Positions 1 to 64,000 of a stretch of 64,000 bases of DNA are shown here, piece by piece; positions within the stretch are counted from its first letter, which is position 1; every line of letters starts with the position of its first letter. This DNA comes from Caulobacter sp. Lineage in GTDB: Bacteria; Pseudomonadota; Alphaproteobacteria; Caulobacterales; Caulobacteraceae. A program made the position numbers and the translations under genes. Under the pieces are notes generated by a model that was not told where the DNA came from, made no database searches, and saw only the letters and a list, made by a program, of their open reading frames with translations. Location: assembly GCA_030645575.1 (NCBI GenBank), contig JAUSMJ010000064.1, positions 1 to 64,000 of the forward strand, in the 5' to 3' direction.

Positions 1-138
1 CCCACACCAACCGACGGCCTCTACGACGTCGTCTTCAGAACAACCGACATCGCGGCCATCGACCTGCGAGCCCAAAACAGACAATCTCAACCCGTCACGG
101 ATGTCCCCGAACACCCGTCACCGATGTCTCCGGTCTGA
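1..138 (+). pseudogene. C-terminal tail of an IS481-like transposase (cut by window edge)
   Basis: Frame 1 is open from the first base to a TGA at 136-138 and encodes 45 residues containing GLYDVVFRTTDIAAIDLR followed by a Pro/Ser-rich end. That pattern matches, from memory, the last residues of IS481-type DDE transposases. The rest of the element would lie left of the window, so it cannot be said whether the transposase is intact. There is no obvious terminal inverted repeat immediately after the stop. It could also be the end of another rve-fold transposase family. Confidence 0.5.
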
Positions 139-304
139 ACATTGGGGGAGGGGGACCATGCGGAGCATGGTGGAGGGGGATGCGCTGGCGTGGCCACGGA
201 AGAGGTGAGGGAGATGCGTGTGAGATCGGCGAGCACCGGCGCTTCCCTCTCCACCACCCTTCGGGTGGTCCCCCTCTCCCAAGAGGGAGAGGAATGACCA
301 GGTC
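139..304. repeat. Intergenic palindromic repeat region upstream of thpR
   Basis: There is no gene here. The segment holds a small hairpin (ACCATGCGGAGCATGGT near 157) and, at 238-293, an inverted repeat built on CCCTCTCCACC and GAGGGAGAGG with a CACCCTTCGGGTGG inner hairpin. It resembles the REP-like elements at 15.9, 16.05 and 27.6 kb. It leaves little room for a promoter ahead of thpR. Confidence 0.6.
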
Positions 305-838
305 ATGATCCGCCTGTTCGCCGCCATCGCCATTCCCGAGGACATCGGCGAGCCGCTGCTGCGCCGGCAGCACGGCCTGCCCGGCGCGCGGTGGCGGCCG
401 CTCGAGGCGCTGCACATCACGCTGCGGTTCTTCGGCGACGTGCAGGAGCGCATCGCCGAGGACCTCGATGTCGAACTGGCGCGGATCACCGCCGCGCCCT
501 TCGGCCTGACGCTGGACAGCGTCGGCGCGTTCGGCGAGGGGCCCGAGATCCACGCGGTCTGGGCCGGCGTGGCCGAGAGCGAACCGCTGCGGACGCTGGC
601 CGGCCGCTGCGAGACCGCCGCCCGGCGGGCCCGGGTGACGCCCGACCGCCGCGCGTACAGGCCGCACCTGACGCTGGCCTACCTGCGCCGGCCCGACCCG
701 GCCGCCGTGGCGGCCTGGATCCAGGCCAACAGCCTGCTGCGGTCGCCGCCGTTCGCGATCGACCGGTTCGGCCTCTATTCGAGCCACCAGACCAGCGAGG
801 GCTCGCGCTACGTGCTGGAGCGCGAATACCGGCTGTGA
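305..838 (+). CDS. thpR: RNA 2',3'-cyclic phosphodiesterase (2H phosphoesterase, ThpR/LigT-like)
   Basis: The 177-residue product has the two HxT/S-type motifs of the 2H phosphoesterase superfamily: HITLRF near residue 39 and HLTLAYL near residue 121. Each supplies one catalytic histidine. The start MIRLFAAIAIPE is typical of ThpR. Family members hydrolyse 2',3'-cyclic phosphate ends and were first described as tRNA 2'-5' ligases; the real cellular substrate is not settled. Length is normal. It converges on the secreted protein gene that ends at 846. Confidence 0.9.
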   Translation: MIRLFAAIAIPEDIGEPLLRRQHGLPGARWRPLEALHITLRFFGDVQERIAEDLDVELARITAAPFGLTLDSVGAFGEGPEIHAVWAGVAESEPLRTLAGRCETAARRARVTPDRRAYRPHLTLAYLRRPDPAAVAAWIQANSLLRSPPFAIDRFGLYSSHQTSEGSRYVLEREYRL

Positions 839-845
839 CGACCGG

Positions 846-1346
846 TCAGGACCCGGCCATGACCCCCAGCGTGATGGTGTAGAGCTTCTGCGCCGGGGTC
901 GGGTGGCAGCTGGCGTCGGGCGCGTCGCTGCCGCAGACGCCAGCCGCCGTGTCATAGCTGACGCTGACCGCGACCAGCTGGTCGCCCTTCTTGTAGCCGG
1001 CGGCCGTTCCGGTCGAGCCATCGGCGTCGGCGCCCGGATCCCGGGTCCAGCCGCCGCCCAGCATCATCGCGTCAAGCTTGGCGGCGATGGCCTGGACCGT
1101 TCCCGGGAACACCGCGCCGTCGCCGGAGAAGGCGATCTGGCACCCCTCCGTGCTGGCCATGCCGGGATAGCCGACGCTGGCGGGGCCGACCGTCGCGGTG
1201 GTTCCGAGCACGGCGGTCGAGCTGGTGTAGAGCGAACCGCAGGTCGCGTTGACCGCCGCGCTCTGGGCCCGGGCGGCGGTGGGCGCCGCGGCGGGCAGGG
1301 CCAGGGCGAGGGCCGCGAGGGCGGCGAAGACGACGGTTCGGCGCAT
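846..1346 (-). CDS. Uncharacterised secreted protein
   Basis: The 166-residue product starts with a clear Sec signal peptide (MRRTVVFAALAALALALP, cleavage probably after ARA or RAQ). The mature part contains four or more cysteines (CGSLY, CQIAF, VCGSD, SCHPT), suggesting disulfides in the periplasm. No family is recognised. Motifs such as GGGWTRDP and KKGDQLVAVSVSY look like a small beta-rich domain of the type that predicts a quantity by difference of charge, but no function can be assigned. The ORF has strong GC3 and an isolated position. Confidence 0.75.
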   Translation of the reverse strand: MRRTVVFAALAALALALPAAAPTAARAQSAAVNATCGSLYTSSTAVLGTTATVGPASVGYPGMASTEGCQIAFSGDGAVFPGTVQAIAAKLDAMMLGGGWTRDPGADADGSTGTAAGYKKGDQLVAVSVSYDTAAGVCGSDAPDASCHPTPAQKLYTITLGVMAGS

Positions 1347-1523
1347 GACAGGTCTCCGGTCCGGATCCCCGTGGCGCGTCCGGGTTCGGCGCGCCTGTCG
1401 AGGCCGCGCGGAGCCTAGACCCGCGTCCGAGATCGCGGAACGGTGGTTTCCTCAAATCGGGTCACTGCGTCCGCTGGGCCTCGAAGGCCGCGACCGTCGT
1501 GCGGGTTCAGGTTCGGGTCGGGC

Positions 1524-2354
1524 TCACAGCCGCCCGGTGAACTCCAGTTCGACCGGGCCGGTCATGATCACGTGGCCGTCGTCCTCGCGCCATTCGACCT
1601 GCAGTTCGCCGCCGTCCATTTCGATGGTCGCGGCGCGGCCGGTCAGGCCGCGGCGGGCGCAGGCGACCAGAGCCGCGCAGGCGCCGGTGCCGCAGGCCTT
1701 GGTCAGGCCCGCGCCGCGCTCCCAGACCCGCAGGCGGATGCGATCGGGCGCCTTCACCCAGGCGAAGCCGACGTTGACCCCTTGCGGGAACATCGGGTGG
1801 TGCTCGATCAGGCTGCCCGAGCCCTTGACCAGGGCGTCGCTCGGCTCCTCATCGACGAAGAACACCACGTGCGGATTGCCCATGTTGACCGCGCCGGGCG
1901 TGTGCAGATGCGGCGCGTCGATCGGGCCGACCTGCAGCTCGATGCCCCTGGTGTCCATCTCCTCGGCCAGCGGGATGTGGTCCCAACGCAGCTCGGGCGG
2001 GCCCATATCGACGGAGACGCGCTTGTCGCCCTCGGCGCGGGTCGCCGACAGCAGGCCGGCCTCGGTCTCGATGACCGCCTCGTCGCGGCCGGTCGCCTCC
2101 ATCAGCAGCCAGGCGACGCAGCGCGTGGCGTTGCCGCAGGCATCGACCTCGCCGCCGTCGGCGTTCCAGATGCGCATGAAGGCGTCGGCCCGCGCGGTCG
2201 GCTCGATGGCGATCAGCTGGTCGCAGCCGACGCCGTTGGCGCGGTCGGCGATGGCCCGCGCCTGCGCCGGCGTCGGCCGAAAGGCCTCGCCCCGCGCCTC
2301 GACCACGACAAAGTCGTTGCCCAGGCCGTTCATCTTGAGAAAGGGGCGCGTCAT
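1524..2354 (-). CDS. dapF: Diaminopimelate epimerase
   Basis: DapF interconverts LL- and meso-diaminopimelate for lysine and peptidoglycan synthesis. The ATG at 2354 is chosen because family members begin MxRPFLKMNGLGNDFVV; the ORF-track start at 2528 would include the inverted repeat at 2411-2493. Both catalytic cysteine motifs are present: CGNATRC near residue 76 and the C-terminal ACGTGACAA near residue 222. The encoded length of 276 residues is typical. The gene stands alone, transcribed away from the prolyl oligopeptidases. Confidence 0.96.
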   Translation of the reverse strand: MTRPFLKMNGLGNDFVVVEARGEAFRPTPAQARAIADRANGVGCDQLIAIEPTARADAFMRIWNADGGEVDACGNATRCVAWLLMEATGRDEAVIETEAGLLSATRAEGDKRVSVDMGPPELRWDHIPLAEEMDTRGIELQVGPIDAPHLHTPGAVNMGNPHVVFFVDEEPSDALVKGSGSLIEHHPMFPQGVNVGFAWVKAPDRIRLRVWERGAGLTKACGTGACAALVACARRGLTGRAATIEMDGGELQVEWREDDGHVIMTGPVELEFTGRL

Positions 2355-2410
2355 GTCAGGGAAGATATAGAGGGCAAAAGACGTTGCCGCATTGGAAAGT
2401 TGCAGCGCGG

Positions 2411-2493
2411 GAATTCGGTGACAGTTTACGAATTGGCGGCCCGCGCGAGGCCGACGGCCGCGAAAGTCCAATTCGTAAACTGTCACCGAATTC
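2411..2493. repeat. Perfect 26-bp inverted repeat (REPIN-like) between dapF and the peptidase gene
   Basis: The arm at 2411-2436 (GAATTCGGTGACAGTTTACG...) is repeated exactly in reverse complement at 2468-2493, separated by 31 bases that themselves contain a GGCC...GGCC inner stem. It is too long and too perfect for an ordinary terminator and lacks a T-tract. The GGTGACAGTTTAC core resembles REP sequences that are mobilised by RAYT transposases in other proteobacteria; that link is from memory and is not shown here. Confidence 0.75.
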
Positions 2494-2566
2494 AGTTGGC
2501 TGCGGGACTTGCCCCACCCTCGCGTCAACCTATGCTCGCGGGCCTGTTCCTCCGGTGGGGTCTCCG

Positions 2567-4681
2567 ATGAAGTTCTCAGCCTTTCTCGCGGCCGCCGCCG
2601 TGCTGGTCGCCGCGCCCGTGATGGCCGCGACCGAGACGCCGTTCGAATGGCTTGAGCAGGTCGACAGCGCCCGGTCGATGGACTGGGTGCGGGCGGAGAA
2701 CGCCAAAACGCTGCCCGTGCTGACCGGCGACGCGCGGTTCGCCGGGCTGCAGGCCGACGCCCTGGCCATCCTGTCGGCGAAGGACCGCATCCCGACCCCG
2801 ACCTTCGTCGGCGACCAGGTGTTCAACTTCTGGCAGGACGCGACCCACGTGCGCGGCGTCTGGCGGCGCACCTCGCTGGCCAGCTACCGCACGGCCGAGC
2901 CGCAGTGGGAGACGGTGCTCGACCTGGACGCCCTGTCGGCCGCCGAACACGCCAACTGGATCTGGAAGGGCGCCGACTGCCGCCCGACGACCCACGACCG
3001 CTGCCTGGTCGAGCTCTCCAACGGCGGCAAGGACGCGGTCGAGATCCGCGAGTTCGACCTGAAGACCAAGGCCTTCGTCGAGGGCGGCTTCCGCCTGCCC
3101 GAAAGCAAACAGACCGTCGCCTGGCTCGACGCCGACACCATCATCCTGACCCGCGACTGGGGTCCGGGCACGACCACCGAGTCCGGCTACGGCATGGTGG
3201 TCAAGACGCTCAGGCGAGGCCAGGCGCTGGACCAGGCCGTCGAGGTGTTCCGCGGCGATGTGAAGGACGTCAGCGCCAGCCCGCGCGTGCTGCGCGACGG
3301 TCAGGGCCGGCGGATCGTGCTCATCGAGCGCGGCCTCGACTTCTTCAACACCGCCACCTTCGTGCTGCCCGACGGCGGCGCGCCGCAACGGCTCAACCTG
3401 CCGACCCGCTCCTCCACCCATGGCTACGTCGAGGGACGGCTGGTCGTGTCGCTGCAGGAAGACTGGGATATCGCCGGCGGCCGCTACCCGGCCGGCGCGC
3501 TGCTGGCCATCGACGTTCCGGCGCTGCTGGGACAGGGCGCAAACACCGCGAACGCTCCGGCCGTGGCCGAGGTGCTCTACACCCCCGCGCCGCGCCAGGC
3601 CCTGGACCGCGACCAGATCGCGGTCACCGCCGGCCGCGTGGTCGCCGTCGCCTACGATAACGTCCGGGGTCGGCTGCTGACCTTTGCCCGCAAGGCCGAC
3701 GGGACCTGGTCGAGCCAGCGCTATCCGGGCCTGGAGAACGCGGCGGTCAACATCGTCACCACCGCCGACGAGGGCGACGCCATCTTCTACACCGAGGAGG
3801 GCTTCACCACCCCGACGCGGCTGATGCTGGCGCCGGGCGTCGAGGCGACCTCGGCCATGGTCAAGACCCTCCCCGCCCGGTTCGACGCCTCCGGCCTGAT
3901 GGTCGAGCAGCATGAGGCGACGTCGAAGGACGGGACGAAAATCCCCTACTTCATCGTCACCAGAAAGGGTCACGGCCACGACGGCGCCAACCCCACCCTG
4001 CTGCACGCCTACGGCGGATTCCAGCTCAGCAAGCTGCCGGTCTACGACCCGCTGGTCGGCAAGCTGTGGCTGGAGCGCGGCGGCACCTACCTCGTGGCCA
4101 ACATCCGCGGCGGGGGCGAGTTCGGCCCGGCCTGGCACGAGGCGGCGCTGAAGGCCAACCGCCAGCGCGCCTATGACGACTATTTCGCGGTCGCCGAGGA
4201 CGCCATCCGGCGCGGCCTGACCAGTCCCCGGCGCCTGGGCGCCTATGGCAGGTCGAACGGCGGCCTGCTGATGGGCGTGGCCATGGCCCAGCGGCCGGAC
4301 CTGTGGAACGCGGTGGTGGTCGAGAGCCCGCTGCTGGACATGCTGCGCTATCACCTGCTGCCCGCCGGCGCCTCGTGGATCGGCGAATACGGCGACCCGA
4401 CCGTGGCCGAGGAAGCCGCCTGGATCGCGCGTTACTCGCCGTTCCAGAACCTGAAGGCCGGGGTGAAGTACCCGCTGGCCTACATCACCACCTCGACCAA
4501 GGACGACCGGGTCCATCCGGGCCACGCCCGCAAGTTCGCGGCCATGCTGGCCCAGCTGGGCGCGCCCTATCTGTACTACGAGAACACCGACGGCGGTCAC
4601 GCCAACGGGGCCGACCCGACCGCCAATGCCCGGCGCTGGGGCATGCACTACACCTATCTCACCCGACAGCTGATGGACTGA
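2567..4681 (+). CDS. Exported prolyl oligopeptidase family serine peptidase (S9), copy 1
   Basis: From the ATG at 2567 the 704-residue protein has a signal peptide (MKFSAFLAAAAVLVAAPVMA), an N-terminal beta-propeller region starting ETPFEWLEQVDS, and a C-terminal alpha/beta-hydrolase domain. The serine elbow is GRSNGGLLMG, the catalytic Asp lies in STKDDRVHPGHARKF, and the His in DGGHANG, giving the full S9 triad. It would cleave Pro-containing peptides in the periplasm. The next gene is a close paralogue that starts 3 bases after this stop. The ORF-track start at 2384 lies inside the palindrome and is rejected. Confidence 0.92.
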   Translation: MKFSAFLAAAAVLVAAPVMAATETPFEWLEQVDSARSMDWVRAENAKTLPVLTGDARFAGLQADALAILSAKDRIPTPTFVGDQVFNFWQDATHVRGVWRRTSLASYRTAEPQWETVLDLDALSAAEHANWIWKGADCRPTTHDRCLVELSNGGKDAVEIREFDLKTKAFVEGGFRLPESKQTVAWLDADTIILTRDWGPGTTTESGYGMVVKTLRRGQALDQAVEVFRGDVKDVSASPRVLRDGQGRRIVLIERGLDFFNTATFVLPDGGAPQRLNLPTRSSTHGYVEGRLVVSLQEDWDIAGGRYPAGALLAIDVPALLGQGANTANAPAVAEVLYTPAPRQALDRDQIAVTAGRVVAVAYDNVRGRLLTFARKADGTWSSQRYPGLENAAVNIVTTADEGDAIFYTEEGFTTPTRLMLAPGVEATSAMVKTLPARFDASGLMVEQHEATSKDGTKIPYFIVTRKGHGHDGANPTLLHAYGGFQLSKLPVYDPLVGKLWLERGGTYLVANIRGGGEFGPAWHEAALKANRQRAYDDYFAVAEDAIRRGLTSPRRLGAYGRSNGGLLMGVAMAQRPDLWNAVVVESPLLDMLRYHLLPAGASWIGEYGDPTVAEEAAWIARYSPFQNLKAGVKYPLAYITTSTKDDRVHPGHARKFAAMLAQLGAPYLYYENTDGGHANGADPTANARRWGMHYTYLTRQLMD

Positions 4682-4683
4682 CG

Positions 4684-6780
4684 ATGCGATCCTTCCTGCT
4701 TGCTCTCGCCATGACCGCCACCGCCATCACCGCCTCCGCCCAGCCGGCCGCCGCGCCCGACGACCCGTTCACCTGGATGGAGGAGATCGAAGGGACTCGC
4801 GCCCTCGACTGGGCCCGGGCCGAGAACGCCCGCTCGCTGCCCGTGCTGCAGACCGATCCGCGCTACGAGGGCCTGCACGCCAGCGCGCTGGAGATCGTCA
4901 ACGCCAAGGACCGCATCCCGGGCGTCGGCTTCAGCGGCGACGGCACGCTGGGCAATTTCTGGCAGGACGCCGAGCATGTGCGCGGCCTGTGGCGGCGCAC
5001 GAGCGTGGACAGCTTCCGCCAGGCCGAGCCGGCGTGGGAAACGGTGCTCGACTTCGACGCCCTGGCCAAAACCGAGGGCCAGAACTGGGTCTACAAGGGC
5101 GCGACCTGCCTGGCGCCCGATGATCGCTATTGCCTGGTGCAGCTGTCCGACGGCGGCAAGGACGCCGTCACGCTGCGCGAGTTCGACACGGTGACCAAGG
5201 CTTTCGTCGCCGGCGGCTTCGTCTCGCCGGACGGCAAACAGAACGTCAGCTGGCTCGACAAGGACACGCTGCTGATCGCCCGCGACTGGGGCCCCGGCAC
5301 GATGACCAAGTCGAGCTATCCCTTCGTGCTCAAGGCGTGGAAGCGCGGCGCGCCGCTGGAACAGGCGACCGAGGTCTATCGCGGCACGGCCGACGACGTC
5401 TCCGTCTCGCCGGTCGTGCTGCGCGACGCCGATGGCGTGGTGCGGGCGGTGATCGCCGCGCGGAGCCCGAGCTTCTTCGAGACCGAATACTGGCTGATCA
5501 CCGACCATGGCCCGGTCAAGCTGCCCTTCCCGATGAAGAGCAGTCTTCAGGGGCTGGTCGGCGGCCAGCTGGTGTTCACCCTGCAGGAGGACTGGGCCGG
5601 TCAGGGCCTGAAACAGGGCGACCTGGCCGCCATCGACCTGGCCGCGCTGAAGGCCGATCCGGCCGCGGCCCGCGCGACCCTGATCCTGCGCCCGACCGCC
5701 GCCCAGTCGGTCGAGGACATCAACATCAGCCGAAACAAGCTGATCGTCGGCCTGCTGGAGAACGTCACGGGCCAGGCCCTGGTGTTCACGCCGGGCGCCG
5801 AAGGCTGGACGCAGCGCAGGCTGGACCTGCCGGCCAATGTCACGATCGGCGTCGGCTCGGCGTCCGAGCGCGACGACCGGGTGTTCTTCAGCGTCGCCGG
5901 CTATCTGACGCCCAGCACCCTGTGGCTGGCCGACGCGGCCAGCGGCAAGGTCGAGATGATCAAGTCGCTGCCGCCCAAGTTCGACGCCTCGACCCATGTG
6001 GTCGAGCAGTTCTGGGCTGCCTCGAAGGACGGGACCAGGGTCCCCTACTTCGTCGTGCGGCCGAAGGACCTGAAGTACGACGGGACGGCCCCGACCCTGC
6101 AGTACGCCTATGGCGGCTTCCAGGTGTCGATGAAGCCGGGCTACTCGGCGACCGTCGGCAAGCTGTGGCTGGAGCGGGGCGGCGTCTATGTCGTGGCCAA
6201 CATCCGCGGCGGCGGCGAGTTTGGCCCGGCCTGGCACGAGGCGGCGCTGAAGGCCAACCGCCAGCGGGCCTATGACGACTTCTTCGCCGTGTCGGAGGAC
6301 CTGATCGCGCGCAAGATCACCAGCCCACGGCGCCTCGGCATCATGGGCGGATCGAACGGCGGCCTCCTGATGGGCGTGGCCCTGACCCAGCGGCCCGAGC
6401 TGTACAACGCCGTGGTCATCCAGGTGCCGCTGTTCGACATGCTGGCCTACACCCACATCGGCGCCGGCGCCTCGTGGGTCGGCGAATACGGCGACCCGGC
6501 GATCCCCGAGGAGCGGGCCTGGATCGCCGCCTACGACCCCTACAGCAACCTGAAGGCCGGCAGGCCGTACCCGCAGGTGTTCATCGAGACCTCGACCAAG
6601 GACGACCGGGTTCACCCGGCCCACGCCCGCAAGGCCGGCGCGCGGCTGGAGGCGCTGGGCTACGGCTTCCTCTATTACGAGAACATCGACGGCGGCCATT
6701 CGGCGGCCGCCAATCTCAACGAGACCGCCAAGCGGGTGGCGCTGGAGTTCACCTACCTGAGCCAGCGGCTGATGGATTGA
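4684..6780 (+). CDS. Exported prolyl oligopeptidase family serine peptidase (S9), copy 2
   Basis: This 698-residue protein has the same architecture as its upstream neighbour: signal peptide MRSFLLALAMTATAITASA, propeller beginning DPFTWMEEIEG, and a catalytic domain with GGSNGGLLMG, STKDDRVHPAHARK and DGGHSAA. The ATG at 4684 follows the first gene's stop by two bases, so the pair is co-transcribed and probably translationally coupled. Identity is highest in the catalytic domain (GGGEFGPAWHEAALKANRQR is shared) and lower in the propeller, consistent with an old tandem duplication and different substrate gating. Confidence 0.92.
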   Translation: MRSFLLALAMTATAITASAQPAAAPDDPFTWMEEIEGTRALDWARAENARSLPVLQTDPRYEGLHASALEIVNAKDRIPGVGFSGDGTLGNFWQDAEHVRGLWRRTSVDSFRQAEPAWETVLDFDALAKTEGQNWVYKGATCLAPDDRYCLVQLSDGGKDAVTLREFDTVTKAFVAGGFVSPDGKQNVSWLDKDTLLIARDWGPGTMTKSSYPFVLKAWKRGAPLEQATEVYRGTADDVSVSPVVLRDADGVVRAVIAARSPSFFETEYWLITDHGPVKLPFPMKSSLQGLVGGQLVFTLQEDWAGQGLKQGDLAAIDLAALKADPAAARATLILRPTAAQSVEDINISRNKLIVGLLENVTGQALVFTPGAEGWTQRRLDLPANVTIGVGSASERDDRVFFSVAGYLTPSTLWLADAASGKVEMIKSLPPKFDASTHVVEQFWAASKDGTRVPYFVVRPKDLKYDGTAPTLQYAYGGFQVSMKPGYSATVGKLWLERGGVYVVANIRGGGEFGPAWHEAALKANRQRAYDDFFAVSEDLIARKITSPRRLGIMGGSNGGLLMGVALTQRPELYNAVVIQVPLFDMLAYTHIGAGASWVGEYGDPAIPEERAWIAAYDPYSNLKAGRPYPQVFIETSTKDDRVHPAHARKAGARLEALGYGFLYYENIDGGHSAAANLNETAKRVALEFTYLSQRLMD

Positions 6781-6803
6781 GGTTGAGGCGCCGGCTCATT
6801 TTC

Positions 6804-6923
6804 AGCCGTCATCCTCGCCCCTGTGGCGAGGAACCCTCGTGCAGTCGCAGGAGCAGAGTCCCAGCCTGACTCCGTCGGGTGGCTGACAGAGGGGTCCTGG
6901 GCACAAGGCCCAGGATGACGGCT
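6804..6923. repeat. Intergenic inverted-repeat element (GCCGTCATCCT...AGGATGACGGC family)
   Basis: The ends AGCCGTCATCCT and AGGATGACGGCT form a perfect 12-bp inverted repeat enclosing secondary hairpins (CTCGCCCCTGTGGCGAG; GGTCCTGGGCACAAGGCCC). A second copy lies at 44345-44462. It separates the second peptidase gene from padR and may act as a bidirectional transcription barrier. Confidence 0.75.
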
Positions 6924-6943
6924 TTGATGGTCGGCGTATGGGC

Positions 6944-7501
6944 TCACGCCCGCTCCACCGCCGCCGCGGCCGCGTCGAGGGCGTCGCAGATGGACTCGAT
7001 CTGTTCCTTCGTGAGCGCGCCGCCGGTGGTCTTGAGCCGCAGCGCCGTGCGCAGGTTTTCGCGCGCCCGCAGGATCTGCGGCGAGAAGGCGGTGCTGGCG
7101 GCGGCGGCCTCGGCCATGCGGGCGAAGATGCCGGCCGTCTGGCCCTCGTTGGCCCGCAGGTGCGCCTCGCCCTCGGCGGTGATGGTGTAGAGCTTGCGCC
7201 CGCCGGCCGCGTCGGCGGCCGTGACGAAGCCCATCTCCTCGAGCCAGGTCAGGGTCGGGTAGACCACGCCGGGACTGGGCGAATAGGCGCCGCCGGCCTG
7301 TTCCTCAACGGCCTTGATCAGTTCGTAGCCGTGCCGCGGCTGGTCGGCGATCATCCGCAGGATGACCAGCTTGAGGTCGCCGTGGTCGAAGAACCGCCCG
7401 AAGCGGCCGCGCCCGCCCATGTGACGGCGCATGTGTCCGCCCATGCCGTGACGGCCGAAGCGCTGGTGGTGTTCGCGATTGAAGCCAAGATGGCGATGCA
7501 T
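6944..7501 (-). CDS. PadR family transcriptional regulator
   Basis: The 185-residue protein starts with a His/Gly/Arg-rich tail (about 38 residues) and then a PadR winged helix: DLKLVILRMIADQPRHGYELIKAVEE, then PSPGVVYPTLTWLEEMGFV and GRKLYTITAEGEAHL. A C-terminal helical region would mediate dimerisation. PadR proteins usually repress themselves and a neighbouring gene in response to a small molecule. Here the region directly upstream contains three copies of GATATATC(G/T)GAT, so autoregulation is likely. The His-rich N-terminus could bind metal; this is inference. Confidence 0.92.
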   Translation of the reverse strand: MHRHLGFNREHHQRFGRHGMGGHMRRHMGGRGRFGRFFDHGDLKLVILRMIADQPRHGYELIKAVEEQAGGAYSPSPGVVYPTLTWLEEMGFVTAADAAGGRKLYTITAEGEAHLRANEGQTAGIFARMAEAAAASTAFSPQILRARENLRTALRLKTTGGALTKEQIESICDALDAAAAAVERA

Positions 7502-7515
7502 ATCCGATCCTTTCT

Positions 7516-7576
7516 AGATATATCGGATTGTTAGATATATCGGATCGCTTCGATGTCAAGTTCGATATATCTGATC
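7516..7576. promoter_or_regulatory. Probable PadR operator array upstream of padR
   Basis: The motif AGATATATCGGAT occurs at 7516-7528 and 7533-7545, and a third related copy GATATATCTGAT at 7564-7575. Each contains the palindrome GATATATC. The first copy begins 15 bases upstream of the padR start codon. PadR operators are typically built around ATAT/ATGT-containing palindromes, so self-repression is the natural reading; the element is AT-rich against a very GC-rich background. Confidence 0.7.
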
Positions 7577-7725
7577 GTATCGAAAAAGGTCGGAAGGCGA
7601 CGGGGAACCGCTCCTCAGCGGCGCCGAGAGGGGCGGGTTGCAAGGAATTTCGTCAGGGTCAGGCGCGAGCCTCAAGCGCGCGTCTCGAACCACGCACCCC
7701 GCGTCAGCTGTGCTATAGCCGGGCC

Positions 7726-7896
7726 ATGACCGACGCGCCCCAGACCCCCGCCGAGAAGATGAAGGCCATCCTGGCCGCGAAACAGGGCGGCGCCGCCCGC
7801 GCCGGCCAGGGCAGCGGGGCCGCGAGCGGCAAGACGGGCGAGCGCCTCGCCGCCGCCCGGTCCTTCTCCAAATCCAAGCCGGCCCTGCGGAAGTAG
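7726..7896 (+). CDS. Small uncharacterised protein
   Basis: The 56-residue product (MTDAPQTPAEKMKAILAAKQ...) is hydrophilic and Ala/Gly/Lys-rich, with a short amphipathic stretch AEKMKAILAAKQ and a basic C-terminus. The ATG at 7726 is chosen over the ORF-track start at 7528, which lies inside the PadR operator region. It ends five bases before the threonine aldolase start, so the two are probably co-transcribed. No domain is recognised and no function can be given. Confidence 0.6.
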   Translation: MTDAPQTPAEKMKAILAAKQGGAARAGQGSGAASGKTGERLAAARSFSKSKPALRK

Positions 7897-7901
7897 CGCT
7901 G

Positions 7902-8909
7902 ATGGCCCGCTACGACTTCGCCTCCGACAACGTCGCCGGCGCCATGCCCGAGGTTATGGACGCCCTGGCCGCCGCCAACGCCGGCGCCGCGTCCGGTTAC
8001 GGGACCGACCATGTCAGCGCCCGCGCGGCCGACCTGATCCGGGCGGCGCTCGACGCCGACGCCGAGGTGCGGTTCACGGCCTCTGGCACCGCCGCCAACG
8101 CCCTGGCCATCGCCACCCTGGCCCAGCCGCACGAGGCGGTGCTGGCCCATGAGCACGCCCATATCTGCACCGACGAGACCGGCGCGCCCGGCTTCTTCGG
8201 CGCCGGCGTCGGCCTGATCGGCCTGCCGGGCGCCAGCGGGCGCATCGACCCCGCCGCCCTGGCCGAGGCCCTGGCCCAGCCGGACGTGTCCTATCGCCAG
8301 CCGGCGGCGGCGCTGTCGCTGACCAACGCCACCGAATACGGCACGGTCTCGACGGCCCAGGCCTTCAAGGCCCTGATCGATCCGGTGAAGGCGAAGGGCT
8401 ATGGCGTGCACCTCGACGGCGCGCGGCTGGCCAACGCCGTGGCCGCCGGCTTCGACCTGAAGGCCATCCCCGGGCTCGGCGTCGATATCCTGATCATGGG
8501 CGGGACCAAGGCCGGCTCGACGCCCACCGAGGCGCTGGTCCTGCTGAACAAGGATCTGGCGCGCCGGCTCGACGCGCGGCTCAAACACGCCGGCCAGCTG
8601 GTGTCCAAGGGCCGGTTCCTGGCCGCGCCGTGGATCGGCATGCTGGAGTCCGGCGCCTGGTCGGCCCGGGCCGCGCACGCCAACGCCATGGCCCGGCGGC
8701 TGGCGGCGCTGATGCCGTTTCCGGTCGTTCATCCGGTCGAGGCCAACGGCGTGTTCGTCGATATGGACGAGCCGGCGCTGCAGCGGCTGCGGGCGACCGG
8801 CTGGTTCGTCTATCGTTTTCTCGACGGCACGGTGCGCTTCATGTGCAGCTGGGCGACCACGCCGGAGATGGTCGATGAGCTTGGGGAAGCGCTGACGTCC
8901 ATCGGGTAG
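7902..8909 (+). CDS. Low-specificity L-threonine aldolase-like PLP enzyme
   Basis: The 335-residue protein is a fold-type I PLP enzyme of the threonine aldolase / beta-eliminating lyase family. It has the family start YDFASDNVAGAMPEVMDAL, the cofactor region FTASGTAANALA, the Asp motif VHLDGARLANA, and the Schiff-base lysine in MGGTKAGSTPTEA. It should cleave L-threonine or L-allo-threonine to glycine and acetaldehyde. It follows the small protein gene with a 5-bp gap. The precise beta-hydroxy amino acid preference cannot be read from sequence. Confidence 0.9.
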   Translation: MARYDFASDNVAGAMPEVMDALAAANAGAASGYGTDHVSARAADLIRAALDADAEVRFTASGTAANALAIATLAQPHEAVLAHEHAHICTDETGAPGFFGAGVGLIGLPGASGRIDPAALAEALAQPDVSYRQPAAALSLTNATEYGTVSTAQAFKALIDPVKAKGYGVHLDGARLANAVAAGFDLKAIPGLGVDILIMGGTKAGSTPTEALVLLNKDLARRLDARLKHAGQLVSKGRFLAAPWIGMLESGAWSARAAHANAMARRLAALMPFPVVHPVEANGVFVDMDEPALQRLRATGWFVYRFLDGTVRFMCSWATTPEMVDELGEALTSIG

Positions 8910-8932
8910 GGTTCGCCCCCGGTGGGACCGTC

Positions 8933-9865
8933 CTAACCTCGCTTCACCGTCCGGAATCCAACATGGCTGGTTCCCGTATCCGGCGGCCCGGGCTGGCGCG
9001 CGGACGGGCGGTAGCGGTAGCAGAAGTTGTCGGCGCAGAGGAACGAACCGCCCTTGATCAGGTGGCTGCGGCCGTTCGGGTTGGGCGTCTCGTACCAGTC
9101 CCTGGTCCACTCCCAGACGTTGCCGGTCATGTCGTGGAGGCCATAGGCGCTGGCCGGATAGCAGCCGACCGGGGCGGTGCGACCCTTGTAGCCGTCGTCG
9201 CCGGTGTCGACGGCCGGGAACACGCCCTGCCAGCTGTTGGCGCGCGGCCGGCCGGGGACCGGCTTGTCATCGCCCCATTCGTAGCGGGCGCCGTCGAGGC
9301 CGGCCCGGGCCGCGAATTCCCACTCCGCCTCGGTCGGCAGGTCGCGGCCCTTCCAGCGGGCGTAGGCCAGGGCGTCGTCGAAGGCGATCTGGACCACCGG
9401 ATGGCGCTCGCGGCCGGCGACGGAGCTGCCCGGCCCTTCCGGATGTTTCCAGCTGGCCCCATCGACGATCCGCCACCAGAGCGACGGGTCGCCTGAACCC
9501 AGCCCCTTTGCCCCGACGAACACCAGCGACGAGGGCTTGAGCTTGCTGGCCGGCACGCCCGGATAGAGCGTCGGATCCGGCTGGCGTTCGGCCAGGGTGA
9601 CGTAGCCGGTGGCCTGCACGAATTCGGCGAACTGGGCGTTGGTCACCTCGGTGCGGTCGATCGAGAAGGGGGCGACCGTCACGGTACTGGCCGGCCCCTC
9701 GTCGTTGTGTTCGGGGTTGGCCCCCAGGGTGAAGGTCCCGCCCTTGAGCGCCACCTCGCCGAGCGGGGCGGCGCCGGGACAGGCGCGGGTCGGCTGGGCC
9801 AGCGGCGGCGCCTTCGGTCCGCAGGCCGCCAGCCCGAACGCCAGCAGGAGGGCGAGCCGCGTCAC
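8933..9865 (-). CDS. Formylglycine-generating enzyme family lipoprotein (sulfatase-modifying factor)
   Basis: The 310-residue protein starts at a GTG (9865) with a lipobox ending LAAC at Cys15, so it is probably anchored in the periplasm. The SUMF1/FGE fold is shown by GGTFTLG, DRTEVTNAQFAEF, WEWTRDW and the end HVGFRTV. Both copper/redox cysteines of genuine FGEs are kept in SFLCADNFCYRYR (Cys277 and Cys282, spacing of five), unlike many SUMF1 homologues that have lost them. It should oxidise the sulfatase CxPxR cysteine to formylglycine; a matching sulfatase is at 13440-15092. The start overlaps the tetR stop. Confidence 0.9.
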   Translation of the reverse strand: MTRLALLLAFGLAACGPKAPPLAQPTRACPGAAPLGEVALKGGTFTLGANPEHNDEGPASTVTVAPFSIDRTEVTNAQFAEFVQATGYVTLAERQPDPTLYPGVPASKLKPSSLVFVGAKGLGSGDPSLWWRIVDGASWKHPEGPGSSVAGRERHPVVQIAFDDALAYARWKGRDLPTEAEWEFAARAGLDGARYEWGDDKPVPGRPRANSWQGVFPAVDTGDDGYKGRTAPVGCYPASAYGLHDMTGNVWEWTRDWYETPNPNGRSHLIKGGSFLCADNFCYRYRPSARQPGPPDTGTSHVGFRTVKRG

Positions 9866-10470
9866 GCCACGCCGTCGAGCAGGGCGCGCGCCAGCCGGCG
9901 CAGGACGGCCCTCGCGCCGTCGATATCGATGTGCTGGTCGGTGCGCAGCCGCCGCCAGGCCTCGAAGCTGAGGGTCAGGTCCAGCGCCTCGACCAGTTCG
10001 GCGTCGGTCCGCACCACCTCGGGCAGAACAACCAGCAGGGTGTCGCGCTGCGCCTTCACCAACCGCGCCCGGCCTTCGCGCAGGGCGGCGGAGCGGGTCC
10101 GCGGACTGTCGGCGGCGATCTGCAGCGGCAGGAGAATCTCGAACGCCTCCGCGCGGCGGCCGATCAGGATATCGACGGCCTGACGCCAGTCGGCGGCCTC
10201 GATCGGGCCCTCCAGCAGGCCGCCGAGCCGCTCGGTCATCACCGCCTGCATGCCGCGATAGAGGCCGTCCATGTCCTCGAACAGGCGGAACACCGTGCGC
10301 AGACCAACGCCGGCGCGGGCGGCCACGGCCTCGGCCGGCGGCATGGCCAGGCCTTCCGACACCAGGGCGATCATCGCCTCGACGATGCGCAGGCGGCTGG
10401 CCTCCGAGCGCAGGCGTCGGCCATCGACAACACGGTCGGCGGCCAGCGGCGGTTTGGGCGGGGCGGTCAT
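9862..10470 (-). CDS. TetR family transcriptional regulator
   Basis: The N-terminal HTH reads RLRIVEAMIALVSEGLAMPPAEAVAARAGVGLRTVFRLFEDMDGLY, a clear TetR DNA-binding domain, followed by a divergent helical ligand domain. The ATG at 10470 (MTAPPKPPL) is preferred; the ORF-track ATG at 10506 adds twelve residues. The stop overlaps the GTG of the formylglycine-generating enzyme by a few bases, so the two form an operon and the regulator may control it. The effector is unknown. Confidence 0.88.
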   Translation of the reverse strand: MTAPPKPPLAADRVVDGRRLRSEASRLRIVEAMIALVSEGLAMPPAEAVAARAGVGLRTVFRLFEDMDGLYRGMQAVMTERLGGLLEGPIEAADWRQAVDILIGRRAEAFEILLPLQIAADSPRTRSAALREGRARLVKAQRDTLLVVLPEVVRTDAELVEALDLTLSFEAWRRLRTDQHIDIDGARAVLRRLARALLDGVA

Positions 10471-10510
10471 GGGGTCATGGCCTATCATTCCCGGCGCTTC
10501 CTGCAAGCGA

Positions 10511-10933
10511 TCAGGCCTTCGCCTTTGGCCGCGCGAACTCCCACAGGGTCGCCAGAGTCAGCACGACGGCCGCGCCGACGATGCCCTTCGCGCCCGGATA
10601 GCCCGTCCCGACCGACTTCGAGACGAAGGCGATGTAGAGGGCGATCAGCGCCCGCAGCAGCTCGACCGCCAGCAAGGGCGCGGCGAAGGCGCGGAACCGG
10701 GCGACGACCAGCAGGTCGATCAGGCCCGACCCGATCTGCCCCGCCCCGATCATCGCCAGCAGGAAGATGATCGTCCGTCCGCCCTGGGCCAGGTCGAAGT
10801 GGGCGATGACGCCCGCGCCGCTGTCCGGCAGGAACGCGTGGATCGCGCCGCGGACCAGGTTGATCAGACCCAGAACGGCCAGGAGGCCGAGTGTGATCCG
10901 CGACGGGGCCCGGGCCGCGGCCGCGCTCGTCAC
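10511..10933 (-). CDS. Small integral membrane protein, unknown function
   Basis: From the GTG at 10933 the 140-residue product shows about four hydrophobic segments: ITLGLLAVLGLINLV, TIIFLLAMIGAGQIGSGLIDLLVV, LLAVELLRALIALYIAF and IVGAAVVLTLATLWEF. The GTG overlaps the stop of the DUF1330 gene (GTGA), which supports this start over the ORF-track start at 11077. It belongs to the dehalogenase-DUF1330 operon. No family is recognised with confidence. Confidence 0.7.
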   Translation of the reverse strand: MTSAAAARAPSRITLGLLAVLGLINLVRGAIHAFLPDSGAGVIAHFDLAQGGRTIIFLLAMIGAGQIGSGLIDLLVVARFRAFAAPLLAVELLRALIALYIAFVSKSVGTGYPGAKGIVGAAVVLTLATLWEFARPKAKA

Positions 10934-11343
10934 CCGGCGGCCTGGGTGCACTGGATCAGAAGCTGGCCCGCCAGGCCGGCCTTGCGGTGATGCCCGATGG
11001 CCTGGACCTCCGGCGAGGTGGCGATGGCCACGAAGGCGGCGCGGCTGGGATATTCGACGATGGCGGCGGCGTCCCACAGGTCCTCGACCTCACCGATGAC
11101 CAGCGCATCGACCTTGGCCGTGAACAGAAACCGGCCGCCGTGGCTTTCGACCACCCGGCGCATCGGTTCACCGTAGCGGAAATAGGCCTCGCGACCGCTG
11201 ATGTCCGGATGCCCCGGCTCATCGTAAGCGGCGCGATCATGGAACCTGAGCAGGTTCAGCATGACGATCGGCTGGTCGCCGCCAAGGCCCAGCAGGGTCT
11301 GAATTTGATCGCCCGTCGGCAGGACGGCGTTTTCCACGTTCAT
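10930..11343 (-). CDS. DUF1330 domain-containing protein
   Basis: The 137-residue product contains the pattern of the DUF1330 / dimeric ferredoxin-like fold: VMLNLLRFHDRAAY, AYFRYGEPMRRVVESHGGRFLF, VIGEVEDLWDAAAIVEYPSRAAFVAIATSPEV (shown in parts). Its biochemical role is unknown. The start codon overlaps the stop of the haloalkane dehalogenase gene by one base, so the two are translated from one message. Confidence 0.85.
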   Translation of the reverse strand: MNVENAVLPTGDQIQTLLGLGGDQPIVMLNLLRFHDRAAYDEPGHPDISGREAYFRYGEPMRRVVESHGGRFLFTAKVDALVIGEVEDLWDAAAIVEYPSRAAFVAIATSPEVQAIGHHRKAGLAGQLLIQCTQAAG

Positions 11344-12245
11344 CAGCGGGTCTCCGAAATGAAGCTGTCGATCAGGGCGGCGATCTGCGCGGGTCGGTCC
11401 TCCTGCAGGAAATGGCCGCCGCCTTCGATGATGGTGTGGGGTTGGCCCTTCGCGCCGGGCACCCGCTGCTGGAAGGGGACGTCGCCGCCCTTCGACACCG
11501 GATCGCCGTCGCTGAAGGCGGTCAGGAACGGCTTGTCGAACCGCTCCAGCACCTGCCAGGCCGCCTTGTTTTCATCGACCGACGGATGCTCGGGCGTCAC
11601 CGGCACGAAGGTCGGGAAGATGCGCGCGCCGGCCTTGTAGCTTTCATCCGGATACGGCGCGTCATAGGCGGCGATCTCCTCAGGCGCCAGCTCGCGCAGC
11701 GAGCCCATGTTGACGATCATCCCGGCCGGGAAGACCGGTATGGTCTGGCTCATCGTCAGCCAGGCCTTGAAGCCATCGCTCATGCCCGAGCCGGTCGGCA
11801 GGCCGGTGTTGGCCACGATCACCCGCGCGAACCGCTCGGGGAAGGCGGCGACCAGGCGCAGGCCGATCAGCCCGCCCCAGTCCTGGCAGAACAGGGTGAT
11901 GTCCTTCAGGTCCATGGCCAGCAGCCAGGCGCTCATCCAGGCGACGTGCTTCTCGTAGCTGTAGTCGGTCGTCGCGGCCGGCTTGTCCGAGCGACCGAAG
12001 CCGATGAGGTCCGGCGCGACCACCCTGTGCCGGTCCTTCAGCGGCGCGATGATCCCCCGGTACAAGTAGGACCAGGACGGTTCGCCGTGCATCAGCAACA
12101 CCGGGGCCGCGTCGCGGGGCCCTTCGTCGATATAGCCAACGCGCAGCTCCGCGCCCGAGGCGTCGGCGATCGTCTCGTAGTGCGGCCTGTAGGGAAAGTC
12201 CGGCAGGTCGGCGAAACGGTCGTCGGGGGTTCTCAGGACCTGCAC
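11343..12245 (-). CDS. Haloalkane dehalogenase (alpha/beta hydrolase)
   Basis: The protein carries the HLD-I signature: [11 protein letters not shown] near the oxyanion hole, GRSDKP, and the nucleophile elbow [10 protein letters not shown] where Asp is followed by the halide-binding Trp. The catalytic His lies in [10 protein letters not shown] near the end. It hydrolyses C-halogen bonds to alcohols, although many homologues act on epoxides or esters. The GTG at 12245 ([11 protein letters not shown]) is preferred because family members begin there and GGAGA lies just upstream; the ATG at 12302 would add 19 residues. It heads an operon with the DUF1330 and membrane protein genes. Confidence 0.88.
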
Positions 12246-12351
12246 GCGGGACTCTCCAGTCTGGTTGTCAGCCGCCTTGACCGGCGGGGAAACTAATGGC
12301 ACAAACTATGCCAATATAATTCGGGCAGGCAAGCCGGAATTGGGGGGCGAC

Positions 12352-13425
12352 ATGAAACGCGTGTTCACCGGGCTTCTGGTGGTGCTGGTGCTTCTGGCGG
12401 CCGGCGCCTGGGCCGTGCGCGGCAGGATCGCCCTGCGGATCATGGAGCGGCGCCTGGCCGCGGCCATGGCCAATCCGGTCATCCCCTCCCTGCCCGACGG
12501 TCTGCACGTGGCCATCTGCGGCGCGGGCGGCCCCTTCCCGGATCACGACCGCGGCGGCCCCTGCACGGCGGTCATCGCCGGCAAGCGCATGTTCATCGTC
12601 GACACCGGAGAAGCGGCAGGCCGCACGCTCGGCCGCATGGGTCTTTTCGGCACGGACTCCGTCGTGCTGCTGACCCACTTCCACTCCGACCATATCGACG
12701 GTCTGGGCAACGTGGCCCTGCAGCGCTGGGGCGCCGGCAACCTGACCACGCCGCTGCGGCTCTACGGCCCTCCGGGCGTCGAGCGCGTCGCCGCCGGCTT
12801 CACCGAGGCCTATGCCCTCGACGCCGGCTACCGCACCGCCCACCACGGCCCGGTCGTGATGCCGCCGTCCGGCGCGGGCGTCCAGGCCCGTCCATTCGCC
12901 ATTCCCGAAGGCCAGGACTCCGTCGTGGTGCTGGACGAGGACGGCGTGAAGATCACCGCCTTCCGGGTCAACCATGGCCCGATCGACCCGGCCGTCGGCT
13001 ATCGCTTCGACTACAGGGGTCGCAGCGTCGTCATCAGCGGCGACACCGCCTCCTCGCCGGTGGTGGCCAAATACGCCAGGGGCGTCGATCTGTTGGTCCA
13101 CGAGGCCCTGTCGACGCCGCTGGTGAACCTGATCCGTCAGGCCGCGCTGGCGGCTGGCAACACCAAGCGCGCCCAGATCATGCTCGACATCCAGAACTAC
13201 CACACCAGCCCGTCGGCGGCCGCGGCCATCGCTCGCGATGACAAGGTCGGCGCCCTGCTGCTGAACCACATCGTGCCGCCGCTGCCGCTGCGCGCGCTGG
13301 AGGGTCCGTTCCTCGGCGACGCCCGCAAGGTGTTCACCGGCCCGCTGTGGATCGCCCGTGACGGCGACCTGGTCAGCCTGCCGGCCAGCGACAGGACCAT
13401 CACCCGCACAAGCCTGCTCCGCTGA
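12352..13425 (+). CDS. Membrane-anchored metallo-beta-lactamase fold hydrolase
   Basis: The 357-residue protein has an N-terminal membrane anchor or uncleaved signal (RVFTGLLVVLVLLAAGAWAV) and the MBL zinc motif THFHSDHIDG near residues 108-116, with further ligands expected at VISGDTA and NHIVPP. The family includes periplasmic arylsulfatase-like and phosphodiesterase-like enzymes; the substrate is not evident. It is 14 bp upstream of a sulfatase on the same strand, suggesting a joint role in degrading sulfated compounds. Confidence 0.88.
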   Translation: MKRVFTGLLVVLVLLAAGAWAVRGRIALRIMERRLAAAMANPVIPSLPDGLHVAICGAGGPFPDHDRGGPCTAVIAGKRMFIVDTGEAAGRTLGRMGLFGTDSVVLLTHFHSDHIDGLGNVALQRWGAGNLTTPLRLYGPPGVERVAAGFTEAYALDAGYRTAHHGPVVMPPSGAGVQARPFAIPEGQDSVVVLDEDGVKITAFRVNHGPIDPAVGYRFDYRGRSVVISGDTASSPVVAKYARGVDLLVHEALSTPLVNLIRQAALAAGNTKRAQIMLDIQNYHTSPSAAAAIARDDKVGALLLNHIVPPLPLRALEGPFLGDARKVFTGPLWIARDGDLVSLPASDRTITRTSLLR

Positions 13426-13439
13426 CTGGAGGATCGACC

Positions 13440-15092
13440 ATGAACCGCAAGCTGACCTGGACCCTCGGGACCATCGCCGTCGTCCTGGTGGCGGGCGTGA
13501 TCGCCTTCCAGCACTTCTGGATATACATCCCCGGCGTGGTCGGGCGGATCAAGAGCCCGATTCAGCCCTACCATGAGGTCACCTGGGGGACGGGCGCCGC
13601 CCCGGCTCTCGCGCCTGGCGCCACGCGCCAGCCGAACGTCATCGTCATCGTCGCCGACGATCTGGGCATCAACGACCTCGCCTCGACCGGCCAGGGCGTG
13701 GCCAATGGCGCCGTGCCGACGCCGAACATCGACTCGATCGCCCGCGACGGGGTCACCTTCACCAACGGCTACGCCGGCAACGCCACCTGCTCGCCCTCGC
13801 GCGCGGCGATGATGACCGGCCGCTATCCGACCCGCTTCGGCTTCGAGTTCACCTCGGTGCCTGTCTCGTTCGCCCGCAATATCCAGCGCCTTGGCGGTCA
13901 CGGTCCGGTCAAGCCGATCTTCTACGAGGACCGCGTCGCGGCGATGCCGCCGGTCGAGGACCTCGGCGTGCCCGCCAGTGAAGTGACCCTGGCCGAAACG
14001 ATGAAGTCGGCCGGCTACCGCACCCTGCACATCGGCAAATGGCACCTGGGCGAGGCCAAGGGCCTGCGGCCCGAGGACCAGGGCTTCGACGACACGCTCG
14101 GCTTCTACGCCGGCGGCGGCATGTTCATGGAAGCCAACGACCCGAACGTCGTGAACTCAAAGCAGGACTTCGATCCGATCGACAGGTTCCTGTGGGCCAA
14201 CCTGCCGTATTCGGTCCGCTTTGACGGCAGCAAGCCGTTCCACCCGGATCGCTACCTGACCGACTACTTCGGCGACCAGGCCGTCCGGGCCATCGACGCC
14301 AACAGGGACCGGCCGTTCTTCATGTATCTGGCCTTCAACGCGCCGCACACGCCGCTGCAAGCCCTGAAATCCGACTATGACGCCCTGCCGCGGATCAAGG
14401 ACCACCGCCTGCGGGTCTATGCGGCGATGATCCGCGCGCTGGACCGCAACGTCGGCAAGGTGCTGGCCGAGGTCGAGGCCCAGGGCCTGTCGGACAACAC
14501 CATCGTCATCTTCACCAGCGACAACGGCGGGGCCAACTACATCGGCCTGCCGGACATCAACAAACCCTACCGCGGCTTCAAGGCGACCTTCTTCGAGGGC
14601 GGCGTGCGGGTGCCCTTCTTTGTCAAGTGGCCGGGTCAGATCCAGCCGGGGTCGACCACCCCGGCGCGGGCCATGCACTTCGACATCTTCGCCACGGCGG
14701 CGGCGGCGGCCCATGCGCCGGCGGCCAAGCCCGGCGTGCTGGACGGCGTGGACCTGCTGACCCTGGCCAAGGGCGGCGCGCCGGACCGGCCGCTGTTCTT
14801 CCGCTCGGGCCACTACCGCGTGGTCATCAACGGCGACTGGAAGCTGCAGCTGTCGGAACGGCCGAAGAAGGCCTGGCTGTTCAACCTCAAGAGCGATCCG
14901 ACCGAACAGACCAATGTCGCGGCAGCCAATCCGGCCGTGGTGGCCCAGCTGACGGCGATGCTCGACGCCCAGGACCGCCGCGCCGCCAAACCGATCTGGC
15001 CGGCCCTGATCGAGGGCCCGATCTGGATCGACAAGCCGGTCGACGGCACGCCGATGCCGAAGGGCGCCGAATACGTGATGTGGGCTAACTGA
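13440..15092 (+). CDS. Type I sulfatase (formylglycine-dependent)
   Basis: The 550-residue protein starts with a membrane anchor (GTIAVVLVAGVIAFQHFWI), then the alkaline-phosphatase superfamily sulfatase domain: NVIVIVADDLG supplies metal-binding aspartates and CSPSRAAMMTGRYPTR at residue 117 on is the CxPSR maturation site converted to formylglycine. IGKWHLGE and FTSDNGGANYIG are further active-site blocks. It should hydrolyse sulfate esters in the periplasm. The FGE-like lipoprotein at 8933-9865 is a plausible activator. The 3' end overlaps the convergent methyltransferase by 8 bp. Confidence 0.93.
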   Translation: MNRKLTWTLGTIAVVLVAGVIAFQHFWIYIPGVVGRIKSPIQPYHEVTWGTGAAPALAPGATRQPNVIVIVADDLGINDLASTGQGVANGAVPTPNIDSIARDGVTFTNGYAGNATCSPSRAAMMTGRYPTRFGFEFTSVPVSFARNIQRLGGHGPVKPIFYEDRVAAMPPVEDLGVPASEVTLAETMKSAGYRTLHIGKWHLGEAKGLRPEDQGFDDTLGFYAGGGMFMEANDPNVVNSKQDFDPIDRFLWANLPYSVRFDGSKPFHPDRYLTDYFGDQAVRAIDANRDRPFFMYLAFNAPHTPLQALKSDYDALPRIKDHRLRVYAAMIRALDRNVGKVLAEVEAQGLSDNTIVIFTSDNGGANYIGLPDINKPYRGFKATFFEGGVRVPFFVKWPGQIQPGSTTPARAMHFDIFATAAAAAHAPAAKPGVLDGVDLLTLAKGGAPDRPLFFRSGHYRVVINGDWKLQLSERPKKAWLFNLKSDPTEQTNVAAANPAVVAQLTAMLDAQDRRAAKPIWPALIEGPIWIDKPVDGTPMPKGAEYVMWAN

Positions 15093-15885
15093 TCCGCAGC
15101 TGATGCAGGGCGATCCCGGCCGCGACCGCCACATTCAGCGAGTCGAAGCCGGGCGCCATCGGGATCGAGACCGTCCGGCAACGGGCCAGGGTCGCCGCCG
15201 GCAGTCCTGGCCCCTCGGCGCCGAGCAGCAGGGCCGGACGGGCGAGGGCCGGCAGGTCTGACAGAGCCGTCTCGCCTGACGGGCTGAGCGCCACCGGCGT
15301 GAAGCCGCGCCGCTGCAGCAGGCCGATCAGGTCCTCGCCCTCGGCCAGCCGCGCGTAGGGCACGCGCAGCACCCCACCAACCGACACCCGGATGGCCTTG
15401 CGATAGAGCGGGTCACAGCAAGTCGGGTCGAGCAGAACGGCGTCGACCCCGAATCCGGCCGCGTTGCGGAACAGCCCGCCCATGTTGTCGTGATTGGAGA
15501 TGCCGACGAGCGCCAGCACCAGCGCCCTGTCCGGCAGCCCTGCCAGCAAGGCGTCGGCCGCGACCGGCGCGGCCCGCTCGGCCAGGGCCAGGATGCCCCG
15601 GTGCAGCTCGAACCCGACGATGCCGTCCAGAACCGGCTGGCTGGCCAGGTAGACGGGCGTCTCCGCCGGCAGGGCCTCAAGGATCGGCTTCAGCTTCTCC
15701 AGCCGCTTGGCCGCGATCAGCACCGACAGCGGCCGGAACCGGTCCTGCCCGGCCAGCACCCGCAGGACCGTCTCGCCCTCGGCGATGAACCGGCCCTGCC
15801 GCCCGACCAGGTCCCGCTCGCGGATGTCGCGATAGGCCTCGAGCCGGGGGTCGGCGGGATCGTCGATGGGGATGAAGGTCGGCAC
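15085..15885 (-). CDS. TrmH/SpoU family RNA methyltransferase
   Basis: The 266-residue protein has the three SPOUT motifs of the TrmH group: NHDNMGGLFRNAAGFG (motif 1), LLLGAEGPGLP (motif 2) and VSIPMAPGFDSLNVAVAAGIAL (motif 3, forming the SAM-binding knot). The N-terminal 100 residues look like an L30e-like RNA-binding domain. It methylates a ribose 2'-OH of tRNA or rRNA; which site cannot be told. It is convergent with and overlaps the sulfatase gene. Confidence 0.9.
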   Translation of the reverse strand: MPTFIPIDDPADPRLEAYRDIRERDLVGRQGRFIAEGETVLRVLAGQDRFRPLSVLIAAKRLEKLKPILEALPAETPVYLASQPVLDGIVGFELHRGILALAERAAPVAADALLAGLPDRALVLALVGISNHDNMGGLFRNAAGFGVDAVLLDPTCCDPLYRKAIRVSVGGVLRVPYARLAEGEDLIGLLQRRGFTPVALSPSGETALSDLPALARPALLLGAEGPGLPAATLARCRTVSIPMAPGFDSLNVAVAAGIALHQLRIS

Positions 15886-15925
15886 TGTGAAGCGATAGCG
15901 CTCGTAAGCGATCGTCGCCAGAAAT

Positions 15926-16083
15926 CCTTCTCCCCTTGCGGGAGAAGGTGGCCTGCGAAGCAGGTCGGATGAGGGGTCGAAAGCTTGGTTGGAGGTTATC
16001 GACTGGCCGGCCCGTCGAAGAGCCCGGTGGGACCCCTCATCCGTCAGGCTCCGCCTGACACCTTCTCCCGCAAGGGGAGAAGG
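15926..16083. repeat. Paired REP-like inverted repeats (CCTTCTCCCC...GGGAGAAGG family)
   Basis: The unit CCTTCTCCCCTTGCGGGAGAAGGTGG followed by ...GCAGGTCGGATGAGGGG at 15926-15976 recurs in reverse orientation at 16033-16083 (CCCCTCATCC...CCTTCTCCCGCAAGGGGAGAAGG). The two units face each other across about 55 bases, as in REPINs. They lie between two genes that are both transcribed leftwards. Another copy is at 27594-27726. Confidence 0.75.
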
Positions 16084-16087
16084 AAAA

Positions 16088-17242
16088 TCAGAAGCTTTTG
16101 GGCATGCCGAGCACGTGAGTGCCCACGTGGCTGAGGATCAGGTTCGTGCTGATCGGGGCCACTTGATAGAGGCGCGTCTCACGGAACTTGCGCTCGATGT
16201 CGTACTCCTCGGCGAAGCCGAAGCCGCCGTGGGTCTGGATACAGGTGTCGGCGGCGGCCCAGCTGGCCTCGCTGGCCAGCATCTTGGCCATGTTGGCCTC
16301 CGTGCCGCAGGGCTGGCCGGCATCGAACAGCGCGGCCGCGTGGTCCACCGCCAGCGCGGCGGCGGACAGCTGTACGTAGTTGCGCGCGATCGGGAACTGC
16401 ACCCCCTGGTTCTCGCCGATGGCCCGGCCGAACACGTTGCGCTCCTTGGCGTAGGCGCTCGACCGGTCGATGAAGAACCGCCCGTCGCCGATGCACTCGC
16501 TGGCGATCAGGATCCGCTCGGCGTTCATGCCGTCCAGGATGTAGCGGAAGCCCTTGCCCTCCTCGCCGACGAGGTTCGAGGCGGGCACCTCGAGGTTGTC
16601 GAAGAACAGCTCGGTGGTGGCGTGGTTGAGCATGGTGCGGATCGGCCGGATGGTCAGGCCGTTCCCGACCGCCTCGCGCATGTCGACCAGCAGCACGCTC
16701 ATGCCGTCGGCCGGGCGGGCGGCGTCCTCGCGGGCCGTGGTGCGCACCAAAAGGACCATCAGGTCGCTGTGCTCTGCCCGGCTGATCCAGATCTTCTGGC
16801 CGTTGACGATGTATTTGTCGCCCTCGCGCCGCGCGAAGGTCGAGATGCGGGTGGTGTCGGTGCCGGCGGTCGGCTCGGTCACGCCGAAGGCCTGCAGCCG
16901 GATCTCGCCGCTGGCGATCTTCGGCAGATACTCCGCCTTCTGCGCGGCGCTGCCGTGCTTGAGCACCGTGCCCATGGTGTACATCTGGGCGTGACAGGCG
17001 CCGCCGTTGCAGCCCGAGCGGTGGATCTCCTCCAGCACCGCCGTCGCCGCCGACAGGCCCAGGCCCGAGCCGCCGTATTCCTCGGGGATCAGCACCGACA
17101 GGAAGCCCGCCTCGGTCAGCGTCTTCACGAACCGCGTCGGATAGGTCCGCTCGCGGTCGAGCGCGCGCCAGTATTCGCCCGGGAACCCCGCGCACAGCTT
17201 GCGCACGGCCTCGCGGATTTCAGGATGGGACGGCTGGGTCAT
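16088..17242 (-). CDS. Acyl-CoA dehydrogenase family protein
   Basis: The 384-residue flavoprotein has the three-domain ACAD layout: an N-terminal helical domain, a middle beta domain with AFGVTEPTAGTDTTRI and QKIWISRAEHSDL, and a C-terminal helical domain containing RNVFGRAIGENQGVQFPIA and CIQTHGGFGFAEEYDIERKFRE. It oxidises an acyl-CoA at C2-C3 and passes electrons to ETF. The gene is single, divergent from the TauD-type dioxygenase. Chain-length or branched substrate preference cannot be deduced. Confidence 0.92.
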   Translation of the reverse strand: MTQPSHPEIREAVRKLCAGFPGEYWRALDRERTYPTRFVKTLTEAGFLSVLIPEEYGGSGLGLSAATAVLEEIHRSGCNGGACHAQMYTMGTVLKHGSAAQKAEYLPKIASGEIRLQAFGVTEPTAGTDTTRISTFARREGDKYIVNGQKIWISRAEHSDLMVLLVRTTAREDAARPADGMSVLLVDMREAVGNGLTIRPIRTMLNHATTELFFDNLEVPASNLVGEEGKGFRYILDGMNAERILIASECIGDGRFFIDRSSAYAKERNVFGRAIGENQGVQFPIARNYVQLSAAALAVDHAAALFDAGQPCGTEANMAKMLASEASWAAADTCIQTHGGFGFAEEYDIERKFRETRLYQVAPISTNLILSHVGTHVLGMPKSF

Positions 17243-17396
17243 GGCCGCGAGCTAACGGGCGGACGCTGGGTGAGGCAAGGGCGGAATGGCGCGGCCCGGG
17301 AGGAGCGTCGGCGATCGGCCTTGCGGGAGGGCTCGTCGATTGCGCCCGGGTTCCGCTCCGGCGATCATGCGCCCAACAGGCAAGGGAGACGCACTC

Positions 17397-18233
17397 ATGG
17401 GCGGGATCACGATCCACAAGGTCGCCGGGGCGCTGGGCGCGGAAATCGGCGGGGTCGATCTATCCGTCCCGCTCGCCGACGAGACCATCGCCGCGATCCG
17501 CCGGGCCCTGGTCGAGCACCAGGTGATCTTCTTCCGCGACCAGAGTCTGACGCCAGAGCAACAGCTGGCCTTCGGCCGCCGGTTCGGGCCGCTGAACATC
17601 CACCCCTACGTGGCCGGAATGGACGACCATCCCGAGGTGATGGAGATCATCAAAGAGCCGACCGACCGGATCAATTTCGGCGGCGGCTGGCATTCGGACA
17701 TGAGCTTCCTGGAGACCCCCAGCATCGGCTCGATCCTCTATGCCGTGGTGTTGCCGGAGTGGGGCGGCGACACCCTGTTCGCCAGCCAGGCGGCGGCCTT
17801 CGAAGCCCTGTCGCCGGGCCTCCAGGCGACGCTGGAGGGGCTCAACGCCATCCATTCGGCCGAGCGCGAGTACGCCCCCACCGGCCCCTCGGCCCAGAAG
17901 CGCGAGTCGATGAAGATCGCCGACGCGGAAGGCATGGCCGGCCGCTTCAGCCACCCGGTGGTCAAGGTCCACCCCGAGACCGGCCGCAAGGCGCTGTACG
18001 TCAATCCGGCCTTCACGATGCAGTTCGACGGCTGGAGCCGCCGGGAGTCGCGGCCGCTGCTCGACTACCTGTTCGAGCACAGCCGCAAGGAGGTCTTCAC
18101 CTGCCGCCTGCGCTGGCGCCCCGGCACGGTGGCCTTCTGGGACAACCGCTCGGTCTGGCACTACGCGCTCAACGACTACCCCGGCCAGCGCCGGCACATG
18201 CGGCGGGTGACCGTGGATCCGGCGGCGGATTGA
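17397..18233 (+). CDS. TauD/TfdA family Fe(II)/2-oxoglutarate dioxygenase
   Basis: The ATG at 17397 has an AAGGGAG ribosome-binding site 9 bases upstream and gives 278 residues; the ORF-track start at 17286 is too early. The family start IHKVAGALGAEIGGVDLS and iron motif WHSDMSF (HxD) are present, with the distal His in SVWHYALNDYPGQRRHMRRVTV. Members oxidise taurine, alkyl sulfates, 2,4-D or similar acids. With a sulfatase nearby, a sulfur-scavenging role is possible but not shown. Confidence 0.9.
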   Translation: MGGITIHKVAGALGAEIGGVDLSVPLADETIAAIRRALVEHQVIFFRDQSLTPEQQLAFGRRFGPLNIHPYVAGMDDHPEVMEIIKEPTDRINFGGGWHSDMSFLETPSIGSILYAVVLPEWGGDTLFASQAAAFEALSPGLQATLEGLNAIHSAEREYAPTGPSAQKRESMKIADAEGMAGRFSHPVVKVHPETGRKALYVNPAFTMQFDGWSRRESRPLLDYLFEHSRKEVFTCRLRWRPGTVAFWDNRSVWHYALNDYPGQRRHMRRVTVDPAAD

Positions 18234-18317
18234 CCCGAAGACCAGCGGCGCGGCCAGTTGGAACAGGCCGTTGGCCCCCAGCAGCAGGGCGAGGACGGCG
18301 GCGATCCATCGGGACAT
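18234..18317 (-). pseudogene. 5' remnant of a small membrane protein gene
   Basis: An ATG at 18317 with a GGAG ribosome-binding site about ten bases upstream opens a frame starting MSRWIAAVLALLLGANGLF, a convincing N-terminal transmembrane segment. After about 28 residues the frame runs into antisense of the TauD gene, and the sequence stops looking hydrophobic or coding. The simplest reading is a gene whose 3' part was lost by deletion next to the dioxygenase stop codon. It is reported as a remnant, not a working gene. Confidence 0.45.
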
Positions 18318-18414
18318 ACGGGCGGTCTCCAGCGATGGAGGTGAGACGAGGCGGGCGGGGCGCGTGTGACATGCGTCGGGGATTGACCTGCCCGCCGTCC
18401 TCCGCCCCACTTCG

Positions 18415-19758
18415 ATGATGACAGACACAGCCCCCGCCGCCCGCCGCATCGGTCCCCTGCTGGCCACCGTGCTGGTGGCGGGCAACATGATCGGCTCGGG
18501 GGTGTTTCTGTTGCCGGCGACGCTGGCGGCGATCGGATCATCGACGATCATCGGCTGGGTCATCGCCTCGGCCGGGGCCATGCTGCTGGCGGGCGTGTTC
18601 GCGCTGCTGGCGACGCTGCGGCCGACGCCGGACGGCATCGTCGACTATCCGGCCCAGGGGCTGCACCCCTTCTTCGGCTTCGCCAACTGGCTGCTCTACT
18701 GGCTCAGCTGCTGGGTCGGCTCGCCGGCCATCGCCCTGGCGGTCACCGGCTACCTGACCTTCTTCTTCCCGGTCCTGTCCGACCCGCTCATCTCGGTCTG
18801 GACGACCATCGGGGTGATCTGGCTGATGACCCTGGCCAATGTCATCGGCGCGCGGACCGTGGCGCGGCTGGGCGGGATGACGCTGGTCATCGGCCTGGCG
18901 CCGATCGTCGTGGCGACGGTGCTGGGCCTGCTGGCCTTCGACCCGGCGACCTTCGCGGCCGGCTGGAACGTGACCGGCAAGCCGCTGACCCAGGCCGTCG
19001 GCGGGTCGCTGGCGCCGATCTTCTGGGCCTTCCTGGGGCTGGAGAGCGCGACCGTCGCGGCCGCCGTGGTGCGTGACCCGCGGCGCAACGTCGCCCGCGC
19101 GGCCCTCGGCGGCGTCGGCCTGGCGGCGGTCATCTACATCGCCGCCTCGGTGGCCCTGCTGGGGGCCATCCCCGCCGCCACCCTCGCCGCGTCGCCGGCC
19201 CCGTTCGCCGACGCGATCCGCATCCTGGCCGGCTCGACCGTCGCTTCGGTGATCGCCGTCTGTGCCCTGCTCAAGGCCGCCGGCACGATGGGCGGCTGGC
19301 TGCTGCTGACGGCTGAGTCGGCGCGCAGCGGCGCGGCGTCGGGCTTCCTGCCAAGGGTTCTCTCCGCCCGCGACCCGTCCCGGGCGCCGATCCGCGACCT
19401 CCTGCTATCGGCCGGGCTGATGTCGCTGGTCATCGCCTCCAGCATGTCGCCAACGCTGGGCAAGCAGTTCGGCGTGCTGATCAATATCGCGGTCAATCTG
19501 TCGATGGCGATGTACGCGCTCTGCGCCCTGTCGCTGATCCGCTTCGCCGGGGTGATCGAGGACCCCGGCCGGCGTCTGGCCGCGCGGGCCATGGCGGTCG
19601 GCGGCGCGGCCTTCGCGGTCTGGGTGGTGGCGGCGTCCGACCCGGCCATGCTGGCCCCGAGCCTGTGGGCCTTCGCCGCGACGGTTCCGCTGTATGGGGT
19701 TGTGCGGCTACTAAAGCGTGGATCCGGGACAGGCAAAGCTGTCCCAAGGGACAGCTAA
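18415..19758 (+). CDS. APC superfamily amino acid permease/antiporter
   Basis: The 447-residue protein has about twelve transmembrane segments. The first, PLLATVLVAGNMIGSGVFLLPATL, contains the APC GxxIGSGVF substrate-backbone loop. It resembles the arginine/agmatine antiporter subgroup (AdiC/YjdE), including FWAFLGLESATVAAAVVRDPRRNV. It would move an amino acid or polyamine across the inner membrane. Two consecutive ATG codons lie at the start and either could be used. The 3' end runs into a GGGACAGG-type palindromic repeat. Confidence 0.9.
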   Translation: MMTDTAPAARRIGPLLATVLVAGNMIGSGVFLLPATLAAIGSSTIIGWVIASAGAMLLAGVFALLATLRPTPDGIVDYPAQGLHPFFGFANWLLYWLSCWVGSPAIALAVTGYLTFFFPVLSDPLISVWTTIGVIWLMTLANVIGARTVARLGGMTLVIGLAPIVVATVLGLLAFDPATFAAGWNVTGKPLTQAVGGSLAPIFWAFLGLESATVAAAVVRDPRRNVARAALGGVGLAAVIYIAASVALLGAIPAATLAASPAPFADAIRILAGSTVASVIAVCALLKAAGTMGGWLLLTAESARSGAASGFLPRVLSARDPSRAPIRDLLLSAGLMSLVIASSMSPTLGKQFGVLINIAVNLSMAMYALCALSLIRFAGVIEDPGRRLAARAMAVGGAAFAVWVVAASDPAMLAPSLWAFAATVPLYGVVRLLKRGSGTGKAVPRDS

Positions 19759-19821
19759 GCCAGTCCCACGGCGCCGGCCGGGACAGGACTTCATGTCCCT
19801 TGGGACTTGATGTCCTGTCCC
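19726..19821. repeat. GGGACAGG palindromic repeat after the permease gene
   Basis: Hairpins built from GGGACAGGCAAAGCTGTCCC (19726-19745, in the last permease codons) and from GGGACAGGACTTCATGTCCC with its partner GGGACTTGATGTCCTGTCCC (19780-19821) separate two convergent genes. They may terminate transcription from both sides. No T-tract is present. Confidence 0.7.
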
Positions 19822-19839
19822 TGTTCCCCGCTCTGGCCC

Positions 19840-21591
19840 CTACCACTGCCAGTCCGTCGCGCTCGCCCTGCATCCCCCGTCCGGCCAGCCCTTCCAGCCC
19901 CTGCCGCGCACGACGCGCCCCGTGGCCAGGGCCGTCGGCTCACCCTCCTTCAGCGCCACGCCGCCGTTGACCAGCACCCAGCGCACGCCGGTGGCGAACT
20001 GGCGCGGCGTCTCGTAGGTGGCCGTGTCGGCGATGGTCGCCGGGTCGAAGATCACCACATCGGCGAAATTTCCGGCCTTGAGCATGCCCCGGTCGCGCAG
20101 GCCCAGATTGTGCGCGGGCAGGGCCGACAGGCGCCGCACGGCCTCCTGCAGGGTCAGGCTGCGCTCATCCCGCACATATTTGCCCAGCAGCCGGGCGACG
20201 TTGCCGTAGGCGCGCGGGTGGGTGCTCGACTGCAGGAACACACCCTCGGGCGCCAGCGCCGCCGCATCCGAGCCGAAGCTCATCCACGGCAGGGCCGTCT
20301 GGCGGCGGACGTTGTCCTCGCTCATCAGGAAATAGACCACCTGCACCCGGCTGCCGTCCTCGATGACCAGGTCGATGGCCGCGTCCTCGGGGCTGACCCC
20401 GCGCATCCGCGCCACCTCGGCCAGGGTCTTGCCGGTCAGGGGCTTGAGCTTGGGATTGCGGAAGCCGACCAGCAGCGTGCCCTCGGGCCCGGCGAAACGG
20501 TAGAGGTTCTCGAACGCCGGGCTGTCGGTGCGCATCTCGGCGATCACCTCGCGGCGGGTGGCCGGGTCCTTCAGCCGCTTGATCCAGGCCTCGCGACCGC
20601 CGGCCTGCACCCAGGTCGGCATGGCCGCGTCCAGGCCCGTCGAGCCGGCCGTATAGGTATACATGTCGGCCGTGATGCGCAGGCCCGAGGCGCGGGCCGC
20701 CTCGATCCGGGCGATGGCCGCCTCCAGCTTGGGCCAGTTGGCCTTGCCGGCCGCCTTGAGGTGATAGATCTCGGCCGGGGCGCCGGAACGGCGCGAGATG
20801 TCGATCAGCTCGTCGATCGCCTCCAGCAGCCGGTTGCCCTCGCTGCGCATGTGGCTGATGTACATGCCGCCGCAGCGGCCGGCCTCGGTCGACAGGGCCA
20901 CCAGCTCGTCGGTGTCGGCATAGCTGCCCGGCGCGTAGATCAGCGACGAGCCGACGCCCAGCGCGCCCTCCTCCATGGCCTGGACGACCAGCGCCCGCAT
21001 CCGGGCCAGCTCGGCCGGGGTCGGATCGACGTCCTCCTCGCCCAGGACGTTGGTGCGCACCGTCTCGGCCCCGACGAACGAGGCGACGTTCTGGGCCACG
21101 CCCATCTTTTCCAGGTGGCTCAGGTAACCGTCCAGGGTGGTCCAGGCGATGTCGAACTTGATGTCGCCCTGCCGCTCGCGCTCCTGCTTGCGCATCTTTT
21201 CGGTCCAGGGGCCCATCGACGAGCCCTCGCCCATCACCTCAAGCGTCACGCCCTGTTTGAGGTCGGACAGGCCCCGACCGTCGGCCAGCAGGCTTTCGGT
21301 GGCCCAGCTGAGCATGTTGATGAAGCCCGGCGAGACGGCCAGGCCCGTGGCGTCGATCTCGGTCAGGCGAGGCCCGCGCAGTTTGCGGCCGACGGCCACG
21401 ATCCGGTCGCCACGAATGGCCACGTCGCCGACGAACGGCGCGCCGCCGGAGCCGTCGTGGATCGCGCCATTGCGGATCACGATGTCGAAGGGGGCGCCGC
21501 GGCCAATCTGCCCGGGGATGGGCGAGAGGGATGAGCAGGAGAGGAGGAGGACAGAGAGAACCGTGACCAGAAACGCGCGCGCCATTCCCAT
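19840..21591 (-). CDS. D-aminoacylase/amidohydrolase-like lipoprotein
   Basis: The 583-residue protein has a lipobox-type signal (VTVLSVLLLSCSS) and the N-acyl-D-amino-acid deacylase layout: VIRNGAIHDGSGG, EIYHLKAAGKANW, LRITADMYTYTAGSTG and a C-terminal VLVNGGVALKEGE. Where related enzymes have GFIDxHxHxD metal ligands it reads GFINMLSWATESLLADGRG, so the first HxH pair is missing. It may be a subfamily with altered metal binding or a non-D-aminoacylase activity. A REP hairpin and the island boundary begin only 6 bp upstream of its start codon. M3 could also be the start. Confidence 0.85.
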   Translation of the reverse strand: MGMARAFLVTVLSVLLLSCSSLSPIPGQIGRGAPFDIVIRNGAIHDGSGGAPFVGDVAIRGDRIVAVGRKLRGPRLTEIDATGLAVSPGFINMLSWATESLLADGRGLSDLKQGVTLEVMGEGSSMGPWTEKMRKQERERQGDIKFDIAWTTLDGYLSHLEKMGVAQNVASFVGAETVRTNVLGEEDVDPTPAELARMRALVVQAMEEGALGVGSSLIYAPGSYADTDELVALSTEAGRCGGMYISHMRSEGNRLLEAIDELIDISRRSGAPAEIYHLKAAGKANWPKLEAAIARIEAARASGLRITADMYTYTAGSTGLDAAMPTWVQAGGREAWIKRLKDPATRREVIAEMRTDSPAFENLYRFAGPEGTLLVGFRNPKLKPLTGKTLAEVARMRGVSPEDAAIDLVIEDGSRVQVVYFLMSEDNVRRQTALPWMSFGSDAAALAPEGVFLQSSTHPRAYGNVARLLGKYVRDERSLTLQEAVRRLSALPAHNLGLRDRGMLKAGNFADVVIFDPATIADTATYETPRQFATGVRWVLVNGGVALKEGEPTALATGRVVRGRGWKGWPDGGCRASATDWQW

Positions 21592-21596
21592 ACTCC

Positions 21597-21624
21597 GCTC
21601 ATCCCCGCGAAGGCGGGGACCCAG
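21597..21624. repeat. Left 28-bp inverted repeat bounding the accessory island
   Basis: The 28 bases GCTCATCCCCGCGAAGGCGG... at 21597-21624 are the exact reverse complement of 26851-26878. Each copy is itself a hairpin (TCCCCGCGAAGGCGGGGA). Sequence of this kind is a common dispersed REP in related genomes (from memory), so it may mark the insertion context and not the ends of the element itself. Confidence 0.8.
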
Positions 21625-21692
21625 GTTTTTTCAGGGATGACTTCAAGCGTCCGAGAAGATCCCGCGCCTATCTTGCACGGAGGGCGGCCAGT

Positions 21693-22157
21693 TCAAAAAC
21701 GCCTGGGTTCTGTTGCCAAAGCGTCGCCTTTTCCGGAAGGCATCTGGAGGAGCGTGATCTCCACGCCCTCCTTTCCGATCACGATGCGGTCTGTGATCGT
21801 CTCGACGATTTGACGGCGGTGTTCCCACGGAAGATCAGGCCACTTGCCTGCAAGGTCACGAGCATCGTCCAGGACCTCGTCACGAGAGAGCATGCCTATC
21901 CTGAGTACGTCTCGCTCGGCTTCAAGGCGCGGAAGCTCGTCTTCGATCTGTGCCCGGCGTTCGGATAGCGGCTTGTGCCTTCGTCCGAAGTCCGCCTTGG
22001 CGAGTTCGCCCGCGTGATAGAGGTCGAACAGCTCGTTTTCCGCGATGACGAGCTTCTTGAGTTCGCCGTCGCCGACAGCGATTAATTGCCTAAAGCGTGT
22101 CGGCCTTGTGCCGGCACGCCCCTTCGTTGCGGCCTCGGCAAGTAAAGCGCGACCAAT
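21693..22157 (-). pseudogene. C-terminal remnant of a large serine recombinase
   Basis: Reading the minus strand upstream of the annotated ORF start shows one open frame from a stop at about 22158 to the TGA-type stop at 21693. It encodes ENELFDLYHAGELAKADF, HKPLSERRAQIEDELPRLEAE, SRDEVLDDARDLAGKWPDLP and HRRQIVETITDRIVIGK (quoted in parts). This is the coiled-coil and C-terminal region of large serine recombinases. The catalytic N-terminal domain and zinc ribbon are absent and there is no start codon, so it is a fragment left by an integrative element. The upstream end of homology is uncertain. Confidence 0.75.
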
Positions 22158-22194
22158 TCAATTCTGTCGGACAGCCATCCGGCCTCTATACGAG

Positions 22195-23325
22195 ATGCCC
22201 GCCATGCCCCGAGTTCTCACCATTACCGGATTTGCCGACGTGCACGCGCTGGCGATCGAGAGAGCCATTCGTCTCCAAGGTGGTGAGTCTACGATCTGGA
22301 ACATCTCTGACTTTCCTAGACACCAGCGGATCAGCAGCTTGGTCGATGATGCGGGCGAAAGCCATGTCAACGTCCTGCAGCGGGATCACAGCGTGATTAC
22401 CGGCCCCTTCGATGTAGTGTGGAACCGGCGGGCGTTGAGCAAGAACCTGTATAGCGAGGGTCTCCACGAAGGAGACATGGATTTCGTCCGCCATGAAACG
22501 ACGCTGTTCCTGAGGTCGCTTTACCTGTCGTCTTTCAGGGACGCCTTTTGGTTAAATGCGCCGTTGAACAAATTCCAGGCCGATGCCAAGCTGGCGCAAA
22601 TTCTGGCTGCCAAGGCATGTGGGCTCTATGTTCCGCCGACCCTGGTCTCCAACGATCCTGAGCAAGTCTTGGCATTTGTCGAGCGCTATGGGTGGAACGT
22701 GATCGTCAAATCGTTCCACGGCCATGCTTGGAATGTCGGTGGCGGGCCGGAAGAGCAGCTCTATGTCAACTATGCCGCCAGGGTCAAAGCTGAAGCCTTG
22801 ACGCCGGAGGCGATCGCGGCCTGCCCCGCCATATATCAACGGCTTGTTGAGAAGGCGTTCGAGCTCCGCATCGTGTTGTGCGGCGAGAGTCTTATGGCGA
22901 TCAAGATCGATTCGCAGATCCGCCAGGACACGGCGATCGATTTTCGTTCAGGCCAGGGCACGCTTCCACTGTCCGAATATGCGCTTCCCGATGACGTACA
23001 GGCAAAGCTAATCCAGTTCGCTAAAGCGCTGGGTATAGTGTTCGGCAGCATCGACGCAATTATTACCCCTAATAACGAGTTCGTGTTCCTTGAGGTGAAC
23101 GAGCAAGGTCAGTTTCTCTGGTGCGAGTTAAACAATCCCGACATTCCCGTTACACAATTCGTGACGGATTTCCTTATGTACGGGCGCGCAGACTTCAGGT
23201 GGGAGCGCCCCGAGCGGCCCATGCGGCTTGCGGAAATTGAAGATGCGGAGTTTAAACACAATTTCTCCCATCTCATGTCTCAGAACGAGTACGCCGAACT
23301 CAACAACAAGAATGGCTACGGCTAG
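22195..23325 (+). CDS. MvdD-type ATP-grasp peptide ligase (graspetide-maturase-like)
   Basis: The 376-residue protein has a pre-ATP-grasp domain (MPRVLTITGFADVHALAIER, residues 4-125) and an ATP-grasp domain: NKFQADAKLAQILAAKACGL with TLVSNDPEQV (125-157), the ATP lysine in VIVKSF (K172), YQRLVEKAFELRIVLCGE, KIDSQ, and the metal-binding end GSIDAII (D287) and FLEVNEQGQFLW (E300, N302). ELRxxxxGE, IDSQ and GQFLW are hallmarks of MvdC/MvdD-like RiPP maturases that form ester or amide crosslinks. No precursor peptide was seen nearby. Start is ATG 22195 or 22204; upstream ORF-track residues are antisense of the recombinase remnant. Codon use is far less GC-biased than in neighbours. Confidence 0.85.
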   Translation: MPAMPRVLTITGFADVHALAIERAIRLQGGESTIWNISDFPRHQRISSLVDDAGESHVNVLQRDHSVITGPFDVVWNRRALSKNLYSEGLHEGDMDFVRHETTLFLRSLYLSSFRDAFWLNAPLNKFQADAKLAQILAAKACGLYVPPTLVSNDPEQVLAFVERYGWNVIVKSFHGHAWNVGGGPEEQLYVNYAARVKAEALTPEAIAACPAIYQRLVEKAFELRIVLCGESLMAIKIDSQIRQDTAIDFRSGQGTLPLSEYALPDDVQAKLIQFAKALGIVFGSIDAIITPNNEFVFLEVNEQGQFLWCELNNPDIPVTQFVTDFLMYGRADFRWERPERPMRLAEIEDAEFKHNFSHLMSQNEYAELNNKNGYG

Positions 23326-23343
23326 GATTAAGCGTGGAACTGC

Positions 23344-24303
23344 ATGATGGTCATTGAATGGTTGCTCCTTGGCGCCGGTCTGGGCATGCAGGTTCCCCCC
23401 GCGCCGCCAATGGCTCAAATCCAACCGGCCGACATCCAGCAAGCCACGGATGAGTTCGATTTCGGTCGCCTGATTTTTGCGCCGGCGGCCGATGAGCGGG
23501 CTAAATACGCGCAGCTGCTTGCGTGGGCGGAAAGTCGCCCTTCCGTCGCCGAGCCCAATCCGCCGGGCAAGGGCGAAGCCGATCCCTATGCCAACGCCTG
23601 CTTCGAGCCGGTGCAAGCCAACTACATCATCGCCTGGCGCCCGCGTCCGGGCCTGGACAGCCCGTCCTCCTACGCCCAGGCCCGCGGCAAGATCGTCGGC
23701 GCCTTGCGCGCCATAAAGGCAAGGTATTTGGCGACGACGAAGGGCGAAACCACGGCGGGACCGTCCCTGGGGGCGCAACTCGAGGCTCAGGTACGCGTCG
23801 ATCAAGTCTGGTTCGGTTCCGCCGTCGACGTCTGGCTGGAGCTCTTTCCTCAGGCGACGGATGAAGAGACCACGTGGTTTTTTTCAATCCTGCAGGCCAA
23901 GCAATGCGAGATCGAGGCCGACAGCGTGAAACTGCTGACCCGTTTGTTCAAGGTGACATCCTGGCCTGACGACGCCGCCTATGGCGACGGCGCCAGTCAC
24001 GCCGCCTGGGTTCTCGCGCAGCATGCCGACCATCATCCGTCTCTGCAACGACTGGCCGCCGCCCGCTTGAGACGCGCCGCTTCGGCAGGTGAGGCGTCAA
24101 CTGCGGACTACGCGTTGCTTCAAGACCGTGTCCAGGTCAGGTTGGGCTTACCCCAGGTGTATGGCTCGCAGTTTCACGCGAGTTGCGGTGGCAACGTTCC
24201 GTATCCGATTCTGGACGAGGCGAACGTGGATGAGCGCCGCAAAGCGGTCGGCCTGTCCTCGCTGGAAGAGTACAAGGCCAAAATTGGACGTCCGTGCAAA
24301 TGA
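23344..24303 (+). CDS. DUF6624 family protein, putative exported, paired with ATP-grasp ligase
   Basis: The 319-residue protein begins with a hydrophobic segment (MVIEWLLLGAGLGMQVPPAPP) that may be a weak signal peptide. The C-terminal half has the DUF6624 pattern: AAWVLAQHADHHPSLQR, YALLQDRVQVRLGLPQVYGSQF and YPILDEANVDERRKAVGL. The function of this family is not known to me. The start lies 18 bp after the ATP-grasp stop, so the two genes are probably one transcript; the protein may be a substrate, partner or immunity factor. The middle region (residues 60-130) is higher in GC than the ends. Confidence 0.82.
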   Translation: MMVIEWLLLGAGLGMQVPPAPPMAQIQPADIQQATDEFDFGRLIFAPAADERAKYAQLLAWAESRPSVAEPNPPGKGEADPYANACFEPVQANYIIAWRPRPGLDSPSSYAQARGKIVGALRAIKARYLATTKGETTAGPSLGAQLEAQVRVDQVWFGSAVDVWLELFPQATDEETTWFFSILQAKQCEIEADSVKLLTRLFKVTSWPDDAAYGDGASHAAWVLAQHADHHPSLQRLAAARLRRAASAGEASTADYALLQDRVQVRLGLPQVYGSQFHASCGGNVPYPILDEANVDERRKAVGLSSLEEYKAKIGRPCK

Positions 24304-24643
24304 CCGGCGCACGATGGACCTTAGGCACCACTTGCCCGCAAGTCGTTGCCGACGATTCGAGGGCAAAGGGCAAAACTGCCCGAAGGGGGCTTAGAGTCCT
24401 CTGGAAATTCACGGATGTGCGTTTCTGCATAGCGGGTAACCTTTGTATTTTCGCCAAATGCCCCCTCCCAGCGAGCTATGAATCGTCAATGCGCTCGTCC
24501 GTGATCCGCATGCTGTCCTGATGAAAGAGCGCACGTGATCCAGAAGGGCGCCACTTCTACACGCCGTTTTGATAGTCGATTCCATGTTGAGGGGGCCCGC
24601 GCCACCGGCCGCCAAACCACAGGATTTCCGCAACGTGGCAAGG
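24304..24643. other. Non-coding or unassigned stretch inside the island
   Basis: These 340 bases have no convincing gene. ORFs of 72-106 codons on both strands have poor codon usage and no recognisable motif. A small hairpin (GGGCAAAACTGCCC) lies at about 24368-24381. I searched all frames for a short graspetide-like precursor with a TxK-type or repeated acidic core and found none. Confidence 0.5.
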
Positions 24644-24901
24644 CTATATGCCCACGTTCACGGGAAGCTCCTTCGCTACGGCCGTGAATAGCATAACGGG
24701 GTCGATCTTCAGGGCTTGGGCAATGGCGTAGAACTCGATGACGTCGAGGCGTCGGACGCCCCGCTCGATCTGAGAGATGAACGACTGTGTCCGCCCCAGA
24801 CGCCGTGCCAACTCTATCTGGGTGACGCCCGCGTCCCTGCGGGCCGCGACAAGCACGGCAAGCATCGTCGCATAAGCACCGGTGAAGACCGATTTCGGCA
24901 T
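24644..24901 (-). CDS. XRE family helix-turn-helix regulator
   Basis: From the ATG at 24901 the 85-residue protein is almost entirely a Cro/C1-type [51 protein letters not shown]. The long ORF-track frame starting at 25633 is antisense of other genes and is rejected. Such short single-domain repressors are common in mobile elements. Two stacked inverted repeats 55-90 bp upstream are likely its operators, so it may repress itself and the divergent gene at 25002. Confidence 0.88.
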
Positions 24902-24956
24902 GGAAAGCTGGGACCTGACGCAAACCCAGCCCTTCCGGTATAGGTGATCTTCTGAT

Positions 24957-24987
24957 AGTCGATATTCGACTAGTTGAATTTCAACTA
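24957..24987. promoter_or_regulatory. Two stacked inverted repeats, probable XRE operator
   Basis: AGTCGA-TAT-TCGACT (24957-24971) and TAGTTGA-ATT-TCAACTA (24971-24987) share one base and form two perfect inverted repeats, each with a three-base spacer. They lie between the XRE gene and the divergent ORF at 25002. Cro-like repressors bind paired half-sites of this size, so this is a plausible operator pair. Confidence 0.65.
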
Positions 24988-25001
24988 TCGGGGTACCGCT
25001 T

Positions 25002-25616
25002 GTGAGCGCGGACGGGGCAGTAAGAGCGGGGGCAGGTGCGAGCGTAGAGCTGGGGTATCTGTACACGCCTCTGGCCTCGCTCGCGGCGCTGCATAGCGAA
25101 CAATCGACCCATCGCCTGATCCGAGAGGTTCTCAGCTTTTCGAGACCTCGGCCGCGAACGCTTCTGCTCCTTCGCGCCCGCCCGCTTCTGCTCTTCCGCG
25201 CCCTTGCAACGCCGAATTTCGAGACGCTTCGCTTCCTCGACCTTGCCGGACACGCGGGCCGGCCCCCGTTAATCCTGGAGCTGCGGGACGATTGGTTCAC
25301 GCCAACCGTCAACCTGTCCAAGCGGCGGCTGGGCAAGCTGAGAATCCATCGGACGTCGGACAGCTCAGGTGCAACCCGATCCGTCTCGGTCGTGTCGTTC
25401 AATGAGCGTGGACGCCAGCGGATCAGCGACCTCAGATGTAGCGACGGGACGCCGTTCATCGACATGCACCATGGCATGCTGTCAGCGGTTGCTGGCGACG
25501 AACTCTCCGGCCGGGTCATCGACATCGCGAGCCTCTGCGATGCCGTTGGTCCCCGCAGCCAGTATGAGCGGGTCGCTTCCGCTCGCTCATGGATGAGGGT
25601 GGCGTGCTCCTGGTGA
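25002..25616 (+). CDS. Uncharacterised island ORF
   Basis: The 204-codon frame opens with a GTG 15 bp after the paired inverted repeats. Codons from about 25260 to 25570 show strong GC3 preference and a varied protein ([51 protein letters not shown]), so that part is likely genuinely coding. The first 85 codons are Leu/Arg-rich, contain a 21-bp tandem repeat (CGCTTCTGCTC...) and may not be. The 3' end overlaps the T4CP remnant. No family is recognised; it may itself be a fragment or fusion produced by rearrangement. An alternative charged ORF on the other strand (24981-25253) cannot be excluded. Confidence 0.4.
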
Positions 25617-26074
25617 ACCTCTCGAAGGGCCAACTCGGGGAAGATAGCGCCACGACGCTCGGTGGACTTCTGGTCTCAACCATCGGCCTTGCGGCCCTCA
25701 GCAGGGCCGAGATGCAGGCCCAGGAGCGTCGCCCCTTCTTCCTCCATGTGGACGAGTTCCAGAGCTTCACGACGCTCTCCTTCGTCAACATGCTGTCGGA
25801 GCTTCGCAAGTACGGCTTGGGGCTCACCCTTGCGCACCAGCACTTCCACCAGCTTGATCCCGATGTGCGCCATGCCGTCCTGGGCAATGCCGCGACCTTG
25901 ATCTCTTTCCGGGTCGGTCCCGAGGACGCGATGATCCTGGCTCGGGAGTATCAGCCGACGTTCGGCGTTGAAGACCTGATCAACCTCCCGAACCAGCACA
26001 TCTACCTGAAGCTCATGATCGACGGGACGCCCTCACGGCCGTTCAGTGCGCGCACTGTTGCGCCAACGGTTTGA
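25568..26074 (+). pseudogene. C-terminal fragment of a conjugative coupling ATPase (TraG/TraD-like)
   Basis: The frame encodes [37 protein letters not shown], the Walker-B-like FFLHVDEFQSFTT, LRKYGLGLTLAHQHFHQL and NAATLISFRVGPEDA. These are the TraM-recognition/TraG-D C-terminal ATPase blocks of type IV coupling proteins. Homologues are several hundred residues longer, and the Walker A region is missing: the frame meets a stop at 25565. An ATG at 25589 could start a 161-residue product, but it would lack the P-loop. It is best read as the tail of a decayed conjugation gene. Confidence 0.75.
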
Positions 26075-26323
26075 TGCGGGGTTTTGAGCCTTGGGAGCCC
26101 TTCCGCAGAAAATCCGCGAACCATGCACGGCTTCGTTTGGGGAGCGTTGTGGAGCGGGCCCGCCGCCGGTCAACCCGCGTCGCTTCCTCCGCCTTCGGCT
26201 CCGTGCAGCTCGCCCCTCCGGGCGCGCCTAGGCGCGGGGTCTGACCGCCAGCTCCTTGGCCCACTCCAATGACTCCCCATGAAGCCGCGGAATGGTCCGC
26301 GGCAGACTTAGGAGGAAACCCTC

Positions 26324-26542
26324 ATGGCCCAGCAACTCCCCCTCATGCACCGCAAGCCGACCCACCGGCTGTACCGCGTCCTTGGTGACGGGGCGGGCGC
26401 GATCTGGACCCCCATCGGTGCGGCATGGCCGAACAAGGATGGGCAGGGGTTCAACATCAGCTGCGACGCGGTGCCGCTTCAGGGCCGCATCGTGATGCGG
26501 GCGATCACCGACAGAACGGAGGAGGCGCGAGGTCAGCAATGA
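26324..26542 (+). CDS. Small uncharacterised mobile-element protein
   Basis: The 72-residue product (MAQQLPLMHRKPTHRLYRVLG...) has a very good ribosome-binding site, TTAGGAGGAAACC, seven bases before ATG. It contains TPIGAAWPNKDGQGFNI and CDAVPLQGRIVMRAI, a compact pattern I associate with short proteins in alphaproteobacterial plasmids and ICEs, of unknown role. No transmembrane segment or cysteine pair is present. The strong RBS and complete frame argue that it is expressed. Confidence 0.7.
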   Translation: MAQQLPLMHRKPTHRLYRVLGDGAGAIWTPIGAAWPNKDGQGFNISCDAVPLQGRIVMRAITDRTEEARGQQ

Positions 26543-26603
26543 CCTCCACTCCGAAAGAGCGGAGTGCAACTGGAGGCGCGAGGCGGAGGCCTCGCGCCTC
26601 GCT

Positions 26604-26834
26604 TCATTTCAGGAAGCGATCAATGGCCGGGCGGTATCTGGCGGCTGGCGTCTGCCGCCCTTGCTCCCACAGCCCGAGCGTCCACCGCGTAACGCCCAGC
26701 CGTGCAGCGGCCTTGGTGCAGTTGAGCCCGAGCTGGCGGCGGCGTCGCTTGAGCCTGCTCGCGACGCTCTCGCCTTGCTGGGCCTTCAATTCCGTTCTAC
26801 TGGCCCGGATATGCAGGGGAACGCCCGGTACCAA
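26604..26834 (-). CDS. Short helix-turn-helix protein
   Basis: The 76-residue protein ends with an HTH: SRLKRRRRQLGLNCTKAAARLGV followed by TRWTLGLWEQGRQTPAARYRP. This is the arrangement of single-domain XRE-like proteins frequently found in mobile elements. The first 22 residues are poorly conserved in character and the true start may be further downstream. Its target is unknown. It is the last gene before the right 28-bp repeat. Confidence 0.65.
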   Translation of the reverse strand: MVPGVPLHIRASRTELKAQQGESVASRLKRRRRQLGLNCTKAAARLGVTRWTLGLWEQGRQTPAARYRPAIDRFLK

Positions 26835-26850
26835 AAAGGCAACATGACCT

Positions 26851-26878
26851 CTGGGTCCCCGCCTTCGCGGGGATGAGC
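26851..26878. repeat. Right 28-bp inverted repeat bounding the accessory island
   Basis: CTGGGTCCCCGCCTTCGCGG... at 26851-26878 is the exact reverse complement of 21597-21624. It is a hairpin lying 4 bp after the HAD gene stop and may also terminate transcription of that gene. Confidence 0.8.
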
Positions 26879-26882
26879 GGTT

Positions 26883-27578
26883 TTAGGAAAGCCCATCCAC
26901 CCAGGCCGGCAGATCGCTGATCGAACCCAGCTCCACATACCGGCCATGATCGGCCGGCGCCTCGGCCGCCTCGTGGGCCCAGACCAGTGGATAGGGAATC
27001 AGCGCCCCCCAGCAGCCGGCGTCGAGCGCAGGCAGGATGTCCGAGCGCATCGAGTTGCCGGCCATCACCGCCGCCTCCGGCCCGGTGCCGTGGCGGGCGA
27101 AGACCCGGCGATAGGTGTCGGCGTCCTTCTCGCTGACGATCTCGATGGCGGCGAACAGGTCGCCGAGCCCCGAGGCGGCCAGCTTCTGTTCCTGGTGCAG
27201 CAGGTCGCCCTTGGTGATCAGCACCAGCCGGTAGCGTTCCGACAGCTGCGCCAGCGCGGCGTCGACGCCCGGCAGCGGCTCGACCGGCTCGGTCAGCATC
27301 TCGCGGCCGACGGCGAGGATCTCGCGGATCACCGAGGTCTCGACGGCGCCGTCGGTCAGCTCCATAGCCGTCTCGATCATCGACAGGGTGAAGCCCTTCA
27401 CCCCGTAGCCGTAGAGCCGCAGGTTGCGCTTCTCGGTCTCGGCCAGCCGCGCCTCGAGGGTCGCGGGATCGGCGTGGGCCTTGAGCAGATCGATGAACCG
27501 CGCGTGCGTAAGGCGGAACAGCGTTTCGTTGTGCCAGAGGGTGTCATCGGCATCGAGGCCGACCGTGGTGATGGACAT
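26883..27578 (-). CDS. HAD superfamily hydrolase (subfamily IA-like phosphatase)
   Basis: The 231-residue protein has HAD motif I GLDADDTLW at the N-terminus (DxDxT nucleophile), motif II LVLITKGD, motif III around EIVSEKDADTYRR, and motif IV MAGNSMRSDILPALDAG. The cap is helical, like YjjG-type house-cleaning nucleotidases or phosphoglycolate-phosphatase relatives. The substrate cannot be named. It lies just outside the island and is followed on its 5' side by REP-like repeats. Confidence 0.88.
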   Translation of the reverse strand: MSITTVGLDADDTLWHNETLFRLTHARFIDLLKAHADPATLEARLAETEKRNLRLYGYGVKGFTLSMIETAMELTDGAVETSVIREILAVGREMLTEPVEPLPGVDAALAQLSERYRLVLITKGDLLHQEQKLAASGLGDLFAAIEIVSEKDADTYRRVFARHGTGPEAAVMAGNSMRSDILPALDAGCWGALIPYPLVWAHEAAEAPADHGRYVELGSISDLPAWVDGLS

Positions 27579-27593
27579 GGGGTCGTTCTAGCT

Positions 27594-27726
27594 TCCTTCT
27601 CCCGGAGGGAGAAGGTGGCCTGCGGAGCAGGTCGGATGAGGGATTACGGTGTGGACCGGCTCACACCGTAACCCCTCACCCTCCCATGCTGCGCATGGGC
27701 CCCTCCCTCTCCCGCTGGGAGAGGGT
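27594..27726. repeat. REP-like repeat cluster
   Basis: CCTTCTCCCGGAGGGAGAAGGTGG with ...GCAGGTCGGATGAGGG (27594-27641) is a further copy of the 15.9-kb family. It is followed by a hairpin TTACGGTGTG/CACACCGTAA (27644-27671) and by a divergent facing copy CCCTCACCCTCCC...CCCTCTCCCGCTGGGAGAGGG (27673-27725). The cluster separates two genes on the same strand. Confidence 0.7.
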
Positions 27727-27727
27727 C

Positions 27728-27958
27728 TTAGTGCGCCTTGACCACCCGTTCCGCGCTGGCCGGATACTTCGCCAGCAGGGTCGCCGGGCGCGGTGGGCGG
27801 GCGACGAGGTCGCCGCCGCAGTTGGGGCAGCGGCCCTCGAAGCGGTCCTGGGCGCAGTCGGCGCAGAAGGTGCATTCGAAGCTGCAGATGCGCGCGTCGC
27901 CGCCGTTGGCCGCCAGGTCGCGGTCGCAGCATTCGCAGTTGGGGCGCATCTGGAGCAT
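27728..27958 (-). CDS. DUF1272 domain-containing small zinc-ribbon-like protein
   Basis: The 76-residue protein contains paired cysteines MRPNCECCDRDL, ICSFECTFCADCA and CPNCGGDLV, the DUF1272 signature; the cysteines probably bind zinc. The role is unknown. The gene is divergent from carA with about 80 bp between the starts, so the two may share a promoter region. Length is typical of the family. Confidence 0.92.
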   Translation of the reverse strand: MLQMRPNCECCDRDLAANGGDARICSFECTFCADCAQDRFEGRCPNCGGDLVARPPRPATLLAKYPASAERVVKAH

Positions 27959-28039
27959 AAGCCCTCCGATAGCGTTTGACCGACGAGGTCCGACTCACTA
28001 CCAACGCGCCCGTTTGTCCACCCGCCAGGAACCTTCCCC

Positions 28040-29209
28040 ATGACGCAGACCCTGCTTCCCGGCGTCACCGGCGTGCTGGCCCTGGCCGACGGGACCATCC
28101 TGCAGGGGATCGGCGTGGGCGCGACCGGCGAGGCGGTCGGCGAGGTCTGTTTCAACACCGCCATGACCGGCTACCAGGAGATCCTGACCGACCCCTCCTA
28201 CATGGCCCAGATCGTCGCCTTCACCTTCCCGCACATGGGCAACGTCGGGACCAACGTCGAGGACCTGGAACAGATCAGCGGGGGCAGCGAGACGGCCGCG
28301 CGCGGCGCGATCTTCCGCGACACCCCGACCGACCCGGCCAACTGGCGCGCCGACAGCGACCTGGCCGGCTGGATGACCCGCCGCGGCGTGATCGGCCTGG
28401 CCGGCGTCGACACCCGCGCCCTGACCCGCGCGATCCGCGAGAAGGGCATGCCGCACGCGGTCATCGCCCACAGCCCGGACGGGACCTTCGACCTCGAGGC
28501 CCTGGTCGCCAGGGCCCGCGCCTGGTCGGGCCTCGAAGGCCTGGACCTGGCCAGGGACGCCACCACCCGCCAGAGCTTCGTCTGGGACGAGGGCCTGTGG
28601 AGCTGGCCGGAGGGCTACGCCAAACCGGGCGCGCCGAAGTACGAGGTCGTGGTCCTCGACTATGGCGTCAAGCGCAACATCCTGCGGGCGCTGAGCTCGA
28701 TCGGCGCCCGGGCCACGGTGGTTCCCGCCGACACCAGCGCCGAGGCCATCCTGGCCCGCAAGCCTGACGGGGTGCTGCTGTCCAACGGCCCGGGCGACCC
28801 GGCCGCGACCGGTGAATACACGGTTCCCGAAATCCGCAAGCTGGTCGAGAGCGGCACGCCGGTGTTCGGCATCTGCCTCGGCCACCAGATGCTGGCCCTG
28901 GCGCTGGGCGCGAAGACGGTGAAGATGGAACAGGGCCACCACGGGGCCAACCATCCGGTGAAGGACCTGACCACCGGCAAGGTCGAGATCGTCTCGATGA
29001 ACCACGGCTTCACGGTCGACCGCGACAGCCTGCCGGCCCCGGTCACCGAGACCCATGTGTCGCTGTTCGACGGCACCAACGCGGGTCTGGCCCTCACCGA
29101 CAGGCCGGTGTTCAGCGTTCAGCACCACCCGGAAGCCTCACCCGGCCCGACCGACAGCCTGTATCTGTTCGAGCGCTTCGCGGGGTTGATGGACAGGGCG
29201 AAGGGCTAG
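28040..29209 (+). CDS. carA: Carbamoyl-phosphate synthase small subunit
   Basis: CarA hydrolyses glutamine and channels ammonia to CarB for arginine and pyrimidine synthesis. The 389-residue protein has the N-terminal small-subunit domain ([20 protein letters not shown]) and a class I amidotransferase domain with the catalytic Cys in [15 protein letters not shown] and His/Glu in [11 protein letters not shown]. Length is normal. It is separated from carB by a secreted-protein gene on the opposite strand and palindromic repeats, so the two subunits probably do not share one transcript. Confidence 0.97.
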
Positions 29210-29215
29210 AGCGCG

Positions 29216-29291
29216 GGGACATGTACCGCCTTCGGTACGTGTCCCCTCTGGCAGGCAAGGGACACGTACCGAAGACGGTACATGTCCCTGT
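29216..29291. repeat. GGGACATGTACCG-type palindromic repeat
   Basis: GGGGACATGTACCGCCTTCGGTACGTGTCCCC and a second hairpin GGGACACGTACCG...CGGTACATGTCCC lie end to end between convergent genes (shown only in part here). A close copy of the same double palindrome is at 45008-45096, again between convergent genes. Confidence 0.75.
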
Positions 29292-29296
29292 TCTCG

Positions 29297-29647
29297 CTAC
29301 TGACGCCCGGCCACCAGCTGCACCGTGAACGGTCCGCTGGTCCAGCTGTCGCCGACGTTGCGCGCCGAGACCGGGGTGCAGATCGGGTTGGGGTAGCCCG
29401 GAGGGGCGTCGCTGGTGAAGGTCAGGCAGACCTGGCTGCCCTTGACCGCCCAGGTCCCGGCCAGCTGCTGTTCGCCCTGCACGCCGGTAAAGCTGTGGTC
29501 GCCCTCGTAGTAGATCTTCGAGGACTGGCCGCTGGCGTCGGTGGTGATCGTGGTGTTGCCGATCCGCGAGGCCATGACGTCGTCGCCGGCCAGGGCGGCC
29601 GTGGCCGAGAGCGTCAGCGCCGCGACGGCGCCCAGAAGCATACGCAT
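29297..29647 (-). CDS. Uncharacterised secreted protein
   Basis: The 116-residue product starts with a Sec signal (MRMLLGAVAALTLSATAALA). The mature part, IGNTTITTDASGQSSKIYYE then GTWAVKGSQVCLTF and PNPICTPV, looks like a small beta-barrel or beta-sandwich of the type seen in short periplasmic proteins, with two cysteines that could pair. No function is recognised. It lies antisense between carA and carB. Confidence 0.75.
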   Translation of the reverse strand: MRMLLGAVAALTLSATAALAGDDVMASRIGNTTITTDASGQSSKIYYEGDHSFTGVQGEQQLAGTWAVKGSQVCLTFTSDAPPGYPNPICTPVSARNVGDSWTSGPFTVQLVAGRQ

Positions 29648-29832
29648 GGAGACCTCCCCTTGATTTTTCTTGTCAGGCGAGAGTGGTAACGGGCGATTGG
29701 CGGGGCCGTCAATCGCGCGCCAAACGAGACTTGCGCCCCTCCGCCTCCCTCTCTAAACGGGCCCCTTAACCAGCAGTTTGACCGGGGCCGGGCGCGCAGA
29801 TCTGCGCGACCGCCCTTGTGCGCGAGACGAGC

Positions 29833-33120
<3,288 letters not shown>

Positions 33121-33141
33121 GGATGTGATAGTCTCGCGGGC

Positions 33142-33447
33142 ATGACCCGCGAGGACGTCCTTCAGGTTTTGCGCGATCACGAAGCCGAACTGCGCGAGCA
33201 GGGCGTGATCCATGCCGCCCTGTTCGGATCGCTGGCGCGGGGTGAAGCGGGGGCCAGGAGCGATATCGACGTGGCTATCCGGTTCGATCCGGACGCCCCG
33301 ATCACCCTCTGGGGCTACGCCGGGCTGAAGCGACGGGTGGCCGGAATGCTGCAGGGCTTCAAGCGGAAGGTCGATGTCATCGATCTGGACGGCATGAGCC
33401 CGTATGTGCGGCCGTCCGTCGAGCGCGACGCGATCTATGCCTTCTGA
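33142..33447 (+). CDS. Minimal nucleotidyltransferase (MNT) antitoxin-like protein
   Basis: The 101-residue protein has the MNT signature GSLARGEAGARSDIDVAI (G29-S30, D41, D43), the catalytic core of MntA-type antitoxins, which inactivate their partner HEPN toxin by AMPylation of a tyrosine in characterised systems. It overlaps the HEPN gene by 11 bp and starts 21 bp after carB, so it may read on from the carAB promoter region. The third catalytic acidic residue is likely in KVDVIDLD. Confidence 0.9.
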   Translation: MTREDVLQVLRDHEAELREQGVIHAALFGSLARGEAGARSDIDVAIRFDPDAPITLWGYAGLKRRVAGMLQGFKRKVDVIDLDGMSPYVRPSVERDAIYAF

Positions 33448-33790
33448 GCGCGCTCGAAAGGCGCTGCTTGATGTCCGCGAAAATATCCTGCTGGCGCAGA
33501 CCTGGACCGGGGGCCTGGCCCTGAGCCAGTTCGCCGCGGATCGGATGGTATTTTACGCCGTCACCCGTTGCCTGGAGATCATCTCCGAGGCCAGCCGACG
33601 TCTGCCGCCCGAGATGAAGCGGCGGCATTCGAAAATCGAATGGCGCGGCATGCGCGACGCCGGCAACATCTATCGTCACGACTATGACGGCGTGCAGGAA
33701 CACATCATCCTTCGCACGGTCCGCGAGGCCCTCCCGCCACTGCTCGTGGCCATTCAGATCCAGATCGCGACCTTCGAAGGAGACTCCTGA
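33437..33790 (+). CDS. HEPN (DUF86) family protein, HepT-like toxin
   Basis: The 117-residue helical protein is the usual partner of an MNT gene. ENILLAQTWTG, RMVFYAVTRCLEIISEASRRLP and IEWRGMRDAGNIYRHDYDGV are typical DUF86 blocks. In RNase-type HEPN members the last block is R-x4-H; here the aligned Arg position is Gly (GNIYRH), so the RNase motif is atypical, as in a recognised DUF86 subgroup. RHDY retains the Tyr that MNT partners modify. Its stop overlaps the next gene's ATG. ATG 33437 is used; the ORF-track start is upstream inside the MNT gene. Confidence 0.85.
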   Translation: MPSERARKALLDVRENILLAQTWTGGLALSQFAADRMVFYAVTRCLEIISEASRRLPPEMKRRHSKIEWRGMRDAGNIYRHDYDGVQEHIILRTVREALPPLLVAIQIQIATFEGDS

Positions 33791-34149
33791 TGCCCACGCC
33801 CGCCCGCGTCGCCGCCTTCGTCGCCATGGTCGAGAGCGGCCGGTTCGTCGAAGCCATCGAGGCCTTCTACGCCGAGGACGCCTCGATGCAGGAGAACCTC
33901 GGCCGCACCACGGTCGGCCGGGCCCAGATGGTCGAGAACGAAAAGGCCGCCCTCCGGCGCAACGCCATCGTCGCCCGCAAGGGCTCGACCGTGCTGGTCG
34001 ATGGCGACCATGTGGCCATCCGCTGGGTGTTCGAGATGACCGACGACACAGGCGCGACCCGCGTCCTCGACGAGATCGCCTGGCAGCGCTGGGACGGCGA
34101 CCGGATCGCCGAGGAGCGGTTCTACTACGACCCCGGCCAAGTGCGCTGA
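33790..34149 (+). CDS. NTF2-like (SnoaL-type) small protein
   Basis: The 119-residue protein has a SnoaL/NTF2 cone-fold pattern: an N-terminal helix RVAAFVAMVESGRFVEAIEAFYAEDASM, then beta strands including VAIRWVFEMTD, EIAWQRWDGDRI and EERFYYDPGQVR. Members are enzymes or ligand-binding proteins; the activity is not deducible. The ATG shares a base with the HEPN stop (TGATG), so it is translationally coupled to the toxin-antitoxin pair. Confidence 0.8.
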   Translation: MPTPARVAAFVAMVESGRFVEAIEAFYAEDASMQENLGRTTVGRAQMVENEKAALRRNAIVARKGSTVLVDGDHVAIRWVFEMTDDTGATRVLDEIAWQRWDGDRIAEERFYYDPGQVR

Positions 34150-34253
34150 CGCCCGCCAGCCCTTACCTCAAAAGGGGGGGCTCGTGCCGAGGGGGGCTTG
34201 CAAAGGCCCGCCGGATCGGGCCTTGGGACTCCACCATCATCAGGGAGTTTCCC

Positions 34254-34724
34254 GTGTCCGCGTCACGTTTCGCCACGCTTTCCGCGACCCTCGCCATCAC
34301 CGCCGCGGCGCTCGTTCCGGCCCCCGCCCTCGCCCTGGACAAGCCGGAGGCCGCCGCGACCTGGGTGGCGCGCAATCGCGCCTTCCTCGCCGTGTCCCAG
34401 GATCTGGCCCGCAACGGCGCGAACCTCCTGCCGGCGCAGCAGGCGGCCTGCCGGGGCCTGATCGGCGAGCACCTGCGCATCGGCGGCATCACGCCGCACT
34501 GGGCCACCGGCGCCCAGCGCGACTTCTGCCGGGCGATGGACGGCTTCAACGGGGTCAGATCCGTGAAGAACCCGTGCGGCGATCTCAAATCGGCGGCCGG
34601 CAAGTACGGGAAGGCCGAACCGTTCGGTGACTCCGAGGCGGTCGTTGAGACCTCGCGGCAGATGGTTCAACTCATCGACATCATTCGAAGCGCGGCCCGA
34701 AAGTCCGGCTTCCGCAAGTGTTGA
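34254..34724 (+). CDS. Uncharacterised secreted protein
   Basis: A GTG at 34254 with CAGGGAG seven bases upstream starts a 156-residue protein with a signal peptide (SRFATLSATLAITAAALVPAPALA). The mature region has cysteines at AACRGLIG, DFCRAMDG, NPCGDLK and a final KC, suggesting two disulfides. The pattern is not a family I recognise. The ORF-track start at 33684 is far upstream inside the HEPN and NTF2 genes and is rejected. Confidence 0.7.
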   Translation: MSASRFATLSATLAITAAALVPAPALALDKPEAAATWVARNRAFLAVSQDLARNGANLLPAQQAACRGLIGEHLRIGGITPHWATGAQRDFCRAMDGFNGVRSVKNPCGDLKSAAGKYGKAEPFGDSEAVVETSRQMVQLIDIIRSAARKSGFRKC

Positions 34725-34805
34725 CCCCGGGAGGGCCGTCGGCCTGCGCCGCTGGACAGGCCGGCGGCGCGGGCTAGGTTCAGGGTCTAACCCGGAACCC
34801 GCGCC

Positions 34806-35471
34806 ATGCTCACCGTCCACCACCTGAACAACTCCCGCTCGCAGCGCGTGCTGTGGCTGCTGGAGGAGCTGGGGCTGCCGTACGAAATCAAACACTACCA
34901 GCGAGACAGCAAGACCATGCTGGCGCCGCCGGAGCTGAAGGCGATCCATCCGCTGGGCAAGTCGCCGGTGATCACCGACGGGCCGGCGACCCTGGCCGAG
35001 ACCGGGGCCATCGTGGAGACGATCGTCGAGGCCTATGGCGGCGGGCGGCTCAAGCCGCCGGCGGGCAGCGAGGATCGCCTGCGCTGGCTTTACTGGCTGC
35101 ACTACGCCGAGGGCTCGGCCATGCCGCCGCTGCTGCTGAAGCTGGTGTTCACCGCCCTGCCGGCCCGCGCGCCCGGGCTGGTGAAGGGCATCGTCAGGGG
35201 CATCTCCAACCAGGCCCTGAAGACCTTCGTCGATCCGCAGCTGACTGCCCATTTCGACTACTGGGAGGCTGAGCTGGGCAAGGCCGAGTGGTTCGCCGGC
35301 GCGGAGTTCAGCGCCGCCGACATCATGATGAGCTTCCCCGTCGAGGCCGCCGCCGACCGGGCCGGGGCGCTGGTCGGCCGGCCCCGGCTGAAGGCCTTCC
35401 TCGACAGGATCCACGCCCGCCCCGCCTACCAGGCGGCGCTGGAAAAGGGCGGACCCTACGCCTACGCATAG
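34806..35471 (+). CDS. Glutathione S-transferase family protein
   Basis: The 221-residue protein has the thioredoxin-like N-terminal domain (LTVHHLNNSRSQRVLWLLEEL, then HPLGKSPVITDG and LAETGAIVETI, the glutathione gamma-Glu site) and an all-helical C-terminal domain with the N-capping motif FSAADIMMSFPVEAA. The Ser in NNSRSQR is the probable catalytic residue. Role in detoxification or thiol chemistry is inferred from the family only. Confidence 0.92.
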   Translation: MLTVHHLNNSRSQRVLWLLEELGLPYEIKHYQRDSKTMLAPPELKAIHPLGKSPVITDGPATLAETGAIVETIVEAYGGGRLKPPAGSEDRLRWLYWLHYAEGSAMPPLLLKLVFTALPARAPGLVKGIVRGISNQALKTFVDPQLTAHFDYWEAELGKAEWFAGAEFSAADIMMSFPVEAAADRAGALVGRPRLKAFLDRIHARPAYQAALEKGGPYAYA

Positions 35472-35473
35472 CG

Positions 35474-35572
35474 TTCGTGCGTCCTTCGACACGGCCCTTC
35501 GGGCCTGCTCAGGATGACGAAACGCGATGCACGTCATGGTGAGCAGCGCCGAAGGCGCGTGTCGAACCACGC
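35474..35572. repeat. GCGTCCTTCGACAC...GTGTCGAACCACGC repeat
   Basis: The element begins TTCGTGCGTCCTTCGACAC, contains a GGCCCTTCGGGCC hairpin and CTCAGGATGACG, then CACGTCATGGTGAGCAGCG, and ends GTGTCGAACCACGC. A second full copy is at 47236-47350 and a partial end near 7680. It is a dispersed intergenic repeat. Confidence 0.7.
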
Positions 35573-35647
35573 AACATGCAAGGACTGGACGTCCCGCCGA
35601 CTCCCCGTCACCTTATCGCTGATAACAAAAAGCCGTGGGAGGCAGGA

Positions 35648-36439
35648 ATGACGGGTCGGGTCGCGGGCAAGGTCGTGCTGGTGACGGGCGGGGCGAGCGG
35701 CATTGGCCGCGGCTGCGCCGAGCTGCTGGCGCGCGAGGGGGCCATCGTGGTGGTCACCGACGTCCAGGACGAGATGGGGGCCGGCGTCGCCCGGGCGCTC
35801 GGCGGCAAGGCCGTCTACCTGCATCACGACGTGACCGGCGAGGAGGCCTGGATCGGCGTCGTGGCCGAGGTCGGCAAGCGCTTCGGCCGGCTCGACGTGC
35901 TGGTCAACAACGCCGGCGTCGGCATGGGCGGACCGGTCACCGAGTTCAGCCTGGCCGACTGGCGCAAGCAGCAGGGGGTCAATGTCGAGGGCGTGTTCCT
36001 GGGCGTGAAGCACGGCCTGCCGCTGATGCGCCAGGGCGGCGGCGGCAGCATCATCAACATGTCCTCGGTCGCCGGGCTCACCGGGGCGGCGAACATGTCC
36101 AGCTACTGCGCCACCAAGGGGGCCGTGCGGCTGTTCACCAAGGCCGTCGCCATGGAATGCGCGACCGCCCGCGACGGGGTGCGGGTCAACTCGGTCCATC
36201 CGGGCATCATCGATACGCCGATCTGGGACACCATCGGCGACTCCATCGGCGGCGAAAGCGGCAACGCCGGACCGGCGCGCGCCATCGATCTGGACGACAT
36301 GACCGCCGTGACGACGCCGCTGGGCGTCAAGGGCTTCCCCGTCGATATCGCCGCGGGCGTGCTGTTCCTGGCCTCCGACGAGTCCCGCTACATGACCGGC
36401 GCGGAACTGGTGATCGACGGCGGCATGACCGCGCGCTAA
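35648..36439 (+). CDS. Short-chain dehydrogenase/reductase (SDR)
   Basis: The 263-residue protein has the classical SDR layout: cofactor motif TGGASGIGRG, LVNNAGVGMGG, the catalytic Ser in NMSSVAGLTG, the Y-x3-K pair in YCATKGAVRLF, and a C-terminal GGMTAR. Asp in VVTDVQDEM suggests NAD preference. It oxidises or reduces a hydroxyl; the substrate is unknown. ATG 35648 has GGGAGGCAGG upstream and fits the family N-terminus; the upstream ORF residues are rejected. Confidence 0.92.
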   Translation: MTGRVAGKVVLVTGGASGIGRGCAELLAREGAIVVVTDVQDEMGAGVARALGGKAVYLHHDVTGEEAWIGVVAEVGKRFGRLDVLVNNAGVGMGGPVTEFSLADWRKQQGVNVEGVFLGVKHGLPLMRQGGGGSIINMSSVAGLTGAANMSSYCATKGAVRLFTKAVAMECATARDGVRVNSVHPGIIDTPIWDTIGDSIGGESGNAGPARAIDLDDMTAVTTPLGVKGFPVDIAAGVLFLASDESRYMTGAELVIDGGMTAR

Positions 36440-36468
36440 AGCCCCGCGCTCGAAAGGGCCGGGGGCGC

Positions 36469-38352
36469 ATGAAGTACAGGGCGGATGTCGACGGGCTGCG
36501 GGCGGTCGCGGTGCTGGCGGTGGTCGGCTTCCACGCCGGCGTACCCTTCCTCACCGGCGGCTTCGCCGGCGTCGATGTGTTCTTCGTCATCTCCGGCTTC
36601 CTGATCGGCGGCGTCGTGGCCGAGCGGCAGGCGCGGGGCGATTTCTCGCTGGGCTGGTTCTGGGAGCGGCGGGTGCGCCGCATCTTCCCGTCGCTGATGG
36701 TCATGCTGGCGGCGACCTCGGCGCTGGCATGGTGGCTGCTGACGCCCGGCGACCTGGTGGCCTACGCCCGGTCGATGGCCGCGGCGCTGGTGTCGCTGTC
36801 CAACGTCCATTTCTGGCGAACGAGCGACTATTTCGGCGGCGAGGACCTGATCCGGCCGCTGCTGCACACCTGGTCGCTGGGCGTCGAGGAACAGTTCTAC
36901 GTCGTCTTCCCCCTGCTGATGCTGCTGCTCGCAAGGGTCGCGGCGGGGCGAGTCAGGCTTGTCCTGGCCGGACTTGCCGCGCTGTCCCTCGCCTTCGCCG
37001 TCTGGCAGACCGCCACCCACCCGGAGGGCGCCTTCTACCTGCCCTTCGCCCGCGCCTGGGAGCTGCTGGCGGGCGTGCTGCTGGCGATGTGGAAGCCGAA
37101 GGTCCGACCCGGGCCGCTTCAGCACGCGGTCGGCCTGGCGGGCCTGGCGCTGATCGTCGGGACCTGCCTGCTGGTCACCAAGGACACCCGCTGGCCCGGC
37201 GTCGCGGCCATCGCGCCGGTGCTCGGCGCCGTCCTGATCGTCGCGGCCAACGGCGGGATCGTCGGCCGGCTGCTGGCGCTTCGGCCGATGGTCTGGGTCG
37301 GGCTGCTGTCCTACTCGCTGTATCTGTGGCACTGGCCGTTGTTGACGTTCCAGCGCTATCTGCTGCCGGGCGGCTGGCCCGCCGCGCTCGCGGTGCTGCT
37401 GGCGATCGGCCTGGCCGCCCTGTCGCTGCGCTTCGTCGAGCGCCCGTTCCGCGACAGCGCCTTCCTGACCCGCCGCCAGGTGTTCGCGGCCGGCGCCGGG
37501 GCGATCCTGCTGCTGGGCGCCTTCGCCGGCCTGGTCGATCTCGCCAAGGGGGTCCCGCAACGGTTCGACCAGCGCTCGCTGGCCATGGCCGAGTCGCGCC
37601 TCGAGCGCTCGCGCGGCAGCTATCGCGACGGGACCTGCTTCATCTCCTACCGCTTCGACGCGAAGGACTACCGCAAGGACCTGTGCAACGCCGCCGATCC
37701 AGGGAAGCCCGACTGGCTGCTGGTCGGCGACAGCCACGCGGCGCACCTGTGGTCGGGGCTCGCCGCCGCCAACCCCGACATCAACGTCATGCAGGTGACC
37801 TCCTCCGGCTGCGAGATCACGCTGACGCGGGACCCGGTCGAGCGCGACGTCTGCGACCGCATGGCCCGGCTGGTCTATGGCGACCTGCTGGTCAACAACC
37901 GTCCCGACGGCGTGCTGCTGGCCGGCCGCTGGTGGGCCAAGGACCTGCCGCGCCTGGCCGAGACGCTCGACTGGTTCCGGGCCCGCGACATCCCGGTAAT
38001 CCTGGTCGGACCCATCCCCCAGTATTCGGACGACCTGACCCGGCTGCTGATCCTGTCCTGGCGCTTCCACGATCCCGACCTGCCCCGCAAGCGGATGCTG
38101 GACTGGCCGCGCGGCGTGGACCGCGACCTGCGCAAGCTCGCGGCCGAGAAGGGCGTGGCCTACATCTCGCTATTCGACCTGCTCTGCGACGGACCGGCCT
38201 GCGCCACCCTGGTCGATCCGGTCACGCCGCTGCAGTGGGACTATGGCCATCTGACGCCGGAGGGCTCGCGCTTCGTCGCCGCCCGGATGCGCGAACGGGG
38301 CCTGTTCCCGGCTAGAGGTCCAGCGCCAGCACCCAGTCGAGGTAGTCGTTGA
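36469..38352 (+). CDS. Acyltransferase 3 (OafA/YrhL-like) with C-terminal SGNH domain
   Basis: The 627-residue protein starts at ATG 36469 (MKYRADVDGLRAVAVLAVV) and has about ten membrane segments, with family motifs FFVISGFLIGG, FWERRVRRIFP, LLHTWSLGVEEQFYVVFPL. The C-terminal periplasmic domain is SGNH: WLLVGDSHAAHLWSG (Ser), and DYGHLTPEGSRF (Asp/His). Such fusions O-acetylate cell-surface polysaccharides such as LPS O-antigen. The last 41 bp overlap the convergent GNAT gene. The ORF-track start at 35635 is rejected. Confidence 0.93.
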   Translation: MKYRADVDGLRAVAVLAVVGFHAGVPFLTGGFAGVDVFFVISGFLIGGVVAERQARGDFSLGWFWERRVRRIFPSLMVMLAATSALAWWLLTPGDLVAYARSMAAALVSLSNVHFWRTSDYFGGEDLIRPLLHTWSLGVEEQFYVVFPLLMLLLARVAAGRVRLVLAGLAALSLAFAVWQTATHPEGAFYLPFARAWELLAGVLLAMWKPKVRPGPLQHAVGLAGLALIVGTCLLVTKDTRWPGVAAIAPVLGAVLIVAANGGIVGRLLALRPMVWVGLLSYSLYLWHWPLLTFQRYLLPGGWPAALAVLLAIGLAALSLRFVERPFRDSAFLTRRQVFAAGAGAILLLGAFAGLVDLAKGVPQRFDQRSLAMAESRLERSRGSYRDGTCFISYRFDAKDYRKDLCNAADPGKPDWLLVGDSHAAHLWSGLAAANPDINVMQVTSSGCEITLTRDPVERDVCDRMARLVYGDLLVNNRPDGVLLAGRWWAKDLPRLAETLDWFRARDIPVILVGPIPQYSDDLTRLLILSWRFHDPDLPRKRMLDWPRGVDRDLRKLAAEKGVAYISLFDLLCDGPACATLVDPVTPLQWDYGHLTPEGSRFVAARMRERGLFPARGPAPAPSRGSR

Positions 38353-38833
38353 CCCCGACGTGGAACAGACGCGTGCCGACCTGCCGGAAACCGTGCCGCG
38401 CGTAGAAGGCGTTTGCCCGGTCGTTCTTGCTGTAGACGGCCAGCAGCAGCCGCTTCGCCCCGGCCGCCCGGGCCGTGTCGATCGCCGTCCGCATCAGGCG
38501 GGGGCCCAGGCCCTGCCCATGGAACCGGTGCAGGGCGTAGATGCGGGTCAGCTCCATGTCGTCCGGGCCGGTTTCGACCGGCAGGTCGGGCGGGCCCATC
38601 AGCAGGAAGCCGACCGGCGCCTGGCCTGGCTCCAGCGTGGCCAGGAACAGCCGCCGGTCCGGATCGGCCAGCAGCCGGGCGTAGGCCTCCGGCGTGTGCG
38701 TCGTGTGGCAGTGGAAGACGATATCCTCGCCATCGACGATGCCGGCGTAGGTCTCCACGAACGTCGCCGCGGCGACGGCGGACAGGCGGCCGGCGTCCTC
38801 GGGCGTGCAGGGTCGGATGGTGATCGCGTTCAT
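38312..38833 (-). CDS. GNAT family N-acetyltransferase
   Basis: The 173-residue protein starts NAITIRPCTPEDAGRLSAVAAATF, a typical GNAT beta1-alpha1, and contains VGFLLMGPP, then the acetyl-CoA P-loop YALHRFHGQGLGPRLMRTAI and KNDRANAFYARHGFRQVGTRL. It transfers acetyl to an unknown acceptor. The gene converges on the acyltransferase gene with a 41-bp 3' overlap, which is unusually long for this genome. Confidence 0.9.
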   Translation of the reverse strand: MNAITIRPCTPEDAGRLSAVAAATFVETYAGIVDGEDIVFHCHTTHTPEAYARLLADPDRRLFLATLEPGQAPVGFLLMGPPDLPVETGPDDMELTRIYALHRFHGQGLGPRLMRTAIDTARAAGAKRLLLAVYSKNDRANAFYARHGFRQVGTRLFHVGVNDYLDWVLALDL

Positions 38834-38909
38834 GGCGTCGAGTTCTAGCGGCGCCGACCGACCGCCGCATCCGGCGATTTCACGGGCGGGGAACCATCGT
38901 CCCGAATGA

Positions 38910-39761
38910 TCATGCCGCCTCGAACACCAGCGGCGCGCCCCAGAAGGCCCCGACCAGGCCGTCCCGGCGGCCGGGCGTCCCGGTGGTCAGGAAGCGGCGC
39001 AGGCCCGTTCCGCCGGCGACATATTCCGGGTGCCGCTCCATGTAGCGGCCGAGCGCCTCGGCCGTGGCGCCGGGCTGGTGGATCAGCGGCGTGCCCGGCG
39101 GCAGGGCGCCCCGGAACAGATCGGCGACGATCTCGTAGTGGGTGCAGCCGAGGATCGCCCGGTCGGGGTGGCGCCCGATGCGCCGGCGCAGGGCGTCGAC
39201 GTGGCCGGCGATCTCGCTGGCCAGGATATCGTGCGCGGCGCCGTCCTCGATCATCCGGGCGAGGTTCGGGCAGGGCTCGGAGAATACCGCCAGGTCCTGC
39301 TTGCGCTTGTCGATCTCGATCTCGAACACCCGGCTGCCGGCCGTGCCCGGGGTGGAGAAGACGCCGAGGATATCGACCTTGGTCACCTGTTCGTCGCGGC
39401 GGTCGGCCTCGTGCTCCCAGGGCAGGCCGGTGGCCGCCTCGATGGTCGGCACGATGATGCCCAGAACGTTCAGGGCCCGGCCCGTCTCGCGGCGATAGCC
39501 GGGCAGCCAGGTCTGCTGCAGCCGGCGCAGGGCGATGGCCGAGGCGGTGTTGCAGGCCAGCACGACAAGGCTCGCGCCCTCGTCGAACAGGCGGATGCAG
39601 CCGGCCCGGGTCAGATCGACGATCTCCTCGCCCGGCCGCCCGCCATAGGGGGCGTTGGCCTGATCGGCGAGGTAGACGAAGTCGGCCTGCGGGAACCGCT
39701 CGACGAGCGCGCGGTGGACGGTGAGGCCGCCGACACCGGAATCGAAGACGCCAATGGACAT
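38910..39761 (-). CDS. murI: Glutamate racemase
   Basis: MurI supplies D-glutamate for peptidoglycan. The 283-residue protein has both catalytic cysteine motifs, VVLACNTASAIALRRL near residue 78 and ILGCTHYEIVADLF near residue 200, and starts SIGVFDSGVGGLTVHRAL. Length is normal. It is divergent from the M3 peptidase. The racemase and dapF (at 1.5 kb) both serve wall synthesis but are far apart. Confidence 0.95.
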   Translation of the reverse strand: MSIGVFDSGVGGLTVHRALVERFPQADFVYLADQANAPYGGRPGEEIVDLTRAGCIRLFDEGASLVVLACNTASAIALRRLQQTWLPGYRRETGRALNVLGIIVPTIEAATGLPWEHEADRRDEQVTKVDILGVFSTPGTAGSRVFEIEIDKRKQDLAVFSEPCPNLARMIEDGAAHDILASEIAGHVDALRRRIGRHPDRAILGCTHYEIVADLFRGALPPGTPLIHQPGATAEALGRYMERHPEYVAGGTGLRRFLTTGTPGRRDGLVGAFWGAPLVFEAA

Positions 39762-39882
39762 GAATTCGCCTTTAGCGCCCCGCCCGCGAGGCGTCCATGC
39801 GGCGCATTACAGGCCGTTCATGTGACGTTCGGGCATAAAGGGGGATAGGGTCCCCGCAAACCGGATTCTCGGGAGATTTTTC

Positions 39883-42006
39883 GTGCATCGTCGTACCTTT
39901 CTCGCCACCACCGCGGCCGCCGCGGCCATGACCACCGTCTCGGGCCGCGCCCTGGCCGCGACGGGCAACCCCACGATCCAGCCCTGGACCGGCCCCTATG
40001 GCGGCGTGCCCGCCTTCGACAAGGTCAAGGTCGCCGATTTCCTGCCCGGCGCCGAAGAGGCCATGACCCGCAATCTCGCCGAGATTGATGTGATCGCCGC
40101 GAACCCGGCCGCCGCCACCTTCGAGAACACCATCGCGGCCCTGGAGGATTCGGGCCGCATGCTGAGCGACTACTTCGCCTACTACGGCATCTGGGGCTCC
40201 AACCTCAGCTCGCCCGAGTTTCAGGCCGTCGAGTCCGAGCTCGATCCGAAGTTCGCCGCGTTTGGCGACAAGATCACCCAGAACGAGGCGCTCTTCGCCC
40301 GCATCGAGGCGGTCTACACCTCGCCGGACAAGGCGAAGCTTACGCCTGAGCAGCAGCGGCTGACCTGGATTTACTATACCAACTTCGTCCGCGCCGGCGC
40401 CAAGCTGGCCCCGGCCGCCAAGACCCGCGTGGCGGCGATCAACGAGGAACTGGCCGGCCTCTACACGAAGTTCAGCCAGAACCTGCTGGCCGACGAGAGC
40501 ACCTATATCGAGCTGTCGGACGCCGATCTGGCCGGCCTGCCCGAGGGACTCAAGGCCAACGCCGCCGCCAGCGCCGTCCAGCGCCAGCTGGCCGGCAAGC
40601 ACATCATCGTCAACACCCGCTCCAGCGTCGATCCCTACCTGACCTACTCTCCGGTCCGCGCGACCCGCGAGAAGGTCTGGAAGGCCTTCGTCAATCGCGG
40701 CGACAACGGCGGCGCGACCGACAACAACGCCATCATCGCCAGGATCCTCAAGCTGCGCGTCGAGCGGGCCAATCTGCTGGGCTTCGCGACGCACGCCCAC
40801 TGGCGGCTCGAGAACGCCATGGCCAAGACGCCCGAGAACGCCATGACCCTGATGGAAGCGGTCTGGCCGGCGGCCATCGCCCAGGTGGCCCGGGACGTCG
40901 CCGAAATGCAGGCCATCGTCGATGCCGAAAAGGGCGGCTTCCAGATCCAGCCCTGGGACTATCGCTTCTATGCCGAGAAGGTCCGCAAGGCGAAGTACGA
41001 CCTCGATATGAACGAGGTGAAGCCTTACCTGCAGCTGGAGAAGCTGCGCGAGGGCATGTTCTGGGCCGCCGGCGAACTCTATGGCTTCCAGTTCAAGCAG
41101 GTCGAAGGCCTGCCGGTCTATCACGAGGACATCCGGACCTGGGAGGTGACCCGCGACGGCCAGCTGGTCGGCGTCTGGTACTTCGATCCCTACGCCCGCC
41201 AGGGCAAGCGCTCGGGCGCCTGGATGAACGCCTACCGGAACCAGGAGCGGTTCCGCAAGGACGTGAAGACCATCGTCAGCAACAACTCCAACTTCATCAA
41301 GGGCAAGCCCGGCGAGGCGGTGCTGATCAGCTGGGACGACGCCGAGACCCTGTTCCATGAATTCGGCCACGCCCTGCACGGCCTGAACTCGAACGTGTCC
41401 TATCCGGGCGTCTCGGGCACCAGCGTCGCGCGCGACTATGTCGAGTTCCCCAGCCAGCTGAACGAGCGCTGGCTGTCGACGCCGCAGGTGCTGGGCCGGT
41501 TCGCCCTGCACTACCAGACCGGCAAGCCGATCCCGCAGGCCCTGGTGGACAAGATCGAGAAGGCCAGCAAGTTCGGCCAGGGCTTCGGCACGACCGAGTA
41601 CCTCGCCAGCGCCCTGATCGACATGAAGCTGCATCTGGCCGGCGCCGTGGACATCGATCCCGACGCCTTCGAGCGCGAGGAGCTGGCCAGGCTGGGCATG
41701 CCGTCGCAGATCGTCATGCGCCACCGCACGCCGCAGTTCGGGCACGTCTTCTCGGGCGACGGCTATTCGGCCGGCTACTACAGCTATCTGTGGGCCGACA
41801 CCCTGACCGCCGACTGCGCCGAGGCGTTCCAGGAAGCGCCCGGCGGCTACTACGACAAGGTGGTGGCCAAGCGGCTGCACGACGAGATCATGTCGCGCGG
41901 CAACAGCTCCGACCCGGCCGACCAGTTCCGCGCCTTCCGGGGCCGCGACCCGAAGATCGGCGCCCTGATGCGCGACCGCGGCTTCCCGGTTCCGCCGGGG
42001 GCGTAG
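39883..42006 (+). CDS. M3 family zinc metallopeptidase (Dcp-like), Tat-exported
   Basis: The 707-residue protein starts at a GTG (39883) with HRRTFLATTAAAAAMTT, a Tat-like signal (double Arg), then the M3 catalytic domain. The zinc-binding HEFGHALHGLNSN near residue 492 and the downstream Glu (SGYYSYLWAD region) are present. M3 enzymes act on short peptides; this one is probably a peptidyl-dipeptidase in the periplasm. A 12-bp perfect hairpin with TTT follows the stop and is a likely terminator. Confidence 0.93.
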   Translation: MHRRTFLATTAAAAAMTTVSGRALAATGNPTIQPWTGPYGGVPAFDKVKVADFLPGAEEAMTRNLAEIDVIAANPAAATFENTIAALEDSGRMLSDYFAYYGIWGSNLSSPEFQAVESELDPKFAAFGDKITQNEALFARIEAVYTSPDKAKLTPEQQRLTWIYYTNFVRAGAKLAPAAKTRVAAINEELAGLYTKFSQNLLADESTYIELSDADLAGLPEGLKANAAASAVQRQLAGKHIIVNTRSSVDPYLTYSPVRATREKVWKAFVNRGDNGGATDNNAIIARILKLRVERANLLGFATHAHWRLENAMAKTPENAMTLMEAVWPAAIAQVARDVAEMQAIVDAEKGGFQIQPWDYRFYAEKVRKAKYDLDMNEVKPYLQLEKLREGMFWAAGELYGFQFKQVEGLPVYHEDIRTWEVTRDGQLVGVWYFDPYARQGKRSGAWMNAYRNQERFRKDVKTIVSNNSNFIKGKPGEAVLISWDDAETLFHEFGHALHGLNSNVSYPGVSGTSVARDYVEFPSQLNERWLSTPQVLGRFALHYQTGKPIPQALVDKIEKASKFGQGFGTTEYLASALIDMKLHLAGAVDIDPDAFEREELARLGMPSQIVMRHRTPQFGHVFSGDGYSAGYYSYLWADTLTADCAEAFQEAPGGYYDKVVAKRLHDEIMSRGNSSDPADQFRAFRGRDPKIGALMRDRGFPVPPGA

Positions 42007-42016
42007 ATTGCGGGCG

Positions 42017-42048
42017 GGGACACGCACTGAAGTGCGTGTCCCTTTGGG
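42017..42048 (+). terminator. Probable terminator after the M3 peptidase
   Basis: GGGACACGCACT and AGTGCGTGTCCC form a perfect 12-bp hairpin separated by GA, followed by TTTGGG. It begins 10 bases after the peptidase stop. The T-tract is short, so it is a moderate terminator or a member of the GGGACACG repeat family. Confidence 0.55.
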
Positions 42049-42229
42049 CAAAGCTTGATTTCCCGCCCTTTTCCGCTCATAAGGCCGGCCTTCCGGCGCA
42101 GATGCAGTTCAGCGCCCTCCACCGCCACGACCCCCAGCCGGACTTTAGGGATGGGACGAGGGCGGCGAGGCCCCCCGTCGACGTGATCGTCCACGGGGGC
42201 GAATTGCGTTTGGGCGATTGAGGTACGGC

Positions 42230-43744
42230 ATGTTCGAAGGCCTTACAGAACGACTTGGCACGGTCTTCGACCGGCTCTCCGGTCGCGGGGTGCTGGGCGA
42301 GAAGGACATCGACGAGGCGCTGCGCGAGGTTCGCGTCGCCCTGCTCGAGGCCGACGTCGCCCTGCCGGTGGTCAAGGACTTCATCACCAAGGCCCGCGAG
42401 GCGGCGCTTGGCGAGGCGGTGATCCGCTCGATCCGCCCGGCCGACCAGGTGGTCAAGATCGTCTATGACGGCCTGGTCGAGATGCTCGGCGGCGAGGAGC
42501 CGGTCGGCCTGCAGCTGGCCCTGAACCCGCCCTCGATCATCCTGATGGCCGGCCTGCAGGGCTCGGGCAAGACGACCATGTCGGCCAAGCTGGCCCTGCG
42601 GCTCAGCAAGACCGAGCGCCAGAAGGTGCTGATGGCCTCGCTGGACACCCGCCGTCCGGCCGCCATGGAACAGCTGGCCATCCTCGGCCAGCAGGTCGGG
42701 GTCGATACCCTGCCGATCGTCGCCGGCCAGTCGGCGACCGACATCGCCCGGCGCGCGCTGCAGGCGGCGAAGCTCAGCGGCTACGACGTGGTCATCCTCG
42801 ACACCGCCGGCCGCACCACGCTGGACGAGCAGATGATGGCCGAGGCGGCGCAGATCGCGCAGATCGCCTCGCCGACCGAGACCCTGCTGGTCGCCGACAG
42901 CCTGACCGGCCAGGACGCCGTGCGCACGGCCAAGGCGTTCCACGAGCGTCTGCCCCTGACCGGCCTGATCCTGACGAGAGCCGACGGCGACGGGCGCGGC
43001 GGCGCGGCCCTGTCGATGCGGGCCGTCACCGGCCTGCCGATCAAGTTTCTGGGCACGGGCGAGAAGGTCGATGCGCTTGAGGTGTTCGACGCCCGCCGCG
43101 TGGCCGGCCGCATCCTCGGCCAGGGCGACATCGTCGCGCTGGTCGAAAAGGCCGCCACCGAGCTCGACCACGCCAAGGCCGAGGCCACGGCGCGCAAGCT
43201 GGCCAAGGGCCAGTTCGACCTGGAGATGATGTCCGACCAGCTGGCCCAGATGGAACGGATGGGTGGCCTGCAGGGCGTGATGGGCATGCTGCCCGGCGTC
43301 GGCAAGATGAAGCAGCAGATCGCCGAAGCGGGCATGGACGACAAGGTGATCAAGCGCCAGCGCGCGATCATCGGCTCGATGACCAAAACCGAGCGCAAGA
43401 AGCCCGACATCCTGGCCGCCTCGCGCAAGCGGCGCATCGCGGCCGGCGCCGGGGTCGATGTGGCCGAGGTCAACCGCCTGCTCAAGCAGCATCGCCAGAT
43501 GGCCGACGCGATGAAGATGATGACCCGCAACGGCGGCGCGGGGTTCGCGCGCATGGCCTCGATGCTGGGCATCGGCGGCGGCGGCGGCATGGACCGCCTG
43601 AAAAATCTCGGCGGCGGCAAGATGGCCGAGCCCGATCCCGAACAGCTGCGCCAGCAGCTCGAGAAACTCCAGGGCGGTGGCTCCGGCCTCCCGGGCCTCG
43701 GCGGCCCCGCCCTGCCCCCCGGCTTCAACCCCTTCAAGAAATAA
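42230..43744 (+). CDS. ffh: Signal recognition particle GTPase
   Basis: The 504-residue protein has the NG domain (MFEGLTERLGTVFDRLSG; G1 GLQGSGKTTMSAKLA; DTRRPAAMEQL; G3 DTAGRTTLDEQMM; G4 TRADGDGRGGA) and a Met-rich M domain after residue about 300 with GGLQGVMGMLPGVGKMKQQI, ending in Gly/Pro-rich PGLGGPALPPGFNPFKK. It brings ribosome-nascent chains to FtsY and the translocon. ATG 42230 is chosen over 42218 on family N-terminus. It heads an operon with rpsP 24 bp downstream. Confidence 0.97.
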   Translation: MFEGLTERLGTVFDRLSGRGVLGEKDIDEALREVRVALLEADVALPVVKDFITKAREAALGEAVIRSIRPADQVVKIVYDGLVEMLGGEEPVGLQLALNPPSIILMAGLQGSGKTTMSAKLALRLSKTERQKVLMASLDTRRPAAMEQLAILGQQVGVDTLPIVAGQSATDIARRALQAAKLSGYDVVILDTAGRTTLDEQMMAEAAQIAQIASPTETLLVADSLTGQDAVRTAKAFHERLPLTGLILTRADGDGRGGAALSMRAVTGLPIKFLGTGEKVDALEVFDARRVAGRILGQGDIVALVEKAATELDHAKAEATARKLAKGQFDLEMMSDQLAQMERMGGLQGVMGMLPGVGKMKQQIAEAGMDDKVIKRQRAIIGSMTKTERKKPDILAASRKRRIAAGAGVDVAEVNRLLKQHRQMADAMKMMTRNGGAGFARMASMLGIGGGGGMDRLKNLGGGKMAEPDPEQLRQQLEKLQGGGSGLPGLGGPALPPGFNPFKK

Positions 43745-43768
43745 GATCAGACCAGAGGACTACCGAAC

Positions 43769-44338
43769 ATGCTGAAGATCCGTCTCGCCCGTGGCGGCGC
43801 CAAGAAGCGCCCCTACTATTCGATCGTCATCGCCGACAGCCACTCGCCCCGCGATGGCCGCTTCATCGAGAAGGTCGGAACCTACAATCCCCTTCTGCCG
43901 AAGGATGGCCCCACGCCGCGCGTCACGCTGAAGCTCGAGTCGATCCAGGCCTGGATCGCCAAGGGCGCCCAGCCGACCGACCGCGTCGCCCGCTTCCTCG
44001 CGGCCGAAGGCATCGGCCAGTGGGCCCACGGCAACAACCCGACCAAGGGCAAGCCGGGCAAGAAGGCCGATGAACGCGCCGCCGAGCGCGCCCAGCGCGA
44101 CGCCGACCGCGCCGCCGCCGCCGCCGAGCTGGCCGCCAACCCGCCGGCCCCGGAACCCGAGCCCGAAGTCGAGGCTCCGGTCGCCGAGGCGCCCGCCGAG
44201 GAAGCCGCTCCGGTCGAAGCCGCCGCTGAAGAAGCCGCGCCCGAGGCTGCCGCCGAGGAAGCTCCGGCTGCCGAAGCTGCTCCGGAAGCCGCTGCTGAAG
44301 AGGCCCCGGCCGCCGCTGAAGAGCCGGCCGAAGGCTAA
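43769..44338 (+). CDS. rpsP: 30S ribosomal protein S16 with a long Ala/Glu/Pro-rich tail
   Basis: Residues 1-85 are S16 ([20 protein letters not shown], then [29 protein letters not shown]). S16 elsewhere has about 80-90 residues; this one has 189 because of an Ala/Glu/Pro-rich, low-complexity extension beginning near [16 protein letters not shown]. Such tails are known in alphaproteobacterial S16. It follows ffh by 24 bp and precedes a repeat element before rimM. Confidence 0.96.
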
Positions 44339-44344
44339 CCCACA

Positions 44345-44462
44345 AGCCGTCATCCTCGGGCTTGTCCCGAGGACCCCTTGTTCAGCCGCACGCGCAGCTA
44401 TCCAGCTTGATGCGTTCGGAACACGTTCAGGGGGGTCCTGGGCACAAGGCCCAGGATGACGG
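44345..44462. repeat. AGCCGTCATCCT inverted-repeat element between rpsP and rimM
   Basis: It has the same terminal inverted repeats and inner GGTCCTGGGCACAAGGCCC hairpin as 6804-6923. It lies inside the ffh-rpsP-rimM-trmD operon, leaving only about 17 bp before the rimM start, and could dampen expression of the downstream genes. Confidence 0.75.
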
Positions 44463-44478
44463 TGATGGAAGGGCGACC

Positions 44479-45000
44479 ATGAGCCAGGACCGTCTCATCG
44501 CCGTCGGCCGCGTCGCGGGCGCCTTTGGCGTCCGGGGCGAGGTGCGCATCGCCGCCTTCACCCAGGAGCCCCTGGCGTTGGCCCGCTTCCGCGCGCTGAA
44601 GCGCCAGGACGGCTCGCCGGGCCTGACCATCCTGTCAGCCCGCGAGAGCAAGGGCGGCATCGTCTGCCGCTGCCCCGGCGTGGAGACCAAGGAACAGGCC
44701 GACGCGCTGCGCGGCCTGCGCCTGTTCGTGTCGCGCGACGCCCTGCCGCCGCCGGACGAGGACGAATTCTACCTTGCCGACCTGATCGGCCTGGCCGTGG
44801 TCACGCCGCAGGGCGAGGCCCTGGGCGGCATCAAGTCGGTGCAGGACTTCGGCGCCGGCGACATCCTTGAGATCACCCCCGCCGGCGGTGGCCCGACCTG
44901 GTACCTGGCCTTTACCCGCGAGACCGTGCCGACCGTCGATATCGCCGCCGGCCGGGTGATCGCCGTGCCGCCGACCGAGGTCGTGGCCGAGGAAGAGTAG
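44479..45000 (+). CDS. rimM: 16S rRNA processing/30S maturation factor
   Basis: The ATG at 44479 gives 173 residues: RLIAVGRVAGAFGVRGEVRIAAF (first beta-barrel domain), a loop region with DEFYLADLIGLAVVT and the PRC-barrel second domain ending PPTEVVAEEE. RimM helps assemble the 30S head by binding S19. Gene order rpsP-rimM-(tesB)-trmD-rplS supports the call. The ORF-track start at 44362 lies in the repeat and is rejected. Confidence 0.95.
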   Translation: MSQDRLIAVGRVAGAFGVRGEVRIAAFTQEPLALARFRALKRQDGSPGLTILSARESKGGIVCRCPGVETKEQADALRGLRLFVSRDALPPPDEDEFYLADLIGLAVVTPQGEALGGIKSVQDFGAGDILEITPAGGGPTWYLAFTRETVPTVDIAAGRVIAVPPTEVVAEEE

Positions 45001-45007
45001 GCGCGCG

Positions 45008-45096
45008 CGGGGACATGCACCGCAGGTACGTGTCCCCCAATCGAAATTCAGCGGCGGTTCGTTTAGGGGACACGTACCTTCGGTACATGTCCCCTA
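45008..45096. repeat. GGGACATGCACCG...GGTACATGTCCCC double palindrome
   Basis: This is a second copy of the 29.2-kb element: GGGGACATGCACCGCAGGTACGTGTCCCC, spacer, then GGGGACACGTACCTTCGGTACATGTCCCC (quoted in part). It lies between rimM and the convergent thioesterase gene and may terminate both. Confidence 0.75.
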
Positions 45097-45099
45097 CGG

Positions 45100-45951
45100 C
45101 TAGACCTTCACCCGCATCAGGCATTCCTGGGCCACCGAGGCCGCCAGCACGCCGTCCTGGGTGTACATCTCGCCGCGGATGAAGCCCCGGCCCTGCGAGG
45201 TGCTGGGGCAGTCCTGGTCGAACAGGTGCCAGTCGTTGAAGTTGGTCGGCCGATGGAACCACATGGCGTGGTCCAGGCTGGCCGACTGCATGCCTTTCGT
45301 CCGCCAGGTCAGGCCGTGGACCCGCAGGGCGGTCTCCATGAAGGCCATGTCCGACGCATAGGCCAGCGCCGCCTGCTGCAGCTTGATGCTGTCGCCGATC
45401 GGCGACTTGGCCCGCAGCCAGACCTGTTTGCGCGGCGGCTTGGCCACCGGTTTGAACATGTTCTGCGGATCGGGCCAGCGCACCTCGACCGGGCGGCGCT
45501 TCATGTGCTCGATCATCGCCGGCGGCATGTCCTTGTTCTCGGCCAGGGCCTGTTCCATCTCGGTGGCCACCGACTCGGGCGAGGGATGGGCCGGCATGGC
45601 CGTCTGGTGCTCGTAGCCCTCCTCGGCCACCTGGAAGGAGGCCGCGAGGTTGAAGATCTGCTCGCCGTTCTGGATCGCCACCACGCGGCGGGTGGTGAAG
45701 CTGCCGCCGTCGCGCGCGCGATCGACCTGGTAGAGCACCGGGATGCGCACGTCGCCCGGCCGGATGAAATAGGCGTGCAGGCTGTGGCAGGTCCGGTTCT
45801 CGACCGTTTCGTAGGCGGCCATCAACGCCTGGGCGATGACCAGCCCGCCGAAGATCCTCGGATAGCCGTCGTTCGGCGAGCGGCCCCGGAACAGGTTCAG
45901 CTCGATCGGCTCGAGGGCCAGGGTCTCGATGAGGTTTTCGCTCTCTTGCAT
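45100..45951 (-). CDS. tesB: Acyl-CoA thioesterase II
   Basis: The 283-residue protein has a double hotdog fold with TesB-type blocks: LNLFRGRSPNDGYPRIFGGLVIAQAL, SLHAYFIRPGDVRIPVLYQVDRARDGGSF, LDHAMWFHRP and the final RGFIRGEMYTQDGVLAASVAQECLMR (parts quoted). It hydrolyses acyl-CoA to fatty acid and CoA in the cytoplasm. The gene is antisense between rimM and trmD, so the usual rimM-trmD neighbours are split by it. Confidence 0.94.
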   Translation of the reverse strand: MQESENLIETLALEPIELNLFRGRSPNDGYPRIFGGLVIAQALMAAYETVENRTCHSLHAYFIRPGDVRIPVLYQVDRARDGGSFTTRRVVAIQNGEQIFNLAASFQVAEEGYEHQTAMPAHPSPESVATEMEQALAENKDMPPAMIEHMKRRPVEVRWPDPQNMFKPVAKPPRKQVWLRAKSPIGDSIKLQQAALAYASDMAFMETALRVHGLTWRTKGMQSASLDHAMWFHRPTNFNDWHLFDQDCPSTSQGRGFIRGEMYTQDGVLAASVAQECLMRVKV

Positions 45952-46011
45952 GAGGATCGCATATTCCCGCGCGGGGGTGGGAGCAAGCGTCCGCCGTGCT
46001 AGAGAGCCCCC

Positions 46012-46761
46012 ATGCCGTTCACCGCCACCGTCCTGACCATGTTTCCGGAAGCCTTCCCCGGGCCGCTTGGCGTATCGCTGATTGGCACGGCCTGGCGCGA
46101 GCAGGACCTGTGGCGCCTTGAAACAGTGGACATTCGGACCTTTTCCAAGGATAAGCGCGGCTTCCTCGACGACACCCCCGCGGGTGGCGGTCCTGGACAG
46201 GTGATGAAGGCGGACGTGATCGCGGCGGCGCTCGATAGCGTGGACGTTGCGGGACGGCCGCTTTTGTACATGAGCGCCCGGGGTCGGCCCCTGACCCAGG
46301 CGCGTGTGAAGCAGTGGGCCGAGGCGCCGGGGATCATCGTCCTCTGCGGCCGGTTCGAGGGGGTGGACCAGCGGGTGCTCGACGCCCGGGGGTTCGAGGA
46401 GGTCTCCGTCGGAGACGCGGTGCTCGCCGGTGGCGAGGCGGCGGCGATGGTGGCGATCGAGGCGTGCGTCCGTCTGGTGCCGGGAGTGCTCGGACAGCCG
46501 GAGTCACTGAGTGAAGAAAGCTTCGAGGACGGTCTCCTCGAGCATCCGCAGTATACGCGACCGCGGACGTTCGAAGGGCTGGATATTCCCGAGGTGCTGC
46601 TGGGCGGCGACCACAAGAAGGTCGCGGCATGGCGGCGGGAGATGCGTGAGACGACGACCCGCGAGCAACGGCCCGATCTCTGGGACCGCCACCTCGCCAA
46701 CCGACAACCAAAGGGCACCCCAGGCAAGCAGGGGCCAAGCCCGACGAAAACGAAGGACTGA
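46012..46761 (+). CDS. trmD: tRNA (guanine-N1)-methyltransferase
   Basis: TrmD methylates G37 of tRNAs to prevent frameshifting. The 249-residue protein has the SPOUT knot motifs: [43 protein letters not shown] and [25 protein letters not shown] (part). Length is typical. Starts [20 protein letters not shown]. rplS begins 4 bp after the stop, so the two are one transcript. Confidence 0.97.
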
Positions 46762-46765
46762 ACCG

Positions 46766-47164
46766 ATGGCCGCGAACATCATCAAGGAACTGGAGAAGGC
46801 CGAGACCGAGCGTCTCGCCGCCCTCCGCGCCACCCCCGATTTCCAGCCGGGCGACACCGTCCGGGTGAACGTGAAGATCAAGGAAGGCGAGCGCGAGCGC
46901 GTTCAGGCCTATGAGGGCGTCTGCATCGCCCGTGGCGGCGCCGGCCTGCACGAGAGCTTCACGGTCCGCAAGATCAGCTTCGGCGAAGGCGTTGAGCGGG
47001 TGTTCCCGATCATGTCGCCGATGATCGAAAGCATCGAAGTGAAGCGTCGCGGCGTCGTCCGGCGCGCCAAGCTCTATTACCTGCGCGATCGTCGCGGCAA
47101 GTCGGCCCGCATCGCCGAACGCCAGACCGCCCGCAAGGAACCGGGCGCCGCCGTCGAGGAGTAG
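46766..47164 (+). CDS. rplS: 50S ribosomal protein L19
   Basis: The 132-residue protein reads [18 protein letters not shown], then [42 protein letters not shown] and [17 protein letters not shown], with [17 protein letters not shown] near the end (L19 signature). It sits at the 30S-50S interface. The ATG is four bases after the trmD stop. An intrinsic terminator follows 28 bp after the stop. Confidence 0.97.
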
Positions 47165-47191
47165 TCTCCTCCGGCTTCCGCTGAAACGACG

Positions 47192-47222
47192 AAGCCCCGG
47201 ACTGGAAGGTCCGGGGCTTTTT
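47192..47222 (+). terminator. Intrinsic terminator after rplS
   Basis: AAGCCCCGGAC pairs with GTCCGGGGCTT (11 bp, loop TGGAAG) and is followed by TTT. It marks the end of the ffh-to-rplS transcription unit and is the clearest rho-independent terminator in the window. Confidence 0.85.
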
Positions 47223-47235
47223 CGTTGGTGCGTGG

Positions 47236-47350
47236 TTCGTGCGTCCTTCGACACGCCGCTTCGCGGCTGCTCAGGATGACAGGCATTGGGGAGGCGTCAC
47301 CCCTCCACGTCATGGTGAGCAGCGCTCGAAGAGCGCGTGTCGAACCACGC
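47236..47350. repeat. GCGTCCTTCGACAC...GTGTCGAACCACGC repeat, second copy
   Basis: Same family as 35474-35572, with GTGGTTCGTGCGTCCTTCGAC at the left, CTCAGGATGACAGG and CACGTCATGGTGAGCAGCG inside, and GTGTCGAACCACGC at the right. It separates the rplS terminator from leuC. Confidence 0.7.
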
Positions 47351-47428
47351 CCCCCGGCACGCAAGATCATGCCCGCCCGCCCGCCGCCGGACTAGACGAA
47401 AGGGCATGGCCCGCCCTACATGCCGCCC

Positions 47429-48853
47429 ATGGCTGGCAAGACGCTCTACGACAAGATCTGGGATGCTCACCGGGTGGCGGAGGACGCCGGCGAGACGATC
47501 CTCTACATCGACCTGCATCTGATCCATGAGGTGACCACGCCGCAGGCCTTCGCCGGCCTGCGCGCCGAGGGCCGCAAGGTGCGCCGGCCGGACCGGACGC
47601 TGGCCGTGGCCGACCACAATGTGCCGACCGAGGGTCAGGCGCTGGGCGTCGGGGCCGTGGCCGACGAGGAGGCCCGGCTGCAGCTGCGGACCCTGGCCCG
47701 CAACGTGGCCGACAACGGCATTGAATTCTTCCCCATGGGCGACATCCGCAACGGCATCGTCCATGTGGTCGGCCCCGAGCAGGGCCGCACCCAGCCAGGC
47801 ATGACCATCGTCTGCGGCGACAGCCACACCTCGACCCACGGCGCCTTCGGGGCCCTGGCCCAGGGCATCGGCACCAGCGAGGTCGAGCATGTGCTGGCCA
47901 GCCAGACCCTGCGCCAGCAGAAGTCGCGGAACATGCGGGTGACGGTCAACGGCCAGCTCGGCGCCGGCGTCACCGCCAAGGACATGGCGCTGGCCATCAT
48001 CGGCGTGATCGGCACGGCCGGCGGCACGGGCCATGTGATCGAGTTCGCCGGCGAGGCGGTCCGCGACCTCTCCATGGAGGGCCGCATGACCCTCTGCAAC
48101 CTGACCATTGAGGGCGGCGCCCGCGCCGGTCTGGTGGCGCCGGACGAGAAGACCTTCGCCTATCTGATGGGCAAGCCCTCCGCGCCGAAGGGCGCCGCCT
48201 GGGACATGGCCGTGTCTTACTGGAAGACCCTGTTCACCGATCCGGACGCGCGGTTCGACCGCGAAGTGGTGCTGGACGGACCGTCGATCGCCCCGACCGT
48301 GACCTGGGGCACCAGCCCCGAGGACGTGGTGCCGATCACCGGCAATGTGCCGGACCCGTCAACCTATGACACGCCGGACAAGAAGGCCGCCGTCGAGCGG
48401 GCGCTGGACTACATGGGCCTGACCGCCGGCCAGCCGATCACCGACGCGCGCATCGACCGGGTGTTCATCGGGTCCTGCACCAACAGCCGCATCGAGGACC
48501 TGCGCGCCGCCGCCGCCGTGGCGCAGCAAGCCTTCCTCGAAGGCCGTCTGGTCGCCGACCATGTGAAGGCGATGGTCGTGCCGGGCTCGGGGCTGGTGAA
48601 GGAACAGGCCGAGGAAGAGGGGCTGGACGCCATCTTCAAGGCCGTCGGCTTCGACTGGCGCGAGCCGGGCTGCTCGATGTGCCTGGGCATGAACCCCGAC
48701 CGCCTGGCGCCGGGCGAGCGCTGCGCCTCGACCAGCAACCGCAATTTCGAGGGCCGCCAGGGCCGCGGCGGCCGCACCCACCTGATGAGCCCGGCCATGG
48801 CCGCGGCGGCGGCGATCGCCGGTCACATCGTCGATGTGAGGGATTTCCTGTAA
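47429..48853 (+). CDS. leuC: 3-isopropylmalate dehydratase large subunit
   Basis: LeuC carries the [4Fe-4S] cluster that isomerises 2- to 3-isopropylmalate in leucine synthesis. From [16 protein letters not shown] the protein is 474 residues; the ORF-track start at 47420 adds MPP. Cluster cysteines are in [16 protein letters not shown] and [30 protein letters not shown] and [12 protein letters not shown] are further aconitase blocks. It is separated from leuD by a VapBC-type module and a VOC gene. Confidence 0.96.
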
Positions 48854-48872
48854 CTTGACCAACTTGGTCAAG
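48854..48872. promoter_or_regulatory. Palindromic operator upstream of the antitoxin gene
   Basis: CTTGACCAACTTGGTCAAG is a perfect 19-bp palindrome (9-bp arms about one base) starting just after the leuC stop and ending 17 bp before the antitoxin ATG. Type II antitoxins repress their operon through such sites, so this is a likely autoregulatory operator. Confidence 0.75.
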
Positions 48873-48889
48873 GGGCGGACAATGGAGCC

Positions 48890-49168
48890 ATGAAGCAGGT
48901 CAATCTGTACGAGGCCAAGACCAACCTCTCCGCGCTGGTGGAAGCCGCCGCGGCCGGGGAAGACGTGGTCATCGCCAGGAACGGCAAGCCCCGGGCCGTG
49001 ATCGTTTCGCTTGAGCGGGCGCCGGCGCAACCGCGCAAGGCTCCGCAATTCGGCTTCTGGGAAAGTGAGGGCTACGAACTTCCCGAGACCTTCAACGATC
49101 CCGATCCGGAGATCGAGGCGATGTTTTACGGTGAGGACCTGCCGCCGTTGGTCAAGGCCGCCAAGTGA
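48890..49168 (+). CDS. Phd/YefM-type antitoxin
   Basis: The 92-residue protein begins MKQVNLYEAKTNLSALVEAA, the classic Phd/YefM fold (NLYEAKTNLS), with EDVVIARNGKPRAVIVSL. Its C-terminal part, FWESEGYELPETFNDPDPE, would neutralise the toxin. It is coupled to the PIN toxin by a 4-bp overlap and has a palindromic operator upstream. Confidence 0.9.
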   Translation: MKQVNLYEAKTNLSALVEAAAAGEDVVIARNGKPRAVIVSLERAPAQPRKAPQFGFWESEGYELPETFNDPDPEIEAMFYGEDLPPLVKAAK

Positions 49169-49572
49169 GCGGCCTGTTGCTGGACACCCAGGTCGTCATC
49201 GCGTCGATCTATCATCCGGGGCGCCTCGCGCCGGCCGTCCGACAGGCTCTTGAGGACCCTGGCCGGGACAGGGTGATCAGCGTGATCACGGCCTTCGAAA
49301 TGGCGGTCAAGACCAGCCTCGGAAAGCTGCCCCTGCCCAGGGCCTTCGCGCGAGACTTCACCGCCGCTTTCGAGGAGACGGTCGATCGCCTCTCCGCCAG
49401 ATCGCTGGACGTTCGACTTTCGCATGCCGCGCGCGTGAGGCTCCTGCCGTTCCATCATCGGGACCCGTTCGACCGCCTGTTGATCGCCCAGGCGCTTGAG
49501 GAAGGTTTGACCATGGTGAGCAGCGACCGGCATTTTTCGGCCTACAGCGGTTTGAAGTTGATGCCCGCATGA
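49165..49572 (+). CDS. PIN domain ribonuclease toxin (VapC-like)
   Basis: The 135-residue protein starts at a GTG overlapping the antitoxin stop and has PIN motifs: LLLDTQVVIASI (first Asp), an ITAFEMAVKTSLGKL block (Glu), HHRDPFDRLLIAQAL (third Asp) and MVSSDRHF (fourth). PIN toxins cleave RNA, often tRNA. It stops 4 bp into the VOC gene, so toxin, antitoxin and VOC share a transcript with leuD. Confidence 0.9.
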   Translation: MSGLLLDTQVVIASIYHPGRLAPAVRQALEDPGRDRVISVITAFEMAVKTSLGKLPLPRAFARDFTAAFEETVDRLSARSLDVRLSHAARVRLLPFHHRDPFDRLLIAQALEEGLTMVSSDRHFSAYSGLKLMPA

Positions 49573-50423
49573 TCACCGGTCTGGACCATATCGCCATGGT
49601 CGTGCACGACTTGGATGCCGCCGAAGCCGGGTTGGCGCGGCTGCTCGGCCGGCCGGCCAACTGGCGCGGCGGCATGCACGGCGCCCGCCACGTCTGGTTC
49701 CAGCTGGGCAACATGGCGCTCGACGTCATCACCCCGGTCGGGGGCGAGACCGGAAACAAGGTCCGTGAACGGCTCGAAAAGCACGGCGAGGGGCTCTGGG
49801 GCCTGGGTTTCGCCACCGGCGACCTCGCAGCCGCGCAACGTCGCATGGAGCGGGTCGGGATCACGACCTACGGGCCGGGCGTCGAGGTTTCGACCCATCC
49901 GGAAACGGGCGCCACGCGAGAATGGCCCAGCTTCGTCACCCGGCTGCGCGCCACCCATGCGGTCAACCTGTTCTTCATCGGCCATCCGGCGGACGCCGCC
50001 CCCTGGCCGGTCTCCCCCATCGACGGAAGCGACGAAGGCGCGGCGGTCAGCGGACTGGACCATGTGGTCGTGCGGACCCCCAACCCCGACCGCGCCGCGG
50101 CCCTCTACGGCGCCCGGATGGGCCTCGACATGAAGCTCGACCGTTCCAATCCCGACTGGGGCACGCGGCTGATGTTCTTCCGCTGCGGCGACCTGGTCGT
50201 CGAGGTGGCGCATGATCTGAACGCCGGCGTTTCCGACGGCCCGGACTCCCTCTGGGGCCTCTCCTGGCGTGTCCCGGACGTCGCCGCGGCCCGGGCGCGG
50301 ATGGCCGCGGAAGGGATCCGGGTTTCCGAAGTCCGCACCGGCCGCAAGCCCGGCACCGCCGTCTTCACCGTCAAGGACGCCCCCGGCGGCGTGCCGACCC
50401 TCGTCATCGGACCGCAAGCATGA
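49569..50423 (+). CDS. VOC (glyoxalase/bleomycin-resistance) family protein, two modules
   Basis: The 284-residue protein has two VOC-type halves: [20 protein letters not shown] at the start and [22 protein letters not shown] at about residue 160. The metal ligands would be the His residues in these repeats and Glu in DLVVEVAHD. It could be a dioxygenase or lyase-like enzyme; the substrate is unknown. It is sandwiched between the PIN toxin and leuD with 4-bp overlaps on both sides. Confidence 0.88.
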
Positions 50424-51031
50424 AGCCCTTCACCCGCCTCGACGCCCGCGCCGCGCCGCTGCCGCTGGCCAACATCGACACCGACCAGATCATTCCCAAG
50501 CAGTTCCTCAAGACGGTCGATCGCGAGGGCTTGGCCAGGGGGCTGTTCTACGACCTGCGCTTCGACGAGCAGGGCCGCGAGAAGAGCGGCTTCGTGCTCA
50601 ACGATCCGGCCTATCGCGGCGCCCAGATCCTCATCGCCGGCGACAATTTCGGCTGCGGCAGCTCGCGCGAGCATGCGCCCTGGGCGTTGCAGGACTTCGG
50701 CATCAGTTGCGTCATCTCCACCAGCTTCGCCGACATCTTCCGTGGCAACTGCCTGAACAACGGCCTGCTGACCGTCGAGCTGAAGCCCGAGGAGATCCAG
50801 GCCCTGATGGAGGAGGCCAAGGGCGGCAACCACCTGTTCACGGTCGATCTGGAGACCCAGACCGTCACCGCCCCCTCCGGCGCCAAATTCACGTTCGAGA
50901 TCGACAAGGACCGCAAGCACAAGCTGCTCGAGGGCCTCGACGCCATCGGCGAGACGCTGCAACACGCCGGCGCGATCGATGTGTTCGAGTCGAAGGCCGC
51001 CCTCAGCCGTCCGTGGCTGGAACGGGCATGA
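50420..51031 (+). CDS. leuD: 3-isopropylmalate dehydratase small subunit
   Basis: LeuD partners LeuC. The 203-residue protein has [15 protein letters not shown] and the swivel-domain signature [17 protein letters not shown]. Length is typical. It overlaps the VOC gene by 4 bp (ATGA) and the next gene's ATG by 4 bp, giving a tightly coupled run. Confidence 0.97.
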
Positions 51032-51327
51032 TCCTGATCGTCGGCACGGTCCGGCTGCCGCCGGAGAACCTCGCCAGGGCCCGGCCGGCCATGGAGGCGA
51101 TGATCACGGCCAGCCGGGCCGAGGATGGCTGTCTCGACTACGCCTACGCCGAGGACCTGCTGGTTCCGGGCCTGATCCGCGTCAGCGAGGCCTGGCGCGA
51201 CCGCGAGGCGCTGAAGGCCCATTTCCGGACCGCCCACATGGCCGCCTGGCGCGCCGTGTTTCCCGACCTGAACATCACCGACCGCGACCTGTCCCTTTAC
51301 GAGGCGGGTGAGCCAGAACCGATCTAG
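51028..51327 (+). CDS. Antibiotic biosynthesis monooxygenase (ABM) family protein
   Basis: The 99-residue protein from the ATG at 51028 ([20 protein letters not shown]) has the ABM ferredoxin-like fold: an antiparallel strand, [22 protein letters not shown], then [23 protein letters not shown]. Members are quinone-forming monooxygenases or sensors; which is unknown. It is coupled to leuD by overlap and precedes leuB by 7 bp. The ORF-track start at 50269 is antisense or out-of-gene. Confidence 0.85.
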
Positions 51328-51334
51328 AGTTTCC

Positions 51335-52390
51335 ATGTCCCAGACCCTGCTTCTCCTGCCCGGCGACGGCATCGGCCCCGAAGTGATCGGAGAGGTGCGC
51401 CGCGTGGCCGCCGCCCTGACGCCGGACCTGACGCTCGACGAGCGCGACTTCGGCGGCATCAGCTACGACCGCCACGGCGCGCCGATCACCGAGGAAGCCA
51501 TCGCCACGGCGCTGGCCAGCGACGCGGTGCTGATGGGCGCGGTGGGCGGACCCAAATGGGCCGGCGCTCCGCGCGACAAGCGGCCGGAGATGGGTCTGCT
51601 GGGCCTGCGCAAGGCCATGGACGTCTACGCCAACCTGCGCCCGGCCCTCTGTTTCGACGCCCTGGCCGACGCCTCCAGCCTCAAGCGGGAGCTGGTCGCC
51701 GGGCTGGACATCATGTTCGTCCGTGAACTGACGGGCGGCGTCTACTTCGGCCAGCCGCGCTTCATCGAAACCCTGCCCGACGGCCAGCGGCGCGGCATCG
51801 ACACCCAAGTCTACACCACCAGCGAGATCGAGCGCGTCAGCCGGGTGGCCTTCGAACTGGCCCGGGGCCGCCGCAACAAGGTCCATTCGCTCGAGAAATC
51901 GAACGTCATGGAGACCGGCCTCTTGTGGCGCGAGGTGGTCACCGACCTGCATCGGCGCGACTACGCCGACGTCCAGCTGGAGCACATGCTGGCCGACAAC
52001 GCGGCCATGCAGCTGGTCCGCCAGCCGACCCAGTTCGACGTGCTGCTGACCGACAATCTGTTCGGCGACGTGCTGTCGGACGAGGCCGCGCAGCTGACCG
52101 GGTCGCTGGGCATGCTGCCCTCGGCGGCGCTGGGCGCGGCGGGCAAGCCGGGCCTGTACGAGCCGATCCACGGCTCGGCCCCCGACATCGCCGGCCAGGG
52201 CGTGGCCAATCCGCTGGCCGCCATCCTGTCGTTCGAGATGGCCCTGCGCTGGTCGCTGGGCCGGGCGGCGGAGGCCGACCGGCTGTTCGCCGCCGTCGAG
52301 GCCGCGCTGGCCGCCGGCGCCCGCACGCGGGACATCGGCGGCGCTCTATCGACGGCCGAAATGGGCGAGGCGGTGCTGCGGGCGCTTTAG
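51335..52390 (+). CDS. leuB: 3-isopropylmalate dehydrogenase
   Basis: LeuB oxidatively decarboxylates 3-isopropylmalate. From [17 protein letters not shown] the protein is 351 residues. Signature blocks: [65 protein letters not shown] (part), [15 protein letters not shown]. The stop overlaps the convergent Rieske gene. ATG 51335 is chosen over 51308 on family start. Confidence 0.97.
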
Positions 52391-52713
52391 CCGGCTGTCT
52401 CCACCCGTCCGTCGCGAACCGCCACCGCCCACCCCGACAGCCGCCGCCCCGCGCAGGGGCCCGCCGTGCACAGACCATCCTCGATCCGGAACAGCGCGCC
52501 GTGGCCGGAACAGAGGATCAGGTCGTTCTCGCGGGTCAGATGCCGCCCGGTCGGCCCGCCCAGCGGCCAGCCGTTGTGCGGGCAGCTGTCGATATAGCCG
52601 AACACCGCCTCGCCCCGCCGCACGACGAAGCCGGCGAACAGCCGGTCGCCCTGGCGGAAGCGGAAGTCCTTCGCGCCGGGGTCGGGGATCTCGTCCAGCG
52701 GGCACAGAACCAC
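52387..52713 (-). CDS. Rieske [2Fe-2S] domain protein
   Basis: A GTG at 52713 gives about 108 residues. The Rieske cluster ligands are in [13 protein letters not shown] (Cys, His) and [15 protein letters not shown] (Cys, His). Such small Rieske proteins are ferredoxin-like electron carriers or domain partners. The upstream frame in the ORF track overlaps the YciI gene and is not coding. It is last in an operon with yciI-like, gpsA and tsaD. Confidence 0.85.
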
Positions 52714-52736
52714 GCCCGGTCCCGGCCTGGCCGGGT

Positions 52737-53027
52737 TCAGTCCTTCCACGGAATGGTGATCCGCCAGGGCTCGACGCTGGAGGTCTCGTAGAGTCCCGCT
52801 TTCGTATAGGGATCGTCGGCGTGGAACGCCCGCGCGGCGGCCAGGTCCGGGGCCTCGACGATGAGCAGCGAGCCGGCCATGCCGTCGTCGGCCGTCAGGA
52901 ATGGCCCGCCCAGCCTGATCTTCAGCGGCTGGGCGGCGGCCCAGGCCAGGTGCGCCTCGCGGGTCGCGGCGCGGATCGCCGGGCCCTCGGGGAGCTTGTC
53001 TTTCCACTGGACGACGAACAGCGGCAT
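52737..53027 (-). CDS. YciI family protein
   Basis: The 96-residue protein has the YciI fold pattern: MPLFVVQWKDKLPEG, EAHLAWAAAQPLKI, GGPFLTADDGMAGSLLIVEAPDLAAARAF and DPYTKAGLYE (in part). YciI-like proteins have an Asp/His pair of unknown chemical role. It lies 8 bp downstream of gpsA on the same strand. Confidence 0.88.
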   Translation of the reverse strand: MPLFVVQWKDKLPEGPAIRAATREAHLAWAAAQPLKIRLGGPFLTADDGMAGSLLIVEAPDLAAARAFHADDPYTKAGLYETSSVEPWRITIPWKD

Positions 53028-53035
53028 GGCGGGTC

Positions 53036-54037
53036 CTATCTTTCGGTCTTGAGCGGGCGGGACAGCAGTCCAAGGATGGCCTCATCGACGCCGACCTCGC
53101 CGGCAAGGATGGCCGCGACAGCCTGGCTGATCGGCATATCGACCCCCAGCTTGCGGGCCAGGGCGCCGACGGCGGGGGCCGAGGCGACGCCCTCGGCGAC
53201 GGTCAGCTTGCCCGACAGGGCCTGGTCCAGCGACTGGCCCGCGCCCAGGGCCAGGCCGACGCTCATGTTGCGCGACTGCGGGCTCGAGCAGGTCAGCACC
53301 AGGTCGCCCAGGCCGCACAGGCCGGCGACCGTCTCCGCCCGGCCGCCGAGCGCCTCGGCCATGCGGGTCATCTCGGCGAAGCCGCGCGTGATCAGGGCGG
53401 CGTGGGCGGATCGGCCCAGGCCCTTGCCCTCGACGATGCCGCAGGCGATCGCCAGCACGTTCTTGATCGCCCCGCCCGCCTCGGCGCCGATCATGTCGTT
53501 CGACAGGTAGGGCCGGAAGGTCGGGGTGGCGATGGCCTCGGCCAGGGCGCGACCGAGCTCCTCGTCCGGGCAGGCCAGGGTCACCGCCGTCGGCAGTCCG
53601 CGCGCCACCTCGCCCGCGAAGCTGGGGCCGGACAGCACCGCCGCCCCGGCCTGGGGAATGGTCTGCGCCAGCACGTCGCTCATCAGGCTCAGCGTGCCCT
53701 GCTCGATGCCCTTGGCGCAAAGCAGGATCGGCAGGTTCGCGCGGACATGGGGCGCCAGGGCCCGAAGCGTCGAGCGCAGGTGCTGGGCCGGCGCCACCGC
53801 GAGAATGACGTCGCAGGCGGCCAGATCCTCGAAGTCGGTGGTGACGTCGATGGCCTCGTCGAGTTTCACGCCCGGCAGGAAGGCGGTGTTCTCGCGGCCC
53901 GTCCGGATCGCCTCGACCACCTCGGCCTCGCGGGCCTGCAGGGTGACCGCCATGCCGGCGCGGGCGCAGACCTGGGCCAGGGCCGTGCCCCAGGCGCCGC
54001 CGCCGATGACACCGGCGTATCTCATGGTTTCGCTCAT
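53036..54037 (-). CDS. gpsA: Glycerol-3-phosphate dehydrogenase [NAD(P)+]
   Basis: GpsA makes sn-glycerol-3-phosphate for phospholipids. The 333-residue protein has the dinucleotide motif [50 protein letters not shown], and [16 protein letters not shown] with the catalytic Lys in IKNVLAIA. Its ATG overlaps the tsaD stop. M5 (MRYAGVIGG) is an alternative start. Confidence 0.95.
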
Positions 54038-55122
54038 GCCTTGGCGCCCTTGCGTCCGGGAACATGGGTGGGATTGGCGTCGGCCGCCGCCTGGTCGAGC
54101 GGCCAGCGCGGCCGGGCCGGGGCGTCGAGGCCGTCGGTCAGGCCCAGCGCCAGCCGCTCGGCGCCGGCCAGCGCGATCATGGCGGCGTTGTCGGTGCAGT
54201 ACTCAAGCGGCGGGGCGTGGAACGAAAACCCGTGCCGGGCGCAGGCCTGCTCCAGCCGCGTCCGCACCGCCTGGTTGGCCGCGACCCCGCCGGCGACGAC
54301 GAATCGCAGGCCCTCGCCCCGATGCGCCTCGGCATAGGCGGCCATGGCCCCCTGCGTCCGCTCGGCCAGCTGGCGGGCGATGGCGAACTGCACGCTGGCG
54401 GCCAGGTCGCGCTTGTCAGCCTCTTCGGTCAGGGGCTCGGCGGCCCGGGCGGCGGCGGTCTTGAGGCCCGAGAACGAGAAGTCGAAGCCCTCGCGGCCCA
54501 GCAGGGCGCGGGGCAGGGGGAAGCGGTCGGGATCGCCGCCGACGGCCAGCCGCTCCAGCGCCGGCCCGCCCGGGTAGCCCAGGCCCATGGCCTTGGCGAT
54601 CTTGTCGAACGCCTCGCCCGCCGCGTCGTCGATCGTCGAGCCCAGTCGGCGGCAGGCCCCGATGCCACCCACTTCAAGCAGCTGGCAATGCCCGCCGCTG
54701 ACCAGCAGCAGCAGGAACGGATAGGGGATGTCGTCGGCCAGCCGGGCGCTGAGGGCGTGCCCCTCCAGGTGATTGACCGCGATCAGCGGCAGGCCGCGGG
54801 CCAGGGCGGCGGCCTTGCCGAACGACAGCCCGACCATCACCCCGCCGACGAGGCCCGGCCCGGCCGTCGCCGCGATCCCCGACAGCCCGTCCCAGCCGAC
54901 GCCCGACCCGGCCAGCGCCCGCGCCACGATGCCGTCGATCGACTCGACATGCGCCCGGGCGGCGATTTCCGGCACCACGCCGCCGTAGGGAGCGTGTTCG
55001 GCGATCTGGCTGGCGATGATCGAGGACAGCACGGTCACGCGCCCGTCCGCCGCGCGGCGCACCACGGCGGCGGCGGTTTCGTCGCAGCTGGTCTCGATCC
55101 CCAGGACGGTAAGCGTGGTCAT
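54034..55122 (-). CDS. tsaD: tRNA threonylcarbamoyladenosine synthase subunit TsaD
   Basis: TsaD transfers threonylcarbamoyl to A37 of ANN-decoding tRNAs with TsaB/TsaE. The 362-residue ASKHA protein reads [15 protein letters not shown], then the metal motif [43 protein letters not shown] and [12 protein letters not shown]. Length is normal. It is divergent from hemC with about 70 bp between starts and leads a tsaD-gpsA-yciI operon. Confidence 0.97.
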
Positions 55123-55193
55123 CTACATTGCGGCCCGGACGCCCCTCGTATAGCAGCGGAGCGTCTTCTCCAGCCCGAGGTAGCCCCCCCGCC

Positions 55194-56156
55194 GTGTCGT
55201 CGCAACCGCCCATCCGGATCGGAACCCGCGGGTCCAAGCTGGCCCTGGCCCAGAGTGGCATGATGCGCGACCGCATCGCCGCCGAGCTTTCAAGGCTTGG
55301 GGGCGCCGCCGACCGCGCCCGGGAAGCCGCCCCGCTGGTGATCATCACCACCACCGGCGACCGCATCCAGGACCGTCGGCTGCTGGAAATCGGCGGCAAG
55401 GCGCTGTTCACCAAGGAGATCGAGGAGGCCCTGCTGGACGGCCGCATCGACGCGGCGATCCATTCGATGAAGGACGTCCCGGCCGAGATGCCGCCCGGCC
55501 TGGTCATCGCCACCATTCCCGAGCGCGAGGATCCGCGCGACGCGTTCGTCTCGACCCGCTTCGCCTCGCTGGCCGAGCTGCCCCAGGGCGCCAGGCTCGG
55601 CACCGCGAGCCTGCGCCGCCAGGCCCAGGCGCTGCATGTGCGGCCCGACCTGGAGATCGTCATGCTGCGCGGCAACGTCGATACCCGGCTGGCCAAGCTG
55701 GAGGCCGGCGAGGCCGACGCCATCCTGCTGGCCGCGTCCGGCCTGAACCGGCTGGGCCTGGGCCATGTGCCGCGCGGCTTCATCGACCCGCTCGAGTGCC
55801 CGCCCGCCCCGGGTCAGGGCGCCCTGGCCATCCAGACCCGGGCCGAGGACGCCGACGCCGCCTGGGTCGCCGCCCTGCGCTGCGAGGCCACCACCCTGGC
55901 CGTGGCCGCCGAGCGCGGCGCCCTGGTGGCGCTGGAGGGGTCCTGCCGCACCGCCGTCGGCGCCCACGCCCGGCTCGACGGCCGCCGCCTGACCCTGGTG
56001 GTCGAGGCCCTGACACCCGATGGCGCGCGTCGCTACCGCCGCGAGGACGCGGTCGATCTGGGCGCCGACGCCGAGGGCGACGCCCGGACCCTCGGCCTGC
56101 GGCTGGGCGAGGCGATCCGCGTCGAGGGCGGGGCCGACATCCTCCTCAAGGATTGA
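55194..56156 (+). CDS. hemC: Hydroxymethylbilane synthase (porphobilinogen deaminase)
   Basis: HemC polymerises four porphobilinogens on a dipyrromethane cofactor. A GTG at 55194 gives 320 residues starting SSQPPIRIGTRGSKLALAQ. Cofactor-binding Cys is in GSCRTAVGAHARL, and KDVPAEMPPGLVIA and LGTASLRRQAQAL are typical. It starts the heme operon hemC-hemD-mitofilin-hemY. Confidence 0.96.
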   Translation: MSSQPPIRIGTRGSKLALAQSGMMRDRIAAELSRLGGAADRAREAAPLVIITTTGDRIQDRRLLEIGGKALFTKEIEEALLDGRIDAAIHSMKDVPAEMPPGLVIATIPEREDPRDAFVSTRFASLAELPQGARLGTASLRRQAQALHVRPDLEIVMLRGNVDTRLAKLEAGEADAILLAASGLNRLGLGHVPRGFIDPLECPPAPGQGALAIQTRAEDADAAWVAALRCEATTLAVAAERGALVALEGSCRTAVGAHARLDGRRLTLVVEALTPDGARRYRREDAVDLGADAEGDARTLGLRLGEAIRVEGGADILLKD

Positions 56157-56188
56157 TCGCCGACCGAGGGGGTTGCAGGGTGCCCGCC

Positions 56189-56944
56189 ATGCCGACCGCG
56201 CCCCTCACCGTCTGGATCACCCGCGCCGAGCCCGGAGCCGCCGCGACGGCCGAACGGGTCGCCGCCATGGGCCACCGGCCGGTCGTGGCCCCACTGCTGC
56301 GTATCGAGGCGGCCAGCGACGTCGCGGTGGACCTGACCGGCGTCGCGGCCCTGGCCTTCACCAGCGCCAACGGCGTGCGCGCCTTCGCCGCGCTCTGCCC
56401 CCGCCGCGACATCCGCGTGTTCGCCGTCGGCGCGGGCACCACGGCGGCGGCCAAGGCGGCGGGGTTCAAGAGCGTGCTGTCGGCCGAGGGCGATGTGGGC
56501 GCCCTGGCCGGCCGCATCGCCGCGCGCCGCGCCGAGCTGCGCGGCGCGGTGCTGCATCCGGGCGCCGCCGAGCCGGCCGGGGACCTGGTCGGGTCCCTGG
56601 TCGCCGAGGGTTTGGAGGCCCGGAGCCTGGCGCTTTACGATTCGGTCGCCGTGGCGCCGCCGGCGGACCTTCTGGCGGCGCTGGACACGATCGACGTCGT
56701 CCTGCTGCATTCACCCAAGGCGGCCAGGGCTCTCGCCCGCCTTCTGCGCGGCCGGACGCTGCCGAACCTGCGGCTGCTGTGCCTGTCCCAGGCCGTGGCC
56801 AGACCGGTGGCGCGCACGAAAGTGCGAGAAGTTGTCCGCGCCCCGTTTCCCATCGAAGCGGCGCTGCTTAATCTGATAGGAAGAGGGGCCGTCCCGACGG
56901 GAACGGCGCCCAGGACCGCAACGAGGCGTTTGAAGAGCCAATGA
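56189..56944 (+). CDS. hemD: Uroporphyrinogen-III synthase
   Basis: HemD cyclises hydroxymethylbilane. The 251-residue protein is divergent, as usual for the family, but shows VWITRAEPGAAATAERVAAMG, LAFTSANGVRAFAAL and LLHSPKAARALARLL. ATG 56189 is used; an in-frame GTG lies 9 bases upstream. Its stop overlaps the mitofilin gene's ATG by 4 bp. Confidence 0.9.
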   Translation: MPTAPLTVWITRAEPGAAATAERVAAMGHRPVVAPLLRIEAASDVAVDLTGVAALAFTSANGVRAFAALCPRRDIRVFAVGAGTTAAAKAAGFKSVLSAEGDVGALAGRIAARRAELRGAVLHPGAAEPAGDLVGSLVAEGLEARSLALYDSVAVAPPADLLAALDTIDVVLLHSPKAARALARLLRGRTLPNLRLLCLSQAVARPVARTKVREVVRAPFPIEAALLNLIGRGAVPTGTAPRTATRRLKSQ

Positions 56945-57816
56945 CCGCCGCGCCCGACCCCGCCGACCTCACTCCGCCGACCGATCCGGCCGTCTACGGA
57001 CGTCCGCGCCGATTCGGCCTGGCCTTCTGGGCGGTGATCGCCCTGTGCGTGCTCAGCATCATGGTCGGGGCGGCCGTGACCCGCTTCGCGCCCCGGCTCT
57101 GGAACAAGGCCGCGGAGACGCCGCCCGCCGCCATCCAGTCCGCGACGGCCGACCTGCCCGAACTCGCCGCGCCCGTCGTCGGCAACCGCCCCGCCCCGGC
57201 GCCCGCCGACATCGCGACCGCCTCCTCGGCCGAGATCGCGGCGCTGCAGATCCGCATCGAGGCGCTGGAGGCCAGCCAGACCCGCACCGTCAACGCCGCG
57301 GCCGCCGCCCTCGCCGCCGCCTCCCTGGCCGAGTCGACCCAGGGCTCGGGCCCGTTCGAGACCGAGCTCGCCGCGCTGGAGCGGGTTCTGCCCCTGTCGA
57401 GCGAGGTCCGCGCCCTGCGACCCTACGCCGAGGGCGGCGTGCCGAGCCGCGCCGCCCTGGCCGCCGACTTCGACGCCGCGGCCGCCAGGACCTCCGTCGC
57501 CGCCCGCGATCCGGGCGAGCGGGCCGGCTTCTTCGCCCGCATGGGCCACGCCCTGTCGGCCATCGTCACCATCCGCCGCGTCAGCGCCGGCGGGGCGGGA
57601 CCCGACGCGGTGCTGGCCCGGGCCGGCGACGCGGTGGCCAAGGGCGACCTGGAAGGGGCCCTGAAGGTCCTGCGCGAACTGCCGCCCAAGGGGGTCGAGG
57701 CGATCGCGCCCTGGCGCGGCCGCGCCCTGCAACGGGTCGCCGTCGATCGGCAAGTGGCCGCGATCCGCGCCCAGGCCCTGTCCGACCTGATGGCCGTCTC
57801 GCGGGAGCAGCCATGA
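56941..57816 (+). CDS. Mitofilin-family membrane protein of the heme operon
   Basis: The 291-residue protein has one transmembrane segment near residues 26-48 (FGLAFWAVIALCVLSIMVGAAV), a Pro/Ala-rich linker, a coiled-coil-like segment (AEIAALQIRIEALEA) and a helical C-terminal part with GVPSRAALAADFDAAAART. In alphaproteobacteria such mitofilin-like proteins sit between hemD and hemY and may organise inner-membrane shape; the role here is inferred from context. Confidence 0.85.
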   Translation: MTAAPDPADLTPPTDPAVYGRPRRFGLAFWAVIALCVLSIMVGAAVTRFAPRLWNKAAETPPAAIQSATADLPELAAPVVGNRPAPAPADIATASSAEIAALQIRIEALEASQTRTVNAAAAALAAASLAESTQGSGPFETELAALERVLPLSSEVRALRPYAEGGVPSRAALAADFDAAAARTSVAARDPGERAGFFARMGHALSAIVTIRRVSAGGAGPDAVLARAGDAVAKGDLEGALKVLRELPPKGVEAIAPWRGRALQRVAVDRQVAAIRAQALSDLMAVSREQP

Positions 57817-59339
57817 TCAGAACCGCCCTCGTCCTCTTCCTCGTCGCCAGCCTCGCCGTGGCGGCCATCGCCCTGGGCGGCGACGCCGGGGTGGCCAGCC
57901 TGGCCTGGCGCGGCTGGCGGGTGGACATGACGGCCGCCGCCGCGGCCCTGCTGGTGCTGCTCGTCTCGCTGCTGGCGACGATCTTCTGGAGCTTCCTCAA
58001 GTGGCTGATGGAGGCGCCGCGCCGCGCCGCCCGGACCCGCGCCGAGGCGAAGCGCAAGCAGGGCGGCGAGGCCCTGGCCCGCGGCTTCCTGGCCGCCGCC
58101 GCCGGTGACGGGTCCGAGGCCCGCCGCCTGGCCCAGAAGGCCGCCGACCTGGCCGAGGACGCGCCGGCCCTGGTCCGGGTGCTGGCCGCCCAGGCCGCCG
58201 AGGCCGCCGGCGACCTGCCCGCCGCCAAGGCCGCCTATTCCGCCATGCTGGGCTTCCCCGACATGCGCCTGGCCGGCCTCAAGGGGCTGATGCAGACGGC
58301 CCTGGCCGAGGGCGACAAGGGCGCGGCCCTGCGCCACGCCCAGAGCGCCTACGGCCTGGCCAAGACCGCCCGCTGGGCCTGGCGGGCGCTGGTCGATTCG
58401 CGGCTGGAGGCCGGCGACTGGGCCGCCGCCCTCGACCTGGTCCAGGGCGCCCAGGAGCGCAAGATCGTCTCGCCGCTGGTCGCCGACCGCACGCGCGCGG
58501 CGCTGCTGGCCGCCTCGGCCGCCAGTTTCGAGACCCACCCGACCGAGCGCATGCGCGCCCAGGCGCTCGAATTCGCCCAGCAGGCGGTCAAGCTGAAGCC
58601 CGACTTCGCCCCCGGCGTGGTCATGGCCGCCCGGCTGCTGGCCGCCGACGGCAAGGTCGGCCGCGCGTCCGGGATGATCGAAGGCGCCTGGAAGAGCCAG
58701 CCGCACCCGGCCCTGTGGCTGGCCTATCGCGACCTGCGCACCGACGAGACCCCGCGCGAGCGGGCGCGCCGCCTGTCGGCCCTGGCCGCCCTCAACCCCC
58801 AGGCCCGCGAGAGCCGCGTCCTGACCGTCGAACAAGCGCTGATCGGCGGCGAGATCGGGGCCGCCCGCCAGGCCGCCGCCACCCTGGCGGACGAGCCCGT
58901 GACCCAGCGCCTCGCCGGCCTGCAGGCCCGCGCCGCCAACGCCGCCGGGGCGGTGGACGAGGCCCGCGCCTGGATCGCCCGGGGCGCCGCCGCGCCGCAG
59001 GAGCCCGACTGGTCCGACCTCGATCCCGAAGGCCGGGCCTTCGCCTACAGGCCCGAGGACTGGACCCGCCTGGTGGCCGTCTACGGCGAAACCGGCGAGC
59101 TGATCCATCCGCGCCTGGAACGCCACGAGCGGACCATCAGCGACCTGCCCAATCTGCCGGCGGCCTATGTCGAATCGACGCCGTTCCTGGCGGCCGCGGA
59201 GGCCGGGGCGGCGATCATGCCGATCCCCGACGACCCCGGCGTGCCCGACTATGCGCGGCCGCCAGAGGGCGAACCGCCGCCCGCCGCGCCGCCGCGTCGC
59301 CGGCGCCGCTTGGCAAGCCCGACTCGCGCCGCTAAATAG
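57813..59339 (+). CDS. hemY: HemY-type heme biosynthesis membrane protein
   Basis: The 508-residue protein has two N-terminal membrane segments (RTALVLFLVASLAVAAIAL; MTAAAAALLVLLVSLLATIFW), then a helical tetratricopeptide-like domain (ALARGFLAAAAGDGSEARRLAQKAADLAED) and a Pro/Arg-rich tail. HemY N-terminal domain proteins accompany hemC/hemD; their biochemical function is not settled. The ATG at 57813 overlaps the mitofilin stop (ATGA). Confidence 0.9.
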   Translation: MIRTALVLFLVASLAVAAIALGGDAGVASLAWRGWRVDMTAAAAALLVLLVSLLATIFWSFLKWLMEAPRRAARTRAEAKRKQGGEALARGFLAAAAGDGSEARRLAQKAADLAEDAPALVRVLAAQAAEAAGDLPAAKAAYSAMLGFPDMRLAGLKGLMQTALAEGDKGAALRHAQSAYGLAKTARWAWRALVDSRLEAGDWAAALDLVQGAQERKIVSPLVADRTRAALLAASAASFETHPTERMRAQALEFAQQAVKLKPDFAPGVVMAARLLAADGKVGRASGMIEGAWKSQPHPALWLAYRDLRTDETPRERARRLSALAALNPQARESRVLTVEQALIGGEIGAARQAAATLADEPVTQRLAGLQARAANAAGAVDEARAWIARGAAAPQEPDWSDLDPEGRAFAYRPEDWTRLVAVYGETGELIHPRLERHERTISDLPNLPAAYVESTPFLAAAEAGAAIMPIPDDPGVPDYARPPEGEPPPAAPPRRRRRLASPTRAAK

Positions 59340-59369
59340 GCGCTCCTTCCGGGGCGCAGCCCTGCCGGG

Positions 59370-59445
<76 letters not shown>

Positions 59446-59560
59446 CTTCTTCCCCCATCCCCACCTCCGGGGCGACCGCCCGGCCCCGCCCCGCGGCGCG
59501 GGCCATATACTTCCGGCCTCGATCCGCTACTGTTCGCCTCCGGGGGCGGGCGGTACCGAT

Positions 59561-60697
59561 ATGCGTGAGGTGACCGACTTCAGCCAGGGCGACCATGACG
59601 GGGTCGTGACCCAGCTTCATGACTCGGCGCTGGGTGACCGGTCCTGGTCATCGACCATGGAACATATCGCGGCGTTGTTTCGCAGCCAGTCGGTCATCCT
59701 CAGCCTGTATGGCCCCGACAACGGCGTCTTTTCGGTGGAGTCATTCAGTCCACGGTCGCGTGAGTCCGCGCTGGAATTCTACGCCAGCGACGTGTTCGCC
59801 CAGGACCCGCGCGGCGCCTACTTTTTCGCCGCGCCCGGCGGGTCGATCTACTACGACCACATGCTCTACGATCTGGAGGAAATGGGCCGCAACCGGTGGG
59901 TCCGTGAAACCTGCGACATCCTGGGCGTCACCTACCAGCTCGGCGCCCAGCTGCGGCTGCCGGGCGGGCTGAGGGGCGCGTTCGGGATCCTGTCGAGCGA
60001 GCTCGAAGGCCACGCCTCGGCCGCGGCGATCCGCGCCTTTCACCGCCTGGCGCCACACATCGAGCAGGCCTGCGCCCTGGGGCTGGTGATCGAGCGCGAG
60101 GCGGCGACCCGCCTGGCCCTGCTGGAGGCGCTGGCCGCGAAGGCCGACGGCGTGATCCTCCTCGACCGGGCCGGGGGGACGACCTTCATCAACGACGTGG
60201 CGCAGGCGATCCTCGGCAGCGGCGACGGGCTGGCGCTGAACGCCGGCGTCTTCGGCGCCCGCCGTCTCCCCGAAACCCGCCAGCTGCAGCGGATCGTCGC
60301 GACGGCGCTGGCCTGCGCCAGCCAGTCCGGCGCCGCGCCCGGCGGCCGCGTCCTGGTCAGCCGGCCGTCGGGCAAACACCCCTATGTCGTCACGGCGATG
60401 GCCGCGCCCGCCAACGAGCGGTTCCTGTCCGGGCACGCGGTCGCCTGCATCGTCCATATCCAGGACCTGGCCGCGAACAGGCTCCCGTCGCGGGACTCCC
60501 TACAGGCCGTGTTCGGCCTGACCGGGCGCGAAACGGACCTGGCTGTCGAGCTGGTGCGATGCGCCGATCTCGGCCGGGCCGCGGCCAACAGCGGCATGTC
60601 GCTGAACACCGCCCGCAATCACCTGCATGGCATCCTGGTCAAGACCGGCGCGCGCGGACAGACCGACGTGATCCAGCTGCTCGGCCGCCTGCCCTGA
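59561..60697 (+). CDS. LuxR family transcriptional regulator
   Basis: The 378-residue protein ends with a LuxR-type HTH: FGLTGRETDLAVELVRCADLGRAAANSGMSLNTARNHLHGILVKTGARGQTDVIQL (in part). The N-terminal 300 residues are a sensory region without a recognised autoinducer-binding domain. ATG 59561 (MREVTDFSQGD) is chosen; the ORF-track start at 59420 overlaps the tRNA. A perfect palindrome CTGGTCCGAACGGACCAG lies 15 bp after its stop. Confidence 0.88.
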   Translation: MREVTDFSQGDHDGVVTQLHDSALGDRSWSSTMEHIAALFRSQSVILSLYGPDNGVFSVESFSPRSRESALEFYASDVFAQDPRGAYFFAAPGGSIYYDHMLYDLEEMGRNRWVRETCDILGVTYQLGAQLRLPGGLRGAFGILSSELEGHASAAAIRAFHRLAPHIEQACALGLVIEREAATRLALLEALAAKADGVILLDRAGGTTFINDVAQAILGSGDGLALNAGVFGARRLPETRQLQRIVATALACASQSGAAPGGRVLVSRPSGKHPYVVTAMAAPANERFLSGHAVACIVHIQDLAANRLPSRDSLQAVFGLTGRETDLAVELVRCADLGRAAANSGMSLNTARNHLHGILVKTGARGQTDVIQLLGRLP

Positions 60698-60711
60698 TCG
60701 GCCGCGCCGAC

Positions 60712-60729
60712 CTGGTCCGAACGGACCAG
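60712..60729. promoter_or_regulatory. Perfect 18-bp palindrome after the LuxR gene
   Basis: CTGGTCCGAACGGACCAG is a hairpin with 8-bp arms around AA. It lies between the LuxR-type gene and the secreted-protein gene at 60852. It could be a LuxR-type operator for the downstream gene or a weak terminator; there is no T-tract. Confidence 0.5.
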
Positions 60730-60851
60730 CCGCGAAGCCTCGACTCCACATGATCCCGGGCAGAACTTTCGTCGATGTCGGGTCTCGCCGTGGCGCGGCC
60801 GAAAGGGCGCGCGGGATGCGCCGGAACGTCGAATCCATTCGAGGGGGCTCC

Positions 60852-61433
60852 ATGAAAATCAGGACGCTGTTCAAACTCGCCGCCGTCGGCAGTCTGCTGG
60901 CCGCCGGGTCCGTGATGGCCCAGGACGCCAGCCGGCCGCAGGAACCGGGCCGGCCCATGCTCTGTCCCCACCCGACGGGCGAGACGCTGGTCGCCAGCGG
61001 GTCCAGCCTGTTCGCCGGCGACGTGAACGCCACCGTCACCTCGAACATGACCGGCCTGGCGAGCCCGGTCCTGAACAAGCACCACCCCTACACCTTCCGC
61101 TGGAAGTCGCCGGCCTGCTGCAAGATCATGGGCGCGACGCTGACCATCACGCTCAAGGCCATCAGCGCGGGCACGTCCAACACCAGTTCGGACGCCGGCA
61201 ACGACATGATCGGCATCTACCACAACGGGGCCGGCCTTCCCGGCGTTGGCGGCTACATCTTCCCCAATTCGCCATTCCCGGCGGGGACGACGGTGACCAG
61301 GACCTTCAACCTGACCCCGGCCCAGATCGCCACGCTCAATCTCGACGGCGACAACCGGCTGACCTTCAACACCCAGGACGACACGATGGTCACGTCGGCC
61401 AAACTGGTGCTCAACCGCTGCTGCATCAAATAG
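60852..61433 (+). CDS. Uncharacterised secreted protein
   Basis: The 193-residue protein has a signal peptide (MKIRTLFKLAAVGSLLAAGSVMA) and a mature beta-rich region with paired cysteines (SPACCKIMGATLTITLKA; NRCCIK at the end). It contains HHPYTFRWKS, DNRLTFNTQDD and repeated Gly/Asn turns, like a surface or periplasmic lectin-like fold; no family is recognised. It lies 58 bp upstream of a CsgG-like gene and probably shares a transcript. Confidence 0.7.
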   Translation: MKIRTLFKLAAVGSLLAAGSVMAQDASRPQEPGRPMLCPHPTGETLVASGSSLFAGDVNATVTSNMTGLASPVLNKHHPYTFRWKSPACCKIMGATLTITLKAISAGTSNTSSDAGNDMIGIYHNGAGLPGVGGYIFPNSPFPAGTTVTRTFNLTPAQIATLNLDGDNRLTFNTQDDTMVTSAKLVLNRCCIK

Positions 61434-61491
61434 ACCTGTCGCTCCGGACGGCCGGGCCGGTGGCTCCCTTCAGAAGACTGCCGAGGCGATC

Positions 61492-62427
61492 GTGACCTTC
61501 ACCAGACGAACAGCGCTTGGGGCCGTGGCCTGGCTGGCCCTGGCCCGCCCGGGGCTGGCGGCGACGCCCGCGGCGGCCGGCCCTTACGAGGGCCTGAAGA
61601 AGACCATCGCCGTGGACCCGTTCCAGGCGACCGACGCCGTGGGCGGCACGGTCACCTCCGACGGCATGACGGCCATGCTGACCGAGGCGCTCGTGCGCGA
61701 CGGGCGGTTCGTCGTGGTGGAGCGGCCGGGCCTCGGCGGCGTCCAGGCCGAGCAGCAACTGGCGGGCGTCGTCCCCGAGACCGCGGCGCAGGCCGGCGGC
61801 CTGATCGGCGCCAGCGCCATCGTGCGCGGCGCGGTGACCAAGTACGAGGCCGCCGCCAGTGGAGGCGGCGTCGGCGTCGGCGGACCGATGGGCGCCCTGC
61901 TGGCCGGCCGCGCGGGGCTCAAGAGCCAGAAGGCGGTCATGGAGATTTCGCTGCGGCTGATCGACACCACCACCGGCCAGGTCATTGCGACCTCGAAGGC
62001 CCAGGGCTCGGCCTCCTCGTCCAGCGCCGACGCGGGCGTGATCAACCCCTTCACCGGCGCCTCCGTCGGCGCTGGAACCTTCCACGCCACCCCGATAGGC
62101 CAGGCCGGCGAGGACGCCATCGTCAGGGCCGTGGAGCAGATCGCCGCCGGCATGCGCAACGTGCCCTGGTCGGCGCAGGTCATCGAGGCCGAGGGCGGCC
62201 GGGTCTATGTCAACGCCGGCGCCGACCGCAATGTTCAGGCCGGAACCGTCCTGACCGTCTATCGCCGGGGCAGAGTGTTCACAGATCCCTCGACCGGCGT
62301 GGTGCTGGACGTGGACCTGGAGCGGATCGGGACCATCCGGATCGAGGGGGTGCGCGAGCGCCTGTCCACGGCCGCCATCGTCGCCGGCGAAGCCCCCGCC
62401 CGCGGCGATCTTCTGCGGCTGGAATAG
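61492..62427 (+). CDS. CsgG-like exported protein
   Basis: The 311-residue protein begins at a GTG with an exported signal (TFTRRTALGAVAWLALARPGLAA, containing RR). The rest, IAVDPFQATDAVGGTVTSDGMTAMLTEALVRDGRFVVVER, then AIVRGAVTKYEA and ISLRLIDTTTGQVIATSKA, is the CsgG/HfaB-like domain. Unlike canonical CsgG it lacks an obvious lipobox Cys, so it may be a soluble periplasmic relative. It could serve secretion of the preceding protein or holdfast-type surface assembly. Confidence 0.8.
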   Translation: MTFTRRTALGAVAWLALARPGLAATPAAAGPYEGLKKTIAVDPFQATDAVGGTVTSDGMTAMLTEALVRDGRFVVVERPGLGGVQAEQQLAGVVPETAAQAGGLIGASAIVRGAVTKYEAAASGGGVGVGGPMGALLAGRAGLKSQKAVMEISLRLIDTTTGQVIATSKAQGSASSSSADAGVINPFTGASVGAGTFHATPIGQAGEDAIVRAVEQIAAGMRNVPWSAQVIEAEGGRVYVNAGADRNVQAGTVLTVYRRGRVFTDPSTGVVLDVDLERIGTIRIEGVRERLSTAAIVAGEAPARGDLLRLE

Positions 62428-62495
62428 CCCGGCCGGAACTCTGTCCCGGATGGATCGCCAGCGCCAGGCGAGACCGACGAAGGGCGATGGCGCAA

Positions 62496-63635
62496 TCAGA
62501 TACTGTCCGCCGGAAGGGGAATGCTCTCGAGCGCGACCTTCGTTCCGGGGTGATTGTCGGCGATGACAACCAGCGCCCCCAGTTGTTTGGCGAGCGATCC
62601 GACGATGACCGTGCCGAGGCCGCCCTTGCGCACCGCCACCACCGGCCCGCGGCCGACGCCGTCGTCGGCCACCGACAGGGTCCAGCCCGCCGCGTCGCTG
62701 TCGTAGCCGACCACGACCTCGCCGCCCCGGTCTCCCGGAAAGGCGTGCTTGAGGGCGTTGATCACCAGTTCGGTGACGATCAGGCCCAGGCTGACCGCCT
62801 CGTGCGAGGTGACGGTGGCCTCGTCCGCCGCGACCCGGATGGTCAGGGGCCGCGAGTCGCGGATCATCGAGGCGGCCAGGCTTTCGCAGAGCTTGACCAG
62901 ATAGGGGCCGACCTCGACGTCGCCGAGGCTGGCCTGCAGCAGCTGCTGCACGGCGGCGACGGACATCACCCGGTCGTGGGCGTCGCGCAGGTGCAGGCGG
63001 GTTTCCTCCGACTTCACCGTGCGCGCCTTGAGCAGCAGGACGCTGGCGATGATCTGCAGGCTGTTGGCCACCCGGTGCTGCATCTCCTGCAGCAGGATCG
63101 CGCGCTCGTGCAGCAGCGCGTCCTTCTCCAGCAGCAGGGTGACGTTCAGCTGCTCGATGCGGCGCACGTCGGTGACGTCGTTGACGGTCAGCAGGACGCG
63201 CGCGTGCAGCTTGTCGTCGTAGATGATGTTCTGCACGTTCACGACCAGGCGGCGCGGCTCTGTTCCGGGTCGAAGCAGTTCGGTCTCGTAGTCGCCGAGC
63301 GGCTCGCCGCCGAGCAGCGCGCTCTCCAGCATCAAGCGAACGTAGGGCATGTCCCACTCGCCCTCGCCGATCTCGGACAGCGGGCGTGTCTCGACCTGGT
63401 CCGGATCGAGGTCGAAGGTGGTGAAGAAGGACCGCGTCGCCGATACGACCCGCAGATCACTGTCGAACAGCAGCAGCGGCAGATGGGAGGTCTCGAGCAG
63501 GGCGCGGGCCAGGCTCGTGGCGGTCGCGGCGTCGCTTGTCGCTGTCGCGGCCACGCTTGTCGCCGTCGCGGCTTCGCTCGTCGCCGTGGCGGCAAGGCTC
63601 GTGGCCGCCGCGGCCTGGAGTGTTGGGTTTGTCAC
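62496..63635 (-). CDS. PAS sensor histidine kinase (HisKA_2) with N-terminal seven-residue repeats
   Basis: A GTG at 63635 (VTNPTLQAAA) with GAGGA upstream is preferred over the ORF-track ATG at 63734; it gives 379 residues. Residues 8-43 are five copies of a seven-residue unit AATATSx, probably a coiled coil. A PAS-like domain follows (LLLFDSDLRVVSATRSFFTTF to about 160), then HisKA_2 with phospho-acceptor H187 in MQHRVANSLQII, and HATPase with N293 in TELVINALKHAF and DDGVGRG. It has no transmembrane segment, so it senses in the cytoplasm. No response regulator is adjacent. Confidence 0.88.
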   Translation of the reverse strand: MTNPTLQAAAATSLAATATSEAATATSVAATATSDAATATSLARALLETSHLPLLLFDSDLRVVSATRSFFTTFDLDPDQVETRPLSEIGEGEWDMPYVRLMLESALLGGEPLGDYETELLRPGTEPRRLVVNVQNIIYDDKLHARVLLTVNDVTDVRRIEQLNVTLLLEKDALLHERAILLQEMQHRVANSLQIIASVLLLKARTVKSEETRLHLRDAHDRVMSVAAVQQLLQASLGDVEVGPYLVKLCESLAASMIRDSRPLTIRVAADEATVTSHEAVSLGLIVTELVINALKHAFPGDRGGEVVVGYDSDAAGWTLSVADDGVGRGPVVAVRKGGLGTVIVGSLAKQLGALVVIADNHPGTKVALESIPLPADSI

Positions 63636-63784
63636 GAACAGGGTCCTCGACCACCGCGGGCTGCCGGAGCGAAAGCCCAACCGGGATCGATGCAGGTCTG
63701 GATGGCCGGGCCGGGCGGGCCCGCGCGCTGTCATGATTACTATAGCACGGATGCCTGTCAGGCGGCGGTCTGATTTCGCCGGCC

Positions 63785-64000
63785 TCAGTGCGCCCCGGCC
63801 AGCACCACCCCGACGAGAACGGCCGCGTACTGCACCGCCGCCGCCGCGACCACATGGCCGTGCCAGACAGCCCGGCGGAAATGGAACTTCTTCATCAGGT
63901 AGAAGATCACGCCGGTCGAATACAGCAGCCCGCCGATGCCCAGCAGCATCAGGGCGACCCAGGACACGCTGTCGATCATCGGTTTGATGGCCACCAGCAC
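63785..64000 (-). CDS. Hemolysin III family membrane protein (C-terminus; cut by window edge)
   Basis: The 72-residue part that is visible contains GIGGLLYSTGVIFYLMKKFHF and AVWHGHVVAAAAVQYAAVL, the last two membrane segments and the conserved His of the hemolysin III/TrhA (PAQR-like) family. The N-terminal half is outside the window. These proteins affect membrane fluidity homeostasis. The ORF continues beyond 64000. Confidence 0.85.
   Translation of the reverse strand: MLVAIKPMIDSVSWVALMLLGIGGLLYSTGVIFYLMKKFHFRRAVWHGHVVAAAAVQYAAVLVGVVLAGAH

Follow-up and report, generated by a model that had tools for sequence, protein, structure and literature searches.

A ligase-DUF6624 gene pair on an acquired island of a Caulobacter genome, a probable remnant of a graspetide cluster

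Overview of the locus

Two adjacent genes in the 64,000-nucleotide stretch of Caulobacter DNA analysed here (the window) encode a homologue of graspetide synthetases and a DUF6624 protein, and the pair is probably left over from a graspetide cluster that was acquired horizontally and of which only a remnant, the synthetase and its DUF6624 accessory, was kept. Both genes are located on the forward strand with a gap of 18 bp, as the initial annotation had placed them, and both reading frames were found to be open throughout and intact in an ORF check. The features of the locus are listed below.

21595..21624, + strand: left arm of a perfect 30-nt inverted repeat, REP-like (repeat search, genome copies)
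21625..26850, no strand: acquired island of 5.2 kb (absent from six congeners; GC)
21693..22073, - strand: large serine recombinase, C-terminal remnant without the catalytic N-terminus (48% identity over 100 aa)
22195..23325, + strand: ATP-grasp ligase of 376 aa, graspetide-synthetase homologue of the GG-leader clade (TIGR models, MdnC/MdnB structures, tree, invariant residues)
23344..24303, + strand: DUF6624 protein of 319 aa with a hydrophobic N-terminus (PF20329 E 2e-13, invariant residues, hydropathy)
24647..25030, - strand: helix-turn-helix regulator (PF01381 E 7e-11)
25589..26074, + strand: conjugation coupling protein fragment of the TrwB/TraG type (PF10412 E 7e-6, PF12696 E 4e-5)
26851..26880, - strand: right arm of the same 30-nt inverted repeat (repeat search, genome copies)

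The ligase and its clade

The ATP-grasp catalytic blocks of graspetide maturases that had been read from the sequence at first are present in the ligase as VIVKSF, ELRIVLCGE, IDSQ and FLEVNEQGQFLW. An alignment shows that it retains all the residues that are invariant among 35 relatives as well as D-x-R of the 'DFR' motif. It also aligns nearly end to end with the microviridin ligase structures 5ig9 and 5ig8 (MdnC/MdnB; E 7e-33 and 1e-32), and an ATP-grasp fold is predicted from its sequence. With an ATP-grasp and a pre-ATP-grasp domain, MdnB/MdnC homology and the DFR motif, the protein is assigned by sequence as a putative graspetide synthetase.

The graspetide maturase models TIGR04187, TIGR04185 and TIGR04184 were matched at E 1e-48 to 1e-44, where the scores of 150-164 bits are below every one of their cut-offs (350-475 bits). 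As an example, the score against TIGR04184, the MvdD equivalog, is 150 bits compared with a curated cut-off of 475, and the match to PF21068 (E 1e-4) is likewise under the Pfam cut-off. In the tree, the ligase falls inside a GG-leader clade with a support of 100/98 while cyanobacterial MvdC/MvdD and streptomycete TgmB fall outside it. The 'MvdD-type' label given initially is therefore not retained, and from its sequence the enzyme is better described as graspetide-like. Its nearest neighbour within the clade is uncertain, as the branch of the ligase is long, and its closest identity is only 34%. PADLOC gave no match to either the ligase or the DUF6624 protein, no close relative of the ligase (P0001), the DUF6624 protein (P0002) or two further DUF6624 proteins was found in the viral contigs searched, and no sigma-70-like promoter above chance was observed.

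Relatives were collected by a one-genome-per-species search, which gave 60 ligase loci chiefly from Legionella and other Proteobacteria, and by a search of 101 related genomes, which gave five more loci, all of the same genus. Small ORFs are located directly upstream of most related ligases and share the leader RVLAxxLAxxIxxxELxxVSGG, followed by an Asp-rich core that contains Ser/Thr. A leader profile seeded with only four of these small ORFs recovers the remaining ones, and after iteration it detected a leader-family ORF upstream of 60 of 100 related ATP-grasp ORFs, a set that includes distant ones. A recognisable leader is missing at some of the related loci, and precursors without the leader motif were observed near some relatives.

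Downstream of the ligase, the Legionella-type loci encode a HEAT-repeat protein (41 loci), HlyD (34) and a C39 peptidase-ABC exporter (34). The loci L002-L059 from Legionella and relatives, L010:5506-11408 for instance, typify this arrangement: these graspetide-type clusters have one to three GG-leader precursors and a ligase with the conserved HEAT-repeat protein directly downstream, together with HlyD and the C39 exporter. The HEAT-repeat protein may serve these ligases as a dedicated partner, and we found no description of it. The clusters of Legionella and other Proteobacteria share their ATP-grasp clade with the window, but the precursor or precursors, the usual HEAT-repeat protein, HlyD and the C39 peptidase-exporter that they carry are all missing from it.

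Two further observations concern the more distant ATP-grasp genes. Tandem Gly-rich small ORFs upstream of four of them (L113, L114, L118 and L120) share the ending DNTSIGDIN(I)(S/T)S and, judged by their sequences, form a precursor-like family different from the GG-leader one. At four others (L098, L099, L107 and L110), the downstream gene encodes a membrane protein for which about two transmembrane segments are predicted; these proteins could be partners with an immunity or effector role.

The DUF6624 protein

The second protein matches PF20329 (DUF6624) at E 2e-13 with 50.5 bits, which is above the Pfam gathering cut-off of 27. Of the profile placements proposed initially, the DUF6624 one therefore stands, while the MvdC/MvdD models are matched below their cut-offs. 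Residues H227, D261, R262, Q271, Q276 and R299 are invariant across 23 DUF6624 homologues and all six are kept in the window protein; this conservation suggests an active or binding site. A search of solved structures with the DUF6624 profile gave no match, and structure prediction from three sequences reached a pLDDT of 44.

Hydropathy analysis shows a hydrophobic N-terminus in 28 of 32 DUF6624 proteins, that of the window among them, which suggests that most of them, including this one, are exported. The Xylella protein described below has no such N-terminus and therefore export is not general. The family is widespread, being found in 45 of the 101 related genomes of the order and in three copies in this genome, and six of the seven plasmid DUF6624 loci examined have no ATP-grasp gene. 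One such free-standing gene was observed on the Klebsiella pneumoniae plasmid pKPN-b9c (L126:3980-4525), between dfrA1 and aadA1 in a class 1 integron. In a DUF6624 tree, members linked to graspetide synthetases could not be separated from free-standing ones.

We would rank a processing or tailoring enzyme as the first candidate role for DUF6624, an immunity factor as the second and a partner like MirC as the third. The last of these would make DUF6624 an obligate cytoplasmic partner of the synthetase by analogy with rosaritide biosynthesis, where a synthetase (MirB) is likewise found with an adjacent accessory protein (MirC) that it requires. The position of DUF6624 directly 3' of the synthetase and the Xylella protein without a hydrophobic N-terminus are in keeping with such a role, which we nevertheless regard as unlikely given the export-suggesting N-terminus of most DUF6624 proteins and the frequent occurrence of either gene without the other. 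Furthermore, MirC is PpiC/SurA-like and by annotation unrelated to DUF6624, and dependence on the partner has been demonstrated for MirC only. Another parallel may be the cluster 23 family of PMC8939145, a secreted and frequent companion of graspetide ATP-grasps which has a conserved His and Arg as DUF6624 does; by this likeness the two may be the same family.

Recurrence of the ligase-DUF6624 pair

The pairing is real and it recurs elsewhere. In Pseudoxanthomonas sp. GM95 (L056, - strand), a GG-leader precursor, the ligase and DUF6624 occur in this order with a gap of 4 bp between the last two genes, and the same order was observed on pPLS206, a conjugative plasmid of Xylella taiwanensis, where the precursor has 74 aa. 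In these two loci and in the window, DUF6624 is located directly downstream of the ligase with gaps of 4-68 bp. A more divergent case is found in Legionella (L048), where a precursor and a ligase are accompanied by a DUF6624-like protein that retains the QHxD, DR and GxxQxFGSQF motifs. The short ORF sought near such pairs is thus present as a precursor in all three. The four pairs are scattered across the ligase tree, and DUF6624 is missing from most relatives of the synthetase.

Two neighbouring genes were also noticed at these loci. Pseudoxanthomonas sp. GM95 encodes another ligase of this clade, together with a GG-leader precursor of its own, about 2.5 kb from the DUF6624-linked one (L056:5932-7101), and a secreted trypsin-like protease is encoded just upstream of the Xylella cassette (L125:2098-3135). 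Many graspetides inhibit serine proteases.

That an acquired ATP-grasp gene and an unrelated DUF6624 gene simply landed together is improbable. The abundance of DUF6624 in the related genomes and the failure of its tree to resolve a graspetide-linked subfamily would be in line with such an event, but only about 0.01 chance pairs are expected in 65 downstream slots whereas one clear and one weak pair were seen with the window excluded; the Xylella pair was left out of this estimate since it was found by searching with both proteins. The pairing recurs in separate lineages, and the two window genes share a low GC3 within one island. In addition, DUF6624 has been published as occurring at high frequency in graspetide groups 18, 20, 23 and 42 (PMC13097080, 2026). 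The pairing is therefore already documented in print and is not new, in contrast to the initial view that it was not an established system. Clusters of those groups resemble the window in having a synthetase together with a DUF6624 gene, but the groups are defined by precursor core sequences and the window, which has no precursor, can therefore not be assigned to any of them.

The initial annotation had also considered DUF6624 itself as a substrate of the ligase. This candidate was rejected as unlikely, since in two independent pairs a GG-leader precursor is encoded separately.

Missing precursor and exporter

The window pair is orphaned, as both a precursor of the family leader type and a C39 peptidase are absent. 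The leader profile found no precursor-like ORF in any of the six frames of the window, the best hit (E 0.23) being inside carA, which agrees with the earlier failure to see a short precursor gene nearby. The suggestion that a precursor might be encoded elsewhere in the genome was not borne out, since an alignment of 17 precursors gave nothing at E up to 10 against the whole 3.2-Mb genome. As a control, the same search was run on four further genomes and recovered the precursors of all of them (E 2e-15 to 3e-14); two of these genomes hold precursors outside the 17-sequence alignment. No match to the C39 peptidase family (PF03412) was found in the genome, so that neither the cluster nor the genome has the peptidase-exporter of a complete GG-leader cluster, while the family search was positive in eight of 14 control genomes. 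The island also has no conserved small ORF. The leader searches cover the family leader in window and genome and are blind to precursors with unrelated leaders.

These results bear on a different reading, that the two genes are a functional orphan pair in which the ligase, partnered by DUF6624, crosslinks or otherwise modifies an unrecognised peptide or protein such as a host protein or a precursor with another leader. Both genes are intact and keep all the conserved residues, precursors that lack the leader motif are found near some relatives, and graspetide-type loci without detectable precursors have been reported (PMC8939145). We consider this reading unlikely, as the island lacks a conserved small ORF, the genome lacks a C39 peptidase and the two genes are surrounded by truncated mobile-element genes. 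Rather less likely still is a minimal two-gene system, in which the synthetase and DUF6624 would act on a substrate without a GG leader (e.g. a protein of the host or a peptide provided in trans) in a genome with no C39 exporter.

The acquired island

Both genes belong to a segment that is absent from six congeners, where the flanking amidohydrolase and HAD genes adjoin. The GC content of this island is 0.608 compared with 0.701 outside it, and GC3 is 0.69 in the ligase gene and 0.73 in the DUF6624 gene but 0.91-0.95 in neighbouring genes; positions 22261-22320 contain 29 G or C in 60. The low GC read from the sequence initially is confirmed by these values, and the horizontal origin is supported. 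The 26-nt core of the bounding inverted repeat occurs in 18 exact genome copies, often as close inverted pairs, and is therefore regarded as a REP-like element, of which one pair brackets the 5.2-kb insertion. A search of plasmids gave no close DNA relative of the island.

The recombinase remnant, which was unrecognised by Pfam and by the plasmid collection, was found by a class-level genome search, in which it aligned with the C-terminal portion of a 529-aa recombinase ORF (locus L163). On the strand opposite to the ligase, the remnant stops near 22073, some 120 bp short of the ligase start, in the place where relatives carry a precursor. A loosely leader-like ORF of 36 aa at 21975-22085 (+ strand) was rejected as a precursor candidate; it is antisense to the remnant and is not scored by the leader profile.

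Proposed origin and function of the pair

In the remnant reading, the ATP-grasp enzyme of the original cluster would phosphorylate Asp/Glu side chains of a precursor with a GG leader at the expense of ATP, and the activated residues would be joined to Ser/Thr/Lys side chains to form macrolactones or macrolactams. As an accessory, the DUF6624 protein, which is probably exported, would either process or tailor the peptide or serve as an immunity factor. The cluster then seems to have lost its upstream end, probably by rearrangement, which would have left the truncated serine recombinase next to the ligase at the site of the precursor.

This reading is supported by the full-length homology of the ligase to graspetide synthetases with its membership of the GG-leader clade; the pairs with precursors in Pseudoxanthomonas and on pPLS206 together with the divergent Legionella pair and the published association; the negative leader and C39 searches with positive controls; and the island with its empty site in congeners and its recombinase remnant. 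Counting against it are the intactness of both ORFs, which is not needed in a decaying remnant, a possible precursor with an unrelated leader, the lack of a recognisable leader at some related loci, and the Xylella DUF6624 protein without a hydrophobic N-terminus together with the low closest identity of the ligase.

The locus adds a divergent ligase-DUF6624 pair in a chromosome that, judged by its relatives, is of alphaproteobacterial type, and gives a caution that a synthetase and DUF6624 can persist without a precursor or an exporter. DUF6624 is widespread and recurs beside graspetide synthetases, and its role is a question posed in print. For this question, the survey supplies two compact precursor-ligase-DUF6624 cassettes, in Pseudoxanthomonas and on the Xylella plasmid pPLS206, which are fitter for experiments than the window copy.
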